Source: Halomonas sp. JB37
GTDB lineage: Bacteria; Pseudomonadota; Gammaproteobacteria; Pseudomonadales; Halomonadaceae
Reading direction: 5' to 3'
Assembly (NCBI RefSeq): GCF_002332255.1
Contig: NZ_NRGW01000001.1
Coordinates: 3,596,001-3,660,000, forward strand
Length of the DNA stretch: 64,000 nt
In this document: positions 1-64,000 of the stretch, in pieces
Layout of the letters: each line of letters starts with the position of its first letter
Position numbering within the stretch: the stretch's first letter is position 1
Translations under genes and position numbers: made by a program
Notes under the pieces: generated by a model
Databases searched by the model: none
Seen by the model: the letters and a program-made list of their open reading frames with translations, nothing else
What the model was told of the DNA's origin: nothing

Positions 1-751
1 TCAGTTTGGCGTAGCTATGCCCGACATCACCGGCCTTCTGGGTCATCTCTTCGGTGTAGGTGGCTTCATGCACCAGCACCTGCGCGCCCGCACACGCCTC
101 AAACAGCAAGTCAGGCTGGTCATTGTCCCCAGCGATCACTACTTTTCTCGGCTTGTGCTTGGATATCAGGTAGTCATGGCTTTTTAACTGCTCGCCCGCA
201 AACTCAACATCAAATCCTTGCTTCAACTGCCCCCACAATGGCCCTCTCGGAATACCCTTTTGGGTCAACTTTTCAATGTTTAAATCGGCGTCGACCTTTG
301 TCTCCGTAAACCCATAAGCATAGGACGGCGCTCGGTGTGAAAGCCTGAACGTGGACACCGCCATGCTCTCAAACTCAACGCTGGGCAGGCCGTCCGAGTC
401 GATAAACTCCAAAGCGAAGGGCAAACATAGCTGCGTTGCCTCACAGGTAGCCTCCAACCATGCTTTGATACCTGCGGGCGCCACAATGGTAAGCGGCGCT
501 TTCCGGCCACCCATTCCCGCACTCGCCAGTATGCCCGGCAGCCCATAGCAGTGGTCGCCGTGCACGTGGGTAATAAAGATGGCTTTCAATGAATGAAACG
601 ACAGCTTCGTGTGCAAAACCTGATGCTGGGTGCCCTCACCACAATCGATCAGATACCAGCCCTTCCCCTTGCTCTCTCGCAAGGCGATGCCGGAGACGTT
701 TCTGCTTTTGGTGGGTACACCGGCGGAGGTGCCTAGGAACAATAAATTCAT
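1..751 (-). CDS. rnz: Ribonuclease Z-like MBL-fold hydrolase (partial, cut by window edge)
   Basis: The frame is open from an ATG at 751 to base 1, giving 250 codons without a stop, so the C-terminus lies outside the window. The N-terminus reads [20 protein letters not shown], the typical start of ElaC/RNase Z proteins. It is followed by the metal-binding motif [12 protein letters not shown] (about residues 64-75), an AGDN segment near 208-211 and HEATYTEEMT near 228-237, the RNase Z-type HEAT motif. Members of this family are zinc-dependent phosphodiesterases that trim tRNA 3' ends; bacterial copies can have broader RNase activity. A diverged duplicate of its first 75 or so codons lies upstream (1588-1848). 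Assignment to the family is firm; the exact substrate is inferred. Confidence 0.85.
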   Translation of the reverse strand, partial: MNLLFLGTSAGVPTKSRNVSGIALRESKGKGWYLIDCGEGTQHQVLHTKLSFHSLKAIFITHVHGDHCYGLPGILASAGMGGRKAPLTIVAPAGIKAWLEATCEATQLCLPFALEFIDSDGLPSVEFESMAVSTFRLSHRAPSYAYGFTETKVDADLNIEKLTQKGIPRGPLWGQLKQGFDVEFAGEQLKSHDYLISKHKPRKVVIAGDNDQPDLLFEACAGAQVLVHEATYTEEMTQKAGDVGHSYAKL

Positions 752-795
752 ATCCTATTTGTACTCTCGCTTTGGGAACAAGGCGATGGATTGCC
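536..795. repeat. Direct repeat copy A (5' end of the rnz-like gene and upstream DNA)
   Basis: This block matches 1633-1903 in the same orientation. The match covers the first 70 or so codons of the RNase Z gene plus about 45 bp of upstream DNA, ending near the shared GGATTGCC. By eye the coding part is about 90% identical, with many changes at third codon positions. This is therefore an old or imported duplicate, not a recent tandem duplication. Confidence 0.8.
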
Positions 796-984
796 AGTCA
801 GCTCAATTTAAACAGTCATGCTTTTACGATGATGAGTAGCCGTACCTCAATGCAGTTAAGCCCTGCCAACATCCGCCAAGCTTAGGGACGCCGCTTGCAA
901 CTAAAGTATTAGTGCATCTACTACTGGCGCGGCTTTGTAGTGTGGACGAAGCCGAAACAAAAAACCGTCGCCTTATTTACATTG

Positions 985-1542
985 TTAGGTTTTGAATCCA
1001 GGTGGGATGTCCCAAAGTTGTATCTCAATATAGAGTTCAAAGTCCGTTTCCCAATATCGCTCATAAGGAACCATCTGGTCATTGTCAGGAACTCCAAACC
1101 GGTCAAAGAGCTCACTCATCTCGCTAAGCAGAAACACTTGATTGAAGTAAGGCTTATCGTCTCGGGATAACGCAATAAAGCTATCCGGATAGGTCAAGGA
1201 CGTTGTTTCAGGGTCAAGCTTCGATAGAGGTATTTTTAGCTCACTTTGGTCAGCGTTCAAATTACGAAACCAAGGAGATTCTCCAAGCACGAGATAATAG
1301 GGATGACGACGGCGCGGCTTACCTCCTCGCGCAACGAAAAGTTCACGCAGCCGTGCTTCAACCTTTGTGCGAACTTCAATTTAGTTCCTGCCGTAGCGAC
1401 GTCGATAGCCGGGATCACGCTGATGACGCGTCAGAAGATCTAAGAAGATTGGATCTTCTGAGCCCGCGGGAAGTTTGGAGAGACTCCGAAATGGGCCAAT
1501 CTCAGGTAAATAGTAGTGGGTAGTAATTTCTGGAAGTCTCAT
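985..1542 (-). pseudogene. Hypothetical protein gene broken by an in-frame TAA
   Basis: Read on the minus strand from an ATG at 1542 (an alternative GTG lies at 1578), the frame encodes 53 residues, meets TAA at 1383-1381, and continues in the same frame for 131 more residues to TAA at 987-985. The two halves read as one protein: RRRYGRN, stop, then IEVRTKVEARLRELFVARGG and later WFRNLNADQSELKIPL. There is no frameshift, only one nonsense codon, probably from a Tyr codon (TAC or TAT to TAA). The product would be a soluble protein of about 185 residues of unknown function; I recall similar hypothetical proteins in Pseudomonas-type genomes but cannot name the family. It lies between the two copies of the rnz 5' end. 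Confidence 0.6.
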
Positions 1543-1581
1543 CTCAATATCACGCCTGACAGTGATTCTGCGCGCCACTGC

Positions 1582-1620
1582 AAAACTTCAATCAATGCGC
1601 CGCGCGTTTATTGAAGTTTT
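1582..1620. repeat. Perfect 11-bp inverted repeat at the duplication junction
   Basis: AAAACTTCAAT (1582-1592) and ATTGAAGTTTT (1610-1620) are perfect reverse complements around a 17-base GC-rich loop. The element sits exactly where similarity between the truncated rnz copy and the full gene stops (1633), and just upstream of the broken hypothetical gene. There is no following T-run, so it is not a canonical terminator. It may be an operator or a rearrangement scar. Confidence 0.5.
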
Positions 1621-1848
1621 ACATCCAATCGACGGCAGCCCATAGCAGTGGTCGCCGTGTACGTGGGTAATAAAGATGGCATTCAAGGAATGGAACGACA
1701 GCTTCGTGTGCAACACCTGATGCTGGCTGCCCTCACCACAATCGATCAGGTACCAGCCCTTCCCTTTGCTCTCTCGCAAAGCGACCCCAGAGACGTTTCT
1801 TTGCTTGGTGGGCACGCCTGCGGAGGTGCCTAAGAACAGCAAATTCAT
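1588..1848 (-). pseudogene. Truncated duplicate of the rnz-like gene (5' fragment)
   Basis: The 86-codon frame repeats the N-terminus of the gene at 1-751 almost exactly ([18 protein letters not shown], then [12 protein letters not shown]) and diverges abruptly after CYGLP into an unrelated tail ending SINARRID. It keeps the metal-binding motif but lacks the other two-thirds of the fold, so it cannot form a working enzyme. The upstream sequence is partly conserved with that of the full copy, so transcription may persist. I infer it to be the stump left when DNA carrying a second version of the gene was inserted or recombined here. Confidence 0.8.
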
Positions 1849-1903
1849 AGTTTGTTCGTAATCTATTTCGGACTTGCTTTAGGAACAAGGCGGTGGATTG
1901 CCT
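1633..1903. repeat. Direct repeat copy B (rnz 5' fragment and upstream DNA)
   Basis: This is the second copy of the block at 536-795, same orientation, with the copies starting about 1.1 kb apart. It ends near the shared GGATTGCC. Downstream, 1904-2098 holds no recognisable gene. Confidence 0.8.
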
Positions 1904-2098
1904 GTTAGTCGTTCATAAAGTATCTACGAACTCTTAGACTGGTATCTTCCGGCATTGGCGTAATGTGTAATAATCGTTAGATGCTTATCGGTAGTCAGCA
2001 AAGTTTCGATTTGACCGCTGCAATTTAACTTAATGCGGGACATAAGCGGAGGGGTGAACACCTGCCGTCACCCCGTCCGTTCAATAAACTTGCTAGCG

Positions 2099-2770
2099 CT
2101 ATCCCACTCCAGTAAAGAAATGGACAAATAGAAGATTGGCCACGATACCTGTAACGACACTAGTAAATATGGAGACGCAAAACATTACCCAATCACGTTG
2201 CTGCTGCTCTAAGAACTTTGCCCGGTGCTTTTCTGCCTTCTTTGATAGGGTAACAAAACTATACGGTCTTTTGCTTGCCGATGACTCGACCCATCCTGCC
2301 AAGAGCATCGATACAATAAGCGCTAGAACCAAAAATCCTAGAGTAACGAAGGTGAAGCGCGTCCAAACTCCAGATACCAAAATATCCATAAGAAAGTCAA
2401 TCTGGGATTGCAGGTACTCGGTGCTATCTTGATTAACAGTCCGCACATTCTGAAGATTCTCAGTCTGGCCTCTCACAAACCGAGAGGAAGCCCCAAAGGC
2501 ACCGCCTATAGCCCCAAGAAAGAAAAAACTTCCTACAAAGAAACTGATACGGCGGCTATGTCGCTGAGCAAAACGAGCAAGTAAGCCCTCAACCCGCAAG
2601 AGTGATTCTACATGGCCGGAAAGAAGGGATTCGATGTCGATCCCCCAAGTGCGGTCAGTATGCCTCACTCTAAGCATGACCCCTAATTGCCCTAGCATGC
2701 GCAGCCCACTTAAAGTATCGAAGTTAACCACGATACCTCGCCGTCTGTTCATGTCGCTGATAAATGACAA
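2099..2770 (-). CDS. Hypothetical membrane protein, C-terminal part of a frameshifted gene
   Basis: About 220 residues with three strongly hydrophobic segments: ISFFVGSFFFLGAIGGAFGA (near 75-95), FTFVTLGFLVLALIVSMLLA (near 138-158) and a last one around WVMFCVSIFTSVVTGIVANL (near 193-218). The only starts at the 5' end are a TTG at 2770 and an ATG at 2752, neither with a clear ribosome-binding site. The frame is open further upstream, back to an A8 tract (T8 at 2794-2801 on the plus strand) inside the preceding gene. This strongly suggests one original protein of about 340 residues: a soluble N-terminal domain (2724-3167) followed by this membrane domain. No family is recognised. Confidence 0.6.
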   Translation of the reverse strand: MSFISDMNRRRGIVVNFDTLSGLRMLGQLGVMLRVRHTDRTWGIDIESLLSGHVESLLRVEGLLARFAQRHSRRISFFVGSFFFLGAIGGAFGASSRFVRGQTENLQNVRTVNQDSTEYLQSQIDFLMDILVSGVWTRFTFVTLGFLVLALIVSMLLAGWVESSASKRPYSFVTLSKKAEKHRAKFLEQQQRDWVMFCVSIFTSVVTGIVANLLFVHFFTGVG

Positions 2771-3167
2771 ATCTATGTCTTGCTTTTCGGGAGTTTTTTT
2801 TATTTTGAAACTTAATCAAGTAGGACCAAGACAAGACAACCCCAGTCGAGACGAGCGGCTTAACTTCAGTGTAATGCTCCATTTCATCCAGCCCATTCAA
2901 TAACACTGACGAGCTATCCTCATATAATATTCGGATCGTGAAGTGCACTAAAGAGGCTTCATTCTGCTGCCTAACCCGTTGATCAACGAGATGAAAGGTA
3001 TTAATCACATCCTGTCGCGAAACGTCGAAAGGCCCAGAAAAACCTTTTTCAATTGTTTGAGGCTTTCCAAGCAGACCCGAAACGAACTCACCGAAATCCT
3101 CAGGAGTACACGGAAGCATGATTCCGTAGCCGTTTCCCCTACCCTCTAGCTGTACGTCATGACTCAT
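2724..3167 (-). CDS. Hypothetical protein, N-terminal part of a frameshifted gene
   Basis: Starts at an ATG at 3167 (MSHDVQLEGRGNGYGIMLPC) and encodes a soluble, mixed alpha/beta-looking domain of about 120 residues. The sequence then reads KFQNKK across eight consecutive A residues and ends in a basic, low-credibility tail (SRKARHRFVIYQRHEQ). Losing one A, or a +1 shift, would instead give KFQNKKTPEKQDIDLSFIS and run into the membrane domain at 2099-2770. So the tail is probably a frameshift artefact, or the gene relies on slippage at A8. Function is unknown. It lies downstream of the condensin-like operon on the same strand, with 356 bp between them. Confidence 0.55.
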   Translation of the reverse strand: MSHDVQLEGRGNGYGIMLPCTPEDFGEFVSGLLGKPQTIEKGFSGPFDVSRQDVINTFHLVDQRVRQQNEASLVHFTIRILYEDSSSVLLNGLDEMEHYTEVKPLVSTGVVLSWSYLIKFQNKKNSRKARHRFVIYQRHEQTARYRG

Positions 3168-3523
3168 GAATATCTTACCGTCTTAGTTCTTAGGCGCTAA
3201 CACTGATTATACATCTAGCGATATAACCTCAGTGAGTGCCGATACATTTATTGAGGTTATCCTGCCTTCATAACTGACTCTAACCCTCCGCTCTTAGGAA
3301 GCAAAGCATATTTTGGCAGCGTAAACAAAATTCTCTCTGTTTCTTGCTTCTAATTCCCGCAATACTTTAATTCCATCTCTAGCTAACACAGAGGAAAGAC
3401 CGATTGAAACGAGCGAGGTGACAGTAACTCCACAATAAATAAAACATTAGGTAGCTAGTTTTATGGAGAAATTGCTACTGACAATTTTGTGAATGAACGC
3501 TTGCAGCCCAAACTCAATTGCTC
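3168..3523. other. Gene-poor AT-rich gap with an inverted repeat and a decayed reading frame
   Basis: No intact gene is seen. A 9-bp inverted repeat, ATAACCTCA (3223-3231) and TGAGGTTAT (3252-3260), lies just upstream of the frameshifted gene and could be a regulatory site. On the minus strand, 3446-3294 reads as protein-like sequence: a hydrophobic stretch with VTVTSLVSIGLSSVLA, then KVLRELEARNRENFVYAA. It has no start codon and is preceded in frame by a stop and further protein-like codons. It looks like the remains of a small membrane protein gene. Confidence 0.4.
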
Positions 3524-4405
3524 CTAACAGAGTGCGACACACCACATCTCCCCACCAAACCACTGCTGCTTGAGCCCCCGCTGCTTTTCCAACATTAACG
3601 TCAGATACTCACGCAATGGATGAGCAGATGGCAGCGCAGCAAGGTGCTTGCGCAGCCTGCGCTGGTAAGAAAACTGTTCAGCAGGCACATGCAGCGGAGT
3701 AGCATGTTGGGTGAGCCATTTGATGTCGGGCAAGAGCAAGTGAGTAGCATTGCTGTCGAGGGCTAGCGTCACACCTTTAACATCGAAGTCACCGGCATAA
3801 ATATGTGGCCTACCGGTTTTATGCCACGCATCGGCCAGCAAGGCGAAGCCGCCGCCGTAGTGGCTGTCGCCGCGGTAAACTATCAGCGGGTTAACGTAGT
3901 CGCTTAGCACTGGGCTATCGGCTGTAAACGCATAGAAGCTGTCGAGGTTTTCGACTTGAATTAAAGCGCTGAATGCGCTTAGTTTTAGCGTCTGAATATC
4001 CACATCGCGAATAGTGCTCGGCGGTTGTGCAAGCCCGTGTACGAACAACGGCGAGGCTTCCGGCGGTAGGCTGATTAATACCCGCCGTGCGCGGGGGCTT
4101 TCGCGGTTGGTTTTGTCTTCTTCTACGCCTTCTTTTGCCTGGGCGCCGCTGGCCAGGCCGCTTAGCGAGCGGCCCAGTGGCGCTATTTTTGCGCTTTCGA
4201 GTACGCCATTAATCTGTGCCAACAGCGCGGCATCAAAGCGCAGCGTTTTACCGCTTAGCCGCGCGGCTAGGTCAATATCATGCTGATGGCACCAGGCTAC
4301 CATGTCGTCTACCCACTGGCGGCGCGGGCGCACTACCGTGGGCTGCTGACAGAGCAAGCGGGCGACTTCATTAAGCCCGGTGCGCGCGCGGCTGGGTAGG
4401 TTCAT
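3524..4405 (-). CDS. jetD: JetD/MksG-like TOPRIM nuclease subunit
   Basis: 293 residues. The C-terminal half carries a TOPRIM signature: a glutamate in VENLDSFYAF (Glu152) and a DxD motif in YAGDFDVKGVTLA (Asp206, Asp208). This is the pattern of the Wadjet JetD / MksG nuclease that cuts plasmid DNA held by its SMC partner. The N-terminal 110 or so residues would be the arm that contacts the SMC complex. The start codon overlaps the stop of the upstream kleisin-like gene (ATGA at 4405-4402), so the two are translationally coupled. It is the last gene of the operon. Role in plasmid restriction is inferred from the motifs and the operon; sequence identity to characterised JetD could not be measured. 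Confidence 0.75.
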   Translation of the reverse strand: MNLPSRARTGLNEVARLLCQQPTVVRPRRQWVDDMVAWCHQHDIDLAARLSGKTLRFDAALLAQINGVLESAKIAPLGRSLSGLASGAQAKEGVEEDKTNRESPRARRVLISLPPEASPLFVHGLAQPPSTIRDVDIQTLKLSAFSALIQVENLDSFYAFTADSPVLSDYVNPLIVYRGDSHYGGGFALLADAWHKTGRPHIYAGDFDVKGVTLALDSNATHLLLPDIKWLTQHATPLHVPAEQFSYQRRLRKHLAALPSAHPLREYLTLMLEKQRGLKQQWFGGEMWCVALC

Positions 4406-5637
4406 ACCGGTACAGCCAACTGCAGTTCAACGTCATGAATCAGGCGCAGGTGATTGAAGGTACTCGCCTGGCTTTCCTGCTGTTTGAACCGAAATGCGCG
4501 CTGGTCGTTGCGCGGCAGGCCCTGGTATTCGGCAATCACCTGGAACAGCCAGATTTCATCCGGCCACTCCAGCGGGCTTTCTTGCAGATACTCAAGGGCG
4601 CTGACCGGCTCCGCCTGAGGCTGATCGATCACGCTTAGGTAGAAGTGCTCGACATCCTGTTTGAGCGCCTGCTGCCGGGCGGCGGCCATGCTAATTTGCT
4701 GGGCTTGAGCAGGGGCCGCGGCTTCTACTGACTGGGTGGTATGGCGCGGCTGGGGTAGCTGGTGCAGCAGCTCAGCCAGGGCTTGGCTGTCGAGGTTGCG
4801 GTCCAGCGCCGGGGCGGCTGCGGCGCTTAGCGGTGCGGCTTGATTCACCAGCGAGGGCACGTCGCTACGTCTTGCATAGTTGCTCGGTACAAAGCCGGGA
4901 TGTTCGCGCATAAACGCCGCCATGCCGCTAATCAGGCGGCTGCGCGCCTGCTGCTTGCGAAAGCGCGCCATGAGTTCGATCAAGCGCCGCTGCACTTCAC
5001 GCAGGCCGGTGTAGTGGTTACTTAACTGCTGCTGAAGCTGGCTGATCAATAGCTTGCGGAGGCTGCCGTCGCTGCCCACCAGTTCGATCAGCTCGTCGAA
5101 GTCGATCAGCGCTAGGCCATCCAGCAGGCGGGCGATCTGCTTTTGGGCGCGGTCGTTTTCACGGATTTTATCGTTGAGCTGGCTGACGAAACCGAAATCA
5201 CTGTTCAGCCGCTGCCATAGGCTATCAATGGCATCGGCGAAGCGGCCGTTAAGGTCATCGACTTCCTGGCGCAGGCGCATCAGTTGCTGCTCCAACCACC
5301 AGTGCTCGCCACGGCTGCGCGCTTCGCGATAGCTGTGTACCAGGGAGCGAATCAGCTCCAGGGTTTCGGCTACATCGGCGTTGACGTGGCGGCGGGTTTC
5401 GTCGGCGAGCATCTCGGCGATCAGTTCGCGCACTTTGGGCGCTAGCTTCACGCCGCTCTGCTCATCCGGCCGCCATAGAATGCGCGCCGCCAGCAGCTTA
5501 CGCAGCGCGCTGTCGCTGAGTGATTCCAGCGGCACTTCATCGCGGGTGTAGGCCTGCATCAGCGCTTCAGAATGCTTGCCCAGCAGCGCCAGCCGTTCAC
5601 TGCCGGTTTTTAGCAGGCGGCTCTCTAGCTCACTCAA
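4402..5637 (-). CDS. jetA: Kleisin-like condensin subunit (JetA/MksF-like)
   Basis: 411 residues, mostly helical, with long charged heptad-like stretches around residues 100-260 (EARSRGEHWWLEQQLMRLRQ, QLQQQLSNHYTGLREVQRRL). A proline/alanine-rich linker follows (about 270-330), then a compact C-terminal domain. This layout fits a MukF/MksF-type kleisin: N-terminal winged helix, helical neck, flexible linker, C-terminal winged helix that clamps the SMC head. It begins with TTG at 5637, overlapping the previous stop (TTGA); no ATG nearby fits better. The family is inferred mainly from position between the small subunit and the TOPRIM gene. Some homologs may be mislabelled in databases. Confidence 0.65.
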   Translation of the reverse strand: MSELESRLLKTGSERLALLGKHSEALMQAYTRDEVPLESLSDSALRKLLAARILWRPDEQSGVKLAPKVRELIAEMLADETRRHVNADVAETLELIRSLVHSYREARSRGEHWWLEQQLMRLRQEVDDLNGRFADAIDSLWQRLNSDFGFVSQLNDKIRENDRAQKQIARLLDGLALIDFDELIELVGSDGSLRKLLISQLQQQLSNHYTGLREVQRRLIELMARFRKQQARSRLISGMAAFMREHPGFVPSNYARRSDVPSLVNQAAPLSAAAAPALDRNLDSQALAELLHQLPQPRHTTQSVEAAAPAQAQQISMAAARQQALKQDVEHFYLSVIDQPQAEPVSALEYLQESPLEWPDEIWLFQVIAEYQGLPRNDQRAFRFKQQESQASTFNHLRLIHDVELQLAVPV

Positions 5638-6263
5638 AGCAGCGCCTCCTGCTTGCCCTCTTCACCTTCGGCATCAATCGGCAGGTTCTCTTCATCGCGG
5701 ATAAAGCGCACCAAGTCCACCAGGTAGTCGATCTTGCCGGTGACCACAAACACCTGCCGCTCTGAGTGCGGCTGGAGCAGGTAGCCGTGCTCTTTCAAGC
5801 GCTTGAAGACCTGCTTTACCTGGGCATCTAACTGGTCACTTTGCGAGCCAAAAAAGCTGTCGGTCGCCAGGCGTTCCAGGCGTTCGCGCAGGCTTTGGTT
5901 GTCTTCACACTTGGCGCTGAATTCCGCGGGTTTGAGGACATCGCCGGGGGCGGCCAGGGTATCGCGGCCCAGCGCCTCTTGAACCAGTTGCAGCCACTCC
6001 AGCAGCGGCAGCAGGCTATTGAGCGTATCGCCGAGCTGGCGCGAGAGCTGATCCCGGGAGCTGTCGTTAAGCTGCCGCCAAGCCAGAAAATAGACGCTGC
6101 CGTCTTCATTACTGGCCAAGCGGCGGTTCAAAGGGCGCAGATAGGCGTCAATCGCCTCGCGGGTCTCTTCATTGGCTAGGTGCCGATAGCCGCTTTCATC
6201 GCTCACCGGGCAGACAAACTCACCGGCCAGCAGGCGCTCAAGCAGTGGGCCATGTTCGATCAT
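5634..6263 (-). CDS. jetB: KITE-like small condensin subunit (JetB/MksE-like)
   Basis: 209 residues, similar in length to MksE/JetB proteins, which are tandem winged-helix KITE subunits bound to the kleisin linker. It begins MIEHGPLLERLLAGEFVCP and ends with a segment rich in beta and helix (HGYLLQPHSERQVFVVTGKI, then YLVDLVRFIRDEE). This resembles the closing winged helix of MksE-type proteins. Both ends overlap neighbours by 4 bp (ATGA at 6263, TTGA at 5637), so expression with the SMC and kleisin genes is tightly linked. Assignment rests on size, order and general character. Confidence 0.65.
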   Translation of the reverse strand: MIEHGPLLERLLAGEFVCPVSDESGYRHLANEETREAIDAYLRPLNRRLASNEDGSVYFLAWRQLNDSSRDQLSRQLGDTLNSLLPLLEWLQLVQEALGRDTLAAPGDVLKPAEFSAKCEDNQSLRERLERLATDSFFGSQSDQLDAQVKQVFKRLKEHGYLLQPHSERQVFVVTGKIDYLVDLVRFIRDEENLPIDAEGEEGKQEALL

Positions 6264-9200
6264 ACCGTCACCTCCTGCTGACGCTCCTGAAGCCGCTCGG
6301 CCAAGCGGCTTAAGCGCGGTTCAATGCGCTTTAACACCCGCTTGTTGGGCTGGGTGTCATCGCGGTCAATCAAGTAGCGGTTGGCGAACAGCAGCAGCAC
6401 GTCCGATTCAGGGTTGGGGAACGCACCTACAATGTGAATACGATTGCTGTCGCAGGCATCAAACAGCTTTTCGACGTTGTGGTACGCCAGCGTGCCAATC
6501 TCATCAATCGGCCAATGGATGGCGATTTCCGCATCACCGCGCAGCAGGCGGGTGAAGGCGAGCAGAAATTTACACAGAATCAGATACGCCATGCCGTGGC
6601 TAGAGGATTCCAACAGCTGGCGGTCGTTTTTGATAACCAGATCCGTGCCGCCTTCGTTGAGATGCAGCTCCAGGCGCAGCAGGCTTTCAAAGCTGTACTG
6701 CTGGTCGCTACGCAGCAGATCGACCACGTCCGCCAGGGTGTTTAAGTAGTCGTCGCTAGGCAGCGTTTGGCCGGATTCGCGCCATTCTTTATAGCGCTGG
6801 GCAAACAGCTTCAGCGGCTCCCAGAAGCCCAGCTCATCGATAGTCGACTGGATGCGCACTTCGGCCTTGCTGATGCCTTCCAGGCGCAGGTCATCGGCGA
6901 CTTCTTCAGACAGCCGACGGCTCTGGGCGCTGATGCGGCGGTTCAAATCGCGGAACACGGTAAAGAACTTATCCAGGTCGTCGCTGAGATTGCGCCCTTC
7001 CTGAATCAGTTGCTGCTGTTGGTCTTCGAGCAGTTTGAGCATGTCGCGCAGTAGCGGTAGCTGTAGGCGCGGGTTGTCGCTTTGCAGCTTGCTGCGCTCA
7101 CTTTCCAACGCTTCGGCAAAGCCGCTGCTGGCGTCTTTAATCAGCTGGCTTTCGACGTCTAAACAGCCACGGCGCAGCTGCTCAATCTGCTGGTGGCGGC
7201 TGCCTAATGCCTGTCGGGCGCGCTCAATGCGTTCTTCCACATCACCCAGCGCTTGGGTTGGCACTTGGCCGTCAGGTTCAATAGCCAGGCTTTCTAGCTG
7301 CGAGAGCAGTGGCTTCAACGCTTCCAGGCAGGCATGTTCGCTTTCACGCTGGGTTTTAAGCCCGCTTACAGCACTCTGGTGAGTTTTACGCGCGGCCTGA
7401 AAGTCGTTTTTGAGATGCTCTTTATCGCGTGCCAACTGCTGGTCGGCCTGCGCAAGTTCGGCTTCTTGGGCGACAAGCTGCGGCTTGTGCTGCCCCCACT
7501 CGACGCGCATAAAGCGCGTGTAGTCGGTGAGCTCATCCTGCCGCGCGGCGGTCGTGCGGATGCGCTCGTCCTGGCTCGCCAGGCGCTCTTTGGTGGCTTT
7601 GAGCTGGGCCGGGTCGACGCCTTGCTCGGCAAGCTCTTGGCTAAAGGCGTCCTCAAGCTCAGCGCGCTGGCGCTGGTGTTCAGCGTTAGCATCGCTAAGC
7701 TGCTGTTTATACTGACGCAGCTGGGCATCCAGGCTGTCTACCTGGCTTTGGCCGTCAGCTTTTAACTCTAACAGCTGGCTTTGCTGCGTTTCGCCAAGCG
7801 CCGCAAGTGCCTGCTGTTTTTCTTCACGCAGTGCGGCTTGCGCCTGCTCTTGGTTGGCTAACGCGGCCTGATGGGCGGCGCGGCGCTCCTGCTGGTGCTT
7901 GGTTTGACGCTCCTGCTGCTGGCGGCGCGCCTCTAGCGCAAACTCGACTTCCTGCTCGGCGCGCCGATGCGCCATGCGGGCCTGATCCTGGGCTTCATCG
8001 GCCTGCTGTACGCGCTCGTTGTGCTGCTTAAGCGCTTTTTCGGTTGCTTGACACTCTGACTGCACGCGCCGCTTGGCGGTATCCGCCGCTTCAATCGCGG
8101 CCAGCAGGCTGGCTTCATCCTGGGCGTAGCTCGGCAGGGCAATGGCAGAAAGATCTAATACCAATCCAAACAGGTCGTCGCTAGCGCCTTCGGCAAGCCG
8201 TGGGGCTAAATCGCGCCGCTCTAATAGCTCTGGGGCAACGACCTTGCCTAGCTGCTGCTCCCAGCCGGGGCGATGGTAGCGCAGAAAGTGGCGCAGGCTG
8301 CCCTGCTCGGGGTCACGCTGCTGATAAAGCGCAAAGCTGCGCTGCTCGGCGCGTTCAAGCTGTTGGCGAAGCTGCACCAGCTGCTGCTCAGCGGCGTCGC
8401 GTTCGCGCTTGCGGGTTTCAAACTCACGGCGTAGCCCGTCTAGGGTTGCGGCCGCCCCGCTGCGCTCCTGCTGGGCTTGGTCCAAGCGCGCCTGGGCAAG
8501 CTCCGCGTCGTTGGCCTCTTCCGTGGTTTGGCTGGTCAGTGAAAGCTGGGCTTTCAGCTCGGCTAGCTGCTCAACGCCTAGCTCTAGCTGGGCCTGATAC
8601 TCGCCCTCAAGGCGCTGGCGCTGCTGCTGATAGCGCTCATTGAGCTTCTGCTCCGCCTCCCACTGCTGTTCGCGGCGCTGGGCTTTTTCTTCCACCAAGG
8701 CGTCGATCAGCTCCTGGGCTTCACGGGTTTGGCGAGCTAACGACTCTGAGAGTTCGCGCAGCCGGCCATCCAGTCGCGCCTGGCTCTCTTTCACCGCGCC
8801 CTGCATTTCATTTAAGTGGGCCTGCAGCTGATCGCGCTGTTCGCGCCACTGGGGCAGCGCGTTGATATCGCGCTCCAGGGCGGGCATGTCCGCGTCAGAG
8901 TAGCGCTCAAACTGGGTTTGCAGATCATTGAGACGGCGCTGGGTGTGCTGTAAATCGCTGACCACTTCGCTATGGCGGTCGTTAAGCTCATCGCGCGCCT
9001 GGGCATAGCCGCTTTCACGCTGCTGAAACTCGCGCTGATGGCGAGTAAGTTCAGCGTCCACGTCGGCCATACGCCGCTCTGCCCGCTGGCGGTCATCTTC
9101 AAGCTGAGGCTTTAGCTGCCATAGCGTGGCGTCTAAATGGGCTAGCTCGCGGTCGATACCGGCCAACCGAGCCAGCGATGCCTGCAGCGGCTCTAGCCGC

Positions 9201-9925
9201 ATGGATTGGCGCATCTGGGCAATCCACTCGCGCGCTTTGGTATTGCGAATGCGCGTGACCGGAAGCTCAACGCCGTCTTCTTCAAAAATAGCCGCCAGCA
9301 TGGTTTTGAGGGTGTCCATCTTGCCCTCTTTGGCATGCACCGCGGAAACCAGCTTTTCGATATGGCGAATGCGGCGCTCGGGTTTGACCAGGCTAAACTG
9401 CGCCGCGATTTGGCGCAGTTTGAGGCCATCGCGGCTGTTGCCATGCAGCTGGGTAAAGTCGTTTTGAATCACCGAGCGAAATTCAGAGGTCGCGCCCAGC
9501 TTGGACGACACCGGCGTGCCGCTGCGACGCAGGCCGCTGGCCCACTGGCTGTAATCCAGCGCGGCCACGCCCGCCTCGCTTTCAACCAAGTAATCTTCCG
9601 GCTGATAGGGCCCGCCAACAAAGCGGTACTCGACCCCGCCTTCGGCTTTACGCGTGAGCACCGCCTGGCAAACATTGCCCGCTTCGCGACGATATTCGTA
9701 CACCAGGTAGCTATTGCGATGAGGCAAATAAAACGCATCGAACTTCATGCGGGTTTTCGGCACGACCTTATTAGGCAGTTCGCCGTAAAACACCGGCACC
9801 AACCGCTGCAGCGTGGTTTTGCCTGAGGCATTGGTGCCACAAATATTGGTGTGTCCGTCCACACTCAGTTCCACCACCCCTTCCAGGTGGCCGTGAATCA
9901 TCACGATGCGTAGCAGGTGGGCCAT
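6260..9925 (-). CDS. jetC: SMC/MukB-like ATPase of a Wadjet-type condensin (JetC/MksB-like)
   Basis: 1221 residues. The Walker A motif GTNASGKTT is at residues 30-38. A signature-like SSHGMAYLI starts near 1108, and Walker B IHWPIDEIG has Asp1141-Glu1142. Between them is a very long Gln/Glu/Arg-rich coiled coil (roughly 230-1040), broken near 530-620 by a more hydrophobic, less charged stretch that could be the hinge. ATP-driven loop extrusion by such proteins lets Wadjet sense small circular DNA. It starts at the ATG at 9925, preceded by AAAGGA. It is the first gene of the operon, whereas classic jetABCD and mksFEBG operons place the SMC third. Confidence 0.85.
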   Translation of the reverse strand: MAHLLRIVMIHGHLEGVVELSVDGHTNICGTNASGKTTLQRLVPVFYGELPNKVVPKTRMKFDAFYLPHRNSYLVYEYRREAGNVCQAVLTRKAEGGVEYRFVGGPYQPEDYLVESEAGVAALDYSQWASGLRRSGTPVSSKLGATSEFRSVIQNDFTQLHGNSRDGLKLRQIAAQFSLVKPERRIRHIEKLVSAVHAKEGKMDTLKTMLAAIFEEDGVELPVTRIRNTKAREWIAQMRQSMRLEPLQASLARLAGIDRELAHLDATLWQLKPQLEDDRQRAERRMADVDAELTRHQREFQQRESGYAQARDELNDRHSEVVSDLQHTQRRLNDLQTQFERYSDADMPALERDINALPQWREQRDQLQAHLNEMQGAVKESQARLDGRLRELSESLARQTREAQELIDALVEEKAQRREQQWEAEQKLNERYQQQRQRLEGEYQAQLELGVEQLAELKAQLSLTSQTTEEANDAELAQARLDQAQQERSGAAATLDGLRREFETRKRERDAAEQQLVQLRQQLERAEQRSFALYQQRDPEQGSLRHFLRYHRPGWEQQLGKVVAPELLERRDLAPRLAEGASDDLFGLVLDLSAIALPSYAQDEASLLAAIEAADTAKRRVQSECQATEKALKQHNERVQQADEAQDQARMAHRRAEQEVEFALEARRQQQERQTKHQQERRAAHQAALANQEQAQAALREEKQQALAALGETQQSQLLELKADGQSQVDSLDAQLRQYKQQLSDANAEHQRQRAELEDAFSQELAEQGVDPAQLKATKERLASQDERIRTTAARQDELTDYTRFMRVEWGQHKPQLVAQEAELAQADQQLARDKEHLKNDFQAARKTHQSAVSGLKTQRESEHACLEALKPLLSQLESLAIEPDGQVPTQALGDVEERIERARQALGSRHQQIEQLRRGCLDVESQLIKDASSGFAEALESERSKLQSDNPRLQLPLLRDMLKLLEDQQQQLIQEGRNLSDDLDKFFTVFRDLNRRISAQSRRLSEEVADDLRLEGISKAEVRIQSTIDELGFWEPLKLFAQRYKEWRESGQTLPSDDYLNTLADVVDLLRSDQQYSFESLLRLELHLNEGGTDLVIKNDRQLLESSSHGMAYLILCKFLLAFTRLLRGDAEIAIHWPIDEIGTLAYHNVEKLFDACDSNRIHIVGAFPNPESDVLLLFANRYLIDRDDTQPNKRVLKRIEPRLSRLAERLQERQQEVTV

Positions 9926-9937
9926 GCCGTGTCCTTT

Positions 9938-9966
9938 CGTTTGCTGATCGAATCGTTTTGCTGATC
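9938..9966. promoter_or_regulatory. Direct repeats upstream of the SMC gene
   Basis: CGTTTGCTGATC (9938-9949) and CGTTTTGCTGATC (9954-9966) are near-identical direct repeats 16-17 bp apart, 13-41 bp upstream of the SMC start codon. The spacing of about one and a half helical turns suits a regulator or a leader element. No clear sigma-70 boxes could be assigned with confidence in the 123-bp gap. Confidence 0.4.
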
Positions 9967-10048
9967 AAAGAAAGCGACTATCTTGCCAGACACATTGATA
10001 GCTTGTCTTACTCTTATCGAGCGTTTGGATTCGGCATTGCCACCAGTA

Positions 10049-11071
10049 TCAAGCGGTACCCAGCAACCCTGCAAAAAAACTCACCGCGTTGGCTTCCAAC
10101 CCTTCAAGGTAATATCCGCCTTCCTGCACCACCAGCGTAGGTACATTCAAGCCGGCTACTTTACGGCCTAGCTCACAAAACCCTGGGGTTGAAACAGTCA
10201 CCTTGGCTTGGGGGTCAAGCGCGTAAATGTCGAATCCCAGCGCCAGCACTATCGCATCGGGTTCAAATAGCCGAATGGCCTGGCAGGCTTGTTCCAGGCG
10301 ATCAAAAAACACCGATTCCGGTGAACCGTGGGGCATCGGCAGGTTGAGGTTGTAGCCCAGCCCGGCACCCTGCCCACGCTCGTCTTCAAAGCCGGTTACT
10401 GCGGGGTAAAAGTTGGTGGTATCACCGTGAATCGAGATATACAGCACATCGTCGCGCTGGTAGAAGATTTCCTGAATACCCTGCCCATGATGCATGTCAG
10501 GGTCTAACACCACGATGCGCGGGTAGCGCGTTTTAAGATGCTGCGCGGCAATGGCGGCATTATTGAGAAAGCAAAAGCCACCGGCGGAGTCGATGCCTGC
10601 GTGATGACCCGGCGGGCGCGATAGCGCATAGGCAAACCGATCGCCCGCCAGCAAGGCCTCGGCACCGGCCACCGCGCTTTGCGCTGACCAGTAAGCCGAC
10701 TGCCAAGTATGTTGCCCAACCGGTGCGCTGCCGTCTGCCAGGTAGCGTGCGGCTTCTGCCAAGATGCCGCGCAGGGCGTTGGGCGAGCGCACGAAGATAT
10801 TGGAGATCACCTCTTCCCCCCAGTCTTCTTCAAGCTCATGCCAGCGCCGATAAGCACTTTTAAGAAAACGCAGATAGGCAAACGAATGGACCGCCCTTAG
10901 CGGCGCCACGCCGTAATCCAGGGGTTCCTGGACATCAAAACCAAGACGTTTAGCGGCTGCCAGTAGCTGCGTGGCGCGCTCGGGCACTTCCTGGGGCGTG
11001 CGCATTTTCCCGCGGGAGAAGTAGGTTTGCGGCTGATGGAGCAGTTGCTCAGCGTGGAAGAATGTTTTCAT
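10049..11071 (-). CDS. Histone-deacetylase-family amidohydrolase (acetylpolyamine amidohydrolase type)
   Basis: 340 residues covering a full HDAC-like fold. Motifs seen: SRPPGHHAG (His156/His157, general base pair), LDPDMHHGQG (zinc ligands Asp192 and His194), LGFDIYALDP (third zinc ligand) and QEGGYYLEGL (catalytic Tyr). Bacterial members remove acetyl or other acyl groups from small amines such as acetylpolyamines. The start ATG overlaps the stop of the GntR gene by one base (TGATG), so regulator and enzyme form an operon. It is the first of three family members in 12.7 kb. The substrate is not known. Confidence 0.85.
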   Translation of the reverse strand: MKTFFHAEQLLHQPQTYFSRGKMRTPQEVPERATQLLAAAKRLGFDVQEPLDYGVAPLRAVHSFAYLRFLKSAYRRWHELEEDWGEEVISNIFVRSPNALRGILAEAARYLADGSAPVGQHTWQSAYWSAQSAVAGAEALLAGDRFAYALSRPPGHHAGIDSAGGFCFLNNAAIAAQHLKTRYPRIVVLDPDMHHGQGIQEIFYQRDDVLYISIHGDTTNFYPAVTGFEDERGQGAGLGYNLNLPMPHGSPESVFFDRLEQACQAIRLFEPDAIVLALGFDIYALDPQAKVTVSTPGFCELGRKVAGLNVPTLVVQEGGYYLEGLEANAVSFFAGLLGTA

Positions 11072-11760
11072 CAGTATGCCACCCCTATTTCGCCCACACC
11101 CTTTACTACGGAGTCGCGGGCCACGCCGATATGGTAGTCAATTGCCTCGCGGCAAGCCTCAGGGCTGCCGCTATCCAGCGCATCGAGCAGTTTGAAGTGG
11201 CTGGTCGCGATGGTGTCGGGGGCTTCATGCGTTTTGGTAATTAAGGTAATGCATAAGCGCAGCTCGTGACTCAAGTCGTTAAAGGCGCGCAGCAGCCGCT
11301 CGTTGCCCGCGTAGTGCAGCATTAAACGATGAAACTGCAGATCCTCTTCAATACGGCGCGTGCCGTCGTTACCGATGGCGGCCTCACAGAGCACCTCTAC
11401 CTGTTGCTTTAGCGCGCGCTGGGCATCGGGAGTATAGCGGCCGACTAGGCAATGGATCGCATGACGCTCCAGGCACAGGCGAAAATCAAAGACATCTTCG
11501 AGTTCAACGGCATTCAACGCCCTAACAAAGAAGCCGCGCCGGGGTTTTGATATCAGCAGCCCGCGGCTTTCCAACAGGCGCGCCGCCTCTCGCACCGGTG
11601 CACGGCTAACGCCCAAGTCGCGGGAAAGCTGCACTTCTGAAAGCCGTTCACCGGGTAAAAAATGCTGCTTAACAATCGCTTGGGTCAAGTAGTCGGCAAC
11701 TTGCTCGGCTAAGTTTTGCTGTTGAATAAAGGCCTTGGGAGGCACCGTTGATGAGACCAT
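11071..11760 (-). CDS. GntR-family (FadR-type) transcriptional regulator
   Basis: 229 residues. The N-terminal winged helix-turn-helix carries the family pattern LPGERLSEVQLSRDLGVSRA followed by VREAARLLESRGLL (about residues 35-72). The C-terminal two-thirds is an all-helical FCD-type effector domain that usually binds carboxylates or amino acids. It is the first gene of an operon with the deacetylase-like enzyme and diverges from a peptide ABC transporter. It probably controls both from the 215-bp shared promoter region, where GTCGAC-centred palindromes occur. Confidence 0.85.
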   Translation of the reverse strand: MVSSTVPPKAFIQQQNLAEQVADYLTQAIVKQHFLPGERLSEVQLSRDLGVSRAPVREAARLLESRGLLISKPRRGFFVRALNAVELEDVFDFRLCLERHAIHCLVGRYTPDAQRALKQQVEVLCEAAIGNDGTRRIEEDLQFHRLMLHYAGNERLLRAFNDLSHELRLCITLITKTHEAPDTIATSHFKLLDALDSGSPEACREAIDYHIGVARDSVVKGVGEIGVAY

Positions 11761-11815
11761 AAACGTTACTCATGGGGTATGACGCGTTTTCTTCAGTATG
11801 ACGAAAAAAAACTCC

Positions 11816-11847
11816 TTGTCGACGAACGATTGCCGACTGTCGACAGT
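11816..11847. promoter_or_regulatory. Candidate GntR operators (two GTCGAC-centred sites)
   Basis: The perfect 12-bp palindrome ACTGTCGACAGT (11836-11847) and the related TTGTCGACGAA (11816-11826) lie 20 bp apart, centre to centre, in the divergent promoter region. FadR-type GntR proteins bind short GT/AC palindromes of this kind. The spacing of two helical turns favours cooperative binding. Confidence 0.5.
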
Positions 11848-11934
11848 TTTACCACATGCTGCTATTTTCAAAGAAGGTCTCTAACAAACACTACAACTGG
11901 GCCTTAAACGCCACGCCTCGCTCGCCTAACGACT

Positions 11935-11951
11935 ACGTAAACTCATTACGT
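11935..11951. promoter_or_regulatory. Inverted repeat in the ABC transporter leader
   Basis: ACGTAA and TTACGT flank ACTCA, 25 bp upstream of the binding-protein start. It could be a second operator or an mRNA element. The ribosome-binding site GAGGAGCAG follows it. Confidence 0.3.
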
Positions 11952-11975
11952 GCTAATAACTGAGGAGCAGGAAAC

Positions 11976-13532
11976 ATGAAAAAAACTTTAGCGTTGGCTA
12001 TTTCCGCTGCAGCACTCGCCTTTACCTCTGCCGCCCTGGCCGAAGACCCCAAAGCAGGGGGAACCGTTAACACGATTATTCAGCCAGAGCCGCCAGGCTT
12101 GGTGCTCGGTATGGTGCAAAATGCCCCCACGCGCACCGTAGCGGGCAATATTTACGAAGGGCTCATACGCTACTCCACTGATCTTGAGCCGATGCCGCAG
12201 CTGGCAGAGTCATGGGACGTCAGTGAGGATGGCCGGACCTATACCTTTCACCTGCGCGAAGGCGTTACCTGGCACGATGGCGAAGCCTTCACCGCAGATG
12301 ACGTGGTGTTCTCTGCCGATGTATTCCACCGCGAGTTAAACCCCAGCGCGCGGGCCGTGTTACAACACGTTGAAAGCATTGAAGCCACCGACGACCACAC
12401 CGTGGTCTTTACCCTGATTCAACCCTTTGGCCCGTTCCTGCTCTCGTTTGAAGCGGGCACGTTCACCATGGTGCCCGAGCACCTTTACGCCGGCACTGAT
12501 TTCCGTAATAACGAGCACAACGATCACCCGATTGGCACTGGCCCGTTTAAGTTCGCTAACTGGGAACGCGGTACGGTTATCGAGCTAGTGAAAAACGAAG
12601 ACTATTACGAAGACGGCCTGCCCTACCTGGACGGCATTAACTGGCACATCATTCCTGACGGCGCTTCCCGCGCAGTCTCATTCGAAAATGAGAGTATCGA
12701 TGTGCTGCCTAGCGGCACCGTCGAAAACTTCGACATTCCTCGCTTAGCGCAAATGGATAATGTTTGCATGACCGAAGAGGGCCACGAGTACTTCAGCCCC
12801 TATTCGATGCTATGGATGAATAACCGCGAAGGCCCCACCGCGGATAAACGCTTCCGCCAAGCGGTGATGTATGCCATGGACCGGGAGTTCGCCCGCGATG
12901 TGCTGTGGAACGGCCTGGGCAAAGTACCGCTTTCTGCCTTTGGCTCTAACGCGCGCTTCCAGAATGAAGATTTAGAACCTTACAACTATGACCCAGACCG
13001 TGCCCGTGAGCTGCTAGAGGAAATGGGCTACGACGGCGAAGAAATCACCATTCTGCCACTGCCTTACGGTGAAACCTGGACCCGTTGGGCCGAAGCCGTG
13101 CAGCAAAACCTACGCGAAGTGGGCATTAACGTCAGCACTCAAGCCACCGACGTGGGCGGCTGGAACCAGCGCTTGGGCGACTGGGATTATGACTTGGCCT
13201 TCACTTACCTGTACCAATACGGTGACCCGGCGCTGGGCATTTCACGTACCTATCTTTCTGACAATATTGCCAAAGGGTCGCCCTGGAATAACGTAGAAGG
13301 CTACGAAAATGCACGCGTTGACGAGCTGTTTAATGAAGCAGCCACTGCTTTTCCTGACGCAGAACGCGAGGCGCTTTACCGCGAAGTTCAAGAAATCCTT
13401 CATGAAGATGTACCCGTTGGCTGGCTGATGGAGCTAGGGTTTCCGACGCTATACCGCTGTGATGTGAAAAATCTGGTGACGTCTAGCGTAGGCGTTAACG
13501 ACGGCTTTAAGGATGCCTGGCTAGACCGCTAG
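11976..13532 (+). CDS. Peptide/nickel-type ABC transporter substrate-binding protein
   Basis: 518 residues with a signal peptide (MKKTLALAISAAALAF, cleavage after ALA near residue 22). The mature protein is a family-5 solute-binding protein: the conserved LAESWDVSEDGRTYTFHLRE and VTWHDGEAFTADDVVFS lie near residues 76-110. Such proteins bind di- or oligopeptides or related cations and sugars in the periplasm and deliver them to a Dpp-like permease. It is the first gene of a plus-strand operon with two permeases and a double ATPase, then an oxidase and an aminotransferase. The ligand is unknown; the nearby amidohydrolases suggest an acylated amine or peptide-like compound. Confidence 0.9.
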   Translation: MKKTLALAISAAALAFTSAALAEDPKAGGTVNTIIQPEPPGLVLGMVQNAPTRTVAGNIYEGLIRYSTDLEPMPQLAESWDVSEDGRTYTFHLREGVTWHDGEAFTADDVVFSADVFHRELNPSARAVLQHVESIEATDDHTVVFTLIQPFGPFLLSFEAGTFTMVPEHLYAGTDFRNNEHNDHPIGTGPFKFANWERGTVIELVKNEDYYEDGLPYLDGINWHIIPDGASRAVSFENESIDVLPSGTVENFDIPRLAQMDNVCMTEEGHEYFSPYSMLWMNNREGPTADKRFRQAVMYAMDREFARDVLWNGLGKVPLSAFGSNARFQNEDLEPYNYDPDRARELLEEMGYDGEEITILPLPYGETWTRWAEAVQQNLREVGINVSTQATDVGGWNQRLGDWDYDLAFTYLYQYGDPALGISRTYLSDNIAKGSPWNNVEGYENARVDELFNEAATAFPDAEREALYREVQEILHEDVPVGWLMELGFPTLYRCDVKNLVTSSVGVNDGFKDAWLDR

Positions 13533-13551
13533 TTTTTAGCTAATGCCTAGC

Positions 13552-13583
13552 CCCACCCAGGCATTGCGCGCTGGGTGGGCGTT
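13552..13583 (+). terminator. Hairpin between binding protein and permease genes
   Basis: CCCACCCAG (13552-13560) pairs perfectly with CTGGGTGGG (13571-13579) around a 10-base loop, followed by a short CGTTT. Partial termination or 3'-end protection here would leave more binding-protein mRNA than permease mRNA, as is usual in ABC importer operons. Confidence 0.6.
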
Positions 13584-13606
13584 TCAGCTACGTCAGGAAT
13601 GTGCCC

Positions 13607-14587
13607 ATGGTTTACGCTCGCTTAATACTCATGCGGCTTTTTAAAGCCGTTATTGTACTGTTTTTAATCGTTATTTTTAATTTTTTACTGATTCAGCTAG
13701 CCCCCGGTGACCCAGCATCCATTCTGGCTGGCCAAGCGGGCGCTGCAGACCAAGAGTTCCTCAATCAGCTGCGCGAGCGCTTCGGCCTCGACCAGCCGAT
13801 GTATGTTCAACTCTGGCGCTACGTGTCGGGCATTGCCATGCTCGATTTCGGCTACTCCTACCGCCTGGGCGTTCCGGTGTTTGACCTGATTATGGCGCGC
13901 CTGCCCGCTACGCTACTGCTCACCGGCACGGCCTTTGTGCTTTCGTTAGTACTCGGCATTGTCGCGGGTTCGATGGCGGCAGCGCGGATTAAAAAGCCCT
14001 CTGGCTCGATCATTATGGCGCTGGCGCTGGTGTTTTATGCCACGCCGCTGTTCTGGGTCGCGCTGATGTCAGTGGTGGTGTTTTCGGTTTACTTGGGTTG
14101 GCTGCCGGCCTACGGCCTTTACACCGTTGGCGCAGGCCATACCGGCTTTGCACTGGCGCTTGATGTCGCTAAGCATCTGGTACTTCCTGCCACAACCTTA
14201 GCGCTGTTCTTTATGGCGATTTATACCCGAATGACGCGCACATCCATGCTTGATGCCGCTCAGCAGGATTACGTTAAAACCGCCCGGGCCAAGGGCTTAA
14301 AACCGAGCATTATTCAGCGCCGCCATGTGCTGCGTAATGCGCTGCTGCCGATTATCACGTTAGCAGGCCTTCAAGCGGGGCAAATGGTCGGCGGGGCGAT
14401 TCTGACCGAAACCGTGTTTGCCTGGCCGGGCATTGGGCGGTTGATGTTTGAAGCGCTAGAGCAGCGCGACTACAACCTGCTGCTGGGTATTTTCTTCTTC
14501 TCGGCGGCCTTGGTCATCGTCTTCAATATCATCACTGATGTGGTGTACAGCCTGGCTGATCCACGCATCAAGAAGGGGGCCGCATGA
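13607..14587 (+). CDS. ABC transporter permease, DppB type
   Basis: About 326 residues with roughly six membrane helices. The N-terminal helix and FLLIQLAPGDPAS pattern are typical of DppB/OppB, as is the cytoplasmic EAA-type loop (YVKTARAKGLKPSIIQRRHV, near 225-245) that docks on the ATPase. I chose the ATG at 13607, which has AGGA eight bases upstream. An in-frame GTG at 13601 lies too close to that site. It forms the transmembrane channel with the next gene product. Confidence 0.88.
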   Translation: MVYARLILMRLFKAVIVLFLIVIFNFLLIQLAPGDPASILAGQAGAADQEFLNQLRERFGLDQPMYVQLWRYVSGIAMLDFGYSYRLGVPVFDLIMARLPATLLLTGTAFVLSLVLGIVAGSMAAARIKKPSGSIIMALALVFYATPLFWVALMSVVVFSVYLGWLPAYGLYTVGAGHTGFALALDVAKHLVLPATTLALFFMAIYTRMTRTSMLDAAQQDYVKTARAKGLKPSIIQRRHVLRNALLPIITLAGLQAGQMVGGAILTETVFAWPGIGRLMFEALEQRDYNLLLGIFFFSAALVIVFNIITDVVYSLADPRIKKGAA

Positions 14588-15417
14588 GCTTTTTCGCACG
14601 CTTCGCGCAAAACCGTGGCGCCCTCGTCGGGCTGACTATTCTGCTGGCGATTATCGCGATGGCCATACTCGCCCCGCTGCTGTTTCCTGAATCGCCCTGG
14701 CGTATGGTGCAGCGGCCCTTTCTGCCACCGCTCTCGCAAGATGGGTTTCCGCTAGGCACCGACACCATGGGTCGCAACGTGGCTTCCGGCTTAATGCACG
14801 GCGCCTGGGTATCGCTATTGATCGGACTCGTTTCGACTAGTGTGGCGCTGCTTATTGGCGTTCCACTGGGTGCGATTGCCGGTTACTACGGCGGGTTAGT
14901 TGACGACATCCTGATGCGCTTTACCGAGTTTTTTCAGACGATTCCCAACTTCGCCCTGGCGATCGTGCTGGTAGCGATTATGCAGCCCAGCATCACCTCA
15001 ATAGTGCTGGCGATTGCGATTGTCAGCTGGCCACCGGTGGCCCGCTTGGTGCGCGCTGAGTTTATGTCGCTGCGCAACCGTGAATATGTCGAAGCCGCGC
15101 GCTTAGTTGGCCAATCCAATAGCACTATTATCCTGCGCCAGATTCTGCCCAATACGCTGTCGCCAATTATCGTACTGGCGTCATTAATGGTGGCCACCGC
15201 TATCTTGTTGGAATCGGCGCTGTCGTTTCTTGGTTTGGGCGATCCTAACGTGATGTCCTGGGGCTATATGATTGGCGCGGCACGCACGGTGATTCGTCAG
15301 GCGTGGTGGCTAAGTTTCTTCCCTGGAGTCGCCATATTGCTCACCGTGCTGGCGTTAAATCTGGTCGGTGAAGGGCTAGATGATGCGCTAAACCCCAAAC
15401 TTTCCCGCGAGCGCTAG
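14584..15417 (+). CDS. ABC transporter permease, DppC type
   Basis: 277 residues. The N-terminal part and the GTDTMGRNVASGLMHG segment are typical of DppC/OppC, and the EAA loop (YVEAARLVGQSNSTIILRQI, near 160-180) is conserved. The C-terminal VGEGLDDALNPKLSRER is the usual ending of this family. The start overlaps the stop of the previous permease by 4 bp (ATGA), so the two subunits are made in equal amounts. Confidence 0.9.
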   Translation: MSFFARFAQNRGALVGLTILLAIIAMAILAPLLFPESPWRMVQRPFLPPLSQDGFPLGTDTMGRNVASGLMHGAWVSLLIGLVSTSVALLIGVPLGAIAGYYGGLVDDILMRFTEFFQTIPNFALAIVLVAIMQPSITSIVLAIAIVSWPPVARLVRAEFMSLRNREYVEAARLVGQSNSTIILRQILPNTLSPIIVLASLMVATAILLESALSFLGLGDPNVMSWGYMIGAARTVIRQAWWLSFFPGVAILLTVLALNLVGEGLDDALNPKLSRER

Positions 15418-15426
15418 GAGCTTGTT

Positions 15427-17058
15427 ATGAATGAAGCTTCAACAGAAACCGTACTTAGTATTCGCGATCTCAATATTGCGCTACCTAAGGGTGCGGATCG
15501 TGCCCTGGCGGTTGAGAATGTTAGCTACGACGTAAAGCGCGGCGAAATCATGTGCGTGGTCGGCGAATCCGGCTCAGGCAAATCGATGGCTGCCAACGCC
15601 GTGATGGGGTTGCTGCCCAAGGGCGTCAACGCCACTCAAGGCGAGATAACGTTTGAGGGGCTGAACCTACTCACCCTGACGGAAAAACAGCACCGTGCCC
15701 TACGTGGGCTAAAAATCGGCATGATCTTCCAGGAACCCATGACCGCCCTTAATCCGCTGATGCGGGTAGGCGCACAAATTGCCGAAGTGTTTGAGGCCCA
15801 CGGCCAATTCACCGCAAAAGAGCGCCAGGCGCGAGCGCTGGAGCTATTAATTGAAGTCGGCATACCCCAGCCCGAAAAAGCCATTCGCGCCTATCCGTTC
15901 GAGCTTTCCGGCGGACAGCGCCAACGGGTGATGATCGCAATGGCACTGGCGTTGGAACCGATTCTACTGATTGCCGATGAGCCCACCACGGCGCTGGATG
16001 TAACGACCCAGGCGCAGATTCTGGAACTGATTCGCGATTTGCAAAGCCAGCGCGGTATGTCGGTGATGTTTATCACCCACGACTTTGGCGTCGTCGCTGA
16101 AATAGCCAATCGCGTCTGCGTGATGCGCCACGGAAAAATAGTGGAGCTAGGTGATGCGAAAGCGGTGCTGGAGAATCCTCAAGATGCCTACACCCAGGCG
16201 CTGATCGCAGCGATTCCCAGCAATGCGGTACCGCCTCACCGCGAGACCAGCCAAGTGGCCCCGCTGCTGGAGATAAAGCAGCTCAATAAAGTGTTTCGTT
16301 CCCGGGGCGGCTGGCTTAAACCCTCCCGAGAAGTCCGTGCCCTTGAGGATGTATCGCTTACCCTGGCGCGGGGTGAAACGGTGGGTATTGTGGGCGAATC
16401 CGGCTCGGGAAAATCTACCTTGGGTCGCTGCGTGGTGCGACTTGAGAATCCTGACAGCGGCGAACTGCTGCTAGATGGCGTGAATCTTTCGCAGCTTAAA
16501 GGCGATGCGCTGCGACGCGAACGCCACCGAGTGCAGATGATTTTTCAAGACCCTTACGCCTCGCTCAATCCGCGCACCAAAGTGGGCATGGCGGTTGCCC
16601 AGGGGCCGATTGCCAACGGCACGTCAAAAGCGGCGGCGCTCAAGCAGGCAGGTGAACTGCTGGAGATGGTCGGCTTGGGCGCCGGGGCGGCAGAGCGCTA
16701 TCCGCATGAATTTTCCGGGGGCCAGCGCCAGCGGATTGGCATTGCCAGAGCGCTAGCATTGAACCCAGAGTTGATCGTCGCGGACGAAGCCGTCTCAGCG
16801 TTGGACGTGTCCATTCAGGCTCAGGTGTTGGAGCTGCTGGAAGAACTGAAGCAACGCCTCTCTTTGTCGCTGCTCTTTATCACTCACGACCTGCGGGTGG
16901 CGGCGCATATTTGCGATCGTATTGTGGTGATGCAGCATGGCCGCATTGTCGAGCAAGGCAGCGCCGAGCAGATCTTTCTTGCTCCCCGCGAGGCATATAC
17001 CCAGGCCCTGCTCAAAGCGATTCCAGGGCGTGTGGCTCCCGTAGCGGCTACGGCGTAG
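15427..17058 (+). CDS. Fused double ABC ATPase (DppD-DppF type)
   Basis: 543 residues holding two complete ATPase domains. Domain 1 has Walker A GESGSGKS (near 43-50), signature LSGGQRQRV and Walker [13 protein letters not shown]. Domain 2 has a second GESGSGKS (near 326-333), signature FSGGQRQRI and [12 protein letters not shown]. Peptide importers either carry two separate ATPases or a fusion like this one (as in GsiA and YejF). It energises the two permeases just upstream. The start ATG at 15427 follows AGGAG. Confidence 0.9.
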
Positions 17059-17152
17059 GTTTTTAAAGTGGTGTCGTTCATAATCGAATAGTTAAAAACT
17101 AATATTCAAAACACTAATGTAGTAAACCGAAAAGATGAGCTAAGGAACCCTC

Positions 17153-18532
17153 ATGCAGATAACCCTGGAGGCGCTGCGCGCCATTGTTGGCCCGGCCCAC
17201 GTATTAACGGGTGACGATGTGCATGGCCGCCGCGTGGACTGGATGACCGGCGCGCCCTGCCAGGCGGGAGCGATTATTCGCCCCGCAGACACCGAGCAGG
17301 TAGCGGCGGTCATGCGCGCTTGTTATGAGGTGCAGCAGCCGGTAGTCACTCACGGCGGATTAACCGGATTAGTACATGGCGCTGAAGCAAGCCCTGACGA
17401 GCTGGTCATTTCCCTTGAGCGCCTGACGGCTATTGAAGAGATCGACCAGATCGGCGGCACGCTCACTGTTCAAGCCGGAGCACCGCTGCAGCGGGTTCAA
17501 GAAGCAGCGCGAGAAGTCGGCCTGCAGTTTCCGCTTGATTTAGGCGCCCGAGGCAGCTGTACGATCGGCGGCAATATCGCCACCAACGCAGGCGGCGTGC
17601 GGGTGATTCGCTACGGCATGATGCGCCAGCAGGTGCTCGGCCTGGAAGCGGTGATGGCCGATGGCCGTGTGGTTAGCTCGATGAATCGCATGCTTAAAAA
17701 TAATGCCGGTTTTGATTTAAAGCAGCTGTTTATCGGCAGCGAAGGCACCCTGGGCATTGTGACGCGCGCCGTGCTGCGTCTGCAGCCTCCTACACCCAGC
17801 GAGCAGACGGCGATGGTTGCCTGCCCTTCGTTTGAAGCGTTAACCGGCCTGCTCAGCCATATGGGCAAAGCGCTAGGCGGAAGCCTGGGCGCCTTTGAAG
17901 TCATGTGGCAAAACTACTACCGCCTGCTGACGGAAACCATGGGGCGCCATACGCCGCCTATTGCTACCGAACACCCTTTTTATGTGATTATTGAGTCACT
18001 GGGCAGCGATGCCGAGCGCAATGCCAGCCAGTTCAGCGAAGCACTGGAAAGTGCGCTAGAGAGTGAATTGATTGTCGATGCGGTGATCGCGCAATCCCAC
18101 GCCCAGCGCGATGGGCTGTGGGCCATTCGTGAAGATATTGAAGGACTGGTTAAAGGCATGTCACCGGTTTTCACCTTTGATGTCAGTCTGCCGATTGCCG
18201 ATATGCAGCGCTACACCCTCGCGCTGGAAACGCAGCTAACGCAGCGCTGGCCAGAGGCGCGGCTAGTGGTGTTTGGCCACTTAGGCGATGGCAATCTGCA
18301 TATTTCCGTGAGTACGGGCAACGATGCCATCGAAATTCGCCGTGAAGTCGAAGCCATGGTTTATGAGCCGCTGACCGCACTTGGCGGGTCGGTGTCCGCT
18401 GAACACGGCATTGGCCTAGAAAAGCGCCCGTGGCTAAGCACCTGCCGTGCCAGCGCCGAGATCGAGTTGATGCAGACCCTCAAGCAAGCGTTAGACCCGC
18501 TCAATTTATTGAATCGCGGTAAAGTGCTTTAA
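17153..18532 (+). CDS. FAD-linked oxidase/dehydrogenase (GlcD/D-2-hydroxyacid type)
   Basis: 459 residues. The N-terminal FAD-binding type 4 domain shows TGAPCQAGAIIRPADTEQVA and the nucleotide-binding GGLTGLVHGA, then RGSCTIGGNIATNAGGVRVI (near 129-150). The C-terminal domain has VFGHLGDGNLHISVS and SAEHGIGLEKR, typical of FAD-oxidase C domains. Family members oxidise D-lactate, glycolate or D-2-hydroxyglutarate and pass electrons to the respiratory chain. Here it sits in the transporter operon before an aminotransferase, so it may oxidise a 2-hydroxy acid formed from the imported compound. The specific substrate is not evident. Confidence 0.85.
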   Translation: MQITLEALRAIVGPAHVLTGDDVHGRRVDWMTGAPCQAGAIIRPADTEQVAAVMRACYEVQQPVVTHGGLTGLVHGAEASPDELVISLERLTAIEEIDQIGGTLTVQAGAPLQRVQEAAREVGLQFPLDLGARGSCTIGGNIATNAGGVRVIRYGMMRQQVLGLEAVMADGRVVSSMNRMLKNNAGFDLKQLFIGSEGTLGIVTRAVLRLQPPTPSEQTAMVACPSFEALTGLLSHMGKALGGSLGAFEVMWQNYYRLLTETMGRHTPPIATEHPFYVIIESLGSDAERNASQFSEALESALESELIVDAVIAQSHAQRDGLWAIREDIEGLVKGMSPVFTFDVSLPIADMQRYTLALETQLTQRWPEARLVVFGHLGDGNLHISVSTGNDAIEIRREVEAMVYEPLTALGGSVSAEHGIGLEKRPWLSTCRASAEIELMQTLKQALDPLNLLNRGKVL

Positions 18533-18589
18533 CTACACGCCCAACGCTGATCATTACGACTGTTTTTGAGACCGCTTTTAGGAACCGCT

Positions 18590-19693
18590 ATGCCCCGCTA
18601 TCCCGAACACTTAACCAGTGAAGGCCCTGTTAACCCGTTTCCTGGCATCAAGGTGTTAGAGCGCCGCATCGGAAAGGAGATTCCTCATCGATTGGGCTCT
18701 AACGAAGGCCTGGACATGCCACACCGTGCACTGCGCGAGCACTTTGGCGATGCCCTAGCCGAACACGTTTACTGCTACGGCGATGCCGAGGCGCTCGGCG
18801 TGCGCCAGCGCCTGAGTGCCCAGCATGGTATGGCACTTGAAACGCTGCTGGTCGATGCCGGCGCCGACAGCCTTATTGCCCTGGCCCTGCGCACGACCTG
18901 TGAACCCGGCGCGGCCGTCATCTGCACCGCCGGCACCTACCCCACCTTTGGCTATTTTGCGCTTGGCCAGGGATGCCGTTTGGTTGAGCCCAGCTACGTT
19001 GAGGCGCCTGGCGTGCTGGCGCCCGACCTCGAAGCGATGGTCGCTGCAGCGCATAAAGAAGATGCACGACTGGTGTACTTAGCCAATCCCGACAACCCCA
19101 GCGGCCACTTACACAGCGACAGCGCGATCGTGCAGCTGCGTGAAGCGCTGCCCGATACTTGCTGGCTGTTGCTAGATGAAGCCTATGGGGATTTTCGCGA
19201 CGATGCTAACAGCGAGTTTGCTGCCCAAGCGCTGCCCGGCGTGATACGCCTGCGGACGCTCTCCAAGGCCCATGGCCTGGCTGGCATGCGCATTGGCTAC
19301 GCCATCGCTGACCCTGACGTGCTGGCGATGATGATGAAAGTGCGCATTCACTATGCGGTGTCGTCGTTAACACTAGTGGCCGCGGAAGTGGTGCTCGACC
19401 ATCCTGACGAAGTCGACCACCACGTGGCCGATGTGAAAGCGCGCCGCGAGCAGTTGGCAGCGCACTTTCGCGCGCTGGGTGCCGACGTACTGCCCAGCGC
19501 CACGAACTTTGTTGGCATCCGCCTACCCAGCGCCGAACTCGCCGCAAAGGTGCACCAGCAGCTACTCGCCGAAGGCGTGTTAGTGGCTCGATTGGCACAC
19601 CCGGCGCTTGCCAACATCATTCGTATTACCGCCGTGCAAGCAGCGCTGAAACCAGGGAGACTAGCGGCATTAGAGGCTGCGATTAACGCTTAA
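18590..19693 (+). CDS. Class I/II PLP aminotransferase (HisC-like)
   Basis: About 367 residues from the ATG at 18590, which has AGGA six bases upstream; an in-frame TTG at 18566 is less likely. The PLP lysine is in TLSKAHGLAGMRIGYA, and LVYLANPDNPSGH and WLLLDEAYGDF are the usual cofactor-contacting motifs of histidinol-phosphate aminotransferase relatives. The biosynthetic hisC normally sits with his genes, so a catabolic or specialised role is more likely here. Its end overlaps the end of the convergent aminotransferase gene by 4 bp (TTAA). Confidence 0.82.
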   Translation: MPRYPEHLTSEGPVNPFPGIKVLERRIGKEIPHRLGSNEGLDMPHRALREHFGDALAEHVYCYGDAEALGVRQRLSAQHGMALETLLVDAGADSLIALALRTTCEPGAAVICTAGTYPTFGYFALGQGCRLVEPSYVEAPGVLAPDLEAMVAAAHKEDARLVYLANPDNPSGHLHSDSAIVQLREALPDTCWLLLDEAYGDFRDDANSEFAAQALPGVIRLRTLSKAHGLAGMRIGYAIADPDVLAMMMKVRIHYAVSSLTLVAAEVVLDHPDEVDHHVADVKARREQLAAHFRALGADVLPSATNFVGIRLPSAELAAKVHQQLLAEGVLVARLAHPALANIIRITAVQAALKPGRLAALEAAINA

Positions 19694-20646
19694 GCCTGCG
19701 TTAGCCAATGACCAAACTCATCCAGCTCGCCACGCACCGCCTGACGGTATAAGCCTTGCAGCTGAGCCGTCACGCTGTCTGGATGGATGGGTTCATTGGC
19801 CGGTGGCGCCCCAGCGCGGGCGCCAATACGCCGCCCATCCAACTCGCGCAGCGGCAGTATCTCAGCGGCGGTGCCGGTTAAGAACGCTTCATCAGCGGTA
19901 TATAGCTCATCGCGGGTAATCCGCCGCTCACGCACTTCAATGCCCAGCACTTTTTGCGCTAACTGAATCACGCTATCCCGAGTAATGCCCTGCAGGCACG
20001 ACGTCACTTCCGGCGTGTGCAGTACGCCATCGCGCAGCAAAAAGACGTTAGCCGCCGAGGCCTCGGCCACATAGCCTTCTGGGTCAAGCATAATAGTTTC
20101 ATCAAACCCGGCTTTCACGGCGGTATTGAGCGCAAGCATCGAGTTAACGTAGTGCCCGCTGGTCTTGGCCCGGCATAGGCTGATATTGACGTGGTGACGC
20201 GCCCAGGAAGAGGTAAGCGCCCGCAGCCCATGGGTGGCCGCCTGAGGTGAAATGTACGGGCCTAAATCCCACGCTGCCACCATCAGGTGAGTGCTGAGCC
20301 CCTGAGCACGCAGACCCAAGCCTTCTGAGCCTAAAAACACGGTGGGCTTTAGATAGGCGTTAGTTAGGCTATTTTTGCTCAGGCACTCGCGCTGAGCAGT
20401 GATGATGTCTGCCTCGCTAAACGGCAGGGGAATGTCCAACGCATGCGCGCTTTCTGCCAGGCGGCGCGTGTGTTCAGCGACGCGAAACAGATGCGTGCCC
20501 GTAGCGCCTGCATAAGCACGCACACCTTCAAAACAGCCCATGCCGTAGTGCAGGGTATGAGTAAACAGGTGAACCTTAGCGTCGCGCCACTCACGCCATT
20601 CGCCGTCTAGCCAAATCCAGCCATCGCGATCATCAAGCGGTGTCAT
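19690..20646 (-). CDS. Branched-chain-type class IV aminotransferase (IlvE-like)
   Basis: About 318 residues. Features: HTLHYGMGCFEGVRAY near the N-terminus, the PLP lysine in CRAKTSGHYVNS, the cofactor region GYVAEASAANVFLL, and LTGTAAEILPLRELDGR. This is the fold type IV family that includes IlvE and D-amino acid transaminases. I start at the ATG at 20646, which overlaps the upstream stop as ATGA; an in-frame GTG at 20673 lies inside the deacetylase gene. As the last gene of a minus-strand series with deacylases and a TRAP importer, it probably transaminates an amine or amino acid released by the amidohydrolases. Confidence 0.85.
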   Translation of the reverse strand: MTPLDDRDGWIWLDGEWREWRDAKVHLFTHTLHYGMGCFEGVRAYAGATGTHLFRVAEHTRRLAESAHALDIPLPFSEADIITAQRECLSKNSLTNAYLKPTVFLGSEGLGLRAQGLSTHLMVAAWDLGPYISPQAATHGLRALTSSWARHHVNISLCRAKTSGHYVNSMLALNTAVKAGFDETIMLDPEGYVAEASAANVFLLRDGVLHTPEVTSCLQGITRDSVIQLAQKVLGIEVRERRITRDELYTADEAFLTGTAAEILPLRELDGRRIGARAGAPPANEPIHPDSVTAQLQGLYRQAVRGELDEFGHWLTQA

Positions 20647-21749
20647 CGTTTTGCGTGCTCCCACTGTTGGCACCAGCCTTCAATTAAGGCCTGCTGGTGC
20701 GGTTGCAGGGCCTGGTAACCCCACGCGGCAATTTCTTCGTTTTGCGGATCGGGTACGGTCGTCGTACTGCCCGCCAGGGTTTGGATAACCGCGTGACCGC
20801 ATAGCGGCACGTAGCCCTCCGAGTAGCCGCCTTCGTGTATCACGACAAGCTTGCCTTCGCAGCAGCGCTCGGCCAGTGCTTTCAGCTGAGCCGTCATGCG
20901 GGCGAACGCTTCGCTATTGAGCAGCATTTTACCTAGCGGGTCTTTGGCGCAGGCGTCATAGCCGCAGGCCACCACGATCAATTCAGGCGCAAAGGCTTCC
21001 AGCGCAGGCAGTACCAGCGTTTCCATGGCGTGCGCGTAGGCGCCCAAGCCACAGCCCGGCGGCAGCGGTAAGTTAAGGTTGGCGCCGAGGCCGGGGCCTT
21101 CGCCCTGCTCGTCAAAGCTACCGGTATCCAGCGGGTAGTTAGCCGCTTGATGGAGCGACACCGTGAACACGTCAGGCTCGCTGTAAAAGGCGGCCTGCTG
21201 TCCGTTGCCGTGGTGAACATCCCAATCAAGTATCGCCACGCGCTTCATCTGCCCTAAGGCGCGGGCGCGCATCACCGCCACGGGAATGTTGCCCAGCAGG
21301 CAAAAACCGCGGCCTTGATCAGCTTCTGCGTGGTGGCCAGGCGGGCGGCATAGCGCGTAAGCGTTGCTTACGTCGCCCAGCGCTACCGCCTCAACAGCCG
21401 CCACCGCCAACCCCGCCGACTGAGTAGCCGCCGCCCAGCTGCCGGGCATAAAGGGCGCACAGTCGCCACCGTTACCGCCTTGGCTTTTGTCGCCCGCCTG
21501 AAGCATATTTAAATAGCGCGGGGTGTGAAAACGCAGCAGATCGTCAAACGTCGCCGCCGGTGGTTTCACGACGTGAAGTTCGTCAATCAGCCCGCTGGCT
21601 TCAAGAATATTTTTTAGCCGGCGTTTGCTCTCAGGGCTTTCAGACGCTGCCTGGGGCTGTAAAAACTCACCGGGTGCGGAAAACACGCCTATGGCCCCTT
21701 GGTCATGCCAAAAGCAGCGCTCATGCCAGTAAAAGCCGGTTGCCTTCAT
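20643..21749 (-). CDS. Histone-deacetylase-like amidohydrolase, class II (HDAH) type
   Basis: 368 residues. Motifs: CRPPGHHAEADQGRGFCLLG, LDWDVHHGNGQQAAFYS (zinc ligands), VVACGYDACAKDPLGKML (third ligand) and VIHEGGYSEGYVPLCG (catalytic Tyr). The N-terminal WHERCFWHDQGAI and the C-terminal GHAVIQTLAG arrangement resemble the Bordetella/Alcaligenes HDAH enzyme more than the acetylpolyamine amidohydrolases next door. HDAH proteins hydrolyse acyl amides in vitro; natural substrates are uncertain. Overlaps both neighbours by 4 bp (ATGA), so it is translated as part of one unit. Confidence 0.85.
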   Translation of the reverse strand: MKATGFYWHERCFWHDQGAIGVFSAPGEFLQPQAASESPESKRRLKNILEASGLIDELHVVKPPAATFDDLLRFHTPRYLNMLQAGDKSQGGNGGDCAPFMPGSWAAATQSAGLAVAAVEAVALGDVSNAYALCRPPGHHAEADQGRGFCLLGNIPVAVMRARALGQMKRVAILDWDVHHGNGQQAAFYSEPDVFTVSLHQAANYPLDTGSFDEQGEGPGLGANLNLPLPPGCGLGAYAHAMETLVLPALEAFAPELIVVACGYDACAKDPLGKMLLNSEAFARMTAQLKALAERCCEGKLVVIHEGGYSEGYVPLCGHAVIQTLAGSTTTVPDPQNEEIAAWGYQALQPHQQALIEGWCQQWEHAKR

Positions 21750-22777
21750 GGCGCAAAGCCCTGCATAAAGGCGGCTAAGTTGACGCTTAAATGCTCGGTA
21801 GGGTAGCCACCTTCCTGAATAATCACCGTGGGCAGCGACAGTTCGGCTAAGCGCTTGCCCACATCGACAAAGGCGTCGGTTTCCACGTTCAGGCCGGCTA
21901 ACGGGTCGTCTTTATGGGCATCTAACCCCAGCGCCACTACCACTGCATCGGGTGCATAGCTCTGAAGATGATCAATTAACACCGCCAACGCATCTAGAAA
22001 GACCTCGCCATCGCTTCCGACGGGCAAGGGCAAATTGACGTTGGCGTCTAAGCCCTCGCCACAGCCCTCTTCATCGGCGCCGCCCCAAAAGAACGGATAG
22101 AAATCGCTGGGGTCGGCGTGCAGCGAACCGGTCCACACGTCACTGCGGGCATAAAAAATATCCTGAGTACCGTTGCCGTGATGAAGATCCACATCAATGA
22201 TCGCCACCTTGGCAAAGCGCTCACGCAGCACCGTGGCTGCCAGCGCGGCGTTATTGAGTAGGCAAAAGCCACCGGCGCGCTCAGGCCCAGCGTGATGGCC
22301 CGGCGGGCGGCAAAGCGCGTAGGCAGTAGGCGCGCCGTTAAGCACTTCTTCTGCAGCAGCTTCAGCCGTCGCGGCGGAGGCCAGCGCGCCCTGAAAGCTT
22401 GTGGCACTGAGCGGGCAGGCCATATCGTGCAAATGCCAGCCCGCTTGGCCAATCGGATGGCGCGGGTAATGGTGGCCGCCCCCGCAGGGGTGAATATTCG
22501 GCGCAACAAACTCCGCTGCATTGGGCAGCGCCTGCCAGCGCGTGTAAATGGTCTCCAAAAACTGCAGGTAGCGCGGCGTATGAATCTGCTCTAAGCGCTT
22601 ACGCAGCCGAGGAGAATCCGCTGCGCTAGGCGTTGTCAGCGTAAGCCCTACACTAGCCAAACCTTGCGAGAGCAGCTCCGCGCGCACCGGGCCTTCCGGT
22701 GACGGCGCGGGCTGCCCGCGCAGTAAAAACGTTGGCGGTGCATGAGAGGCTTGGTCGGGATGGTAAAAGCATTTCAT
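21746..22777 (-). CDS. Histone-deacetylase-family protein, acetylpolyamine amidohydrolase type
   Basis: 343 residues. Motifs: CRPPGHHAGPERAGGFCLLN, IDVDLHHGNGTQDIFYA, VALGLDAHKDDPLAGLNV and IIQEGGYPTEHL, giving a complete set of zinc ligands and the catalytic Tyr. The sequences SLHADPSDFYPFFWGGADEE and VALGLDAHKDDP resemble Pseudomonas acetylpolyamine amidohydrolases. It shares its layout with the enzyme at 10049-11071 but is clearly diverged from it. The gene follows the TRAP permease genes on the same strand after 78 bp and overlaps the next deacetylase by 4 bp. Confidence 0.85.
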   Translation of the reverse strand: MKCFYHPDQASHAPPTFLLRGQPAPSPEGPVRAELLSQGLASVGLTLTTPSAADSPRLRKRLEQIHTPRYLQFLETIYTRWQALPNAAEFVAPNIHPCGGGHHYPRHPIGQAGWHLHDMACPLSATSFQGALASAATAEAAAEEVLNGAPTAYALCRPPGHHAGPERAGGFCLLNNAALAATVLRERFAKVAIIDVDLHHGNGTQDIFYARSDVWTGSLHADPSDFYPFFWGGADEEGCGEGLDANVNLPLPVGSDGEVFLDALAVLIDHLQSYAPDAVVVALGLDAHKDDPLAGLNVETDAFVDVGKRLAELSLPTVIIQEGGYPTEHLSVNLAAFMQGFAP

Positions 22778-22855
22778 GATTAAGTTCGCAATCCTTAGGT
22801 TCTTGACGAGAACGACCTGAACTCGCTGACGCTTCGTACAACCCCTGGTAGCCGA

Positions 22856-24130
22856 TTAGAGTAAAGAAGGAATCCAGGTGGAAAGCGCTGGAAATGCGGC
22901 TAGTAGCACAATCACCACCAGAAACGAGACGTAGAACGGTAGCGAGGCAATAATTGCCCGCTCGTAAGGCACTTCGGCTATTCGCGCGGCGGTCATTAGC
23001 GTCATCCCTACCGGCGGCGTCACATTGGCGATATTCAGCACCACAATCATCAAGATAGCGAAGTGCAGCGGATCAAAGCCAAGCTGAATCATCGCTGGGA
23101 CTAACACCGGGGCGATCACGACTAACGCAGGCAATACATCCATCACCGTGCCAATGATTAACAGTAGCAGGCATACCAGCATTAGTTGCACAAAGGCCAT
23201 ATCGCTAAAGGTGGTAATCAAGCTTGCGGCGTCTCGGGCAATACCCGAGCGCGTGACAAACCAGCCCAGCACCGCAGACGTTGCCAATAGAAAAAACACT
23301 ACGCCTGAAAAGCGCACGGTGGTCACCAGCGAGTCCCATATTTTTCGCCAAGTAAGATTGCGATAGAACACGGTGCCAATGATGATCGCATAAACGGCCG
23401 CAAAGCCCGAGGCTTCCGTAATCGTTGTAAGCCCGGAGAGAATACCGCCCATGATAATCAGCGGCACTACCATCGCCGGAAGTGCGACCAATAGAGCGAT
23501 CATTGCGGCCTTAAACGGCGTCGGGGCCTGCTTAGGATAGTTACGTTTCCAGGCTAGAAAAAAGCTCATTCCTAGCAGAGCTAATGCCATTAACAGCCCA
23601 GGAATAATCCCCCCCGCAAACAGGTCAATCACCGAAATATCCCGCAGCAGCGTGGCGTACACCACCATAACAACGCTGGGGGGAATGATTGGCCCAATGA
23701 TCGATGAACAGGCGGTGACGGCAGCAGCATATTCGGCGTCGTAACCCTGCTTTTTCATCTCAGGGATCATGATTTTACCAATCGCCACGGTATCCGTGAC
23801 GGCGGCGCCGGTCAGGCCAGCAAAAAACACCGACACTGAAATATTCACATGGGAAAGCGATCCGCGCACACGGCCGAATAAGGCATTGTTAAACGCGATC
23901 AGCTTATGGGTTAGCCCGCCTTGGTTCATCAGTTCAGCGGTAAAGATAAAATAGGGAATGGCAATCAATAGAAACCCAGAAACGCCCGAGAACATACGGT
24001 CGGCAATAATGCCCAGCATGCGTTCACCGCCTAGCGCGAAACCACCCGCTAGCCCCGACATCGCCATCACCACCGCAACGGGCGCACCAATAAATAACAG
24101 CAATACGAATACTAAAATCGCGGGCGTCAT
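22856..24130 (-). CDS. dctM: TRAP transporter large permease (DctM type)
   Basis: 424 residues, almost entirely hydrophobic, with about 12 membrane helices. Typical DctM features are VFFAGLTGAAVTDTVAIGKI, IIGPIIPPSVVMVVYATL and VVLNIANVTPPVGMTLMTAA. It is the Na+-coupled transport subunit that takes organic acids or amino acids handed over by the periplasmic binding protein. Overlaps the small permease gene by 4 bp. Together with dctQ and dctP it forms a complete tripartite importer. Confidence 0.92.
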   Translation of the reverse strand: MTPAILVFVLLLFIGAPVAVVMAMSGLAGGFALGGERMLGIIADRMFSGVSGFLLIAIPYFIFTAELMNQGGLTHKLIAFNNALFGRVRGSLSHVNISVSVFFAGLTGAAVTDTVAIGKIMIPEMKKQGYDAEYAAAVTACSSIIGPIIPPSVVMVVYATLLRDISVIDLFAGGIIPGLLMALALLGMSFFLAWKRNYPKQAPTPFKAAMIALLVALPAMVVPLIIMGGILSGLTTITEASGFAAVYAIIIGTVFYRNLTWRKIWDSLVTTVRFSGVVFFLLATSAVLGWFVTRSGIARDAASLITTFSDMAFVQLMLVCLLLLIIGTVMDVLPALVVIAPVLVPAMIQLGFDPLHFAILMIVVLNIANVTPPVGMTLMTAARIAEVPYERAIIASLPFYVSFLVVIVLLAAFPALSTWIPSLL

Positions 24131-24678
24131 GAGCGGCTCTCCCCGTCATTGATTTCAATGAGTTCGTCAATCATCTCGCTCTCATCCAAAAAGTGCTCTA
24201 GCAAGGAGAAGCCATGCACCAAGTGGAGCAGCATAATGACGCCGCTAATCGGCACCACAATGGCGGTCACCTTACTGGGGATACGGATTTGGTCGGAGAC
24301 CATGTAAACCTGGGTGGCGTTAGTGAAGTAGCCCCAGCCATACCAAACCAGCATTAGTGCAAACAAACCAATCACCGCCAGGCAAAGCCCCGCTCCAATT
24401 TGCACTAGGATTTTTGGCAGGCTGCGTATCAGCAGCGTCATGGCCACATGCTCGCCATAGCGCAGCGAAATGGTCATGGAAAGAAAACCGATCCACGGTA
24501 GAAATAGGCGTGCCAGCGAGTAGGTCCAGCTCAGCGTGCTGCCCGTTGCTAGCTTATAAAGAAAGGCGGTAAACGAGATCCCCAACATTGCCAGGATACA
24601 GCCCACACAGACCACAATGGCCACCTGATTGATGCTATCGCTTAGGCGGCGCAAAGGTTTTAATACACCCATCACCAT
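24127..24678 (-). CDS. dctQ: TRAP transporter small permease (DctQ type)
   Basis: 183 residues with four predicted helices: CVGCILAMLGISFTAFLYKL, then segments around SLARLFLPWIGFLSMTISLR, GLCLAVIGLFALMLVWYGWG and VIVPISGVIMLLHLVHGFSL. The acidic C-terminal tail (DESEMIDELIEIND) is cytoplasmic. DctQ proteins pair with DctM and stabilise the complex. Located between the binding-protein gene and dctM in the standard P-Q-M order. Confidence 0.9.
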   Translation of the reverse strand: MVMGVLKPLRRLSDSINQVAIVVCVGCILAMLGISFTAFLYKLATGSTLSWTYSLARLFLPWIGFLSMTISLRYGEHVAMTLLIRSLPKILVQIGAGLCLAVIGLFALMLVWYGWGYFTNATQVYMVSDQIRIPSKVTAIVVPISGVIMLLHLVHGFSLLEHFLDESEMIDELIEINDGESRS

Positions 24679-24746
24679 CCCTCACGCTAGAGCGCATAAC
24701 AGCCGCTCCAGCGTTGGTTAAGAATTAGCCGTTAATGACCCAGCGG

Positions 24747-25820
24747 TTATTGACCATAAATGCGGTAGTCATCGTCAGCCACTTGCTGGCCGACACGCGC
24801 GACTTCATCAAGCAGGCCCTGCACGCGGGTCTCGTCCATACCAAAGTCATCGACGATCCACGTTTGCCATGCCGGGCGGGCAATATCGGCCATGCGTTCA
24901 CGCTCTGAATCAGGCATTAAGTAGCATTCGACGAAGCGTTCACAGGATTCCACCCAGCTCGTTGTTGCCAGCGCTCCTGACATACCGTGACTCAGCTGAA
25001 TGGCTTCGCGCGCAGAGCTAATCAGCACCTGCTGGTAGTCTTCAGGCAACGACTGATACCAGGACTCGCTGACGACCCACGGGGCGCTGTTATACACATG
25101 CCCGGTAAGCGTGGTGTAGTCGGTGACGGCATCAAAGTTAAACGTGGTGTTGAGCACCGGCGCATTGAACTGGCCATCGGCAAGACCGGTTTCCAGCGCA
25201 GTGATCAGCTCGCCCCAAGGCAGTGGCGTTGCAGAGGCGCCTAGCGAGCGCATAATCGCGACGTGGGCGGGGTTTTCTTCGGTGCGAATATTCAGCCCTT
25301 CTAAATCTTCGACGGTCTTAATCAAGTGCACGTTATTGGTAAAGGCGACGAAACCACCACCGTCATCAAAGGTGCCCAGGTAACGCATATTGGCCGCTTC
25401 AATCGTGCCGGACATAAAGTCAGCGAACCACTCGCTGTCAAAAAAGGTCCATGCTTGGCGCCAGTTAGTAAACAGGAACGGCGCCGTGACCATTTGATAG
25501 TCTTCGTAAAATGATGACATCGCGCCTGCGGTAATAATCGTCGACTGCAGTGTGCGCCCGCCCTGCACTTCCGAACCGTTCTCAACTTCTGAACCTAGCT
25601 GACCGCCGCCGAAGATATTGACCTCAAGGTCGCCGTCGGTACGTGCTTCCACCAGGTTTTTAAAATGCATCAGTGCCGGATAGATTTCGTTGTTACTCAT
25701 ATCTTCCGGAATCTGAGTGGCAATCACCATTTCATAGGACTGCGCTTGGGCATTGACGCTGGCAATGGCCAAGGGCAGTGCTGCCAGGGCGGCAATTAGT
25801 AAGGATTGATTCGTTTTCAT
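24747..25820 (-). CDS. dctP: TRAP transporter substrate-binding protein (DctP type)
   Basis: 357 residues with a signal peptide (MKTNQSLLIAALAALPLAIA, cleavage near NAQA). The mature part shows the DctP family pattern: FKNLVEARTDGDLEVNIFGG, the ligand-gripping arginine region LEGLNIRTEENPAHVAIMRS, and ATPLPWGELITALETGLADG. It captures the substrate in the periplasm for DctQM. The nearby ornithine-cyclodeaminase-like and RidA genes suggest an amino- or imino-acid-like ligand, but this is inference. Confidence 0.92.
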   Translation of the reverse strand: MKTNQSLLIAALAALPLAIASVNAQAQSYEMVIATQIPEDMSNNEIYPALMHFKNLVEARTDGDLEVNIFGGGQLGSEVENGSEVQGGRTLQSTIITAGAMSSFYEDYQMVTAPFLFTNWRQAWTFFDSEWFADFMSGTIEAANMRYLGTFDDGGGFVAFTNNVHLIKTVEDLEGLNIRTEENPAHVAIMRSLGASATPLPWGELITALETGLADGQFNAPVLNTTFNFDAVTDYTTLTGHVYNSAPWVVSESWYQSLPEDYQQVLISSAREAIQLSHGMSGALATTSWVESCERFVECYLMPDSERERMADIARPAWQTWIVDDFGMDETRVQGLLDEVARVGQQVADDDYRIYGQ

Positions 25821-25874
25821 AACACACCTCGTTTTGGTTATTAGTCGGTCTTCGTTATGACTGGCGTTGTGACG

Positions 25875-25887
25875 TAACAGGCTGTTA
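25875..25887. promoter_or_regulatory. Inverted repeat upstream of dctP, possible operator
   Basis: TAACAG and CTGTTA (perfect half-sites around one base) lie 55 bp upstream of the dctP start. The position suits a repressor or activator site for the TRAP/deacetylase transcription unit. Confidence 0.35.
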
Positions 25888-25937
25888 TATCTAGCGTCTT
25901 ATTATCAGCATCAGCCCGTTACGTTATTTATGCAGCG

Positions 25938-26873
25938 TTATTCGGGCAGTGATTCCCATACCTCAATAGCCGCAGCTAAATCTTCAAGTGAGGCACCCAC
26001 CGATTTGAATAACGTGATGGCGGCCTGATCAGAGCGTCCCGGCTTTGTGCCGGACAGCACTTCGGCAAGTTCAGCCTTAATATCGTTAAAGCGAAAAGCG
26101 CCTTCTTCTATCGCTTGAAGGATATCGCCCGCCTCGCCTTTAGCACCGGCATAGGTATCCACAAATACCTGTGCACGGCGCACACACTCAGCGTCGGTTT
26201 CACGCATCTGTGGGCGAAAAGCGCCGATCAAATCAAGATGCGTCCCCGGCGTGAGCCACTCGCCTTTGATAATCGGCTGAGTCGAAAGCGTGACGCAGCT
26301 CACGATGTCAGCTTGCGCGACGGCTGAGGCCAAGTCTTCAACTACCTGTGTTTCAAAGCGCCCAGCGTATTCGTCGGCAATCGCCGCCGCCTTGCTAAGG
26401 TTGCGCCCCCAAATCATCACGCGCTTGATCGGGCGCACGCTGGTGTGGGCCTCAATCACCATGGGTGCCAGCTTGCCGGTGCCCACGACCAGCAGCGTTT
26501 CTGCCGACGCATTCGCCAGCGCTTTAACCGCCAGTGCAGACGCTGCCGCGGTACGGCGACGCGTTAGCTCGCTACCATCAATACAGGCCAACGGCTGCCC
26601 GTGTTTACCTTCGCTGAGCAGGTAAAGCCCCGAAATAGCAGGAATACCGTGATCGGCGTTTTGTGGAAACACGTTGACCATTTTAACGCCGATATAGCCC
26701 GCTGTTTCCCAAGCGGGCATGAGTAGCATCGTGGCTTCGCCGTCAGGACGGTGCATCGCATGATGATGACGGGGAGGAGACTCAATGCCCTCTACAAACG
26801 TCGTTTGCAGCCGCTTGATCAAGCCATCCCAGGTTAGATGGCGGGCGACCTCCTCGGCAGAGATGACCCGCAT
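25938..26873 (-). CDS. Ornithine cyclodeaminase / mu-crystallin family protein
   Basis: About 311 residues from the ATG at 26873, which follows GGAGG and lies one base after the ridA stop; a longer frame reaching 26999 overlaps ridA and is unlikely. Features: the RPDGEATMLLMPAW strand, KMVNVFPQNADHGIPAISGL, the arginine-rich SELTRRRTAAASALA and the Rossmann motif LLVVGTGKLAPMVIEA. The family includes ornithine cyclodeaminase, delta-1-pyrroline-2-carboxylate reductase and the EutC protein of ectoine use. It may reduce or deaminate a cyclic imino acid derived from the TRAP substrate. Confidence 0.87.
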   Translation of the reverse strand: MRVISAEEVARHLTWDGLIKRLQTTFVEGIESPPRHHHAMHRPDGEATMLLMPAWETAGYIGVKMVNVFPQNADHGIPAISGLYLLSEGKHGQPLACIDGSELTRRRTAAASALAVKALANASAETLLVVGTGKLAPMVIEAHTSVRPIKRVMIWGRNLSKAAAIADEYAGRFETQVVEDLASAVAQADIVSCVTLSTQPIIKGEWLTPGTHLDLIGAFRPQMRETDAECVRRAQVFVDTYAGAKGEAGDILQAIEEGAFRFNDIKAELAEVLSGTKPGRSDQAAITLFKSVGASLEDLAAAIEVWESLPE

Positions 26874-26874
26874 A

Positions 26875-27231
26875 TTAGGCCTCCGGCAGTGCGGCAATGA
26901 CCATAATTTCGACCTTCCACTCAGGCTTAGCGAGGTTCGCTTCAAGCGCGGCGCGCACGGGTGGGCGGCCGGGAACGACCCACGCATCCCACGCGGCATT
27001 CATTTGATCGAATTCAGCCATGCTGGTCACCCAGATCTGCGCTGAGATCAAGTGTTCTTTAGAAGTGCCGGCTTGAGCGAGCAGCTGGTCGATGCGCGCC
27101 AACACTTGCTCAGTCTGGCCGCGCATATCCGCAGTAGCATCGGGGGGAACCTGGCCAGCAAGGTAGACGGTGCCGTTATGAATGGCGACTTGGCTCATGC
27201 GCGCATTGCTGTCTTGGTAAGTAACGCTCAT
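26875..27231 (-). CDS. ridA: RidA family (YjgF/UK114) protein
   Basis: 118 residues. The start MSVTYQDSNARMSQVAIHNG and core GTVYLAGQVPPD, plus the C-terminal RPPVRAALEANLAKPEWKVE with its substrate-binding Arg and Glu, fit the RidA family. RidA proteins hydrolyse reactive enamine/imine intermediates released by PLP enzymes to ketoacids and ammonia. A copy next to an ornithine-cyclodeaminase-like gene and two transaminases fits a detox or catabolic role. GGAGAG precedes the start. Confidence 0.88.
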   Translation of the reverse strand: MSVTYQDSNARMSQVAIHNGTVYLAGQVPPDATADMRGQTEQVLARIDQLLAQAGTSKEHLISAQIWVTSMAEFDQMNAAWDAWVVPGRPPVRAALEANLAKPEWKVEIMVIAALPEA

Positions 27232-27377
27232 CGGGTCTCTCCGGTAAAATAAGGTCTTAAGAGACTAAAGCGCTACTGGGAAAATTACTTGCCCGACACT
27301 GCGATAGATTTGCCCGCAAGTCATGCAAACAAGACAAAACGCGGCAAGCAGTGGGGATTAACGATCAGAGGAAGGGC

Positions 27378-28145
27378 CTAACGATCTGAAGAAGGAGAAA
27401 GTTCAAAGTAGCGGCGATAGGCGCGGGAGAAACTGCCCTGATCACGAAAGCCCACTAGCATGGCGATATGCCCAAGACTCAGCGTGCTATGCCGCACTAG
27501 GTTTCGGGCATGCTCTAAACGCCTACGCTGCACGTATGCCAGCGGCGTGACGCCGGTAAGCTCACGAAAACAGCTGTGAAAATGCCCCGGACTCAAAGCG
27601 CATAAAGAAGCCAGTTGATCCACACGGACGTCATCGGCCAAGTGCTGGTCCAACCACGCATCTAAGCGCGCGAGATCCAGGCGTTCACTAATGCAGTGCT
27701 GCCCCAACTGCGCGACGGCCGTCGGCGTAGCATCCTGCAAATACATATAAAGCGCGCGCAGTAACAAGATCGCGATTTCATTTTGTAATGCAGGGCACTG
27801 TTCCAACTGGTGCGCCAAGGCGTGGGTCAGCTGATTTAGCGCCGGCGGAACGCTGAAAAAACGCGGCTTATCGAAAAGGCGCTCAATTTCGCCGCCTTGT
27901 TCGATTAGCGCCAAGTGCGCAACGGGAATATCCAACACAAGCGTACGATTGCTGCCATCGCCTTGAAATTCATGATGGCGCGAAGAGGGAATCAGGCAGC
28001 CTCGGCGGGCAGTTACCCGCTCCCCCTGCCCTTCCATCGAAAGCTCAGTCACGCCGCAGGTCGCCAGGATAAGCTGATGAAAATCGTGAGTATGAGCCAC
28101 CTGCTCTTGGGCGAGATTGCGGCTATACAGCTCAAAAAGGGCCAT
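27378..28145 (-). CDS. AraC-family transcriptional regulator
   Basis: 255 residues. The N-terminal cupin-like domain (AHTHDFHQLILATCGVTELS) probably binds the inducer. The C-terminal double helix-turn-helix is clear: VDQLASLCALSPGHFHSCFR (near 178-197), VTPLAYVQRRRLEHARNLV and SLGHIAMLVGFRDQGSFSRA (near 222-241). It lies upstream of, and on the same strand as, ridA and the TRAP genes, so it is the likely activator of that unit. The very end (YFELSPSSDR) is slightly shortened relative to many relatives, but the HTH domain is intact. Confidence 0.88.
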   Translation of the reverse strand: MALFELYSRNLAQEQVAHTHDFHQLILATCGVTELSMEGQGERVTARRGCLIPSSRHHEFQGDGSNRTLVLDIPVAHLALIEQGGEIERLFDKPRFFSVPPALNQLTHALAHQLEQCPALQNEIAILLLRALYMYLQDATPTAVAQLGQHCISERLDLARLDAWLDQHLADDVRVDQLASLCALSPGHFHSCFRELTGVTPLAYVQRRRLEHARNLVRHSTLSLGHIAMLVGFRDQGSFSRAYRRYFELSPSSDR

Positions 28146-28272
28146 GGCGAGAGTCCGTCTTTCATCGAATGCGATTCATTCACTATAAAACGGCTAGGCA
28201 GGAAAAAGCGAACAAATGCATTGTCTCAGACGAGAAAACGCAAATGGCGGGCACTAACAAATTGAAACCACT

Positions 28273-28304
28273 AAAAAGGGCCTAGCGATGAACGCTAAGC
28301 CCTT
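28273..28304 (-). terminator. Rho-independent terminator of tRNA-Leu
   Basis: On the minus strand AAGGGCTTAGCG pairs with CGCTAGGCCCTT (one T-G wobble) around TTCAT and is followed by a T-run (AAAAA at 28273-28277 on the plus strand). It sits just after the tRNA 3' end. Confidence 0.85.
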
Positions 28305-28310
28305 AGTATT

Positions 28311-28397
28311 TGGTGCCGGTAGCCAGACTCGAACTGGCACACCCGTAAAGGCGGCGGATTTTGAATCCGCTGCGTCTACCAATTCCGCCATACCGGC
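28311..28397 (-). tRNA. tRNA-Leu (anticodon CAA)
   Basis: 87 bases including an encoded CCA end. The acceptor stem pairs GCCGGTA with TACCGGC. The anticodon arm is GCGGA-TTCAAAA-TCCGC with anticodon CAA (reads UUG). A long variable arm typical of leucine tRNAs is present, and the T-arm is GCCAG-TTCGAGT-CTGGC. It lies between the accessory catabolic region and the conserved queA-sec block. Confidence 0.97.
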
Positions 28398-28408
28398 AAT
28401 GGATGCGC

Positions 28409-28436
28409 ATTATACGTAAAAATTGAGGTAGGTCAA
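28409..28436 (-). promoter_or_regulatory. Sigma-70 promoter of tRNA-Leu
   Basis: On the minus strand TTGACC (28436-28431) and TATAAT (28414-28409) are 16 bp apart. The -10 box ends about 12 bases before the mature tRNA 5' end, leaving only a very short leader. Confidence 0.8.
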
Positions 28437-28511
28437 TCGCATCGACTGACTTTATCCAGCCAAAGCGCTATCCTATGTCGCCTGTTTGATCAACGTTAAG
28501 AGTCATACGCC

Positions 28512-29543
28512 ATGCAGCGCGCGGATTTTCATTACGAGCTACCCGACGAGTTAATTGCTCGCTACCCTTCTGAGCAGCGTAGCGACTGCCGTCTGCTGTG
28601 CGTGGATGGGCAAAGCAGCGCGCTAGAGCATCGTCGTTTTCCTGATTTGCTGGCACTTCTGGAACCTGGCGACCTGCTGGTGTTCAACGATACTCGCGTG
28701 ATTCCCGCGCGCCTGCACGGCCACAAGGCAAGCGGCGGAAAAATAGAAATGCTGCTTGAACGCCCGCTGGATGCTCACCGCGGCTTGGCGCATATTCGCT
28801 CTAGTAAATCACCTAAGCCCGGAACGGAATTGATTTTTGAAGGTGATGTTCACGCTATCGTAGAAGGCCGCCGCGACGCGCTGTTCGAACTGCGATTTTT
28901 AGGCGACACGCCGATGATTGCGCTGCTTGAAAAACACGGCCATATGCCGCTGCCGCCGTATATTACCCGGAAAGATGAGATCAGCGACCGTGAGCGCTAC
29001 CAGACCGTGTACGCCCGGCGTGACGGTGCAGTAGCGGCACCCACCGCAGGGCTGCACTTTGACCAGCCGCTGCTGGACGCCCTCGCTGACAAAGGCGTTA
29101 ATCGTGCCTTTGTGACGCTGCATGTGGGCGCCGGTACGTTTCAGCCAGTGCGCGTGGATAATATCCTTGAGCATCACATGCACAGCGAGTGGATTGAAGT
29201 CTCTGAGGCTACCTGCCAACAGGTGCGTGACACCCTGGCGGCTGGCAAGCGGGTTGTGGCCGTGGGGACGACGAGCGTGCGCTGCCTGGAAAGCGCCTGC
29301 CAAAAAAGCAGCGATGGGCAGATCGCGTCGTACAGCGGCGATACCGACATTTTTATCTATCCCGGTTATCAATGGCGCTGTGTGGATGCTTTAATTACCA
29401 ACTTCCATTTGCCTGAATCCACCCTGCTGATGCTGGTCTCTTCCTTTGTAGGCTACGACACCATCATGCACGCCTATCAGCAGGCGGTGGCCGAGCGCTA
29501 TGCATTTTTTAGCTACGGCGACGCCATGCTATTGACCCGTTAG
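28512..29543 (+). CDS. queA: S-adenosylmethionine:tRNA ribosyltransferase-isomerase
   Basis: 343 residues, the usual QueA length. It begins [20 protein letters not shown] and contains [30 protein letters not shown] and [15 protein letters not shown], all hallmark QueA segments. The enzyme transfers and isomerises the ribosyl part of SAM onto 7-aminomethyl-7-deazaguanine in tRNA, the penultimate step of queuosine synthesis. tgt follows, encoding the preceding pathway step, then the Sec genes, as in many gammaproteobacteria. Confidence 0.97.
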
Positions 29544-29592
29544 TAATTGCTTTATCAACCTTGCACAAGCCGCGCCAAACGAACGAGATTAA

Positions 29593-30738
<1,146 letters not shown>

Positions 30739-30755
30739 ATTTAACGAATTAATCG

Positions 30756-30778
30756 CCACGTGCCTTGGCGCGTGGTTT
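30756..30778 (+). terminator. Possible terminator hairpin after tgt
   Basis: CCACGTGCC (30756-30764) can pair with GGCGCGTGG (30767-30775), with one wobble pair and a very tight loop, followed by TTT. The T-run is short, so termination may be weak. Confidence 0.4.
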
Positions 30779-30794
30779 AAACTGTTTGGCTATA

Positions 30795-30882
30795 TTTTTC
30801 TAAACCATGTTTTTTAGACCCATGTTTTCTAAACCTAAGCTTTTCTAAACCTAAGCTTTTAAACCACGCTTTTCTAACTCAG
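30795..30882 (+). repeat. Short tandem repeats in the yajC leader
   Basis: Six imperfect units follow each other: two of 15 bp ending ATG (30795-30809, 30810-30824), two identical 16-bp units TTTTCTAAACCTAAGC (30825-30856), and two degenerate 13-bp units (30857-30869, 30870-30882). The last ends just before the AGGAG ribosome-binding site of yajC. The array is probably slippage-prone and lies in the untranslated leader. Confidence 0.8.
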
Positions 30883-30894
30883 GAGTTCTCTGCA

Positions 30895-31221
30895 ATGCTG
30901 GATTTCTTCATCTCACCAGCCCATGCCCAAGAAGCCGCCGGTGGCGGTGGTATTGCGCAAATCGTCATGCTGGTCGGCTTCGTACTGATTTTCTACTTCC
31001 TGCTGTGGCGCCCGCAAGCCAAACGTGCCAAGCAGCACAAGCAGCTGGTCACTAATTTGGACAAAGGTGATGAAATTGTCATCGGCGGCGGATTGGTGGG
31101 TCGTATCTCTAAAGTGAGCGACGAATTCCTGACCATCGAGATCTCTGAAGGCACCGAAGTTAACGTGCAGAAAAATGCCGTTGCTGCCGTACTGCCTAAA
31201 GGCACTATCAAGTCCATCTAA
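30895..31221 (+). CDS. yajC: Preprotein translocase subunit YajC
   Basis: 108 residues. One membrane helix (IVMLVGFVLIFYFLLWRP, near 22-40) is followed by the conserved RPQAKRAKQHKQLVTNLDKG and a small cytoplasmic domain with GDEIVIGGGLVGRISKVSD. The N-terminal MLDFFISPAHAQ is typical. YajC joins SecDF to assist protein export. AGGAG precedes the start at the expected distance. Directly followed by secD and secF. Confidence 0.95.
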   Translation: MLDFFISPAHAQEAAGGGGIAQIVMLVGFVLIFYFLLWRPQAKRAKQHKQLVTNLDKGDEIVIGGGLVGRISKVSDEFLTIEISEGTEVNVQKNAVAAVLPKGTIKSI

Positions 31222-31353
31222 TGCTTTCAACACCCCTGCCGACACAGTGCCAGCCACCCCGGCAGGGGTGACATGGTATGAATGATGGTGAACTTTGCTG
31301 TGCACGGCATGTCTGTGCACAGCATTCCGTTTGTAATTGAAGGCAGGGCTTGC

Positions 31354-33207
31354 ATGCTCAACCGTTACCCCCTGTGGAAGTATCTGCTGATACTCGTCGT
31401 CCTGGCGGTCGGCCTTATCTACTCGCTTCCCAATCTATTCCCCGAAGATCCCGCCGTCCAAATCAGCAGCGCCCAAGGCGACTCGCTGGACGAACGTCAG
31501 ATTAACCTTGTTGAAGCCGCGTTAACTGAAAGCGACATTGACATCAAGGCGATCGAAGAAGAAAACGGGCAGTGGCTCATTCGTCTACGCCATGACGATG
31601 ACCAGCTCAACGCTCGCGATATTGCCACTGACGTACTCGGCAGTGATGCCACCGTGGCATTAAATCTCGCTGAAGCGACCCCGAGCTGGCTGCAGTCATT
31701 TTCTGCTTCGCCTATGACGCTAGGCCTGGATCTACGTGGCGGCGTGCACTTCTTGCTTGAAGTGGACATGGAGGCTGCACTAACCCAGCGCCTTGAAGTC
31801 AACGCCAGCGCCATGCGCGAGCTGCTGCGCAGTGAGCGTATCCGCTACCGCAATACCGACGTAGAAGATCGCTCACTCTCGATCGACTTTGCCAGCGCTG
31901 AAGACCGTGATACGGCACGCCGACTGATCACTCGCGACTTTCCTGACTTTGAGTATTCCAATGCAGGCGATGGCCGCGCATCTAGCCTAGTCATGACATT
32001 AAGCGATCAATCTGTCAGCAGCATCCAGGACTACGCGATTAACCAGAACTTGACCACCTTGCGCAATCGGGTCAACGAACTGGGCGTTGCGGAGCCTATG
32101 GTACAGCGCCAAGGCCCCAATCAAATTGTGGTTGAACTGCCTGGCGTTCAGGATACCGTTGCTGCGAAACGCATTGTCGGTGCAACCGCCAACCTAGAGT
32201 TTCGCTTAGAGGCGCGTAACGACACGCCGGTTAACGAAACAGAAACGCTGACGTTTCGGAATGATTCAGCACGCAGCGCTGAGCTAATGCGTGATGTCAT
32301 CATTACTGGTGACAGTGTTTCCAGCGCTAGCAACAGCTTTGATGAAAATGGCCGCCCCCAGGTCAACATCAACCTAGACGGCACCGGCGGCACGCTGATG
32401 AACCGCGCCACGCGCACCAACATTGGTCGCAATATGGCGGTGCTGTTCATTGAGCATAAAAGCGAAGATACCGTGGTGGTCGACCCGGAAACGGGCGAAG
32501 AAACGCTTGAGCGCGAGCCTTACGTTGAGCGCGGCCTGATTAGCTTAGCCACGATTCAAAGCGCGCTAGGCAACAGCTTTCGTATCACCGGCTTAGACTC
32601 ACCAACGGAAGCTTCCGAGCTTGCGCTGCTGTTGCGTTCTGGCTCGCTAGCAGCACCCATCTACTTTGTGCAAGAGCGCACGATTGGACCAAGCCTGGGC
32701 GCTGAAAACATTGAGCGAGGCCTGCTGTCGGTTCAGATCGGCCTGCTGCTGATCGTGATCTTTATGCTGGTACGCTACAAAGTCTTTGGCGTGTTCGCCA
32801 ACATTGCCCTGGCGCTGAACTTAACGCTGCTGGTTGCGGTAATGTCGATGCTGGGCGCGACGCTGACACTGCCAGGCATTGCCGGCATAGTGTTGACGCT
32901 GGGCATGGCGGTGGATGCCAACGTGCTAATTTTTGAGCGAATACGTGAAGAGCTGCGTAACGGCTTATCGGTTCAGCAGGCGATTCAAGCAGGCTATGAA
33001 CGCGCGTTTACCTCGATCGTGGACGCCAACATCACCACGCTGCTTGTGGCTATCATCCTATTTTCGATTGGCTCCGGCCCGGTTAAAGGATTTGCGGTCA
33101 CGCTTTCTATCGGTATTTTGACATCGCTGTTCACCGCGCTAATGGTGACTCGCGCCATGGTCAACCTGGCTTATGGCAGCAAACCCGTCAAAAAGCTGTG
33201 GATTTGA
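31354..33207 (+). CDS. secD: Protein translocase subunit SecD
   Basis: About 617 residues from the ATG at 31354 (MLNRYPLWKYLLILVV), matching the usual SecD length; an upstream in-frame start at 31282 would add 24 unlikely residues. It has an N-terminal helix, a large periplasmic domain with the LGLDLRGGVHFLLEVD motif, and five C-terminal helices with GMAVDANVLIFERIREEL. SecDF uses the proton motive force to pull proteins through SecYEG. Confidence 0.97.
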   Translation: MLNRYPLWKYLLILVVLAVGLIYSLPNLFPEDPAVQISSAQGDSLDERQINLVEAALTESDIDIKAIEEENGQWLIRLRHDDDQLNARDIATDVLGSDATVALNLAEATPSWLQSFSASPMTLGLDLRGGVHFLLEVDMEAALTQRLEVNASAMRELLRSERIRYRNTDVEDRSLSIDFASAEDRDTARRLITRDFPDFEYSNAGDGRASSLVMTLSDQSVSSIQDYAINQNLTTLRNRVNELGVAEPMVQRQGPNQIVVELPGVQDTVAAKRIVGATANLEFRLEARNDTPVNETETLTFRNDSARSAELMRDVIITGDSVSSASNSFDENGRPQVNINLDGTGGTLMNRATRTNIGRNMAVLFIEHKSEDTVVVDPETGEETLEREPYVERGLISLATIQSALGNSFRITGLDSPTEASELALLLRSGSLAAPIYFVQERTIGPSLGAENIERGLLSVQIGLLLIVIFMLVRYKVFGVFANIALALNLTLLVAVMSMLGATLTLPGIAGIVLTLGMAVDANVLIFERIREELRNGLSVQQAIQAGYERAFTSIVDANITTLLVAIILFSIGSGPVKGFAVTLSIGILTSLFTALMVTRAMVNLAYGSKPVKKLWI

Positions 33208-33256
33208 AAAGCATGGATTTAATTCGTGTGCTTAGCCCAGAACTTAAGAGGTGGTA

Positions 33257-34183
33257 ATGAAACCCCTATCACACCTGCGAATCGACTTTATGGGACGGCG
33301 CAACATCGCGTTTGCCGTTTCCGCCCTGCTATTAATTGTGTCGATTGGCGCCATCCTATTCCAGCAGCTCAACCTGGGATTGGACTTTACCGGCGGCACG
33401 CTGATTGAGGTGCGCTACGGCGCAGCGCCCTCACTCGATGCAATTCGCGTGCTGCTCGAACAAAGCGGCTTTCAAGATGTTTCCGTGCAGACGTTTGGCG
33501 GATCGACAGAAATTTTGATTCGCCTACAGCAAGCGTTTGACGCTGACGTAGGTGCCGAAGTCGTTAACCTACTGCGAGCGAGTGGCGATAGCGTGAACCT
33601 TGTTCGCGCTGAATTCGTTGGCTCACAGGTAGGCGACCAGCTACGCGACCAAAGCGGCCTAGGCCTACTGGTAGCGCTGGGCGTCGTCATGGTCTACGTG
33701 GCGCTGCGCTTTCAGTATAAGTTTGCGATTGGCGCTTTGCTGGCCCTACTACACGATGTCGTGATCGTAGTGGGCGTTTTTGCCCTCTTTCAGCTCGAGT
33801 TCGACCTTACCGTACTGGCGGCCATTTTGGCGGTGATCGGTTACTCGCTGAACGACACGATCGTGGTTTATGACCGCATTCGCGAGATGATCCGAACCTC
33901 TCGAATCGATGATATGCCGCAGATCTTTAACGAAGCGATTAACGCCACGCTTTCCCGCACACTGGCAACATCGGGCACCACCATTTTGGTACTGCTCGCT
34001 CTGCTGCTACTGGGCGGGGATATGATCGAAAACTTTGCCATCGCGCTGCTGGTTGGCATCGGGGTTGGCACGTTCTCTTCTATCTACATTGCCGCGGCGC
34101 TACTGCTACCGTTGAAGCTGTCACGAGAAGACCTGATACCGACCAAAAAAGAGACCGACGAAGAAGAGGAAGAGCTGCCTTAA
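33257..34183 (+). CDS. secF: Protein translocase subunit SecF
   Basis: 308 residues. The start is the ATG at 33257, which has AGAGGTGG upstream; a GTG at 33251 falls too close to it. It contains LGLDFTGGTLIEVRYG, six membrane helices, and GYSLNDTIVVYDRIREMI, the SecF version of the proton-relay helix. The tail is acidic (KKETDEEEEELP). A strong terminator follows, ending the queA-tgt-yajC-secD-secF block. Confidence 0.97.
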   Translation: MKPLSHLRIDFMGRRNIAFAVSALLLIVSIGAILFQQLNLGLDFTGGTLIEVRYGAAPSLDAIRVLLEQSGFQDVSVQTFGGSTEILIRLQQAFDADVGAEVVNLLRASGDSVNLVRAEFVGSQVGDQLRDQSGLGLLVALGVVMVYVALRFQYKFAIGALLALLHDVVIVVGVFALFQLEFDLTVLAAILAVIGYSLNDTIVVYDRIREMIRTSRIDDMPQIFNEAINATLSRTLATSGTTILVLLALLLLGGDMIENFAIALLVGIGVGTFSSIYIAAALLLPLKLSREDLIPTKKETDEEEEELP

Positions 34184-34220
34184 CGGCACCCTTTCTTAAC
34201 TGAGTATCTCGAGCCTACAA

Positions 34221-34257
34221 AAAGGCCCCTGCTGGTTTCCCAGCAGGGGCCTTTTTT
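34221..34257 (+). terminator. Strong Rho-independent terminator after secF
   Basis: AAAGGCCCCTGCTGG pairs with CCAGCAGGGGCCTTT around TTTC, followed by T6. It also carries A-rich sequence on the other side, so it may work for the convergent suhB gene too. Confidence 0.93.
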
Positions 34258-34287
34258 ATTCGATGCACTGACATGATTCGCAGCGCC

Positions 34288-34323
34288 TAACTTATTCGAA
34301 GTGCTTAACTTATTCGAAGTGCT
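34288..34323. repeat. 18-bp tandem duplication between secF and suhB
   Basis: TAACTTATTCGAAGTGCT occurs twice in a row (34288-34305, 34306-34323), with a degenerate partial copy before it. It lies between the terminator and the suhB stop codon. Probably a neutral slippage product. Confidence 0.8.
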
Positions 34324-34340
34324 TAGCTGGGCAGTGCGCT

Positions 34341-35135
34341 TTAAAAGTGCGGCGTCAACTGCTTAACCAGCGCCTTATAAAGGCGTGGACCAGCGGCCAT
34401 CAGCAGCCCTTCTACTTTTACCGTCGGCTGGCCGTCAGGTGTACCCATTAGGGCGCCGGCTTCTTTCAAGAACAGTGTACCCACCTGCATATCCTGCTCT
34501 TCCAGACCCAGCACGAAGGCGCTGTCAACGCGGCCACAGGCGAGTTCACACAAATCCAAGAGACCGCTTCCCGTCGCCAGCAATGTTTCTACCTGCGGGG
34601 CGAGCTGCTGGCTAACGGTTAAGTAAGCAGGTAAATGACGAGTGCGCAGCCAGGCTTCCGGTAGGCTCATCGCCATGCGCGTACCCGTAATGGCAGTGGG
34701 CTTGCTAACGCGCATGCGTTTGTCATTGTGCTGAGCGCCGCGACCGCGGCTGGCGATATATTCATCGTCGCCGAACGGGGAAATAATCACCGCGTGCTCG
34801 GGACGACCTTTGATAAGACACACCACTGACAGTGCAAAGCCCGTACCGGCAACGGCTAAATTGGAATAGCCGTGCATTGGTTCAATTTTCCAGACGACAT
34901 CCGCACCTTCGCCTTCACCCGCTCTATGCGGTGTAAAGCGGCCGGTAACACCGTGCTGGGGATAACCGCGTTCCAACTGCTGAACAATCGTTGCTTCGGC
35001 CTTGCGCGCCGTCTCATCGAGCAGGCGATCAAGGTTAAATTCTTCGTGAGCGTTTTCAATACGTTCGCGTACACGCATAAAATGTTCAACAGCGCCGCGT
35101 GCAGCACGCAGCGTAAATTGGACCATAGGATTCAT
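34341..35135 (-). CDS. suhB: Inositol monophosphatase family protein SuhB
   Basis: 264 residues. It begins MNPMVQFTLRAARGAVEHFM like E. coli SuhB. The metal-site motif of this family (normally WxIDPxDGTxN) is altered here to VVWKIEPMHGYSNLAVAG. The E of the first metal motif is also not clear, since the helix reads PHRAGEGEGADVVWKIEP. The second motif, with its usual WD, is replaced by SGLLDLCELACGRVDSAFVL. So key catalytic residues appear changed, which suggests it may act mainly through SuhB's role in rRNA transcription (Nus complex) and not as a phosphatase. Confidence 0.85.
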   Translation of the reverse strand: MNPMVQFTLRAARGAVEHFMRVRERIENAHEEFNLDRLLDETARKAEATIVQQLERGYPQHGVTGRFTPHRAGEGEGADVVWKIEPMHGYSNLAVAGTGFALSVVCLIKGRPEHAVIISPFGDDEYIASRGRGAQHNDKRMRVSKPTAITGTRMAMSLPEAWLRTRHLPAYLTVSQQLAPQVETLLATGSGLLDLCELACGRVDSAFVLGLEEQDMQVGTLFLKEAGALMGTPDGQPTVKVEGLLMAAGPRLYKALVKQLTPHF

Positions 35136-35324
35136 GATCGGGCCTTGTGACAGTGATGTTAAAGAACGGGGTGTAAAGCAAACAACAGAGCGCTAAGCGC
35201 AGGCGCGTATAGTCGCCTTTGGGGCGCAATTCTAGCAGACCGTTCTCGGGCATGCCATCGACTCATGCTAGACTGCGCGTTTTACACCTTATTGATCACC
35301 GAGCACTATTTACCGGGCCCTATC

Positions 35325-36071
35325 ATGCTTGAGCGCATTCGCATTGTTCTAATTGGCACTAGCCATCCTGGCAACATCGGCGGCGTGGCACGCGCCATGC
35401 ACAACATGGGCTTAGCAGATTTAGCTCTCGTCGCCCCCCGCTGTGAGGTACTGACTCAGGACAGTATTTCCCGCGCATCAGGGGCTGATCACCTGCTTCA
35501 TCAAGTGCGCGTACATACAACGCTAGAAGAAGCGGTGGCTGACTGCACCTTAGCCGTTGGCGCCAGCGCACGCTCGCGTACGCTGCCCTGGCCAATGCTC
35601 TCTCCGCGAGAATTAGCGGGCCGACTGCCCGCAGAGTGTCAGCCCGAGGGTGCCCGCATCGCGCTGGTCTTTGGGCGCGAAGACAGCGGCCTTACCAATG
35701 CTGAGCTGCAGCGGTGCCATGCCCATGTGCATATCCCCACCAATGCTGATTTTAGCTCACTCAATTTGGCAGCGGCGGTTCAAGTGCTGGCTTATGAGTG
35801 TCGTATGGCGTGGCTTGGCCAAGCCGATACGCCGCCCGCGGCAGCTGTCGATGAAGAAGAGCTGGCAACGCATGCAGAAATTGAGCACTATTTTGAGCAT
35901 TTAGAACGTACGCTAGTTGACATTGATTTTCATGACCCGGCCCAACCGCGACAGCTAATGGCGAGACTGCGCCGCTTATACTTGCGCGCTCGCCCTGAGC
36001 GCATGGAAATCAATATTTTGCGTGGAATCCTATCGGCTACCGACAAAGCCGCCGGCAATCCACGGCGTTAG
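35325..36071 (+). CDS. trmJ: tRNA (cytidine/uridine-2'-O-)-methyltransferase TrmJ
   Basis: 248 residues from the ATG at 35325 (MLERIRIVLIGTSHPGNIGG), close to E. coli TrmJ in length; an upstream in-frame start at 35265 is less likely. SPOUT-fold motifs are present: GTSHPGNIGGVARAMHNMGL, ALVFGREDSGLTNAELQRC and IPTNADFSSLNLAAAVQVLA, which form the SAM-binding knot. It methylates the ribose of position 32 in several tRNAs. It diverges from suhB and precedes cysE and isc genes, a common gammaproteobacterial order. Confidence 0.95.
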   Translation: MLERIRIVLIGTSHPGNIGGVARAMHNMGLADLALVAPRCEVLTQDSISRASGADHLLHQVRVHTTLEEAVADCTLAVGASARSRTLPWPMLSPRELAGRLPAECQPEGARIALVFGREDSGLTNAELQRCHAHVHIPTNADFSSLNLAAAVQVLAYECRMAWLGQADTPPAAAVDEEELATHAEIEHYFEHLERTLVDIDFHDPAQPRQLMARLRRLYLRARPERMEINILRGILSATDKAAGNPRR

Positions 36072-36158
36072 CGCTAACCGACGTAGCTTGAAGTCATCGG
36101 CAGACGCCCCAACATCGCAGTATCCTCTAAAATTCGTTGTCGCACCCAAGGACTTCTT

Positions 36159-37034
36159 ATGTTTCAACGCCTGCGTGAAGACATCAACAGTGTATTTGAG
36201 CGCGACCCCGCCGCACGCAACTTTCTTGAGGTGCTGACCAACTACCCTGGCCTGCACGCGCTGCTGCTACATCGTTGCAGCCACTGGCTGTGGAAGAAAA
36301 ATCTCAAATGGCTGTCACGGACGCTATCAACCTTCTCGCGCTGGCTGACCGGCATTGAGATTCATCCAGGCGCTACCATTGGGCGACGCTTTTTTATCGA
36401 CCACGGCATGGGCGTGGTGATTGGTGAAACCGCTCTAGTCGGCAATAACGTGACGCTGTATCAAGGCGTCACGCTCGGCGGCACCAGTTGGAACAAAGGC
36501 AAACGCCATCCAACGCTTGAGGATGGCGTTATTGTCGGTGCTGGCGCCAAGATACTCGGCCCCTTTATCGTGGGTGCCGGGGCCAAGATTGGCTCTAACG
36601 CAGTGGTCACCAAAGAAGTTCCCCCTGGCGCTACGGTCGTCGGCATTCCGGGCAAGATTGTTAAGCGCGCCGACCCCGATGTAGAAGAAGCCCTGGACGT
36701 CGACCCGGCTCGCCGTGAAGCCATCTGCCAGAAATTTGGCTTTGATGCGTACGGCGTTAGCCAGGACATGCCAGACCCCGTTGCACGCTCGATGCAGGCG
36801 ATGCTTGATCATATGCATGCGGTGGATGAACGCATCGAACATATGTGTTCGACCTTGCGCAAACTAGACGGCGACTACCGCGAAGGTCGTTTGCCTGCGC
36901 TACGCAACGAAGATTTTGCCGACATTCTGGATGAACATGATAGCGCCTGCTCTAGCGTCGAAAAGCGCTCAACGGCGCCCTCTGTTAACGATTTAGGCAG
37001 CGGGCCAACAGCGCCGCCACCGAGTAATAGTTGA
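36159..37034 (+). CDS. cysE: Serine O-acetyltransferase
   Basis: 291 residues. It starts [20 protein letters not shown], without the long N-terminal domain of E. coli CysE, so it is of the short type found next to iscR. The left-handed beta-helix hexapeptide region runs from [20 protein letters not shown] to [15 protein letters not shown], with the catalytic HGMG and the [20 protein letters not shown] loop. It forms O-acetylserine for cysteine synthesis, the sulfur source used by IscS. The C-terminal tail of about 120 residues is longer than usual, low in complexity at the end (PTAPPPSNS). Confidence 0.94.
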
Positions 37035-37060
37035 CCAAAGCACTCAGGCTTTCCCATAAT
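37027..37060 (+). promoter_or_regulatory. iscR promoter with IscR type 1 site
   Basis: TTGACC (37031-37036) and CATAAT (37055-37060) are 18 bp apart. Overlapping the -35 box, 37027-37051 reads ATAGTTGACC, AAAGC, then ACTCAGGCTT. This matches nearly all positions of the IscR type 1 consensus known from E. coli (ATASYYGACT, five-base AT-rich centre, AGTCRRSTAT). The arrangement predicts repression by [2Fe-2S]-IscR. The -35 box overlaps the cysE stop codon. Confidence 0.78.
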
Positions 37061-37110
37061 GGCGACACATTTGCCGTTAGCGCTGAGGGTTCAGCGTCGA
37101 GGTGCTTGCC

Positions 37111-37578
37111 ATGCGCTTGACCACCAAAGGCCGTTACGCCGTTACCGCCATGCTCGACTTAGCGCTGCATGCCCATAACGGCCCGACCAGCCTAAGCGAT
37201 ATTTCCCAACGCCAAGAAATATCGCTCTCCTATTTAGAGCAGCTGTTTGCTCGCTTGCGCCGCGCTGGCTTGGTTGACAGCGTGCGCGGGCCGGGCGGCG
37301 GCTACTTGCTGTCGCAGCCGCCAACAGCGATTAGCGTATCGAACGTCATTGACGCGGTAAATGAAAGCGTTGATGCCACACGCTGCCGAGGGCTTTCAGA
37401 CTGCCAGCAGGGCGACACTTGCCTGACCCACCATTTATGGTGCGAGCTGTCTATTCAGATTCGTCACTTTCTTGACGAAATGACCCTGGCACAACTGATG
37501 CTGCGTCCTGATGTCATAAAGATAGCAGCGCGACAGGATCAGCGCGCTGACGCCGGCATTCTGGTCTCATCGCCTTAG
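37111..37578 (+). CDS. iscR: Fe-S cluster assembly regulator IscR
   Basis: 155 residues from the ATG at 37111 ([20 protein letters not shown]), preceded by GAGG; an in-frame GTG at 37102 is unlikely. An Rrf2-type winged helix occupies residues 1-80. The cluster ligands are visible at Cys92, Cys98, Cys104 ([13 protein letters not shown]) and His107, the same positions as in E. coli IscR. It senses [2Fe-2S] supply and represses its own operon; a matching type 1 site lies in its promoter. The gene heads a shortened isc operon. Confidence 0.96.
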
Positions 37579-37640
37579 CGCCAGCCATTCATTAGCGCTT
37601 CTTGTGTCGTTATTATTAATAAACCGCCGGTACCTTAACC

Positions 37641-38807
37641 ATGACCACGCCTACGCTGCCAATCTACTTAGATTATGCCTCCACCGCGCCGGTTGACGTG
37701 CGCGTGGTAGAGGTCATGCAGCGCTACCTAACGGTTGACCAGCTGTTTGCCAACCCCGCATCGCGCAGCCACATGCTCGGCTGGCAGGCGGAACAGGTGG
37801 TCGAGCAGGCGCGCCGCCAGGTGGCCGATGCCATTGGTGCCGATCCTAGAGAGATTGTTTGGACCAGCGGTGCCACGGAAGCGAACAATTTAGCGCTGAC
37901 TGGCTTTATGCGCGCTAATCGCGAGCGCGGCATGCACCTAGCAACCTCTACAATCGAGCACAAAGCGGTGGTTGATACCGCTGCCGCGCTTGAAAAAGAA
38001 GGCTTTGAGGTGACATGGCTAACGCCAGGGCGCGATGGCTGCATTCAGCCTGAGCAGCTGCGCGCTGCCATGCGTGACGACACCACGCTGGTCTCGTTAA
38101 TGGCCGTAAATAACGAGCTGGGCAGCATTAATGATATCGCCGCGCTGGCGGGCGTCGCCCATGAATTTGGCGCCGCGTTCCATACCGATGCGGCGCAAGC
38201 AACGGGGCGCATCTCGCTCGACGTGGTGGCTCAGCAAATTGACTTGATGTCGCTTTCTGGGCACAAAACCTACGGCCCGAAAGGCGTAGGGGCGCTCTAT
38301 GTTAAGCGCCATCCGGATATTCGCATTGAGGCACTCATTCACGGCGGCGGCCACGAGCGCGGCATGCGCTCCGGAACGCTGCCGACCCATCAAATTGCGG
38401 GAATGGGTGAAGCGCTTGCCTTAATGCAGCAACAGTTCGATGACGACAACGCGCATATCCGCCGTTTGCAGCAGCGCTTTTTAGCCGGACTACAAGGCGT
38501 AGAGGGCATTTTTGCCAATACGCCGCTCGATAGCGCTGTGCCTAACATTCTCAACTTGGCGTTTGAAGGGGTCGACGGTGAATCGCTGCTGATGGCGCTG
38601 CGTGACGTCGCTGTATCCACCGGCTCAGCATGCAACTCGGCCAGCGTCGATCCTTCCTACGTATTGCTTGGCATCGGCACGCCACGCTCGCTTGCGCTTT
38701 CATCGCTGCGCTTTAGCTTTGGCCGCTTCACCACCGAAGCCGACATTGATCATGCGCTAACGCTCATTCGCCACGCGGTGAGCAGTTTACGTGCACCGCC
38801 ACGTTAA
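37641..38807 (+). CDS. iscS: Cysteine desulfurase IscS
   Basis: 388 residues. PLP lysine Lys209 is in LSGHKTYGPKG; the persulfide-forming Cys331 is in VSTGSACNSASVDPSYVL, a loop of IscS type. YLDYASTAPVD and WTSGATEANNLAL are the usual N-terminal motifs. It takes sulfur from cysteine for Fe-S clusters, tRNA thiolation and other pathways. It is somewhat shorter than the 404-residue E. coli protein; the C-terminal tail that contacts IscU in E. coli (ending near LPLW-type sequence) looks replaced by RHAVSSLRAPPR. No iscU gene follows. Confidence 0.93.
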   Translation: MTTPTLPIYLDYASTAPVDVRVVEVMQRYLTVDQLFANPASRSHMLGWQAEQVVEQARRQVADAIGADPREIVWTSGATEANNLALTGFMRANRERGMHLATSTIEHKAVVDTAAALEKEGFEVTWLTPGRDGCIQPEQLRAAMRDDTTLVSLMAVNNELGSINDIAALAGVAHEFGAAFHTDAAQATGRISLDVVAQQIDLMSLSGHKTYGPKGVGALYVKRHPDIRIEALIHGGGHERGMRSGTLPTHQIAGMGEALALMQQQFDDDNAHIRRLQQRFLAGLQGVEGIFANTPLDSAVPNILNLAFEGVDGESLLMALRDVAVSTGSACNSASVDPSYVLLGIGTPRSLALSSLRFSFGRFTTEADIDHALTLIRHAVSSLRAPPR

Positions 38808-38837
38808 GCGGCTGACACTTTTTAAGGAGGACGCCCC

Positions 38838-39164
38838 ATGGCAACACTTAACATTACACCGGCTGCCGCACAGCAGATCCGCCATGTGCTTGACGAGCGC
38901 GGCCAAGGCCTGGGCCTGCGGGTTTCGGTCAAACCTAGCGGCTGCTCAGGCTTTAGCTACGTGCTCGACTTCGCCGATACAATCAGTGAAGAAGAAGTGC
39001 ATTTTGAAGCCCACGGCGCCAGCGTGTACGTTGCGCCCGATGCTGTAGAGATGCTCAACGGCAGTGAAGTGGATTACGTTAGCGAAGGACTCAACCGCTT
39101 CTTCCGGTTTAATAACCCTAACGTAAAAGATGAATGCGGCTGCGGCGAGAGCTTTACCGTTTAA
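38838..39164 (+). CDS. iscA: Fe-S assembly protein IscA (A-type carrier)
   Basis: 108 residues. The three conserved cysteines of A-type carriers are present in VKPSGCSGFSYVLDF and DECGCGESFTV. It delivers Fe-S clusters to target proteins. AAGGAGG precedes the start. It directly follows iscS (30 bp), whereas iscU separates the two in most isc operons. The next gene is ndk; hscB, hscA, fdx and iscX are absent. Confidence 0.95.
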   Translation: MATLNITPAAAQQIRHVLDERGQGLGLRVSVKPSGCSGFSYVLDFADTISEEEVHFEAHGASVYVAPDAVEMLNGSEVDYVSEGLNRFFRFNNPNVKDECGCGESFTV

Positions 39165-39215
39165 GCTATGTGCAGCGAGGTTTCATCACCGGTATTCATC
39201 CCCCGGCTTAAGCGC

Positions 39216-39350
39216 TATAATCGCGCCCCTGGATATCTGAGTTCAGGCAGCCGGGGCATTCCCGTGCGCATTTTAAATGCGCTTACTGCTGAACCACATT
39301 AGCCAAATCATTTTGTCTTGGCCGCCCTGGGTTTCTGAGGCGGCAATTTT
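39216..39350 (+). ncRNA. Structured leader or possible small RNA before ndk
   Basis: A perfect -10 box TATAAT lies at 39216-39221 (no good -35). Downstream are a perfect hairpin GCGCATTT-T-AAATGCGC (39266-39282) and a terminator-like hairpin GCCGCC/GGCGGC (39321-39344) followed by AATTTTT. A transcript of about 120 bases could end there as a small RNA or act as an attenuated ndk leader. No known RNA family is recognised. Confidence 0.35.
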
Positions 39351-39389
39351 TGCTTAATTCTTTTTCAAGAACTCAAGGAGACCATTCGC

Positions 39390-39815
39390 ATGGCTACTGA
39401 ACGCACTCTTTCTATTATCAAGCCTGACGCCGTTGCCAAAAATGCTATCGGTGAGATCATCGCTCGCTTTGAAAAAGCCGGCCTGAACGTAGTAGCGGCC
39501 AAAATGGTACACCTTTCTGAAGAGAAAGCTGGCGGATTTTACGCCGAGCACAAAGAGCGTCCTTTCTTTAAAGACCTCGTTGGCTTCATGACCTCTGGCC
39601 CGGTTGTGGTTCAAGTACTTGAAGGCGAAGGCGCCATCGCTAAAAATCGCGACTTGATGGGTGCCACTAACCCGAAAGACGCCGCTGCTGGCACAATTCG
39701 CGCCGATTTCGCGGAAACAATCGACGCCAACGCTGTCCATGGTTCTGATTCTGCAGAAAGCGCTAAGCGCGAAATTAGCTACTTCTTCGGCAACGACGAA
39801 ATTTGCCCGCGCTAA
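39390..39815 (+). CDS. ndk: Nucleoside diphosphate kinase
   Basis: 141 residues, the standard length. It contains [20 protein letters not shown] at the N-terminus and the active-site region [20 protein letters not shown], whose His is phosphorylated. It balances NTP pools by moving gamma-phosphate between nucleotides. AAGGAG precedes the start. In related genomes ndk usually follows the complete isc operon; here it follows iscA directly. Confidence 0.97.
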
Positions 39816-39862
39816 GTCTGACTTTTAGCGCCGCCGTATCGACTTTCGTTGCCGGCCATTTT

Positions 39863-39881
39863 GCGGAGGCTACGCCTCCGC
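39863..39881 (+). terminator. GC-rich hairpin between ndk and rlmN
   Basis: GCGGAGGC and GCCTCCGC pair perfectly around TAC, followed by a pyrimidine-rich stretch (CCTTCTCTTT). It may be a weak terminator or attenuator ahead of rlmN. Confidence 0.5.
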
Positions 39882-39904
39882 CCTTCTCTTTAACGCTGAC
39901 CGCC

Positions 39905-41089
39905 ATGACCACCACTGTAGCCCAACATACGCCCGCTCCTCGTTCTGATGCCGCCAGCACACCTGCTGTCAAAGCGTCACCTGAACGCCACAACCTGCTC
40001 GGCATGTCCCGCGAGCAGATGGAAACGTTCTTTTTGTCGATTGGCGAAAAGAAATTCCGTGCTGCGCAGCTAATGAAGTGGATTCATCAAGAGGGTAGCG
40101 ATGATTTTGCTGCCATGACGAATCTCTCCAAACCGCTGCGTGAAAAACTGGCGCGGGTAGCAGAAATTCGTGGCCCTGGGGTAGTCTATGAAGGCACTTC
40201 CAGCGACGGCACCCGCAAGTGGGTACTGGAAGTAGAAGATGGCAGCTACGTAGAAACGGTATTGATTCCGGCTGAGAACGGCAAGCGCCGTACGCTCTGC
40301 GTCTCTTCTCAGGTCGGCTGCTCGCTGGATTGCAGCTTCTGCTCCACCGGCAAGCAAGGGTTTCAGCGCAACTTAACCGCGGCTGAAATCATTGGCCAGG
40401 TGTGGGTCGCTCAGCGTAGCGTTGGCCCGCGCCGTGATACGGCTAATCGCCCGGTAACCAACGTCGTCATGATGGGAATGGGCGAGCCATTGCTCAACTT
40501 TGATAACGTTGTGCCGGCCATGAAGCTGATGCTTGACGATAACGGCTATGGCCTGTCTAAGCGCCGCGTGACACTGTCGACCTCCGGCGTTGTGCCGATG
40601 ATCGACAAGCTCGGCGATGAAATAGACGTTAGTCTGGCCATTTCGCTGCACGCCTCAACGGACGAGCTGCGCAATACGCTGGTACCCATCAATCGCAAAT
40701 ATAACATTCGCGCGTTGCTGGATGCCTGCCATCGCTACCTGTCCAAAGGCCCAGACAATCGGCAGATCACCATAGAGTATACGCTGATCAAAGACATCAA
40801 TGATCAGCAGGAGCACGCAGAGCAGCTCGCCGCTTTGCTTAAAGAGCTGCCGTGTAAGATTAACCTGATTCCGTTTAATCCGTTCCCTAATTCCGGGTAC
40901 GAAAAACCGTCGCGCAACCAGGTTATGCGCTTTCAGCAGTGGCTTTACGATGAAGGCTACAATGCAACGGTGAGAACAACTCGCGGTGAAGATATTGATG
41001 CCGCCTGCGGCCAGTTAGTTGGGCTCGTGAAAGACCGTACTAAACGCAGCGCGCGCCATATCCAGTCGGTACAGCTTGATGCCGACTAA
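39905..41089 (+). CDS. rlmN: Dual-specificity rRNA/tRNA adenine-C2 methyltransferase RlmN
   Basis: 394 residues from the ATG at 39905 ([14 protein letters not shown]). The longer frame back to 39803 overlaps ndk and a hairpin and is unlikely. The radical SAM motif is [15 protein letters not shown] (CxxxCxxC). Other RlmN motifs are [27 protein letters not shown] and the C-terminal DIDAACGQL with the methyl-carrying cysteine. It methylates A2503 of 23S rRNA and A37 of some tRNAs. No clear ribosome-binding site is seen before the start. Confidence 0.95.
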
Positions 41090-41226
41090 CGCAACGGGTA
41101 CAAAACAGGGCTTGGCTTGACTTCCGCCTAGCGCGGCGCTTTGATGGTCACGGTTTTTATTGTCACGGCGTTATGCTCTATTTGCACTGTTATTAGTCGT
41201 TGGACGTTCACCACGAGAGGATTGAT

Positions 41227-41961
41227 ATGATCGCTCACCGCAAGCGCCAACACCCAATTCGGGTGCACCTGCTGACCGTGCTTATCGGCAGCCTGTGGCT
41301 TGCTGGCTGTGCTTCATCCAATACGGTTTCACCCCAAGCTAACCCAGCAGCAGCCGATGCCTATACGCAGCTTGGCGTCGCTTATCTGGAGCGCGACAAT
41401 CTTCCCCGCGCGCTTAATGCACTGGACCGGGCGCTCGATATTGCCCCTCACCATGCAGAAGCGTTGCAAGCGCTAGCATTGGTTTACCAGCACCAGGGCG
41501 AAAATGCACTGGCCAACGACTATTTTCAACAAGCGGTTAACGCTGAACCTGACTTTACACGCGCCCGTAACAACTATGCGGCGTTCTTGTATGGCCAGGG
41601 CCAGTTTGACCCCGCCTGTGAACAGCTAGAAACTGCATCCCAGGATGCCCAGTACGCCAACCGGTCCCAGCTATTTACCAACCTGGGGCAGTGTTATGTG
41701 GCGCTGGAAGAATTTGATGATGCACGCGCCAGGTTGCAGCGTGCGCAAAGTATTGATCCGCGCAATGCGCGCGGTTATTTAATGTTAGCTGAACTCGAAT
41801 ATTCGCAGGGCAATTACGCTCAGGCCTGGGCACCGCTGCAATCTTATTTACAGCTCGCTGAGCCCGACCAAGCGGCGCTAGAAATGGCGGTTGATATCGC
41901 CCATGCCCGCGGCGACCATAGCGTCGCCGCCGACTACCAGCGCCAGCTTGGCACCGACTGA
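41227..41961 (+). CDS. pilF: Type IV pilus biogenesis TPR lipoprotein (PilF/PilW)
   Basis: About 244 residues from the ATG at 41227, which has AGAGGA six bases upstream. The signal peptide ends in the lipobox LAGC (SLWLAGCASS), so the protein is an outer-membrane lipoprotein. The rest is a series of TPR-like repeats (AYTQLGVAYLERDNLPRALN, HAEALQALALVYQHQGENAL, NARGYLMLAELEYSQGNYAQ). PilF/PilW proteins help PilQ secretin assembly. Between rlmN and rodZ, its standard location. Confidence 0.9.
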   Translation: MIAHRKRQHPIRVHLLTVLIGSLWLAGCASSNTVSPQANPAAADAYTQLGVAYLERDNLPRALNALDRALDIAPHHAEALQALALVYQHQGENALANDYFQQAVNAEPDFTRARNNYAAFLYGQGQFDPACEQLETASQDAQYANRSQLFTNLGQCYVALEEFDDARARLQRAQSIDPRNARGYLMLAELEYSQGNYAQAWAPLQSYLQLAEPDQAALEMAVDIAHARGDHSVAADYQRQLGTD

Positions 41962-42004
41962 TTGACGCCCTGATCACCGCTTATTTAATGAAGGATGCTC
42001 AGCC

Positions 42005-42943
42005 ATGAGCGATACACAGTCACAAGAAAGCGTCATTAATAGCACCAACACCGTTTCTCCCGGTGAGCTTCTCTCCCGCCAGCGAGAACAGCTTGGCGTG
42101 CCGCTCGCCGATGCCGCCCGCGCACTGAACCTGCGCCCGGCCGTGGTCAACGGGCTAGAGCAAGATAACTACCAAGAAATCCCCGTAGCCGCCTATCGCC
42201 GCGGCTACCTGCGCGCCTACGCAAAATATCTCGGCATGGATGACCGTCTCGTGCTTGAGGCTTATCAGGCCCGCCATGGCAGTATCGATGCTGAGCGCAA
42301 GGTCATCCCGGTGTCGACTACCCGGCCGCCTTCCCGCATTGGCGCCTGGCTGTTCAAACTCGTTACTCTGCTGGTCATTGTTGGACTAATCGCGGTAACG
42401 GTAATGTGGTGGCAAAGCCGTGGTGGCAATGAACCGCCCGGCCTTGGTTCTTCGTCCACAGAAGAGACGGTGAATGCGCCAGCAGAGCCGCCGGAAGCAG
42501 AAAGTGCCGCCGTCGAGCCCAGCATTACCAGCGGCGATGAAAACGCAGCACCGGCTTCCCAAGAGCAAGCGGGCGGCGCCGATACCGTCGCGGTTATCGA
42601 CCCGCCGACGCTGGTCGATACCGATGACGCGCCGCCGGCAGAAACCGCAGCGGTAGAAAGTGATCCTGAGGACACCGCCGACGCAACAGCCACGACGAAC
42701 GCCAACGCTCTTGAACTAACGTTCAACGAGCAGTCGTGGACCGAAATTTTTGACGCCACCAATCAGCGCATTTTTGTTGGCCTGCAAACGCCCGGCACGT
42801 CCACCAGCGTCGAAGGCCAGCCCCCGTTTCGTTTAACGATAGGCAATGCCACCGGTGTTGAACTGCGCTACCAGGGTGAGGAAGTTGACCTTCCCGCCCA
42901 AGCCGGTGCCAATAACGTAGCCCGATTTACCCTGGGAGAGTGA
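42005..42943 (+). CDS. rodZ: RodZ-like cytoskeletal protein
   Basis: 312 residues. An Xre-like helix-turn-helix domain is at about residues 20-90 ([20 protein letters not shown] and [20 protein letters not shown]). A single membrane helix follows at about 113-136. Next is a long acidic Ala/Glu/Thr/Ser-rich periplasmic linker (140-235), and last a C-terminal DUF4115-type domain ([20 protein letters not shown]). RodZ links the MreB filament to the membrane and helps maintain rod shape. The ispG start lies 8 bases after the stop. Confidence 0.92.
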
Positions 42944-42951
42944 CCCGCCCT

Positions 42952-44067
42952 ATGCACGCCCCTTCTCCGATTAAACGCCGTTTTTCCCGCCAGATTCACG
43001 TTGGTAACGTAGCGGTTGGCGGTGATGCGCCGATTTCTGTCCAGAGCATGACCAATACAAACACGCTTGATGTCGCCGCCACGGTGGCACAAATCCAGCA
43101 GCTGGAAAAAGCCGGTGCGGATATTGTGCGCGTCTCAGTGCCTGACATGGACGCTGCGGAAACCTTTGGCCAAATCAAAAAACTCGTCAACTTGCCGCTT
43201 GTTGCCGATATTCACTTTGATTACAAAATCGCCCTGCGCGTTGCTGAGCTTGGCGTAGACTGCCTGCGCATTAACCCTGGCAACATTGGTCGGGAAGATC
43301 GCGTGCGGGCAGTGGTTAGCGCAGCCCGGGATAACGGCATTCCCATTCGCATTGGCGTTAACGCCGGTTCTTTGGAAAAAGACCTGCAGAAAAAGTACGG
43401 CGAACCGACGCCGGCCGCGCTGGTTGAATCGGCCATGCGCCATATTGATCATCTCGATCGTCTCGACTTTCAAGAATTTAAAGTCAGCGTAAAAGCCTCG
43501 GATGTGTTTATGGCGGTAGCCGCCTATCGCGACCTTGCTGCACGCATTGAGCAACCGCTGCATCTGGGCATTACCGAAGCGGGTGGGCTGCGCTCAGGCA
43601 CCGTCAAATCATCGATTGGCCTAGGCATGCTGTTAATGGATGGCATTGGCGACACCATCCGCGTCTCGCTGGCGGCCGACCCGGTAGAAGAGATCAAGGT
43701 CGGCTTTGACATGCTCAGAAGCCTCAAGCTGCGCGCTAAAGGCATCAACTTTATTGCCTGCCCCAGCTGTTCGCGCCAGAACTTTGACGTTATCGACACC
43801 ATGAACCAGCTGGAAGAGCGGCTGGAAGACGTCATGACGCCGCTCAATGTATCGGTGATTGGCTGTGTGGTTAATGGCCCAGGCGAGGCCAAAGAGACCG
43901 ATATTGGCCTTACCGGCGGCAGCCCCGCTAACTTGGTTTATATCGATGGAAAACCGGCCAGCAAGCTACGCAATGACCATCTGGTAGATGATTTAGAGCG
44001 ACTGATTCGCGACAAAGTACGCGAAAAACAGCAGCAGCAAGATGACATGATTGCCCGCAGCACTTAA
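42952..44067 (+). CDS. ispG: 4-hydroxy-3-methylbut-2-enyl diphosphate synthase
   Basis: About 371 residues from the ATG at 42952; a GTG at 42940 would overlap the rodZ stop but lies too close to the GGGAG site. It has the TIM-barrel start [20 protein letters not shown]. The Fe-S cysteines are in [13 protein letters not shown] and [17 protein letters not shown]. It reduces the cyclic diphosphate MEcPP to HMBPP in the MEP isoprenoid pathway, using a [4Fe-4S] cluster supplied by the Fe-S machinery upstream. Standard neighbour of hisS. Confidence 0.97.
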
Positions 44068-44157
44068 GCGCTGGGGTGTACTGCCAAGCCCGCCAGAATG
44101 AGTTTCACACCAAGACTCTGAACGCGCGGCGCCTAAAGGCAGACTAAGGAGTTTTCA

Positions 44158-45459
44158 TTGAGCAAGACTGGCGTTAAAAAGATTCAAGCCATTCGTGGCA
44201 TGAACGATCTGTTACCCAGCGATAGCCCGCGCTGGCAATTTTTTGAAACCAAAGTGCGCCAGCTCATGCTGCGTTACGGCTTCAACGAAATTCGCACGCC
44301 TATTGTTGAGCAAACGGCGCTGTTTGCACGCTCTATCGGTGAAGTGACCGACATCGTTGAAAAAGAGATGTACACCTTCGACGATCGCAACAGCGAGAGC
44401 TTGACCCTGCGCCCGGAAGGCACCGCCAGCTGCGTGCGCGCGGCGATGGAACATGGCCTGCTATATAACCAAACCCAGCGGCTGTGGTACCAGGGGCCCA
44501 TGTTTCGCTACGAGCGCCCGCAAAAAGGCCGCTATCGTCAATTTCATCAAATTGGCGTCGAAACCTTTGGCTTTGACGGCCCTGATATAGATGCCGAAGT
44601 GATTCTTCTCTCTGCCCGCCTATGGCAAGAGCTGGGCCTGATGGAACACGTCACCTTAGAGCTCAACTCGCTGGGTTCATCTGAGGCGCGCGCGGCCTAT
44701 AGAGACACGCTGGTTGCCTATTTTGAGCAGCACCGCGACGTTCTGGATGAAGACTCTTTGCGCCGGTTGACCAGTAATCCGCTGCGTATTCTGGATTCTA
44801 AAAATCCGGCAATGGCCGACATGCTGAATGCGGCACCGCAGTTGATGGATCACCTGGATACTGAATCACGCGAACATTTTGAGCAGCTCACTAAGATACT
44901 TGAGGCGGCGGGCATTCCCTACGTCATCAATCCACGCCTTGTGCGCGGGCTTGATTACTACTGCCGCACCGTATTTGAGTGGACCACCACAGCGCTGGGC
45001 AGCCAGGGCACCGTGTGTGCAGGTGGGCGCTATGACGGCCTCGTCGAACAGCTAGGCGGCAAACCGACCCCCGCGGTAGGCTTTGCCATGGGCATTGAGC
45101 GGCTAATTCTGCTGCTTGAAACCCTGCAGTTAATTCCCGACGATGCGCTTGGCGGCTGTGACGTCTTCTTACTGCCAATGGATGATAACGCCACTCTGGC
45201 GGCAATCACCCTGGCCGAGCAGCTGCGTAGTGAGCTTCCCACACTTCGCCTGCAGCTTCACTGCGGCGGCGGTAGCTTTAAAAGCCGTATGAAGAAAGCC
45301 GATAAAAGTAACGCCACCATGGCCATACTGCTCGGCGAAGATGAAATTGCTGAGCAGTCGGCGACGCTCAAATTTCTACGCGATGACCGCGAACAGCAGC
45401 GAGCGTCTTTTGCAGCGCTAGGCGATACGCTACGCGAACTGTTAGCCATTAATGCTTAA
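44158..45459 (+). CDS. hisS: Histidyl-tRNA synthetase
   Basis: 433 residues starting at TTG (44158), supported by AAGGAG seven bases upstream and by the conserved N-terminus [19 protein letters not shown]; no ATG fits. Class II synthetase motif 2 is [20 protein letters not shown], and the histidine-binding signature is [15 protein letters not shown]. The C-terminal anticodon-binding domain follows after about residue 330. It charges tRNA-His. The rare TTG start may limit translation. Confidence 0.97.
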
Positions 45460-45516
45460 CGCCCAGCAGGCACAGGGTGCCTGTTCGTGCATACCCACTA
45501 AAATAGGAGGCCGCCC

Positions 45517-46176
45517 GTGGCGGAGCTGAGAAGCGACGAAGAGCAGCTAGACGCAGTCAAGCGCTGGTGGAAAGAAAATGGAATCTCCTTGGTAGCAGGC
45601 GCGGTCCTCGCGGGAGCGGGCGTATTCGGTTGGCATGCTTGGCAAAATTATCAGCAGGGCCAGTCAGAAGCCGCATCCATGCTCTACCAGCAGATCGTTA
45701 ACATGACCACGAACAATGAGCTTGCCGATGACGACGTGGCCAGCGTACGTGAGATGGTCAGTGAGCTGAATGAAGAGCATGGCAATACGCTGTATGCCGA
45801 ACTTGCCTTGTTGCTCGATGCGCGTTTAGCCGTGCAGCAAGATGATTTGGAGGGCGCCAAAGCCTCCTTAGAAAGCGTTGCCAATGACTCCTCTCGCCGC
45901 TACGTGCAGAGTCTTGCTTGGCTGCGCTTAGCGCGAGTAGAGCTTGCCGACGGCAACCCCGATGAAGCGCTCACGCTGCTAGAAAAGCCGATTAGCGATG
46001 CGCTGGCTGCTCAGCGAGCAAACGTGCGCGGTGATGCGTTCGTTGCCAAAGGCGACACTGATGCTGCTCGCGATGCATGGGAAAACGCCATGGAGCTTGC
46101 CCAAACGCAAGACCAGCCGCTTTACGGCGTGCAGTTCAAGCTTGACGATCTCGGCGCTGAGGAGGCGACACAATGA
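45517..46176 (+). CDS. yfgM: YfgM family periplasmic chaperone-like protein
   Basis: 219 residues with a GTG start at 45517 behind a strong AGGAGG site. The N-terminal cytoplasmic part (DEEQLDAVKRWWKENGISLV) leads into one membrane helix (near 25-45). A periplasmic TPR-like domain follows (LAWLRLARVELADGNPDEAL). YfgM partners with PpiD at the Sec translocon in E. coli. Its stop overlaps the bamB start by 4 bp (ATGA), as is usual for this pair. Confidence 0.92.
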   Translation: MAELRSDEEQLDAVKRWWKENGISLVAGAVLAGAGVFGWHAWQNYQQGQSEAASMLYQQIVNMTTNNELADDDVASVREMVSELNEEHGNTLYAELALLLDARLAVQQDDLEGAKASLESVANDSSRRYVQSLAWLRLARVELADGNPDEALTLLEKPISDALAAQRANVRGDAFVAKGDTDAARDAWENAMELAQTQDQPLYGVQFKLDDLGAEEATQ

Positions 46177-47327
46177 TTACCAAACACATGATGCGAGCTG
46201 GTTTAGGCGCTCTGACGTTGGCCCTGCTAGTTGGTTGTGCCAGTAAAGGCGAGCCTGCCTACACGCCGAAAGAACTGCGCAGTTTCAATGAAACCGCGTC
46301 GCTGGACACCCAGTGGCGGCGCAACATTGGCGATGGTTTAGGCCATGCACGCTACCCTATTGCGCCTGCTCGTGAAGGCGACAGCGTCTTTGCCGCTGAC
46401 GCCAACGGTGTTGTGATGGCAATGAATGCAGACAGCGGCGACGTTGAGTGGAAAATAGATATTGAAACGCCTATTTCCAGCGCGCTAACGGCGATTGCTG
46501 GCCAGGTTTATTTAGCCGGCAACGGTGAAGTGATCGCGCTGGATCAGCGTGATGGTAGTGAAAGCTGGCGCGCTCGGGTATCCAGTGAAGTGCTGGCCGC
46601 GCCACAGGCTAACCAGCAGCTGCTGATCGTGCAAAGCGTTGATGGTCAAATCACCGCGCTGGACCGCGCCACGGGCGCAGAGCGCTGGGCATACACTAGC
46701 TCACAGCCGTCGCTAACGCTGCGCGGCACCGGTACGCCGATGGTGATTGATCCTGTCAGCTTTATCGGTTTAGCGAATGGCCGCTTAGCGACGTTGGATA
46801 ACCGCACCGGCCAGCCACTTTGGGAGCTGCAGGTCGCCACTCCGCGTGGGCGTAGCGAAGTAGAGCGTCTGGTAGATCTTTCCGGCCAGCCGATTATCAC
46901 CCCCGATGGTCGCCTGTTTGTTACCAGCTATAACGGCCGCGTCGTCGCACTGGAAGCCACCCAAGGCGACCTGCTTTGGGAAGCAAACCTTTCCAGCCGC
47001 CATACGCCGCTGCTGGTCGGTAACTTGCTTTATATCGTCACCGATGACAGCAACGTTGTAGCGCTAGATGCAGACAATGGCCAAGAAGTTTGGCGCAACG
47101 AAGATTTAGAAGATCGCTGGCTAACCGCTCCTGCGTTTGCCGGTGGCCGCATTGTGGTCGGTGATTTTGAAGGCTACCTTCACTTGATCGATGCACGCGA
47201 AGGCGACATTGTCGGACGTACGCGCGTGCACAAATCAGGCATTAGCGTGCGCCCCGTCACTGAAGGCAGCACCATTCATGTCCAGGCCAACAATGGTCGC
47301 CTGGAAACCCTGGAAGTCACTCCATGA
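46173..47327 (+). CDS. bamB: Outer-membrane assembly lipoprotein BamB
   Basis: 384 residues with a signal peptide ending in [12 protein letters not shown], so it is a lipoprotein. The rest is an eight-bladed PQQ-like beta-propeller, with repeated blades such as [40 protein letters not shown] and [20 protein letters not shown]. BamB assists the BamA complex in inserting outer-membrane proteins. Overlaps der by 4 bp. Confidence 0.95.
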
Positions 47328-48727
47328 CACCCGTCATTGCTTTAGTCGGTCGCCCCAATGTGGGCAAATCGACGTTGTTTAACCGCCTAACGCGTTCGCG
47401 TGATGCACTCGTGGCCGATTTTCCGGGCCTCACCCGCGATCGCAAATATGGCAACGGCATGCTGGGCGATAAAGTCTATACGGTGATTGATACCGGCGGC
47501 ATCAGCGGTGACGAAGAGGGAATCGACGCCGCGATGGCGGAGCAGTCACTCGCGGCTATTGATGAAGCCGATATTGTGCTGTTTATGGTCGACGCGCGCG
47601 CCGGCCTCATGCCCGCAGACCAAGCGATTGCTAACCACCTGCGGGTTAATCAGAAAAAAACCTGGCTGGTAGTGAATAAAACCGACGGCCTAGAAGAACA
47701 TTCGGCCATGGGCGACTTCTGGTCATTAGGGCTTGGCGACCCATGGCCGATTGCCGCCGCACACGGGCGCAATGTTTCTACGTTAATCGACGTGGTGCTT
47801 GAACCGTTTCCCGAGCGCGATGCCAGCATTCCTGCCGACACCGGCAGCAAGGGCGTTCGCATTGGTGTGATTGGCCGACCTAACGTCGGCAAATCAACCC
47901 TCGTCAATCGTCTGCTCGGTGAAGACCGGGTGGTGGTTTTTGATGAGGCTGGCACGACCCGTGACTCTATCGAAATTCCTTTTGAACGCCGCGGCAAGCC
48001 CTATGTATTGATTGACACGGCGGGCATTCGGCGGCGCAAGAACGTCCGCGAAATCACCGAAAAATTTTCTATCATCAAAACCCTAGATGCGATCAAAGAA
48101 TCGCATGTAGTGATCATGGTATTGGACGGTTCCAGCGGCTTGGTTGAGCAGGATTTGCACCTACTCGACTATGTATTGACCACCGGGCGCGCGCTGGTAC
48201 TGGCGGTGAATAAGTGGGATGGTCTAGAGAGCGAAGCCAAGGAGAAAATGCGCGTTGAGATCAAGCGCCGCCTAGGTTTTGCTGACTACGCAGAGCTGCA
48301 CTTTATCTCCGCTCTGCACGGCACTGCGGTGGGTGATCTTTACCCCTCGATTGACCGTGCCTTTGACGCGGCCAATGCCCACTGGTCGACCAATCGCCTA
48401 ACGACCCTGCTGCAGGATGCGGTAAGCCAAAACCCACCCCCGATGGTACAGGGGCGACGGATTAAACTTCGTATGGCGCACCAGGGCGGCAGTAATCCGC
48501 CGATTATCGTGGTACATGGCAATCAAACTGAGTCCGTGCCAGAAGCCTATCGCCGCTACCTCACCAACACTTTCCGTAAAGTGCTGAAGGTTCGCGGAAC
48601 GCCGATTCGCTTTGAGTTTCGTTCGGGCAGCAACCCGTTCGACCACATGGCGGGGGCCAGTGACAAAGAGAAGGCCAAGAAACGCGAGCTTAATCGCACC
48701 AAAGAGGCGCGCAAGAGCCGTCGCTAA
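47324..48727 (+). CDS. der: GTPase Der (EngA)
   Basis: 467 residues with two consecutive G domains, the unique layout of this family. Domain 1 has [14 protein letters not shown] and VNKTDG. Domain 2 has [14 protein letters not shown] (about residue 185 on), DTAGIRRR and VNKWDG. The C-terminal KH-like domain ends in a basic tail ([20 protein letters not shown]). It is needed for 50S ribosome assembly. A strong terminator follows. Confidence 0.97.
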
Positions 48728-48758
48728 TGCGCTAACGTTTTACCTTGTGATTCACATT

Positions 48759-48788
48759 CGCCCGCTTGCATCGTCAAGCGGGCGTTTT
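48759..48788 (+). terminator. Rho-independent terminator after der
   Basis: CGCCCGCTTG (48759-48768) pairs with CAAGCGGGCG (48775-48784) around CATCGT, followed by TTTT. It ends the long rlmN-to-der series. Confidence 0.92.
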
Positions 48789-48814
48789 GCCTTACTCGCC
48801 TTACGAGGAATGTT

Positions 48815-49429
48815 ATGTTTAATGCTGCTCTGCGCTTTCGCTGGTTAGTCATGCTGGGCCTTGCCAGCCTGCTGGCCGGCTGTCTTGCCCTACCCCAAAC
48901 AGGGCTATTTGCGTTTCGTTTGGCGATAAATTCGCTGGGCATTGAAGATGTGCGCATTGGCCCATACAACATCAAAGCAGGGCTAGATACCAGTGATCTA
49001 ACCAGCCTGATCGCCTCTAGTCTCGGTGCGGGAAGCCTACCCATACAAGCCACCGTTGCCATGGGCCTGGGGTTGCCCGCGGGCATGCCACCGGTCGAAA
49101 TGTCAGGCTTTCGCTGGACGCTAGATATGCCCGGCGTTGACCCTGTTCAGGGCCAATATAAGCAAGACGTTACGCTGACCTCCGGCGACGATGCTAACTT
49201 ACGCCTGCCAGTTGCCTTTGACGTGCTAGCCACCGACACTCAGCGCATGGCCCCCATGCTTGAGCTTGCCAGCCAATTAGCCACTCAAGGCGAGCTACCA
49301 GCCGGCAGCCAGTTGGCGATTACGCCAGGGGATCTACGCGGGCTAGGTATGCGGCTTCCCGCAGGGTTATTGACTCCGACCATTCGTCTGAACGTGGGCG
49401 CTGATGGTCAGCTAATACCGCAAGGATAA
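48815..49429 (+). CDS. Putative lipoprotein of unknown function
   Basis: 204 residues. The signal peptide ends in a lipobox (LASLLAGCLALP), so the mature protein should be lipid-anchored. The body is beta-rich with segments such as GFRWTLDMPGVDPVQGQYKQ and LPAGLLTPTIRLNVGADGQL, somewhat like late-embryogenesis or DUF-type periplasmic beta domains. I do not recognise the family. It has its own ribosome-binding site and lies between der and an M48 protease gene. Confidence 0.7.
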   Translation: MFNAALRFRWLVMLGLASLLAGCLALPQTGLFAFRLAINSLGIEDVRIGPYNIKAGLDTSDLTSLIASSLGAGSLPIQATVAMGLGLPAGMPPVEMSGFRWTLDMPGVDPVQGQYKQDVTLTSGDDANLRLPVAFDVLATDTQRMAPMLELASQLATQGELPAGSQLAITPGDLRGLGMRLPAGLLTPTIRLNVGADGQLIPQG

Positions 49430-49576
49430 GCTATTTCAGTCAAGGGCCTTACGTGGCGATGCCGTTCAGCATCAATACTTACCCTTTAGGTAGGTTATGA
49501 TAGCAAGGATTGATTGACTGCTTTCAGCGGCTATCTTATGAACAAGAAACTCATTCGTCTAAAAGGAAAACGTCTT

Positions 49577-50380
49577 ATGCGCTGGCTTCGCCCTTTTACT
49601 ATGACCGCTTTATGTGTGTCTATCGCTGCTTGTACCACCTCGCCCACAGGACGTTCGCAGCTGCTATTGATGTCTGACAGCGAACTTAACGAAATGGGCA
49701 GTCAGGCGTTTGCTCAGTACCAGCAAGAGCTTCCCGCTGCCAATCAAACTAGCCAACGCTACGTGCAGTGTATTGCCGATGCTGTTATCGCTGCACTCCC
49801 CGCCGAGCAGCAGCAGTTAGACTGGCAAACCCGCGTATTTAAATCCGAACAGCCCAACGCCTTTGCATTGCCCGGCGGCTATATCGGCGTGAATACAGGC
49901 ATGCTGGACGTGGCCACTAGCCAGGATCAACTGGCATCGGTCATTGGGCATGAAGTCGGCCACGTGCTGGCAAGCCACGCTAATGAGCGCGCCTCCACTC
50001 AGAACGCCACATCGCTAGGCTTATCGGCTATTTCCAGTGCATCAGGCATGCAGTCCGCCGGCGGCCAACAGCTGATGGGCGTACTGGGCATGGGTGCCCA
50101 GTACGGTATCGTGCTGCCATTCTCTCGGGCGCATGAAAGTGAAGCCGACGTGATTGGTTTGGATCTGATGGCGCAAGCGGGCTTTGACCCACGTCAAAGC
50201 GTGACGCTATGGGAAAACATGCAGGCCGCCACCGGCGGCGGCGCGCCCCCTGAGTGGATGTCGACTCACCCCGGCCAAGGTAATCGGATTGAAGGCCTAC
50301 AAGCCAATATGGATCAGGCTCTGGCTACCTATGAGCAAGCCCGCAGCAATGGCCGTAAGCCCAACTGCCCGCGCCCTTGA
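49577..50380 (+). CDS. M48-family metalloprotease lipoprotein (LoiP/BepA-like)
   Basis: About 267 residues from the ATG at 49577 (MRWLRPFTMTALCVSI), which has AAGGA upstream; further in-frame starts at 49538 and 49514 lack one. The signal peptide ends in a lipobox (SIAACTTSPTG). The catalytic zinc motif HEVGH is in SVIGHEVGHVLASHANERAS; the third ligand is probably in RAHESEADVIGLDLMAQAGF; STHPGQGNRIEGLQ is the conserved C-terminal part. It probably acts as a periplasmic quality-control protease. A strong terminator follows. Confidence 0.9.
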   Translation: MRWLRPFTMTALCVSIAACTTSPTGRSQLLLMSDSELNEMGSQAFAQYQQELPAANQTSQRYVQCIADAVIAALPAEQQQLDWQTRVFKSEQPNAFALPGGYIGVNTGMLDVATSQDQLASVIGHEVGHVLASHANERASTQNATSLGLSAISSASGMQSAGGQQLMGVLGMGAQYGIVLPFSRAHESEADVIGLDLMAQAGFDPRQSVTLWENMQAATGGGAPPEWMSTHPGQGNRIEGLQANMDQALATYEQARSNGRKPNCPRP

Positions 50381-50392
50381 TAGCCTGCGTTT

Positions 50393-50434
50393 AAAAAAGC
50401 GGGGCCGGATTAGTTATCCGGCCCCGCTTTTTTT
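50393..50434. terminator. Strong bidirectional terminator
   Basis: AAGCGGGGCCGGAT pairs with ATCCGGCCCCGCTT around TAGTT, flanked by A6 and T7. It separates the plus-strand protease gene from the convergent aroE operon. Confidence 0.93.
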
Positions 50435-50503
50435 ATAGCCCATTAACGACGCGTGCTAAACCTTATTGAAACGATTTATCACCTGGGCTGCTTGTAACGT
50501 AAA

Positions 50504-52892
<2,389 letters not shown>

Positions 52893-52941
52893 GGTCTCTC
52901 CTCACCGTCAGGGCTAACGTGCCTTTAATGGCTTTATCCTA

Positions 52942-54066
52942 TCATGGGCGCGGCAGCCGTACCCAGCCTCCGGCTTGCTGGGTTACCCAGCCGTCTAACT
53001 CCAGCATCAGCAACCTTTGCTGGCAATCGCTGACCGTCACACCGGTTGCGTGCACCAGTAAATCAATAGGCGTTGGCGTAGCCGACAGCGCCTCTAGTAG
53101 CGTATCCGGTAGCGCCTCCGCGCTAGTCGGGTTACCTTCCAACGCCCCCAAGCCCGGTTGAATGGCATCCGGCTCAGGGATAAACGCCCCCGCCCAGTGG
53201 CCAAGATCAGCGATGATATCGTCAACGCTACAGGCCAACGAGGCACTTCCCTGGCGCAATAGCGCAAGGCAACCGCTTGCCTGCACGTTATGCAGTGAAC
53301 CGGGTAGCACGAATAATTCACGATTCTGCTCTAACGTGAGCCGCGCACTGACCAGCGAGCCGCTTTTTTCGGTTGCCTCGACCACCAGCGTGCCGAGGGC
53401 AAGGCCGGTGACGATTCTATTGCGACGAGGAAAGAACGCTGGCCGCGCTACCGTGCCAGGCGGGTGTTCCGACAGCAGCAGCCCGCCAGGTACCTGGCTG
53501 AGCTGTTCGTGCAGGTCACGATGTGAGGCGGGATAAATCACATCAACGCCGCAGCCCAGTACGGCGATCGTGCTGCCGCCCGCCTTCAGTGCTGCACGCT
53601 GAGCAACCCCGTCCACGCCGAGCGCCATGCCGCTGACCACGCACCAGCCACGACGCACTAAGTCACGGGCAAACGTTTGTGCATTGTGGCTGCCTTCGCC
53701 GGTCGGGCGGCGGGTTCCCACGATGGCAAGCTTAGGCCCTTCCAGTGCGTCAAGGTCGCCCTGGGCCCACAGCACCACCGGCGGATCGGCGACTTCATTC
53801 AACAGTGCCGGCCACGCGGGGTGGTCGCGGTGCAGCACATGCCGATTAGGGGTGTTTTTCTGCCATGCCAGCGTGTCATCAACCACCTTTTGCAGCGGGC
53901 TACGAGCAGGATGCTCAAGCCACACACGCAGCTCTTTGGCTGCGCGGCTCGGCAGCGCTGCCAGCCAGCCTTCCGGCCACTGAGGCTGACGGGCAACCAA
54001 CTGCGCAATCCGCAGTGCGCCCATACCAGGCAGCGCATTGATAACCAGCCATTGCTGCGTTTTCAT
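52942..54066 (-). CDS. dprA: DNA-processing protein DprA
   Basis: 374 residues. The central Rossmann-like domain has AIVGTRRPTGEGSHNAQTFA, VVSGMALGVDGVAQRAAL, TIAVLGCGVDVIYPASHRDL and FFPRRNRIVTGLALGTLVVE. The C-terminus has a winged-helix segment (TPIDLLVHATGVTVSDCQQR). DprA binds single-stranded DNA and loads RecA during natural transformation. The gene is intact, so a competence or DNA-repair role is possible. It sits in the lysM-dprA-tsaC order. Confidence 0.95.
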   Translation of the reverse strand: MKTQQWLVINALPGMGALRIAQLVARQPQWPEGWLAALPSRAAKELRVWLEHPARSPLQKVVDDTLAWQKNTPNRHVLHRDHPAWPALLNEVADPPVVLWAQGDLDALEGPKLAIVGTRRPTGEGSHNAQTFARDLVRRGWCVVSGMALGVDGVAQRAALKAGGSTIAVLGCGVDVIYPASHRDLHEQLSQVPGGLLLSEHPPGTVARPAFFPRRNRIVTGLALGTLVVEATEKSGSLVSARLTLEQNRELFVLPGSLHNVQASGCLALLRQGSASLACSVDDIIADLGHWAGAFIPEPDAIQPGLGALEGNPTSAEALPDTLLEALSATPTPIDLLVHATGVTVSDCQQRLLMLELDGWVTQQAGGWVRLPRP

Positions 54067-54106
54067 ACCTCCTCCTTACTCACCAACGTTGCTGCTTCCC
54101 GCCTAA

Positions 54107-54919
54107 TTAACGAACCGATGAAGAGACGTGATCACCGACTTCCAGCACGCGCGATGCCTGCATTACCAGCCCATAGCTGACGTGATCAAAGGGCTTAAAC
54201 ACCAAAACGCTGCCCGCCTCGGTACTGGGCAGCTGAATCATCTCCTCGCTTCGCGGATCGCTAACCCGCTCACCCTGCTGCTCAACCTGCAGCACGTGGC
54301 CTGGCTGCAGACCATCAAGGCGGCCCAGATCCAGCGTAACGATTTGCAGGCGCCCAATAAAGCGCACGCCATCAGGCACGGCAATGATGCGCCCTTCCAC
54401 TGACGTTAATGGCGCACGCGGGATCAGCTCAGTACTCAGCGCAGGCTCTGGTAGCGGTAAAACAAGATCGTTAACCCGCACTTCCTGATGGGAGCTAAGC
54501 ACTTCAAGCTGCACAATGTCGCCGTCATCGCTCACATGCCGAGCAATGCCGACGTTAATAAGTTCGATGCCTAAGGGCGCGCCATCCAGCGTTTGATAAG
54601 GCGCTGACTGGCGGTAAATTCCCACTTGAGCGTGGCGTGGGACGTCGCCTCTCACATAGAGCTTATCGCCCGCGCCACTCATCAAGCGGCGATCCTCACC
54701 GGCGACAACGTAGGCCAGCTCGTTGATGTCTTCAGCGCTATTGACCACGCGATGCTGTCGTAAAAAGGCTTGCGCTACGTCTATCGAAACAGGCACCTGA
54801 GGTGAAAGCGTCACTACCCGCTGGCCATTCTCAGCGGCACAAGCAACGCCTACTAGCAACGCGGCACTCAGCGACAGTGCGCCAAAAGCGCGACGAGAAA
54901 GGTGTTGTTTTATCGCCAT
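54107..54919 (-). CDS. LysM-associated periplasmic protein lacking the LysM domain
   Basis: 270 residues with a signal peptide (RRAFGALSLSAALLVGVACA). The body resembles the C-terminal part of the LysM-domain protein that neighbours def/dprA in Pseudomonas and relatives: VVTLSPQVPVSIDVAQAFLR, YVVAGEDRRLMSGAGDKLYV and QVGIYRQSAPYQTLDGAPLG. In those relatives a LysM motif (YTVxxGDTLWDI type) lies between the signal peptide and this part; here nothing like it is seen. It could still act at the cell wall by other means. First gene of the minus-strand set with dprA, tsaC, hemF and aroE. Confidence 0.75.
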   Translation of the reverse strand: MAIKQHLSRRAFGALSLSAALLVGVACAAENGQRVVTLSPQVPVSIDVAQAFLRQHRVVNSAEDINELAYVVAGEDRRLMSGAGDKLYVRGDVPRHAQVGIYRQSAPYQTLDGAPLGIELINVGIARHVSDDGDIVQLEVLSSHQEVRVNDLVLPLPEPALSTELIPRAPLTSVEGRIIAVPDGVRFIGRLQIVTLDLGRLDGLQPGHVLQVEQQGERVSDPRSEEMIQLPSTEAGSVLVFKPFDHVSYGLVMQASRVLEVGDHVSSSVR

Positions 54920-55099
54920 CCTGCTCTCCCCGGTGCGATGATGATGTAGATGATGAAACGCTGTGAGCAGTGGGCGCGCATGCCCAGAAACGTTGACAGC
55001 ATGGTATAGTGGCCCATCATAAAGTACTTAGGCTGGACGACGCTGCTCACGGCCTAGTTTGACTTAATTTAGACTCAGCATAACGGTGATTGTAACGCC

Positions 55100-55612
55100 A
55101 TGGCCAAACTTCCTATTCTTGAATTCCCCGATGAGCGCCTGCGCACCAAGGCCGCTGAGGTGGAAACCGTCGACGATGAGGTACGTACGCTTGTCGACGA
55201 TATGCTGGAGACCATGTATGACGCTCGTGGTATCGGTCTAGCCGCCACTCAGATCGATGTCCACCGCCGTGTCGTTGTCATGGATGTCAGCGACGATAAC
55301 TCCCAGCCGCTGGTGCTCATTAACCCGCGCTACACCCCGATAGGCGACGTGAAAGAGCCGCTGTCGGAAGGCTGCCTGTCGATCCCGGAATATTACGCCG
55401 AAGTGCCGCGCTATCTTAAAGTGCAGCTCAACGCGCTGGATCGCAACGGCGATGCCTACGAGTTAGAGGCAGAAGGCCTGCTGGCACACTGCATTCAGCA
55501 CGAATATGACCATCTTGAAGGCGTGCTGTTTGTTGACTACCTGTCGCCACTTAAGCGTGATCGCATCCTCAAAAAAATGCAGAAACGCCATAAGCAAATG
55601 CAGGACGCCTAA
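55100..55612 (+). CDS. def: Peptide deformylase
   Basis: 170 residues, standard length. The three signature motifs are [12 protein letters not shown] (motif 1), [11 protein letters not shown] (motif 2, with the metal-binding Cys) and [15 protein letters not shown] (motif 3, QHEYDH). It removes the formyl group from new proteins. Followed 44 bp later by fmt, which adds that group to the initiator tRNA, a classic pair. Confidence 0.98.
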
Positions 55613-55656
55613 CGTTTTCTACTGATACTTTACATAAGCTAGGTAACCTCCTCTTT

Positions 55657-56673
55657 ATGTCACGATTGCGCGTTGTTTTTGCCGGCACGCCTGAATTCGC
55701 CGCTTCAAGTCTTGCAACGCTGCTGGAAAGCCAGCATGACGTGGTGGCGGTTTATACGCAGCCCGACCGCCCTGCCGGGCGTGGTCGCAAACTCACGCCC
55801 AGCCCGGTGAAACAGCTGGCGTTGGAGCACGACCTGCCGGTGTATCAGCCTCAGAGCCTAAAAGAGCCCGAGCCTCAAACCGAACTGGCCGCGCTTAATG
55901 CAGACATCATGGTGGTGGTCGCCTATGGGCTGCTGCTTCCTCAAGCGGTGCTGGATATACCACGATTAGGCTGCATCAATGTGCACGCTTCGCTGCTCCC
56001 CCGCTGGCGCGGCGCGGCGCCCATTCAGCGGGCCATTGAAGCGGGTGATAGCGCCTCCGGCGTGACCATCATGCAGATGGATGCTGGCCTGGATACTGGC
56101 GCGATGTTGTCAGAAGTGCGCACGTCTATCACGTCGCACACCACGGGTGGTGATTTACACGACCGCCTCGCGACTCAAGGCGCGAACGCCCTTATGCACG
56201 TGCTGGACTCCCTGACCACCGATAGCGTTCATGCCACACCACAGCCTGCAGATGGCGTCACCTATGCCGCCAAACTGAGCAAGGCCGAAGCGGAGCTCGA
56301 TTTTGCTCAGCCGGCTCAGCTGCTAGCCCGCAAAATCCGCGCGTTCAACCCCTGGCCTGTGGCCTGGTGTGCCCTGGGAGATGAACGCCTTCGGCTGCTG
56401 ATGGCGAGCGTGGAAGAAGGCGACCATGCCGCCCATGCCCCAGGCACCCTGCTAGACCACGGCGATGATCACCTGAGGATTGCCTGCGGTGTCGAAGGTC
56501 GCGAGGTGCTATGCGTGAGCAGCGCGCAGCTGCCCGGCGGTAAAGCCATGGCCGTACGCGACTTATTGAATGCGCGCCACGCGCGTCTTGCCACCGGCAC
56601 TCGCCTCGGCGCTCGTATTGACACTCGTTTTGGTAAACCAGCAGCACAGTCCAGCGAAGGAAACTCACGATGA
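55657..56673 (+). CDS. fmt: Methionyl-tRNA formyltransferase
   Basis: 338 residues. It starts MSRLRVVFAGTPEFAASSLA. The formyl-THF and catalytic region is INVHASLLPRWRGAAPIQRA and DAGLDTGAMLSEV. The C-terminal OB-like tRNA-binding domain is about residues 210-320. Overlaps rsmB by 4 bp (ATGA). Standard def-fmt-rsmB order. Confidence 0.98.
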   Translation: MSRLRVVFAGTPEFAASSLATLLESQHDVVAVYTQPDRPAGRGRKLTPSPVKQLALEHDLPVYQPQSLKEPEPQTELAALNADIMVVVAYGLLLPQAVLDIPRLGCINVHASLLPRWRGAAPIQRAIEAGDSASGVTIMQMDAGLDTGAMLSEVRTSITSHTTGGDLHDRLATQGANALMHVLDSLTTDSVHATPQPADGVTYAAKLSKAEAELDFAQPAQLLARKIRAFNPWPVAWCALGDERLRLLMASVEEGDHAAHAPGTLLDHGDDHLRIACGVEGREVLCVSSAQLPGGKAMAVRDLLNARHARLATGTRLGARIDTRFGKPAAQSSEGNSR

Positions 56674-58007
56674 ACCAAAAGCGCTCCCCACAAAGCGGCG
56701 GCAGTGGCCAAGAAGTACGCGCCGCTGCAGCGCGCGCGCTGGCCCCGGTGCTCAGCGACCAAGGCTCACTGGCTGGATTAGATGATCACAGCGTAGTGGC
56801 TCGCGATCGCGGGCTGCTAAAAGAACTTTGCTTTGGCACCTGTCGCCGCTTACCGCGTTTGGAAGCCTTAGCCAGCGTGCTGCTTAAGCAGCCGTTTAAG
56901 AAGCGCGACAGCGATGTTCAAGCGCTGCTACTGATCGGTATTTATCAACTGCTGTACATGCGCATTCCGGCCCATGCGGCCGTCGGTGAGACAGCGGGCG
57001 CTGCACGCCTACTCAACAAAGAGTGGGCCACTCGCGTTTTAAATGGCTGCTTACGCCGCCTGCAGCGCGAGTCCGAAGCGCTCCAGGCGCAGGTAGACCA
57101 GGATGAGAACGTCGCGCTAGAACATCCGCCTTGGCTGCTCAATGCGCTGCGTCAGGCATGGCCTGAGCAGTGGCGCGACATCATTGAGGCCAACAACCAC
57201 GCAGGCCCGATGACATTAAGGGTGAATCAGCATCACAATGACCGTGAAGCCTATTTAGCCCTACTGACCGAACAAGGCCTGACGGGTCAGCTATGCCTGC
57301 ATGCCCCCGACGCTATCACTCTGGAAACGCCCTGCGACGTCACGGTACTGCCCGGTTTTGAAGACGGCCACGTTAGCGTTCAAGATGAAGCGGCCCAGCT
57401 GTCGGCGGCGTTACTGGGGCCCGCGCTTGCGCCACGCCCCGGCGCTCGCGTGTTGGATGCTTGCTGTGCACCCGGCGGTAAAACAGCCCATTTGCTTGAG
57501 CAGTTTGATATTCAGCTGACCGCAATTGATAGCGATAACCAGCGCCTAGCGCGCGTGGAAGATACGCTAAGCCGTTTAGGCGTTGAAGCCGTGCTGCAAC
57601 ATGCCGATGCCACCGAGCGCGAGTGGTGGAGCGGCACACCGTTTGATGCCATTTTGCTCGATGCGCCTTGCTCGGGCACTGGCGTTATCCGACGCCATCC
57701 GGATATCAAAAAACTGCGCCGTAAGGACGATATCCGCTCGCTGGCCAAGCTTCAGCGTCAGCTGCTAGACAATCTTTGGCCCATGCTGCGCGAAGGCGGC
57801 ACGCTGCTGTACGCCACCTGTTCTGTGCTGCCGGAAGAAAACGCTGAACAGATTGAGGCGTTTCTTGCTCGCACCCCCGATGCCCACGTTACGACGCCTA
57901 ACGACGTCGCCTGGGGCATTGTCAGCGGTGCAGGTCGTCAATTGTTTCCTGCCGTGAGCAGTCACGATGGCTTTTTTTATGCCAGACTAGAAAAGCGCAC
58001 TGCCTAG
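56670..58007 (+). CDS. rsmB: 16S rRNA (cytosine-967-C5) methyltransferase RsmB
   Basis: 445 residues. The N-terminal NusB-like RNA-binding domain covers about 1-150 (LLIGIYQLLYMRIPAHAAVG). The C-terminal methyltransferase has the SAM-binding VLDACCAPGGKTAHLLEQ, the motif DAPCSGTGVIRRHPDIKKLR, and the catalytic Cys in LLYATCSVLPEENAEQIEAF. It methylates C967 of 16S rRNA. Translationally coupled to fmt. Confidence 0.97.
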   Translation: MNQKRSPQSGGSGQEVRAAAARALAPVLSDQGSLAGLDDHSVVARDRGLLKELCFGTCRRLPRLEALASVLLKQPFKKRDSDVQALLLIGIYQLLYMRIPAHAAVGETAGAARLLNKEWATRVLNGCLRRLQRESEALQAQVDQDENVALEHPPWLLNALRQAWPEQWRDIIEANNHAGPMTLRVNQHHNDREAYLALLTEQGLTGQLCLHAPDAITLETPCDVTVLPGFEDGHVSVQDEAAQLSAALLGPALAPRPGARVLDACCAPGGKTAHLLEQFDIQLTAIDSDNQRLARVEDTLSRLGVEAVLQHADATEREWWSGTPFDAILLDAPCSGTGVIRRHPDIKKLRRKDDIRSLAKLQRQLLDNLWPMLREGGTLLYATCSVLPEENAEQIEAFLARTPDAHVTTPNDVAWGIVSGAGRQLFPAVSSHDGFFYARLEKRTA

Positions 58008-58069
58008 CCGTGGCTACGTTGTTATCGCCCTAGCCTGAGCAGTGAATTTATGACAAGGAAGGAGATATC

Positions 58070-58276
58070 ATGAGTCATCATACCTACAAGCATGTAGAGC
58101 TAACCGGGTCTTCCGAGAAAGGCATCGAGGAAGCAGTACAAAACGCTCTGGCCAAAGCATCGCAGACGATTGAACATATGCGCTGGCTAGAAGTGATTGA
58201 TACCCGTGGCCACATTGAAGACGGCCAGGTAGCGCACTGGCAGGTCACGGTGAAGGTCGGCTTCACGCTAGAGTAA
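58070..58276 (+). CDS. Dodecin
   Basis: 68 residues with the dodecin pattern: [20 protein letters not shown], then [20 protein letters not shown] and the C-terminal [15 protein letters not shown]. Dodecins assemble into hollow 12-mers that bind flavins (or CoA) as a store or buffer. AAGGAGATATC precedes the start. Monocistronic, with its own terminator. Confidence 0.95.
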
Positions 58277-58294
58277 TACCCACCTGCTTTTCAG

Positions 58295-58326
58295 CGGCGG
58301 CTAGTTTACACTGGCCGCCGTCTTTA
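58295..58326 (+). terminator. Terminator after dodecin gene
   Basis: CGGCGGC (58295-58301) pairs with GCCGCCG (58314-58320), extended by three more pairs including a wobble, followed by TCTTTATT. It separates dodecin from trkA. Confidence 0.8.
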
Positions 58327-58460
58327 TTGCAGCGCATGATAGACGCCCTGGCCCAAAGCACTCGTTCATAAACGCCAGGGTTTTGAAGGAAGGAGTCAAA
58401 AGGCCGCCTCTCGGTCTTTCGACATCGCGCTGGTGCTTTTAACGGAACCGATGCTCAGCA

Positions 58461-59834
58461 ATGAAAATCATCATTCTTGGCGCCGGCCAGGTCGGCGGCA
58501 CCTTAGCAGAACACCTCGCTCGCGAAGAAAACGACATCACCGTCGTCGACACTGATGCCAAAAAACTGCGCGAGCTACATACCAAACTCGACATCCGTAC
58601 CATCACGGGGCCGGGTTCTTATCCTATAGTGCTGCGCCAGGCGGGCTGTGAAGACGCCGATATGTTGATCGCCGTGACGAACAGCGACGAGATCAACATG
58701 ATCGCCTGCCAGGTAGCGCACACGCTGTTTCGTACGCCCACCAAAATCGCCCGGGTACGGGCCACGGCGTACTTGACCCGCAAAGGGCTTTTTGCCCACG
58801 AAGCCATTCCCATTGATGTACTGATCAGCCCAGAGCAGGTGGTCACCGACCACGTACGCCGTTTGATTGAGCATCCAGGGGCGCTGCAGGTACTGGAGTT
58901 TGCCGGTGGGTTGGTTCAGCTGGTGGCGGTTAAGGCCTTTTACGGCGGCCCGCTGGTGGGTCAGGATCTCGCCTTTCTGCGCCACCACATGCCCAATGTA
59001 GACACCCGCGTAGCCGCTATTTACCGACGTAACCGGCCGATCATTCCGCGTGGTGATACCGTGATTGAAGCCGACGACGAAGTGTTTTTCCTGGCCGCCC
59101 GCCGCGACATTCGCGCGGTAATGAGCGAGCTGCGCCGAGTCGAACGCGACTTTCGCCGCGTCGTCATCGCCGGTGGCGGCAATATCGGCGAGCGGCTGGC
59201 AGAGCACTTAGAGCACAGCCACCAAGTCAAGATCATCGAGCACAACCTGGAGCGCTGCACCACGCTTTCGGAACGTCTGGACCGTACCGTCGTACTGCAC
59301 GGCAGCGCCACCAGCAAGCGCCTGCTGGAAGAAGAGAACATTGAAGAGTGCGATATCTTCTGCGCGCTGACCAACGATGACGAGGTCAATATCATGTCAT
59401 CGCTGCTCGCCAAGCGCCTAGGGGCGAAAAAAGTGCTCACGCTGATTAACAACGCGGCGTACGTGGATTTGGTCCAAGGCGGCGAAATCGATATTGCAAT
59501 CTCCCCTCAGCAGGCCACCATCGGCAGCCTGCTCACCCACGTACGTCGCGGCGACATCGTTAACGTGCACTCGCTGCGTCGCGGAGCGGCCGAAGCAATT
59601 GAAGCCATCGCCCATGGCGACAAGCAGTCTTCCAAAGTAGTCGGACGTGCCATTCGTGACATCGACCTACCCGATGGCACCACCATCGGCGCAATTGTAC
59701 GCGGCAAAGAGGTCATTATTGCCCACGGCGATGTCATGGTAGAGAGCGGCGACCACGTGATTCTGTTCGTGATCGATAAGCGGCGTATCCGCGATGTAGA
59801 GCGCCTGTTCCAAGTTGGTTTAACATTCTTTTGA
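58461..59834 (+). CDS. trkA: Trk K+ uptake regulatory subunit TrkA
   Basis: 457 residues with two RCK halves. Each has a Rossmann nucleotide motif: [20 protein letters not shown] (near residue 4) and [20 protein letters not shown] (near 234), and each is followed by a small C domain. TrkA binds NAD(H)/ATP and gates the TrkH channel in the membrane. K+ uptake is central to the first osmotic response in halophiles. Followed 52 bp later by trkH. Confidence 0.96.
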
Positions 59835-59886
59835 TAACCCCAGCATCACTGCCACCCAGAACGAATAACAGGAGCATGCGACAACC

Positions 59887-61335
59887 ATGAGTCTGCGGGT
59901 TATTTTGCGCATTTTGGGGCTGCTGCTGATGCTCTTCAGCCTTACCATGCTGCCTCCCACGCTGATGTCACTATGGTTTCGCGACGGCGTGTGGAGTGCC
60001 TTTATCATCGGCATTGCGATTTCGGTCGCCACGGGGCTATTGCTGTATTTACCCAACCGGCACTCTCAAAAAGAGCTGCGGATCCGTGATGGTTTTATTA
60101 TCGCCGTGATGTTTTGGACGGTGCTGGCGCTGTTTGGCTCGCTGCCGCTGATGCTGTTTGGAGATGGCTCGTTAAGCATTACCGACGCGGTGTTTGAGTC
60201 GTTCTCCGGCTTAACCACCACCGGGGCAACGGTAATTACCGGCATCGACTTCTTACCCGAATCGATTCTTTATTATCGTCAGCAGCTCCAGTGGCTAGGC
60301 GGCATGGGGATTGTGGTATTGGCGGTGGCTATTTTGCCCACCCTTGGCATTGGCGGCATGGCGCTTTATCGTACCGAGATCCCGGGGCCGCTCAAAGACT
60401 CCAAACTCACCCCCCGCATCACCGAAACAGCGAAAGCCCTGTGGTACATCTACGCCACGCTGACGATCGCCTGCATGATTGCGTATATGCTGGCGGGCAT
60501 GAGCTGGTTTGATGCGCTGAGCCACAGCTTTTCCACCGTTGCCAACGGTGGTTTTTCTACGCATGACGCCAGTATCGGCTATTTCGATAGCGCAACGATT
60601 GAAATGATCTGTGTCGTCTTTATGCTGATATCAGCCTTTAGCTTTAGCCTGCATTTTATCGCTTGGCGTGAAAAAAGCCTGCTGCACTACTTCCATGATC
60701 CGGAAGCACGCTTTTTAATGCTCTTCCTGCTCGCCCTGGCGGTGATCACGGTGCTGTCGCTCTGGCTGACAAATACCTACGAAACGGAGCGCGGTTTACG
60801 GCACGGGATTTTCCAGGTGGTGTCTGTCGCCACGACCGCCGGTTATAGCGTCGCCGACTTCTCGATGTGGCCCGGCGCGCTGCCGTTTTTACTCTTTGTC
60901 GCAGCCTTTGTGGGCGGCTGTTCCGGCTCGACGGCGGGCGGCATGAAAGTCATACGGATTATTTTGATCCTTAAGCAGGGCATGCGTGAAATCATGCGGC
61001 TGATTCACCCCAACGCGGTGATTGCGGTGAAAGTCGGTAAAGTCAGCGTTCCCGACGGCATTGCCCAAGCCGTGTGGGGTTTCTTTTCCGTTTACGTCCT
61101 GCTGTTCTTTTTAATGCTGGTAGGAGTAATGGCGACCGGCGTAGATCAAGTGACGGCTTGGTCGACGGTTGGGTCAGCGCTCAACAATCTTGGCCCCGCA
61201 CTGGGTGAAGCCAGCACTAACTATGGCGACTTGCCTAGCCTCGCAAAATGGATATTGGTGATGGCCATGCTGCTAGGACGTCTGGAAATTTTTACGGTAC
61301 TGGTGCTTTTTACTCCCGCCTTCTGGCGACGTTAA
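59887..61335 (+). CDS. trkH: Trk K+ uptake channel subunit TrkH
   Basis: 482 residues with about ten membrane helices. The four selectivity loops are visible: SGLTTTGATVITG (near 106), a second in FSTVANGGFSTHD, a third in VSVATTAGYSVADF and a fourth in GSALNNLGPALGE. GCSGSTAGGMKVIRI is typical of TrkH. It is the K+ pore that pairs with TrkA and is likely important for salt adaptation. Confidence 0.97.
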   Translation: MSLRVILRILGLLLMLFSLTMLPPTLMSLWFRDGVWSAFIIGIAISVATGLLLYLPNRHSQKELRIRDGFIIAVMFWTVLALFGSLPLMLFGDGSLSITDAVFESFSGLTTTGATVITGIDFLPESILYYRQQLQWLGGMGIVVLAVAILPTLGIGGMALYRTEIPGPLKDSKLTPRITETAKALWYIYATLTIACMIAYMLAGMSWFDALSHSFSTVANGGFSTHDASIGYFDSATIEMICVVFMLISAFSFSLHFIAWREKSLLHYFHDPEARFLMLFLLALAVITVLSLWLTNTYETERGLRHGIFQVVSVATTAGYSVADFSMWPGALPFLLFVAAFVGGCSGSTAGGMKVIRIILILKQGMREIMRLIHPNAVIAVKVGKVSVPDGIAQAVWGFFSVYVLLFFLMLVGVMATGVDQVTAWSTVGSALNNLGPALGEASTNYGDLPSLAKWILVMAMLLGRLEIFTVLVLFTPAFWRR

Positions 61336-61381
61336 ATATCACACATCAGGCCTACTTATTTGATCGACTTGAGAGCCGTTA

Positions 61382-62674
61382 ATGAATCACGAAGACACGT
61401 TCCCTGAAGAAGCGTCTGGTAACGATACGCCGGACACACAGACACCACCGCTGGAAGCAGCGCCGGCCTCACTCCCGGCCACCAGCGGGCCGCTAAAAAC
61501 AATTGCCATTGGCGATACCCGCTATACGCTGCTGGGCACTGCCCACGTATCAGCAGAGAGCGCGGACGACGTGCGCAAGCTGCTGGACAGCGGCGCGTTT
61601 GATGCCGTGGCTATTGAGCTCTGTGATGCCCGCCATCACAGCATGTCCAACCCAGATGCCATGGGCGAGCAGGACCTGTTCCAAGTATTTAAAGAAGGCA
61701 AAGCGGGCATGGTGGCCGCAAGCCTTGCGCTGGGCGCTTTTCAGCAGCGCATTGCCGATCAGTCCGGCATTCAGCCTGGGGCAGAAATGCGCGCGGCGGT
61801 GGAAGAAGCTAGCCGGCTGCAGCTACCGCTTCTGCTGGTTGACCGCGATGTGGGCCTGACGCTAAAACGCATTTATCGCAACGTGCCGTGGTGGCAGCGC
61901 TTCTCGCTATTTTCAGGCCTTATCGGCAGCGTGCTATCACGTCAGGATGTTTCCAAAGAGGATATCGAAAAGCTCAAAGAAGGCGATATGCTTGAGGCAA
62001 CGTTCAATGAGTTTGCCGCCGAATCTGAAGCGCTTTATGCGCCGCTTATTCGCGAGCGTGACCGCTATATGGCGCTACGCTTGGCAGAAGATGCCCCTCC
62101 GGGGCGCTACCAGCATGTGCTGGTGGTCATCGGCGCAGGCCACCTGAAAGGTACCGTTGAGCATCTTGAAGCGCCGCTGCCCGCTGACCCTAAGGTTGAG
62201 CGCGAATCACTTGAAGCGACCCCGGCGCCAACGAAACTCTGGAAAATTCTGCCGTGGCTGATTACCGCGCTGGTGTTAACAGGCTTTGCCGTCGGCTTCT
62301 CGCGCAACACCGGCCTTGGCTGGCAGCTGGTTCTTGAGTGGTTCTTGATTAACGGGATTCTTGCGGGCGGTGCGACCATTATCGCTTTAGCACACCCGGT
62401 GACCGTGATCGCCACCTTCTTCGCCGCCCCGCTGACATCACTGAATCCGACGATTGGCGCAGGCTTCGTGGCTGCGGGTGTTGAGCTTTACATGCGTAAA
62501 CCCAAAGTGCGCGACTTCTCAACGTTGCGCCACGATGTCACGCAGCTAAAAGGCTGGTGGAAGAACCGCGTATCGCGCACCTTGCTAGTCTTTATTCTCG
62601 CCACTCTCGGCTCAGCAATAGGCACCTGGGTGGCAGGCTTTAGAATTGCCGGTGCGTTATTTGGCAGTGCGTAA
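61382..62674 (+). CDS. TraB/GumN-family membrane protein
   Basis: 430 residues. The N-terminal 35 residues are low complexity. A TraB-type domain follows, with TRYTLLGTAHVSAESADDVR, AIELCDARHHSM and LVVIGAGHLKGTVEHLEAPL (Glu and His residues of the Tiki/TraB metal site). The C-terminal 160 residues hold three to four membrane helices (ILPWLITALVLTGFAVGFSR and later segments). Relatives include Enterococcus TraB, which lowers pheromone release. The bacterial function is unclear, possibly a membrane metalloprotease. Confidence 0.85.
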   Translation: MNHEDTFPEEASGNDTPDTQTPPLEAAPASLPATSGPLKTIAIGDTRYTLLGTAHVSAESADDVRKLLDSGAFDAVAIELCDARHHSMSNPDAMGEQDLFQVFKEGKAGMVAASLALGAFQQRIADQSGIQPGAEMRAAVEEASRLQLPLLLVDRDVGLTLKRIYRNVPWWQRFSLFSGLIGSVLSRQDVSKEDIEKLKEGDMLEATFNEFAAESEALYAPLIRERDRYMALRLAEDAPPGRYQHVLVVIGAGHLKGTVEHLEAPLPADPKVERESLEATPAPTKLWKILPWLITALVLTGFAVGFSRNTGLGWQLVLEWFLINGILAGGATIIALAHPVTVIATFFAAPLTSLNPTIGAGFVAAGVELYMRKPKVRDFSTLRHDVTQLKGWWKNRVSRTLLVFILATLGSAIGTWVAGFRIAGALFGSA

Positions 62675-62685
62675 AAGCGCTCTTC

Positions 62686-62713
62686 GTAGCGCTCACTCCT
62701 CTGTGAGCGCTAC
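62686..62713. terminator. Convergent hairpin overlapping the DTW gene end
   Basis: GTAGCGCTCAC (62686-62696) pairs perfectly with GTGAGCGCTAC (62703-62713) around TCCTCT. It contains the stop codon and last codons of the minus-strand DTW gene and lies 12 bp after the TraB gene. Neither side has a long T-run, so it may act by shared mRNA-end stabilisation as much as termination. Confidence 0.55.
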
Positions 62714-63487
62714 GTCTCGCTGTGCAGAAAGACGCCGCATGGCGGCGGTCGGCGGGTCTATTTTGTGATGCAGTCGGCTCGCCGCATAGCTATCGTTAAA
62801 CACATCAAAATAATCATCTAACCTATCCGCAGCGGCGATATCACCGCCCTGGCGCAGCAGCTCGATGGCCACTTCTGCCGTACACAGATGCGCTTTAGAC
62901 GCGGGCTTTCTTAACCGATAGCGGGTTTCACGCTCGGTATGTAACGGCAGAATCGGCAATTTATCCAAATAGACGCTTCTGCGAAACATGCGCCGCGCCT
63001 GACGCCAAGTGCCGTCTAAAATAATAAACACCGGAATGCGCGCCTGGCTTTTAGCTTCTTCAACCGCCTCCAGCCCCACTACTCTATCGGCGTAATCTGC
63101 CTGATCGTCTGGAAAAATCAAAAAAGGCGCATAGCGCGGATCTTCCAGCAGTGCCAGCAAGCATGCATCTGGCGCCATCCTATACCAGGTAAACACCTGC
63201 GTCGTCGTCAGCACATCGCGTATCAAACGCCCGGTGTTAGTCGGCTTAAAATGTTCGAGTGGGTGGGTCAATAGCCATACCTGCGCGTGGCTCTCAGCCT
63301 TCACCTGGTACGGGCACAAACAGTTCATAACGGGAAGCTGGCAAGCCTCACAGCGCGTCACAAAACTGCCGCGCGCTTTGAACTCACGCCGAGGTGGACG
63401 CGGATATTCGGCAACGGAGCCGTCGCCATGTCCAGAAAAACCAGGCCCAGAAGAATCAGTATCAACGGGGCGATCAAAAGCAGACAT
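62693..63487 (-). CDS. DTW-domain tRNA-uridine aminocarboxypropyltransferase
   Basis: 264 residues from the ATG at 63487; a TTG at 63499 would add four residues. An N-terminal low-complexity stretch is followed by a zinc-type cysteine set (RCEACQLPVMNCLCPYQ). The signature is IILDGTWRQARRMFRRS with the DTW triad. RYRLRKPASKAHLCTAEVAI completes the domain. TapT-type enzymes put an acp3 group on U47 (or U20) of tRNAs using SAM. Convergent with the TraB gene. Confidence 0.9.
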   Translation of the reverse strand: MSAFDRPVDTDSSGPGFSGHGDGSVAEYPRPPRREFKARGSFVTRCEACQLPVMNCLCPYQVKAESHAQVWLLTHPLEHFKPTNTGRLIRDVLTTTQVFTWYRMAPDACLLALLEDPRYAPFLIFPDDQADYADRVVGLEAVEEAKSQARIPVFIILDGTWRQARRMFRRSVYLDKLPILPLHTERETRYRLRKPASKAHLCTAEVAIELLRQGGDIAAADRLDDYFDVFNDSYAASRLHHKIDPPTAAMRRLSAQRDVALTEE

Positions 63488-63562
63488 CCGCGCTCTCAAG
63501 TGTGGAAAAGGGCGCAGAGTATAAAGGAGCGCGCGCTATCTTGACGAATATTTCCATCGCCA

Positions 63563-63650
63563 CCGTAAACCTAAAAACTTTCCAACGTTGACACATAAAG
63601 CGCAACGCCGCTAAAGTCTCGTCAACTATTAAAACCCAAAAGGTTTACAT
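63563..63650 (+). promoter_or_regulatory. bioB promoter with two candidate BirA operators
   Basis: TTGACA (63588-63593) and TAAAGT (63612-63617) are 18 bp apart. Site 1: CCGTAAACC (63563-63571) and GTTGACACA (63587-63595) with a 15-bp spacer, overlapping the -35. Site 2: TCGTCAACT (63619-63627) and GGTTTACAT (63642-63650) with a 14-bp spacer, at the transcript start. Both resemble the BirA consensus TTGTAAACC, 14-15 bp, GGTTTACAA, so biotin repression is likely. Confidence 0.6.
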
Positions 63651-63651
63651 C

Positions 63652-64000
63652 ATGTCATTAGCCCGCGAAAAACGCCTTAGTCAGCGTCACGACTGGACGC
63701 TGGATGAAATCAACGCGCTTTTCGCGCTACCGTTTAACGACCTACTGTTTCAAGCCCAGCAGGTTCATCGTGCCCACTTTGACGCTAACGCGGTGCAGAT
63801 TTCGACGCTACTATCGATTAAAACCGGCGCCTGCCCAGAAGACTGCAAATACTGCCCCCAGTCCGGCCACTACAATACCCAGCTTGAAAAAGAGAAACTG
63901 CTGGAAATCGAGAAAGTCGTCGAACAAGCCAAAGCGGCTAAAGAAGCCGGTGCGAGCCGTTTTTGCATGGGAGCAGCGTGGCGAAGCCCGCGCGATAAGG
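63652..64000 (+). CDS. bioB: Biotin synthase BioB (partial, cut by window edge)
   Basis: The frame starts at the ATG at 63652 ([20 protein letters not shown]) and runs open to the window end, about 116 codons. The radical SAM motif is [16 protein letters not shown] (CxxxCxxC), and [17 protein letters not shown] is the usual following segment. It inserts sulfur into dethiobiotin using Fe-S clusters, the last step of biotin synthesis. The candidate BirA sites in front of it fit biotin control. Confidence 0.96.

What the first reader, a model, noticed from the sequence alone, without database searches (positions are those of the whole stretch)
3524..9925. Wadjet/MksBEFG-like condensin system with SMC-first gene order
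Four overlapping genes encode a MukB-like SMC (Walker A GTNASGKTT, Walker B IHWPIDEIG), a KITE-sized subunit, a kleisin-like subunit and a TOPRIM protein. In known Wadjet and MksBEFG operons the order is kleisin, KITE, SMC, nuclease. Here it is SMC, KITE, kleisin, nuclease, which suggests a distinct subtype of this plasmid-defence family.
Basis: partly seen in the sequence, partly recalled or inferred. Interest (0 to 1): 0.85.

Follow-up and report, generated by a model that had tools for sequence, protein, structure and literature searches.

The report
Nuclease-armed condensin with reversed gene order
Four neighbouring genes in a Halomonas-type bacterium appear to build a DNA-looping motor joined to a DNA-cutting enzyme, distantly related to a known anti-plasmid machine but from a separate lineage in which the cutter has been gained or dropped many times.

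Summary
The operon is real: on the minus strand SMC (1221 aa), KITE (209), kleisin (411) and TOPRIM (293), each overlapping the next by 4 bp. The SMC is full-length Pfam DUF3584 (746 bits). The KITE family matches Pfam MksE in 25 of 27 relatives. The kleisin is supported only by weak structural resemblance to MukF. The TOPRIM fold matches Topo VI-A, MksG and JetD; its acidic triad is conserved in 21 of 21.

PADLOC profiles do not place it in Wadjet I, II or III. SMC-first order is typical of this lineage in Pseudomonadota, but order is labile more widely.

Two results temper "plasmid defence". The host strain, with all four genes intact, carries an 11-kb circular plasmid, as do three congeners carry small ones. 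In one other family, 34 of 37 loci lack the TOPRIM; the SMC tree needs at least 8 gains or losses of it.

Most likely this is a MukBEF/Mks-superfamily loop extruder with an optional JetD-like nuclease, working like Wadjet in principle. Its target is unproven.

The parts
6260..9925 (-). SMC ATPase, 1221 aa; Walker A GTNASGKTT (K36), Walker B D1141-E1142, conserved S1109/G1111 in the presumed signature loop
   Evidence: Pfam DUF3584 residues 8-1187, 746 bits; invariant columns in 27 relatives include G35, K36, S1109, G1111, D1141, E1142; hhalign to type I JetC 95.6%, E 1.1e-8, N-terminal head region only
5634..6263 (-). KITE (MksE/JetB-like) subunit, 209 aa
   Evidence: DUF4194 22.4 bits, below cut-off; 25 of 27 relatives match Pfam MksE, best 1e-12; hhalign to JetB1 only 18.9%, E 0.0012
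4402..5637 (-). kleisin (MukF-like) subunit, 411 aa, TTG start
   Evidence: AlphaFold2 model with N-terminal helices, long helical middle and a C-terminal winged-helix-like end; MukF-containing entries lead both structure lists, weakly; no sequence match to JetA
3524..4405 (-). short TOPRIM nuclease subunit (JetD/MksG/Topo VI-A-like), 293 aa; triad E152, D206, D208
   Evidence: Pfam DUF7281 55 bits; fold matches 8b7f MksG Z 10.7, 7til JetD Z 9.1; hhalign to JetD1 93.7%, E 1.9e-7 over 64 columns; triad in 21 of 21 aligned relatives
10049..11071 (-). histone-deacetylase-family protein, conserved upstream neighbour (not part of the system)
   Evidence: Pfam Hist_deacetyl 231 bits; found within the flanks of 17 of 29 same-genus loci L003-L031

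Best explanation
The operon encodes a dimeric SMC-kleisin-KITE complex of the MukBEF/MksBEF superfamily that binds DNA and, driven by ATP, extrudes loops; the fourth subunit, a short Topo VI-A/JetD-type TOPRIM nuclease, is recruited to the motor and cuts DNA when extrusion ends on an abnormal substrate (inferred by analogy with Wadjet). The nuclease is an optional module: the same SMC-KITE-kleisin core is kept without it in most of a sampled related family, so the core most likely also has a nuclease-independent job such as chromosome handling. Shown here: four subunits, intact catalytic motifs, purifying selection, conserved order, repeated presence/absence changes of the nuclease. Inferred: assembly, loop extrusion, nuclease recruitment, target. 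Against which DNA it acts is open; blanket exclusion of small plasmids is unlikely.
For: Subunit assignments. Walker residues invariant in 27 SMCs and TOPRIM triad invariant in 21. In the genus 52 of 55 TOPRIM genes keep the E and DxD motifs in one open frame. dN/dS 0.03-0.24 for all four genes in 19 of 20 pairwise comparisons, the twentieth being saturated. Eight unbroken plasmid loci all keep the TOPRIM, one copy being IS-broken cargo beside Tn7-like transposition genes. 34 of 37 loci in the family of G329, from 24 genera, keep intact SMC-KITE-kleisin without TOPRIM.
Against: No activity data. The kleisin is identified only by a modest-confidence model with weak structure scores. The TOPRIM is about 110 residues shorter than the 402-aa type I JetD of L124 and lacks its DUF3322 domain, so it may be recruited or regulated differently. 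The host keeps an 11.1-kb circular plasmid. The TOPRIM has higher dN/dS than the SMC in all 4 usable comparisons and is truncated or split in 3 of 55 loci.
Confidence: 0.6

Rival explanations
1. A true plasmid-restriction system, a further Wadjet type, that cuts small circular plasmids; the plasmids now found beside it have evaded it.
For: Same four subunit classes as JetABCD; JetD-like TOPRIM; the armed form occurs on plasmids and in a record with Tn7-like genes. Wadjet is reported to show near-complete mutual exclusion with plasmids under 40 kb in Bacillota (PMC12287153, abstract and passages), so evasion would be selected.
Against: Among good-quality genomes of the genus, Rep_3 replicons occur in 8 of 64 system-positive and 0 of 9 system-negative genomes, so no depletion is seen (numbers small; Rep_3 is one replicon type only). 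Four system-positive strains with intact TOPRIM have plasmids of 4.4-11.1 kb with evidence of circularity.
Confidence: 0.2
2. Mainly a chromosome-organising condensin (an MksBEF analogue), the TOPRIM being an accessory for resolving or cutting tangled DNA rather than a weapon.
For: 69 of 82 genomes of the genus match the SMC, 64 of 73 of good quality, often beside the same neighbour genes (17 of 29); TOPRIM-free forms in 24 genera of another family.
Against: The host already has ScpA, hence presumably Smc-ScpAB. 13 of 82 congeners lack the SMC, so it is dispensable. Full-length copies are patchy across the phylum (13 of 299), occur on plasmids and form long branches in the tree.
Confidence: 0.15
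3. A Lamassu/Rad50-like or other SMC-type abortive system in which the middle genes are not kleisin and KITE.
For: Weak LmuB profile matches of the SMC (E 8e-4 and 0.07), mostly in the coiled coil.
Against: MksE matches in 25 of 27 KITE relatives; MukF leads the structure lists for the kleisin; no Lamassu effector match in any of the four proteins.
Confidence: 0.05

Closest known systems
Wadjet (JetABCD), types I-III
   Same: SMC + KITE + kleisin + TOPRIM in one operon; TOPRIM of the JetD/MksG fold; SMC head and TOPRIM core detectably related by profile comparison
   Different: No full-length PADLOC Jet match for any subunit; TOPRIM short, DUF7281 and without DUF3322; order C-B-A-D instead of A-B-C-D as in L124; the L124 type I JetC does not match Pfam DUF3584 at E<=0.01
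MksBEF / MksBEFG
   Same: KITE relatives match Pfam MksE (25 of 27); nuclease-armed and nuclease-free versions both exist here
   Different: mksFEBG order is kleisin-KITE-SMC-nuclease (PMC10123090 passages); here SMC-KITE-kleisin(-TOPRIM)
MukBEF
   Same: Kleisin model closest to MukF
   Different: No MukB match in the host genome (Pfam MukB); MukBEF has no nuclease subunit and the order mukF-mukE-mukB (recalled)
Topoisomerase VI A / Spo11
   Same: TOPRIM fold and acidic triad (Top6A E202/D254/D256, PMC13040014 passages)
   Different: Short N-terminal part; a catalytic tyrosine was not looked for

Membership tests
Wadjet type I, II or III | Four subunits: SMC, KITE, kleisin, TOPRIM nuclease in one operon | tested here: met
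   (kleisin by weak structural evidence only)
Wadjet type I, II or III | Subunits match JetA/JetB/JetC/JetD profiles over most of their length | tested here: not met
   JetC1 E 6.6e-5 over 42 residues only; JetD1 0.003, JetD2 0.0036, JetD3 0.047; nothing for JetA or JetB up to E 0.1. Positive control L124: all four subunits matched strongly
Wadjet type I | JetD with N-terminal DUF3322 and C-terminal JetD_C | tested here: not met
   (DUF7281 only) against L124 JetD
Wadjet type I | Gene order kleisin-KITE-SMC-nuclease | tested here: not met
   comparison locus L124 typed
Wadjet types II and III | Gene order of these types | not tested
   no type II or III locus was obtained (JetD2 search rang nowhere, controls included; JetD3 matches were weak and fell in 8 genomes that all also matched JetD1)
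Wadjet | Restriction of small circular plasmids | not testable with these tools
   genomic proxy only: Rep_3 replicons in 9 of 69 system-positive and 3 of 13 system-negative genomes; 8 of 64 and 0 of 9 among good-quality ones
MksBEF(G) | KITE subunit of the MksE family | tested here: inconclusive
   25 of 27 relatives match PF21980, but the window's own protein shows only DUF4194 at E<=0.01
MksBEF(G) | Order mksF-mksE-mksB(-mksG) | tested here: not met
   order from PMC10123090 passages
MukBEF | SMC with the Pfam MukB N-terminal domain | tested here: not met
   no PF04310 match in the host genome; control rings in E. coli
Topo VI-A/JetD-type TOPRIM nucleases | TOPRIM fold with E ... DxD acidic triad | tested here: met
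   nuclease activity itself not tested
Lamassu | LmuB plus effector LmuA | tested here: not met
   weak LmuB matches of the SMC, no LmuA match in the four proteins

The most novel reading that the evidence does not exclude
This is a separate lineage of bacterial SMC-kleisin complexes, not a Wadjet type, in which one and the same motor has switched many times between a nuclease-armed form (Halomonas genus, plasmids) and an unarmed chromosomal condensin (Alteromonadaceae-type genomes), a living record of the MukBEF/Wadjet transition, with gene order reshuffled among several short-TOPRIM relatives.
Probability: 0.45. Interest if true: 0.75.

Novelty: new variant of a known kind. Interest (0 to 1): 0.62.

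Why it matters
Reviewers of the field already ask whether MukBEF and MksBEF descend from defence systems (PMC10586767 passages). Here the same complex exists with and without its nuclease in dozens of related genomes, so the question becomes directly testable: compare armed and unarmed siblings for plasmid or phage restriction and for chromosome organisation. It also shows that PADLOC-DB 2.0.0 profiles do not call this system, and that its TOPRIM and SMC sit in Pfam only as domains of unknown function (DUF7281, DUF3584).

Tried and rejected
Filing it as Wadjet I, II or III: rejected on profiles. Sequence search of solved structures: SMC alone gave only chance coiled-coil hits and its profile gave weak hits, best a Smc coiled coil 3.5e-6, with no JetC or MukB among the 60 rows shown of 126; TOPRIM alone nothing, its profile MksG at E 1.0; KITE and kleisin profiles nothing relevant. 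Kleisin to JetA by hhalign: nothing. In the VIA list for the kleisin, Wadjet-II JetABC entry 9qe1 appears at Z 9.8, below unrelated STAT and syntaxin rows, so the kleisin fold rests on MukF only. Residue 281 of the TOPRIM is Q here and E in the plasmid rows; I considered equating it with Top6A E342 and dropped it, since no structural superposition at that residue was made. Type II JetD search rang nowhere, controls included.

Literature: searches listed no paper on this system. DUF7281 is in no held paper. DUF3584 is in five; I read passages of two (PMC9674854, a Methanoperedens plasmid SMC in a seven-gene cluster; PMC5735904, a weak phage hit) and saw the others only in the listing. Subscription papers and preprints are mostly not held; the 2011 MksBEF paper and the 2020 ABC-ATPase classification (not held) could mention it.
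Full report
What is there. Four genes on the minus strand, 9925 to 3524, overlap by 4 bp each: SMC, KITE, kleisin, TOPRIM. The SMC is a full-length member of Pfam DUF3584 (746 bits). The KITE gene alone gives only a sub-threshold DUF4194 match, but 25 of 27 relatives match Pfam MksE. The TOPRIM is Pfam DUF7281 (55 bits). The kleisin gene has no informative profile match.

Structures. The kleisin model (18-row alignment, pLDDT 77, pTM 0.43) has MukF-containing entries as its first seven Foldseek rows, none better than E 0.012, and as its first six VIA-align rows (Z 12.6-13.3). Unrelated helical proteins reach Z 12.3 in the same list, so this is support, not proof; operon position and size agree. 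The TOPRIM model (13-row alignment, pLDDT 82) matches Topo VI-A, MksG, JetD and Spo11 (Z 8.3-10.7) and then drops to 5.1. The triad E152, D206, D208 is invariant in 21 aligned relatives; the mapping to the Top6A triad E202/D254/D256 (PMC13040014, passages) is inferred from the alignment pattern.

Relation to Wadjet. No PADLOC Jet profile covers any subunit, whereas a type I locus used as a positive control (L124) is typed in all four genes, in the order A-B-C-D. Profile-profile comparison with small type I alignments finds kinship for the SMC head (95.6%) and TOPRIM core (93.7%), little for the KITE (18.9%) and none for the kleisin (0.1%). The L124 JetC does not match DUF3584 at E<=0.01, although PADLOC describes JetC by that name.

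Distribution. In an even sample of Pseudomonadota, 30 of 299 genomes match the SMC profile, of which 13 are full-length (564-1527 bits) and 17 are weak or partial; 8 of the 13 have the TOPRIM, and the other 5 have no DUF7281 match anywhere in the genome at E<=0.001. DUF7281 itself is found in 9 of 299. In the host genus 69 of 82 genomes match, 64 of 73 of good quality; 2 of the 69 only by a 26-27% identical copy and several in pieces or with stops. Of the 69, I opened 65: the window, 6 and 58; G363, G367, G392 and G017 were not opened. All 6 and 55 of the 58 are in the order SMC-KITE-kleisin-TOPRIM; 3 of the 58 lie at contig ends and show SMC-KITE-kleisin only. The TOPRIM motifs lie in one open frame in 52 of 55; 3 are truncated or split. 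A histone-deacetylase-family neighbour is found in 17 of 29 loci, which points to long vertical residence. tblastn finds the SMC in 41 of 72,556 plasmid records and 1 of 50,697 phage records. I opened 11 of the 41: eight have the unbroken four-gene order, one has the same order with an IS-broken SMC and Tn7-like genes beside it, one is an SMC fragment, and one (Phocaeicola) has the order A-B-C-D.

Gene order is labile. The Phocaeicola operon (L243) reads 399 aa, MksE (144 bits), DUF3584 SMC (216 bits), DUF7281-like TOPRIM (22.9 bits, below cut-off). In genome G191, L116 reads 424 aa, MksE (100 bits), 923-aa SMC-like, DUF7281 (38.7 bits), and L115 reads TOPRIM, 998-aa SMC, 472 aa, MksE (45.9 bits). 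L134 and L135 resemble L115, with sub-threshold JetD_C matches. Kleisins in these loci are assigned by position only.

The nuclease is optional. In the family of genome G329 (unnamed; the Alteromonadaceae member Salinimonas chungwhensis groups inside it), 45 of 79 genomes match, 37 with a full-length SMC in 25 genera. Opening all 37 loci, 34 have SMC-KITE-kleisin and no TOPRIM, with at least 2.2 kb searched downstream of the kleisin; 3 have a TOPRIM with its motifs. A 59-row tree, quick method without bootstrap and with long-branch warnings, needs at least 8 changes of TOPRIM presence (7 forced by well-supported branches) and holds a clade of 27 rows that are all three-gene. The earlier careful 27-row tree needed 3. 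As TOPRIM-bearing rows fill the deep branches, I read these as mostly losses; the trees do not prove direction.

Selection. Nei-Gojobori dN/dS between the window and five congeners is 0.03-0.24 for all four genes in 19 of 20 comparisons (one saturated; several dS exceed 1, so values are rough). The TOPRIM is less constrained than the SMC in all 4 usable comparisons.

Plasmids beside the system. The second contig of the host genome is 11,181 bp with a 55-bp terminal repeat and encodes Rep_3, a relaxase, MobC and ParE: a small circular plasmid. Rep_3 replicons occur in 12 of 82 genomes of the genus: 9 of 69 with the SMC and 3 of 13 without; among good-quality genomes 8 of 64 and 0 of 9. Four system-positive strains with intact TOPRIM have plasmids with evidence of circularity: G000 (11.2-kb contig), G018 (9.0 kb) and G019 (7.6 kb) by terminal repeats, and G002 (4.4 kb), identical to the circular plasmid p2-bachu37 of Halomonas sp. 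Bachu 37. This contrasts with the near mutual exclusion of plasmids under 40 kb and jetABCD reported for Bacillota (PMC12287153, abstract and passages). It does not exclude evasion, and Rep_3 is only one replicon type.

How it most likely works. By analogy with Wadjet and MukBEF, the SMC dimer bridged by the kleisin and bound by the KITE extrudes DNA loops with ATP; the TOPRIM dimer is held inactive and cuts when DNA is bent into its active site at the end of extrusion. Every step after subunit identity is inferred. The host also has ScpA and no MukB, so this need not be its main condensin.

Verdict. A real, conserved and, as far as the held literature shows, undescribed relative of Wadjet and MksBEFG. 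It is best ranked as a new variant of a known kind; its chief interest is the repeated arming or disarming of one motor.

Noticed in passing
G000 contig 2 (L137), 1-11181: Small circular mobilizable plasmid (Rep_3, relaxase, MobC, ParE) living beside an intact operon in the window's own genome.
   Followed up: yes
L115 4479-10349, L134 6323-11995, L135 6533-12279: TOPRIM-first SMC operons (apparently D-C-A-B) with about 990-aa SMC and MksE-like KITE (KITE tested in L115 and L135 only); L115 SMC, 472-aa and KITE genes have no full-length PADLOC match.
   Followed up: partly
L116 3356-8876: A-B-C-D operon with a 923-aa AAA_15-type SMC, MksE KITE and a DUF7281 TOPRIM, in the same genome (G191) as L115 and L134.
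   Followed up: partly
L243 6227-12556: Bacteroidota (Phocaeicola) plasmid operon with a DUF3584 SMC in A-B-C-D order.
   Followed up: partly
L051 11968-18323: Complete four-gene system in PP438435.1, deposited as Dolichospermum phage Dfl-JY45; phage nature not confirmed by 10 proteins tested.
   Followed up: partly
L038 7983-15733: Copy on an Enterobacter IncC plasmid next to Tn7-like transposition genes, SMC interrupted by an IS256-like element.
   Followed up: partly
window 3524-4405 (TOPRIM residue 281): Residue 281 is Q in the window, genus, Alteromonadales-type and phage-record copies but E in all 7 plasmid rows and in L113 and L114.
   Followed up: no
window 1-3500: Lower G+C (about 0.47-0.50 against 0.55-0.60) flank downstream of the operon with a short metallo-beta-lactamase-fold (tRNase Z-like) ORF of 86 aa and ORFs without Pfam match.
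   Followed up: partly
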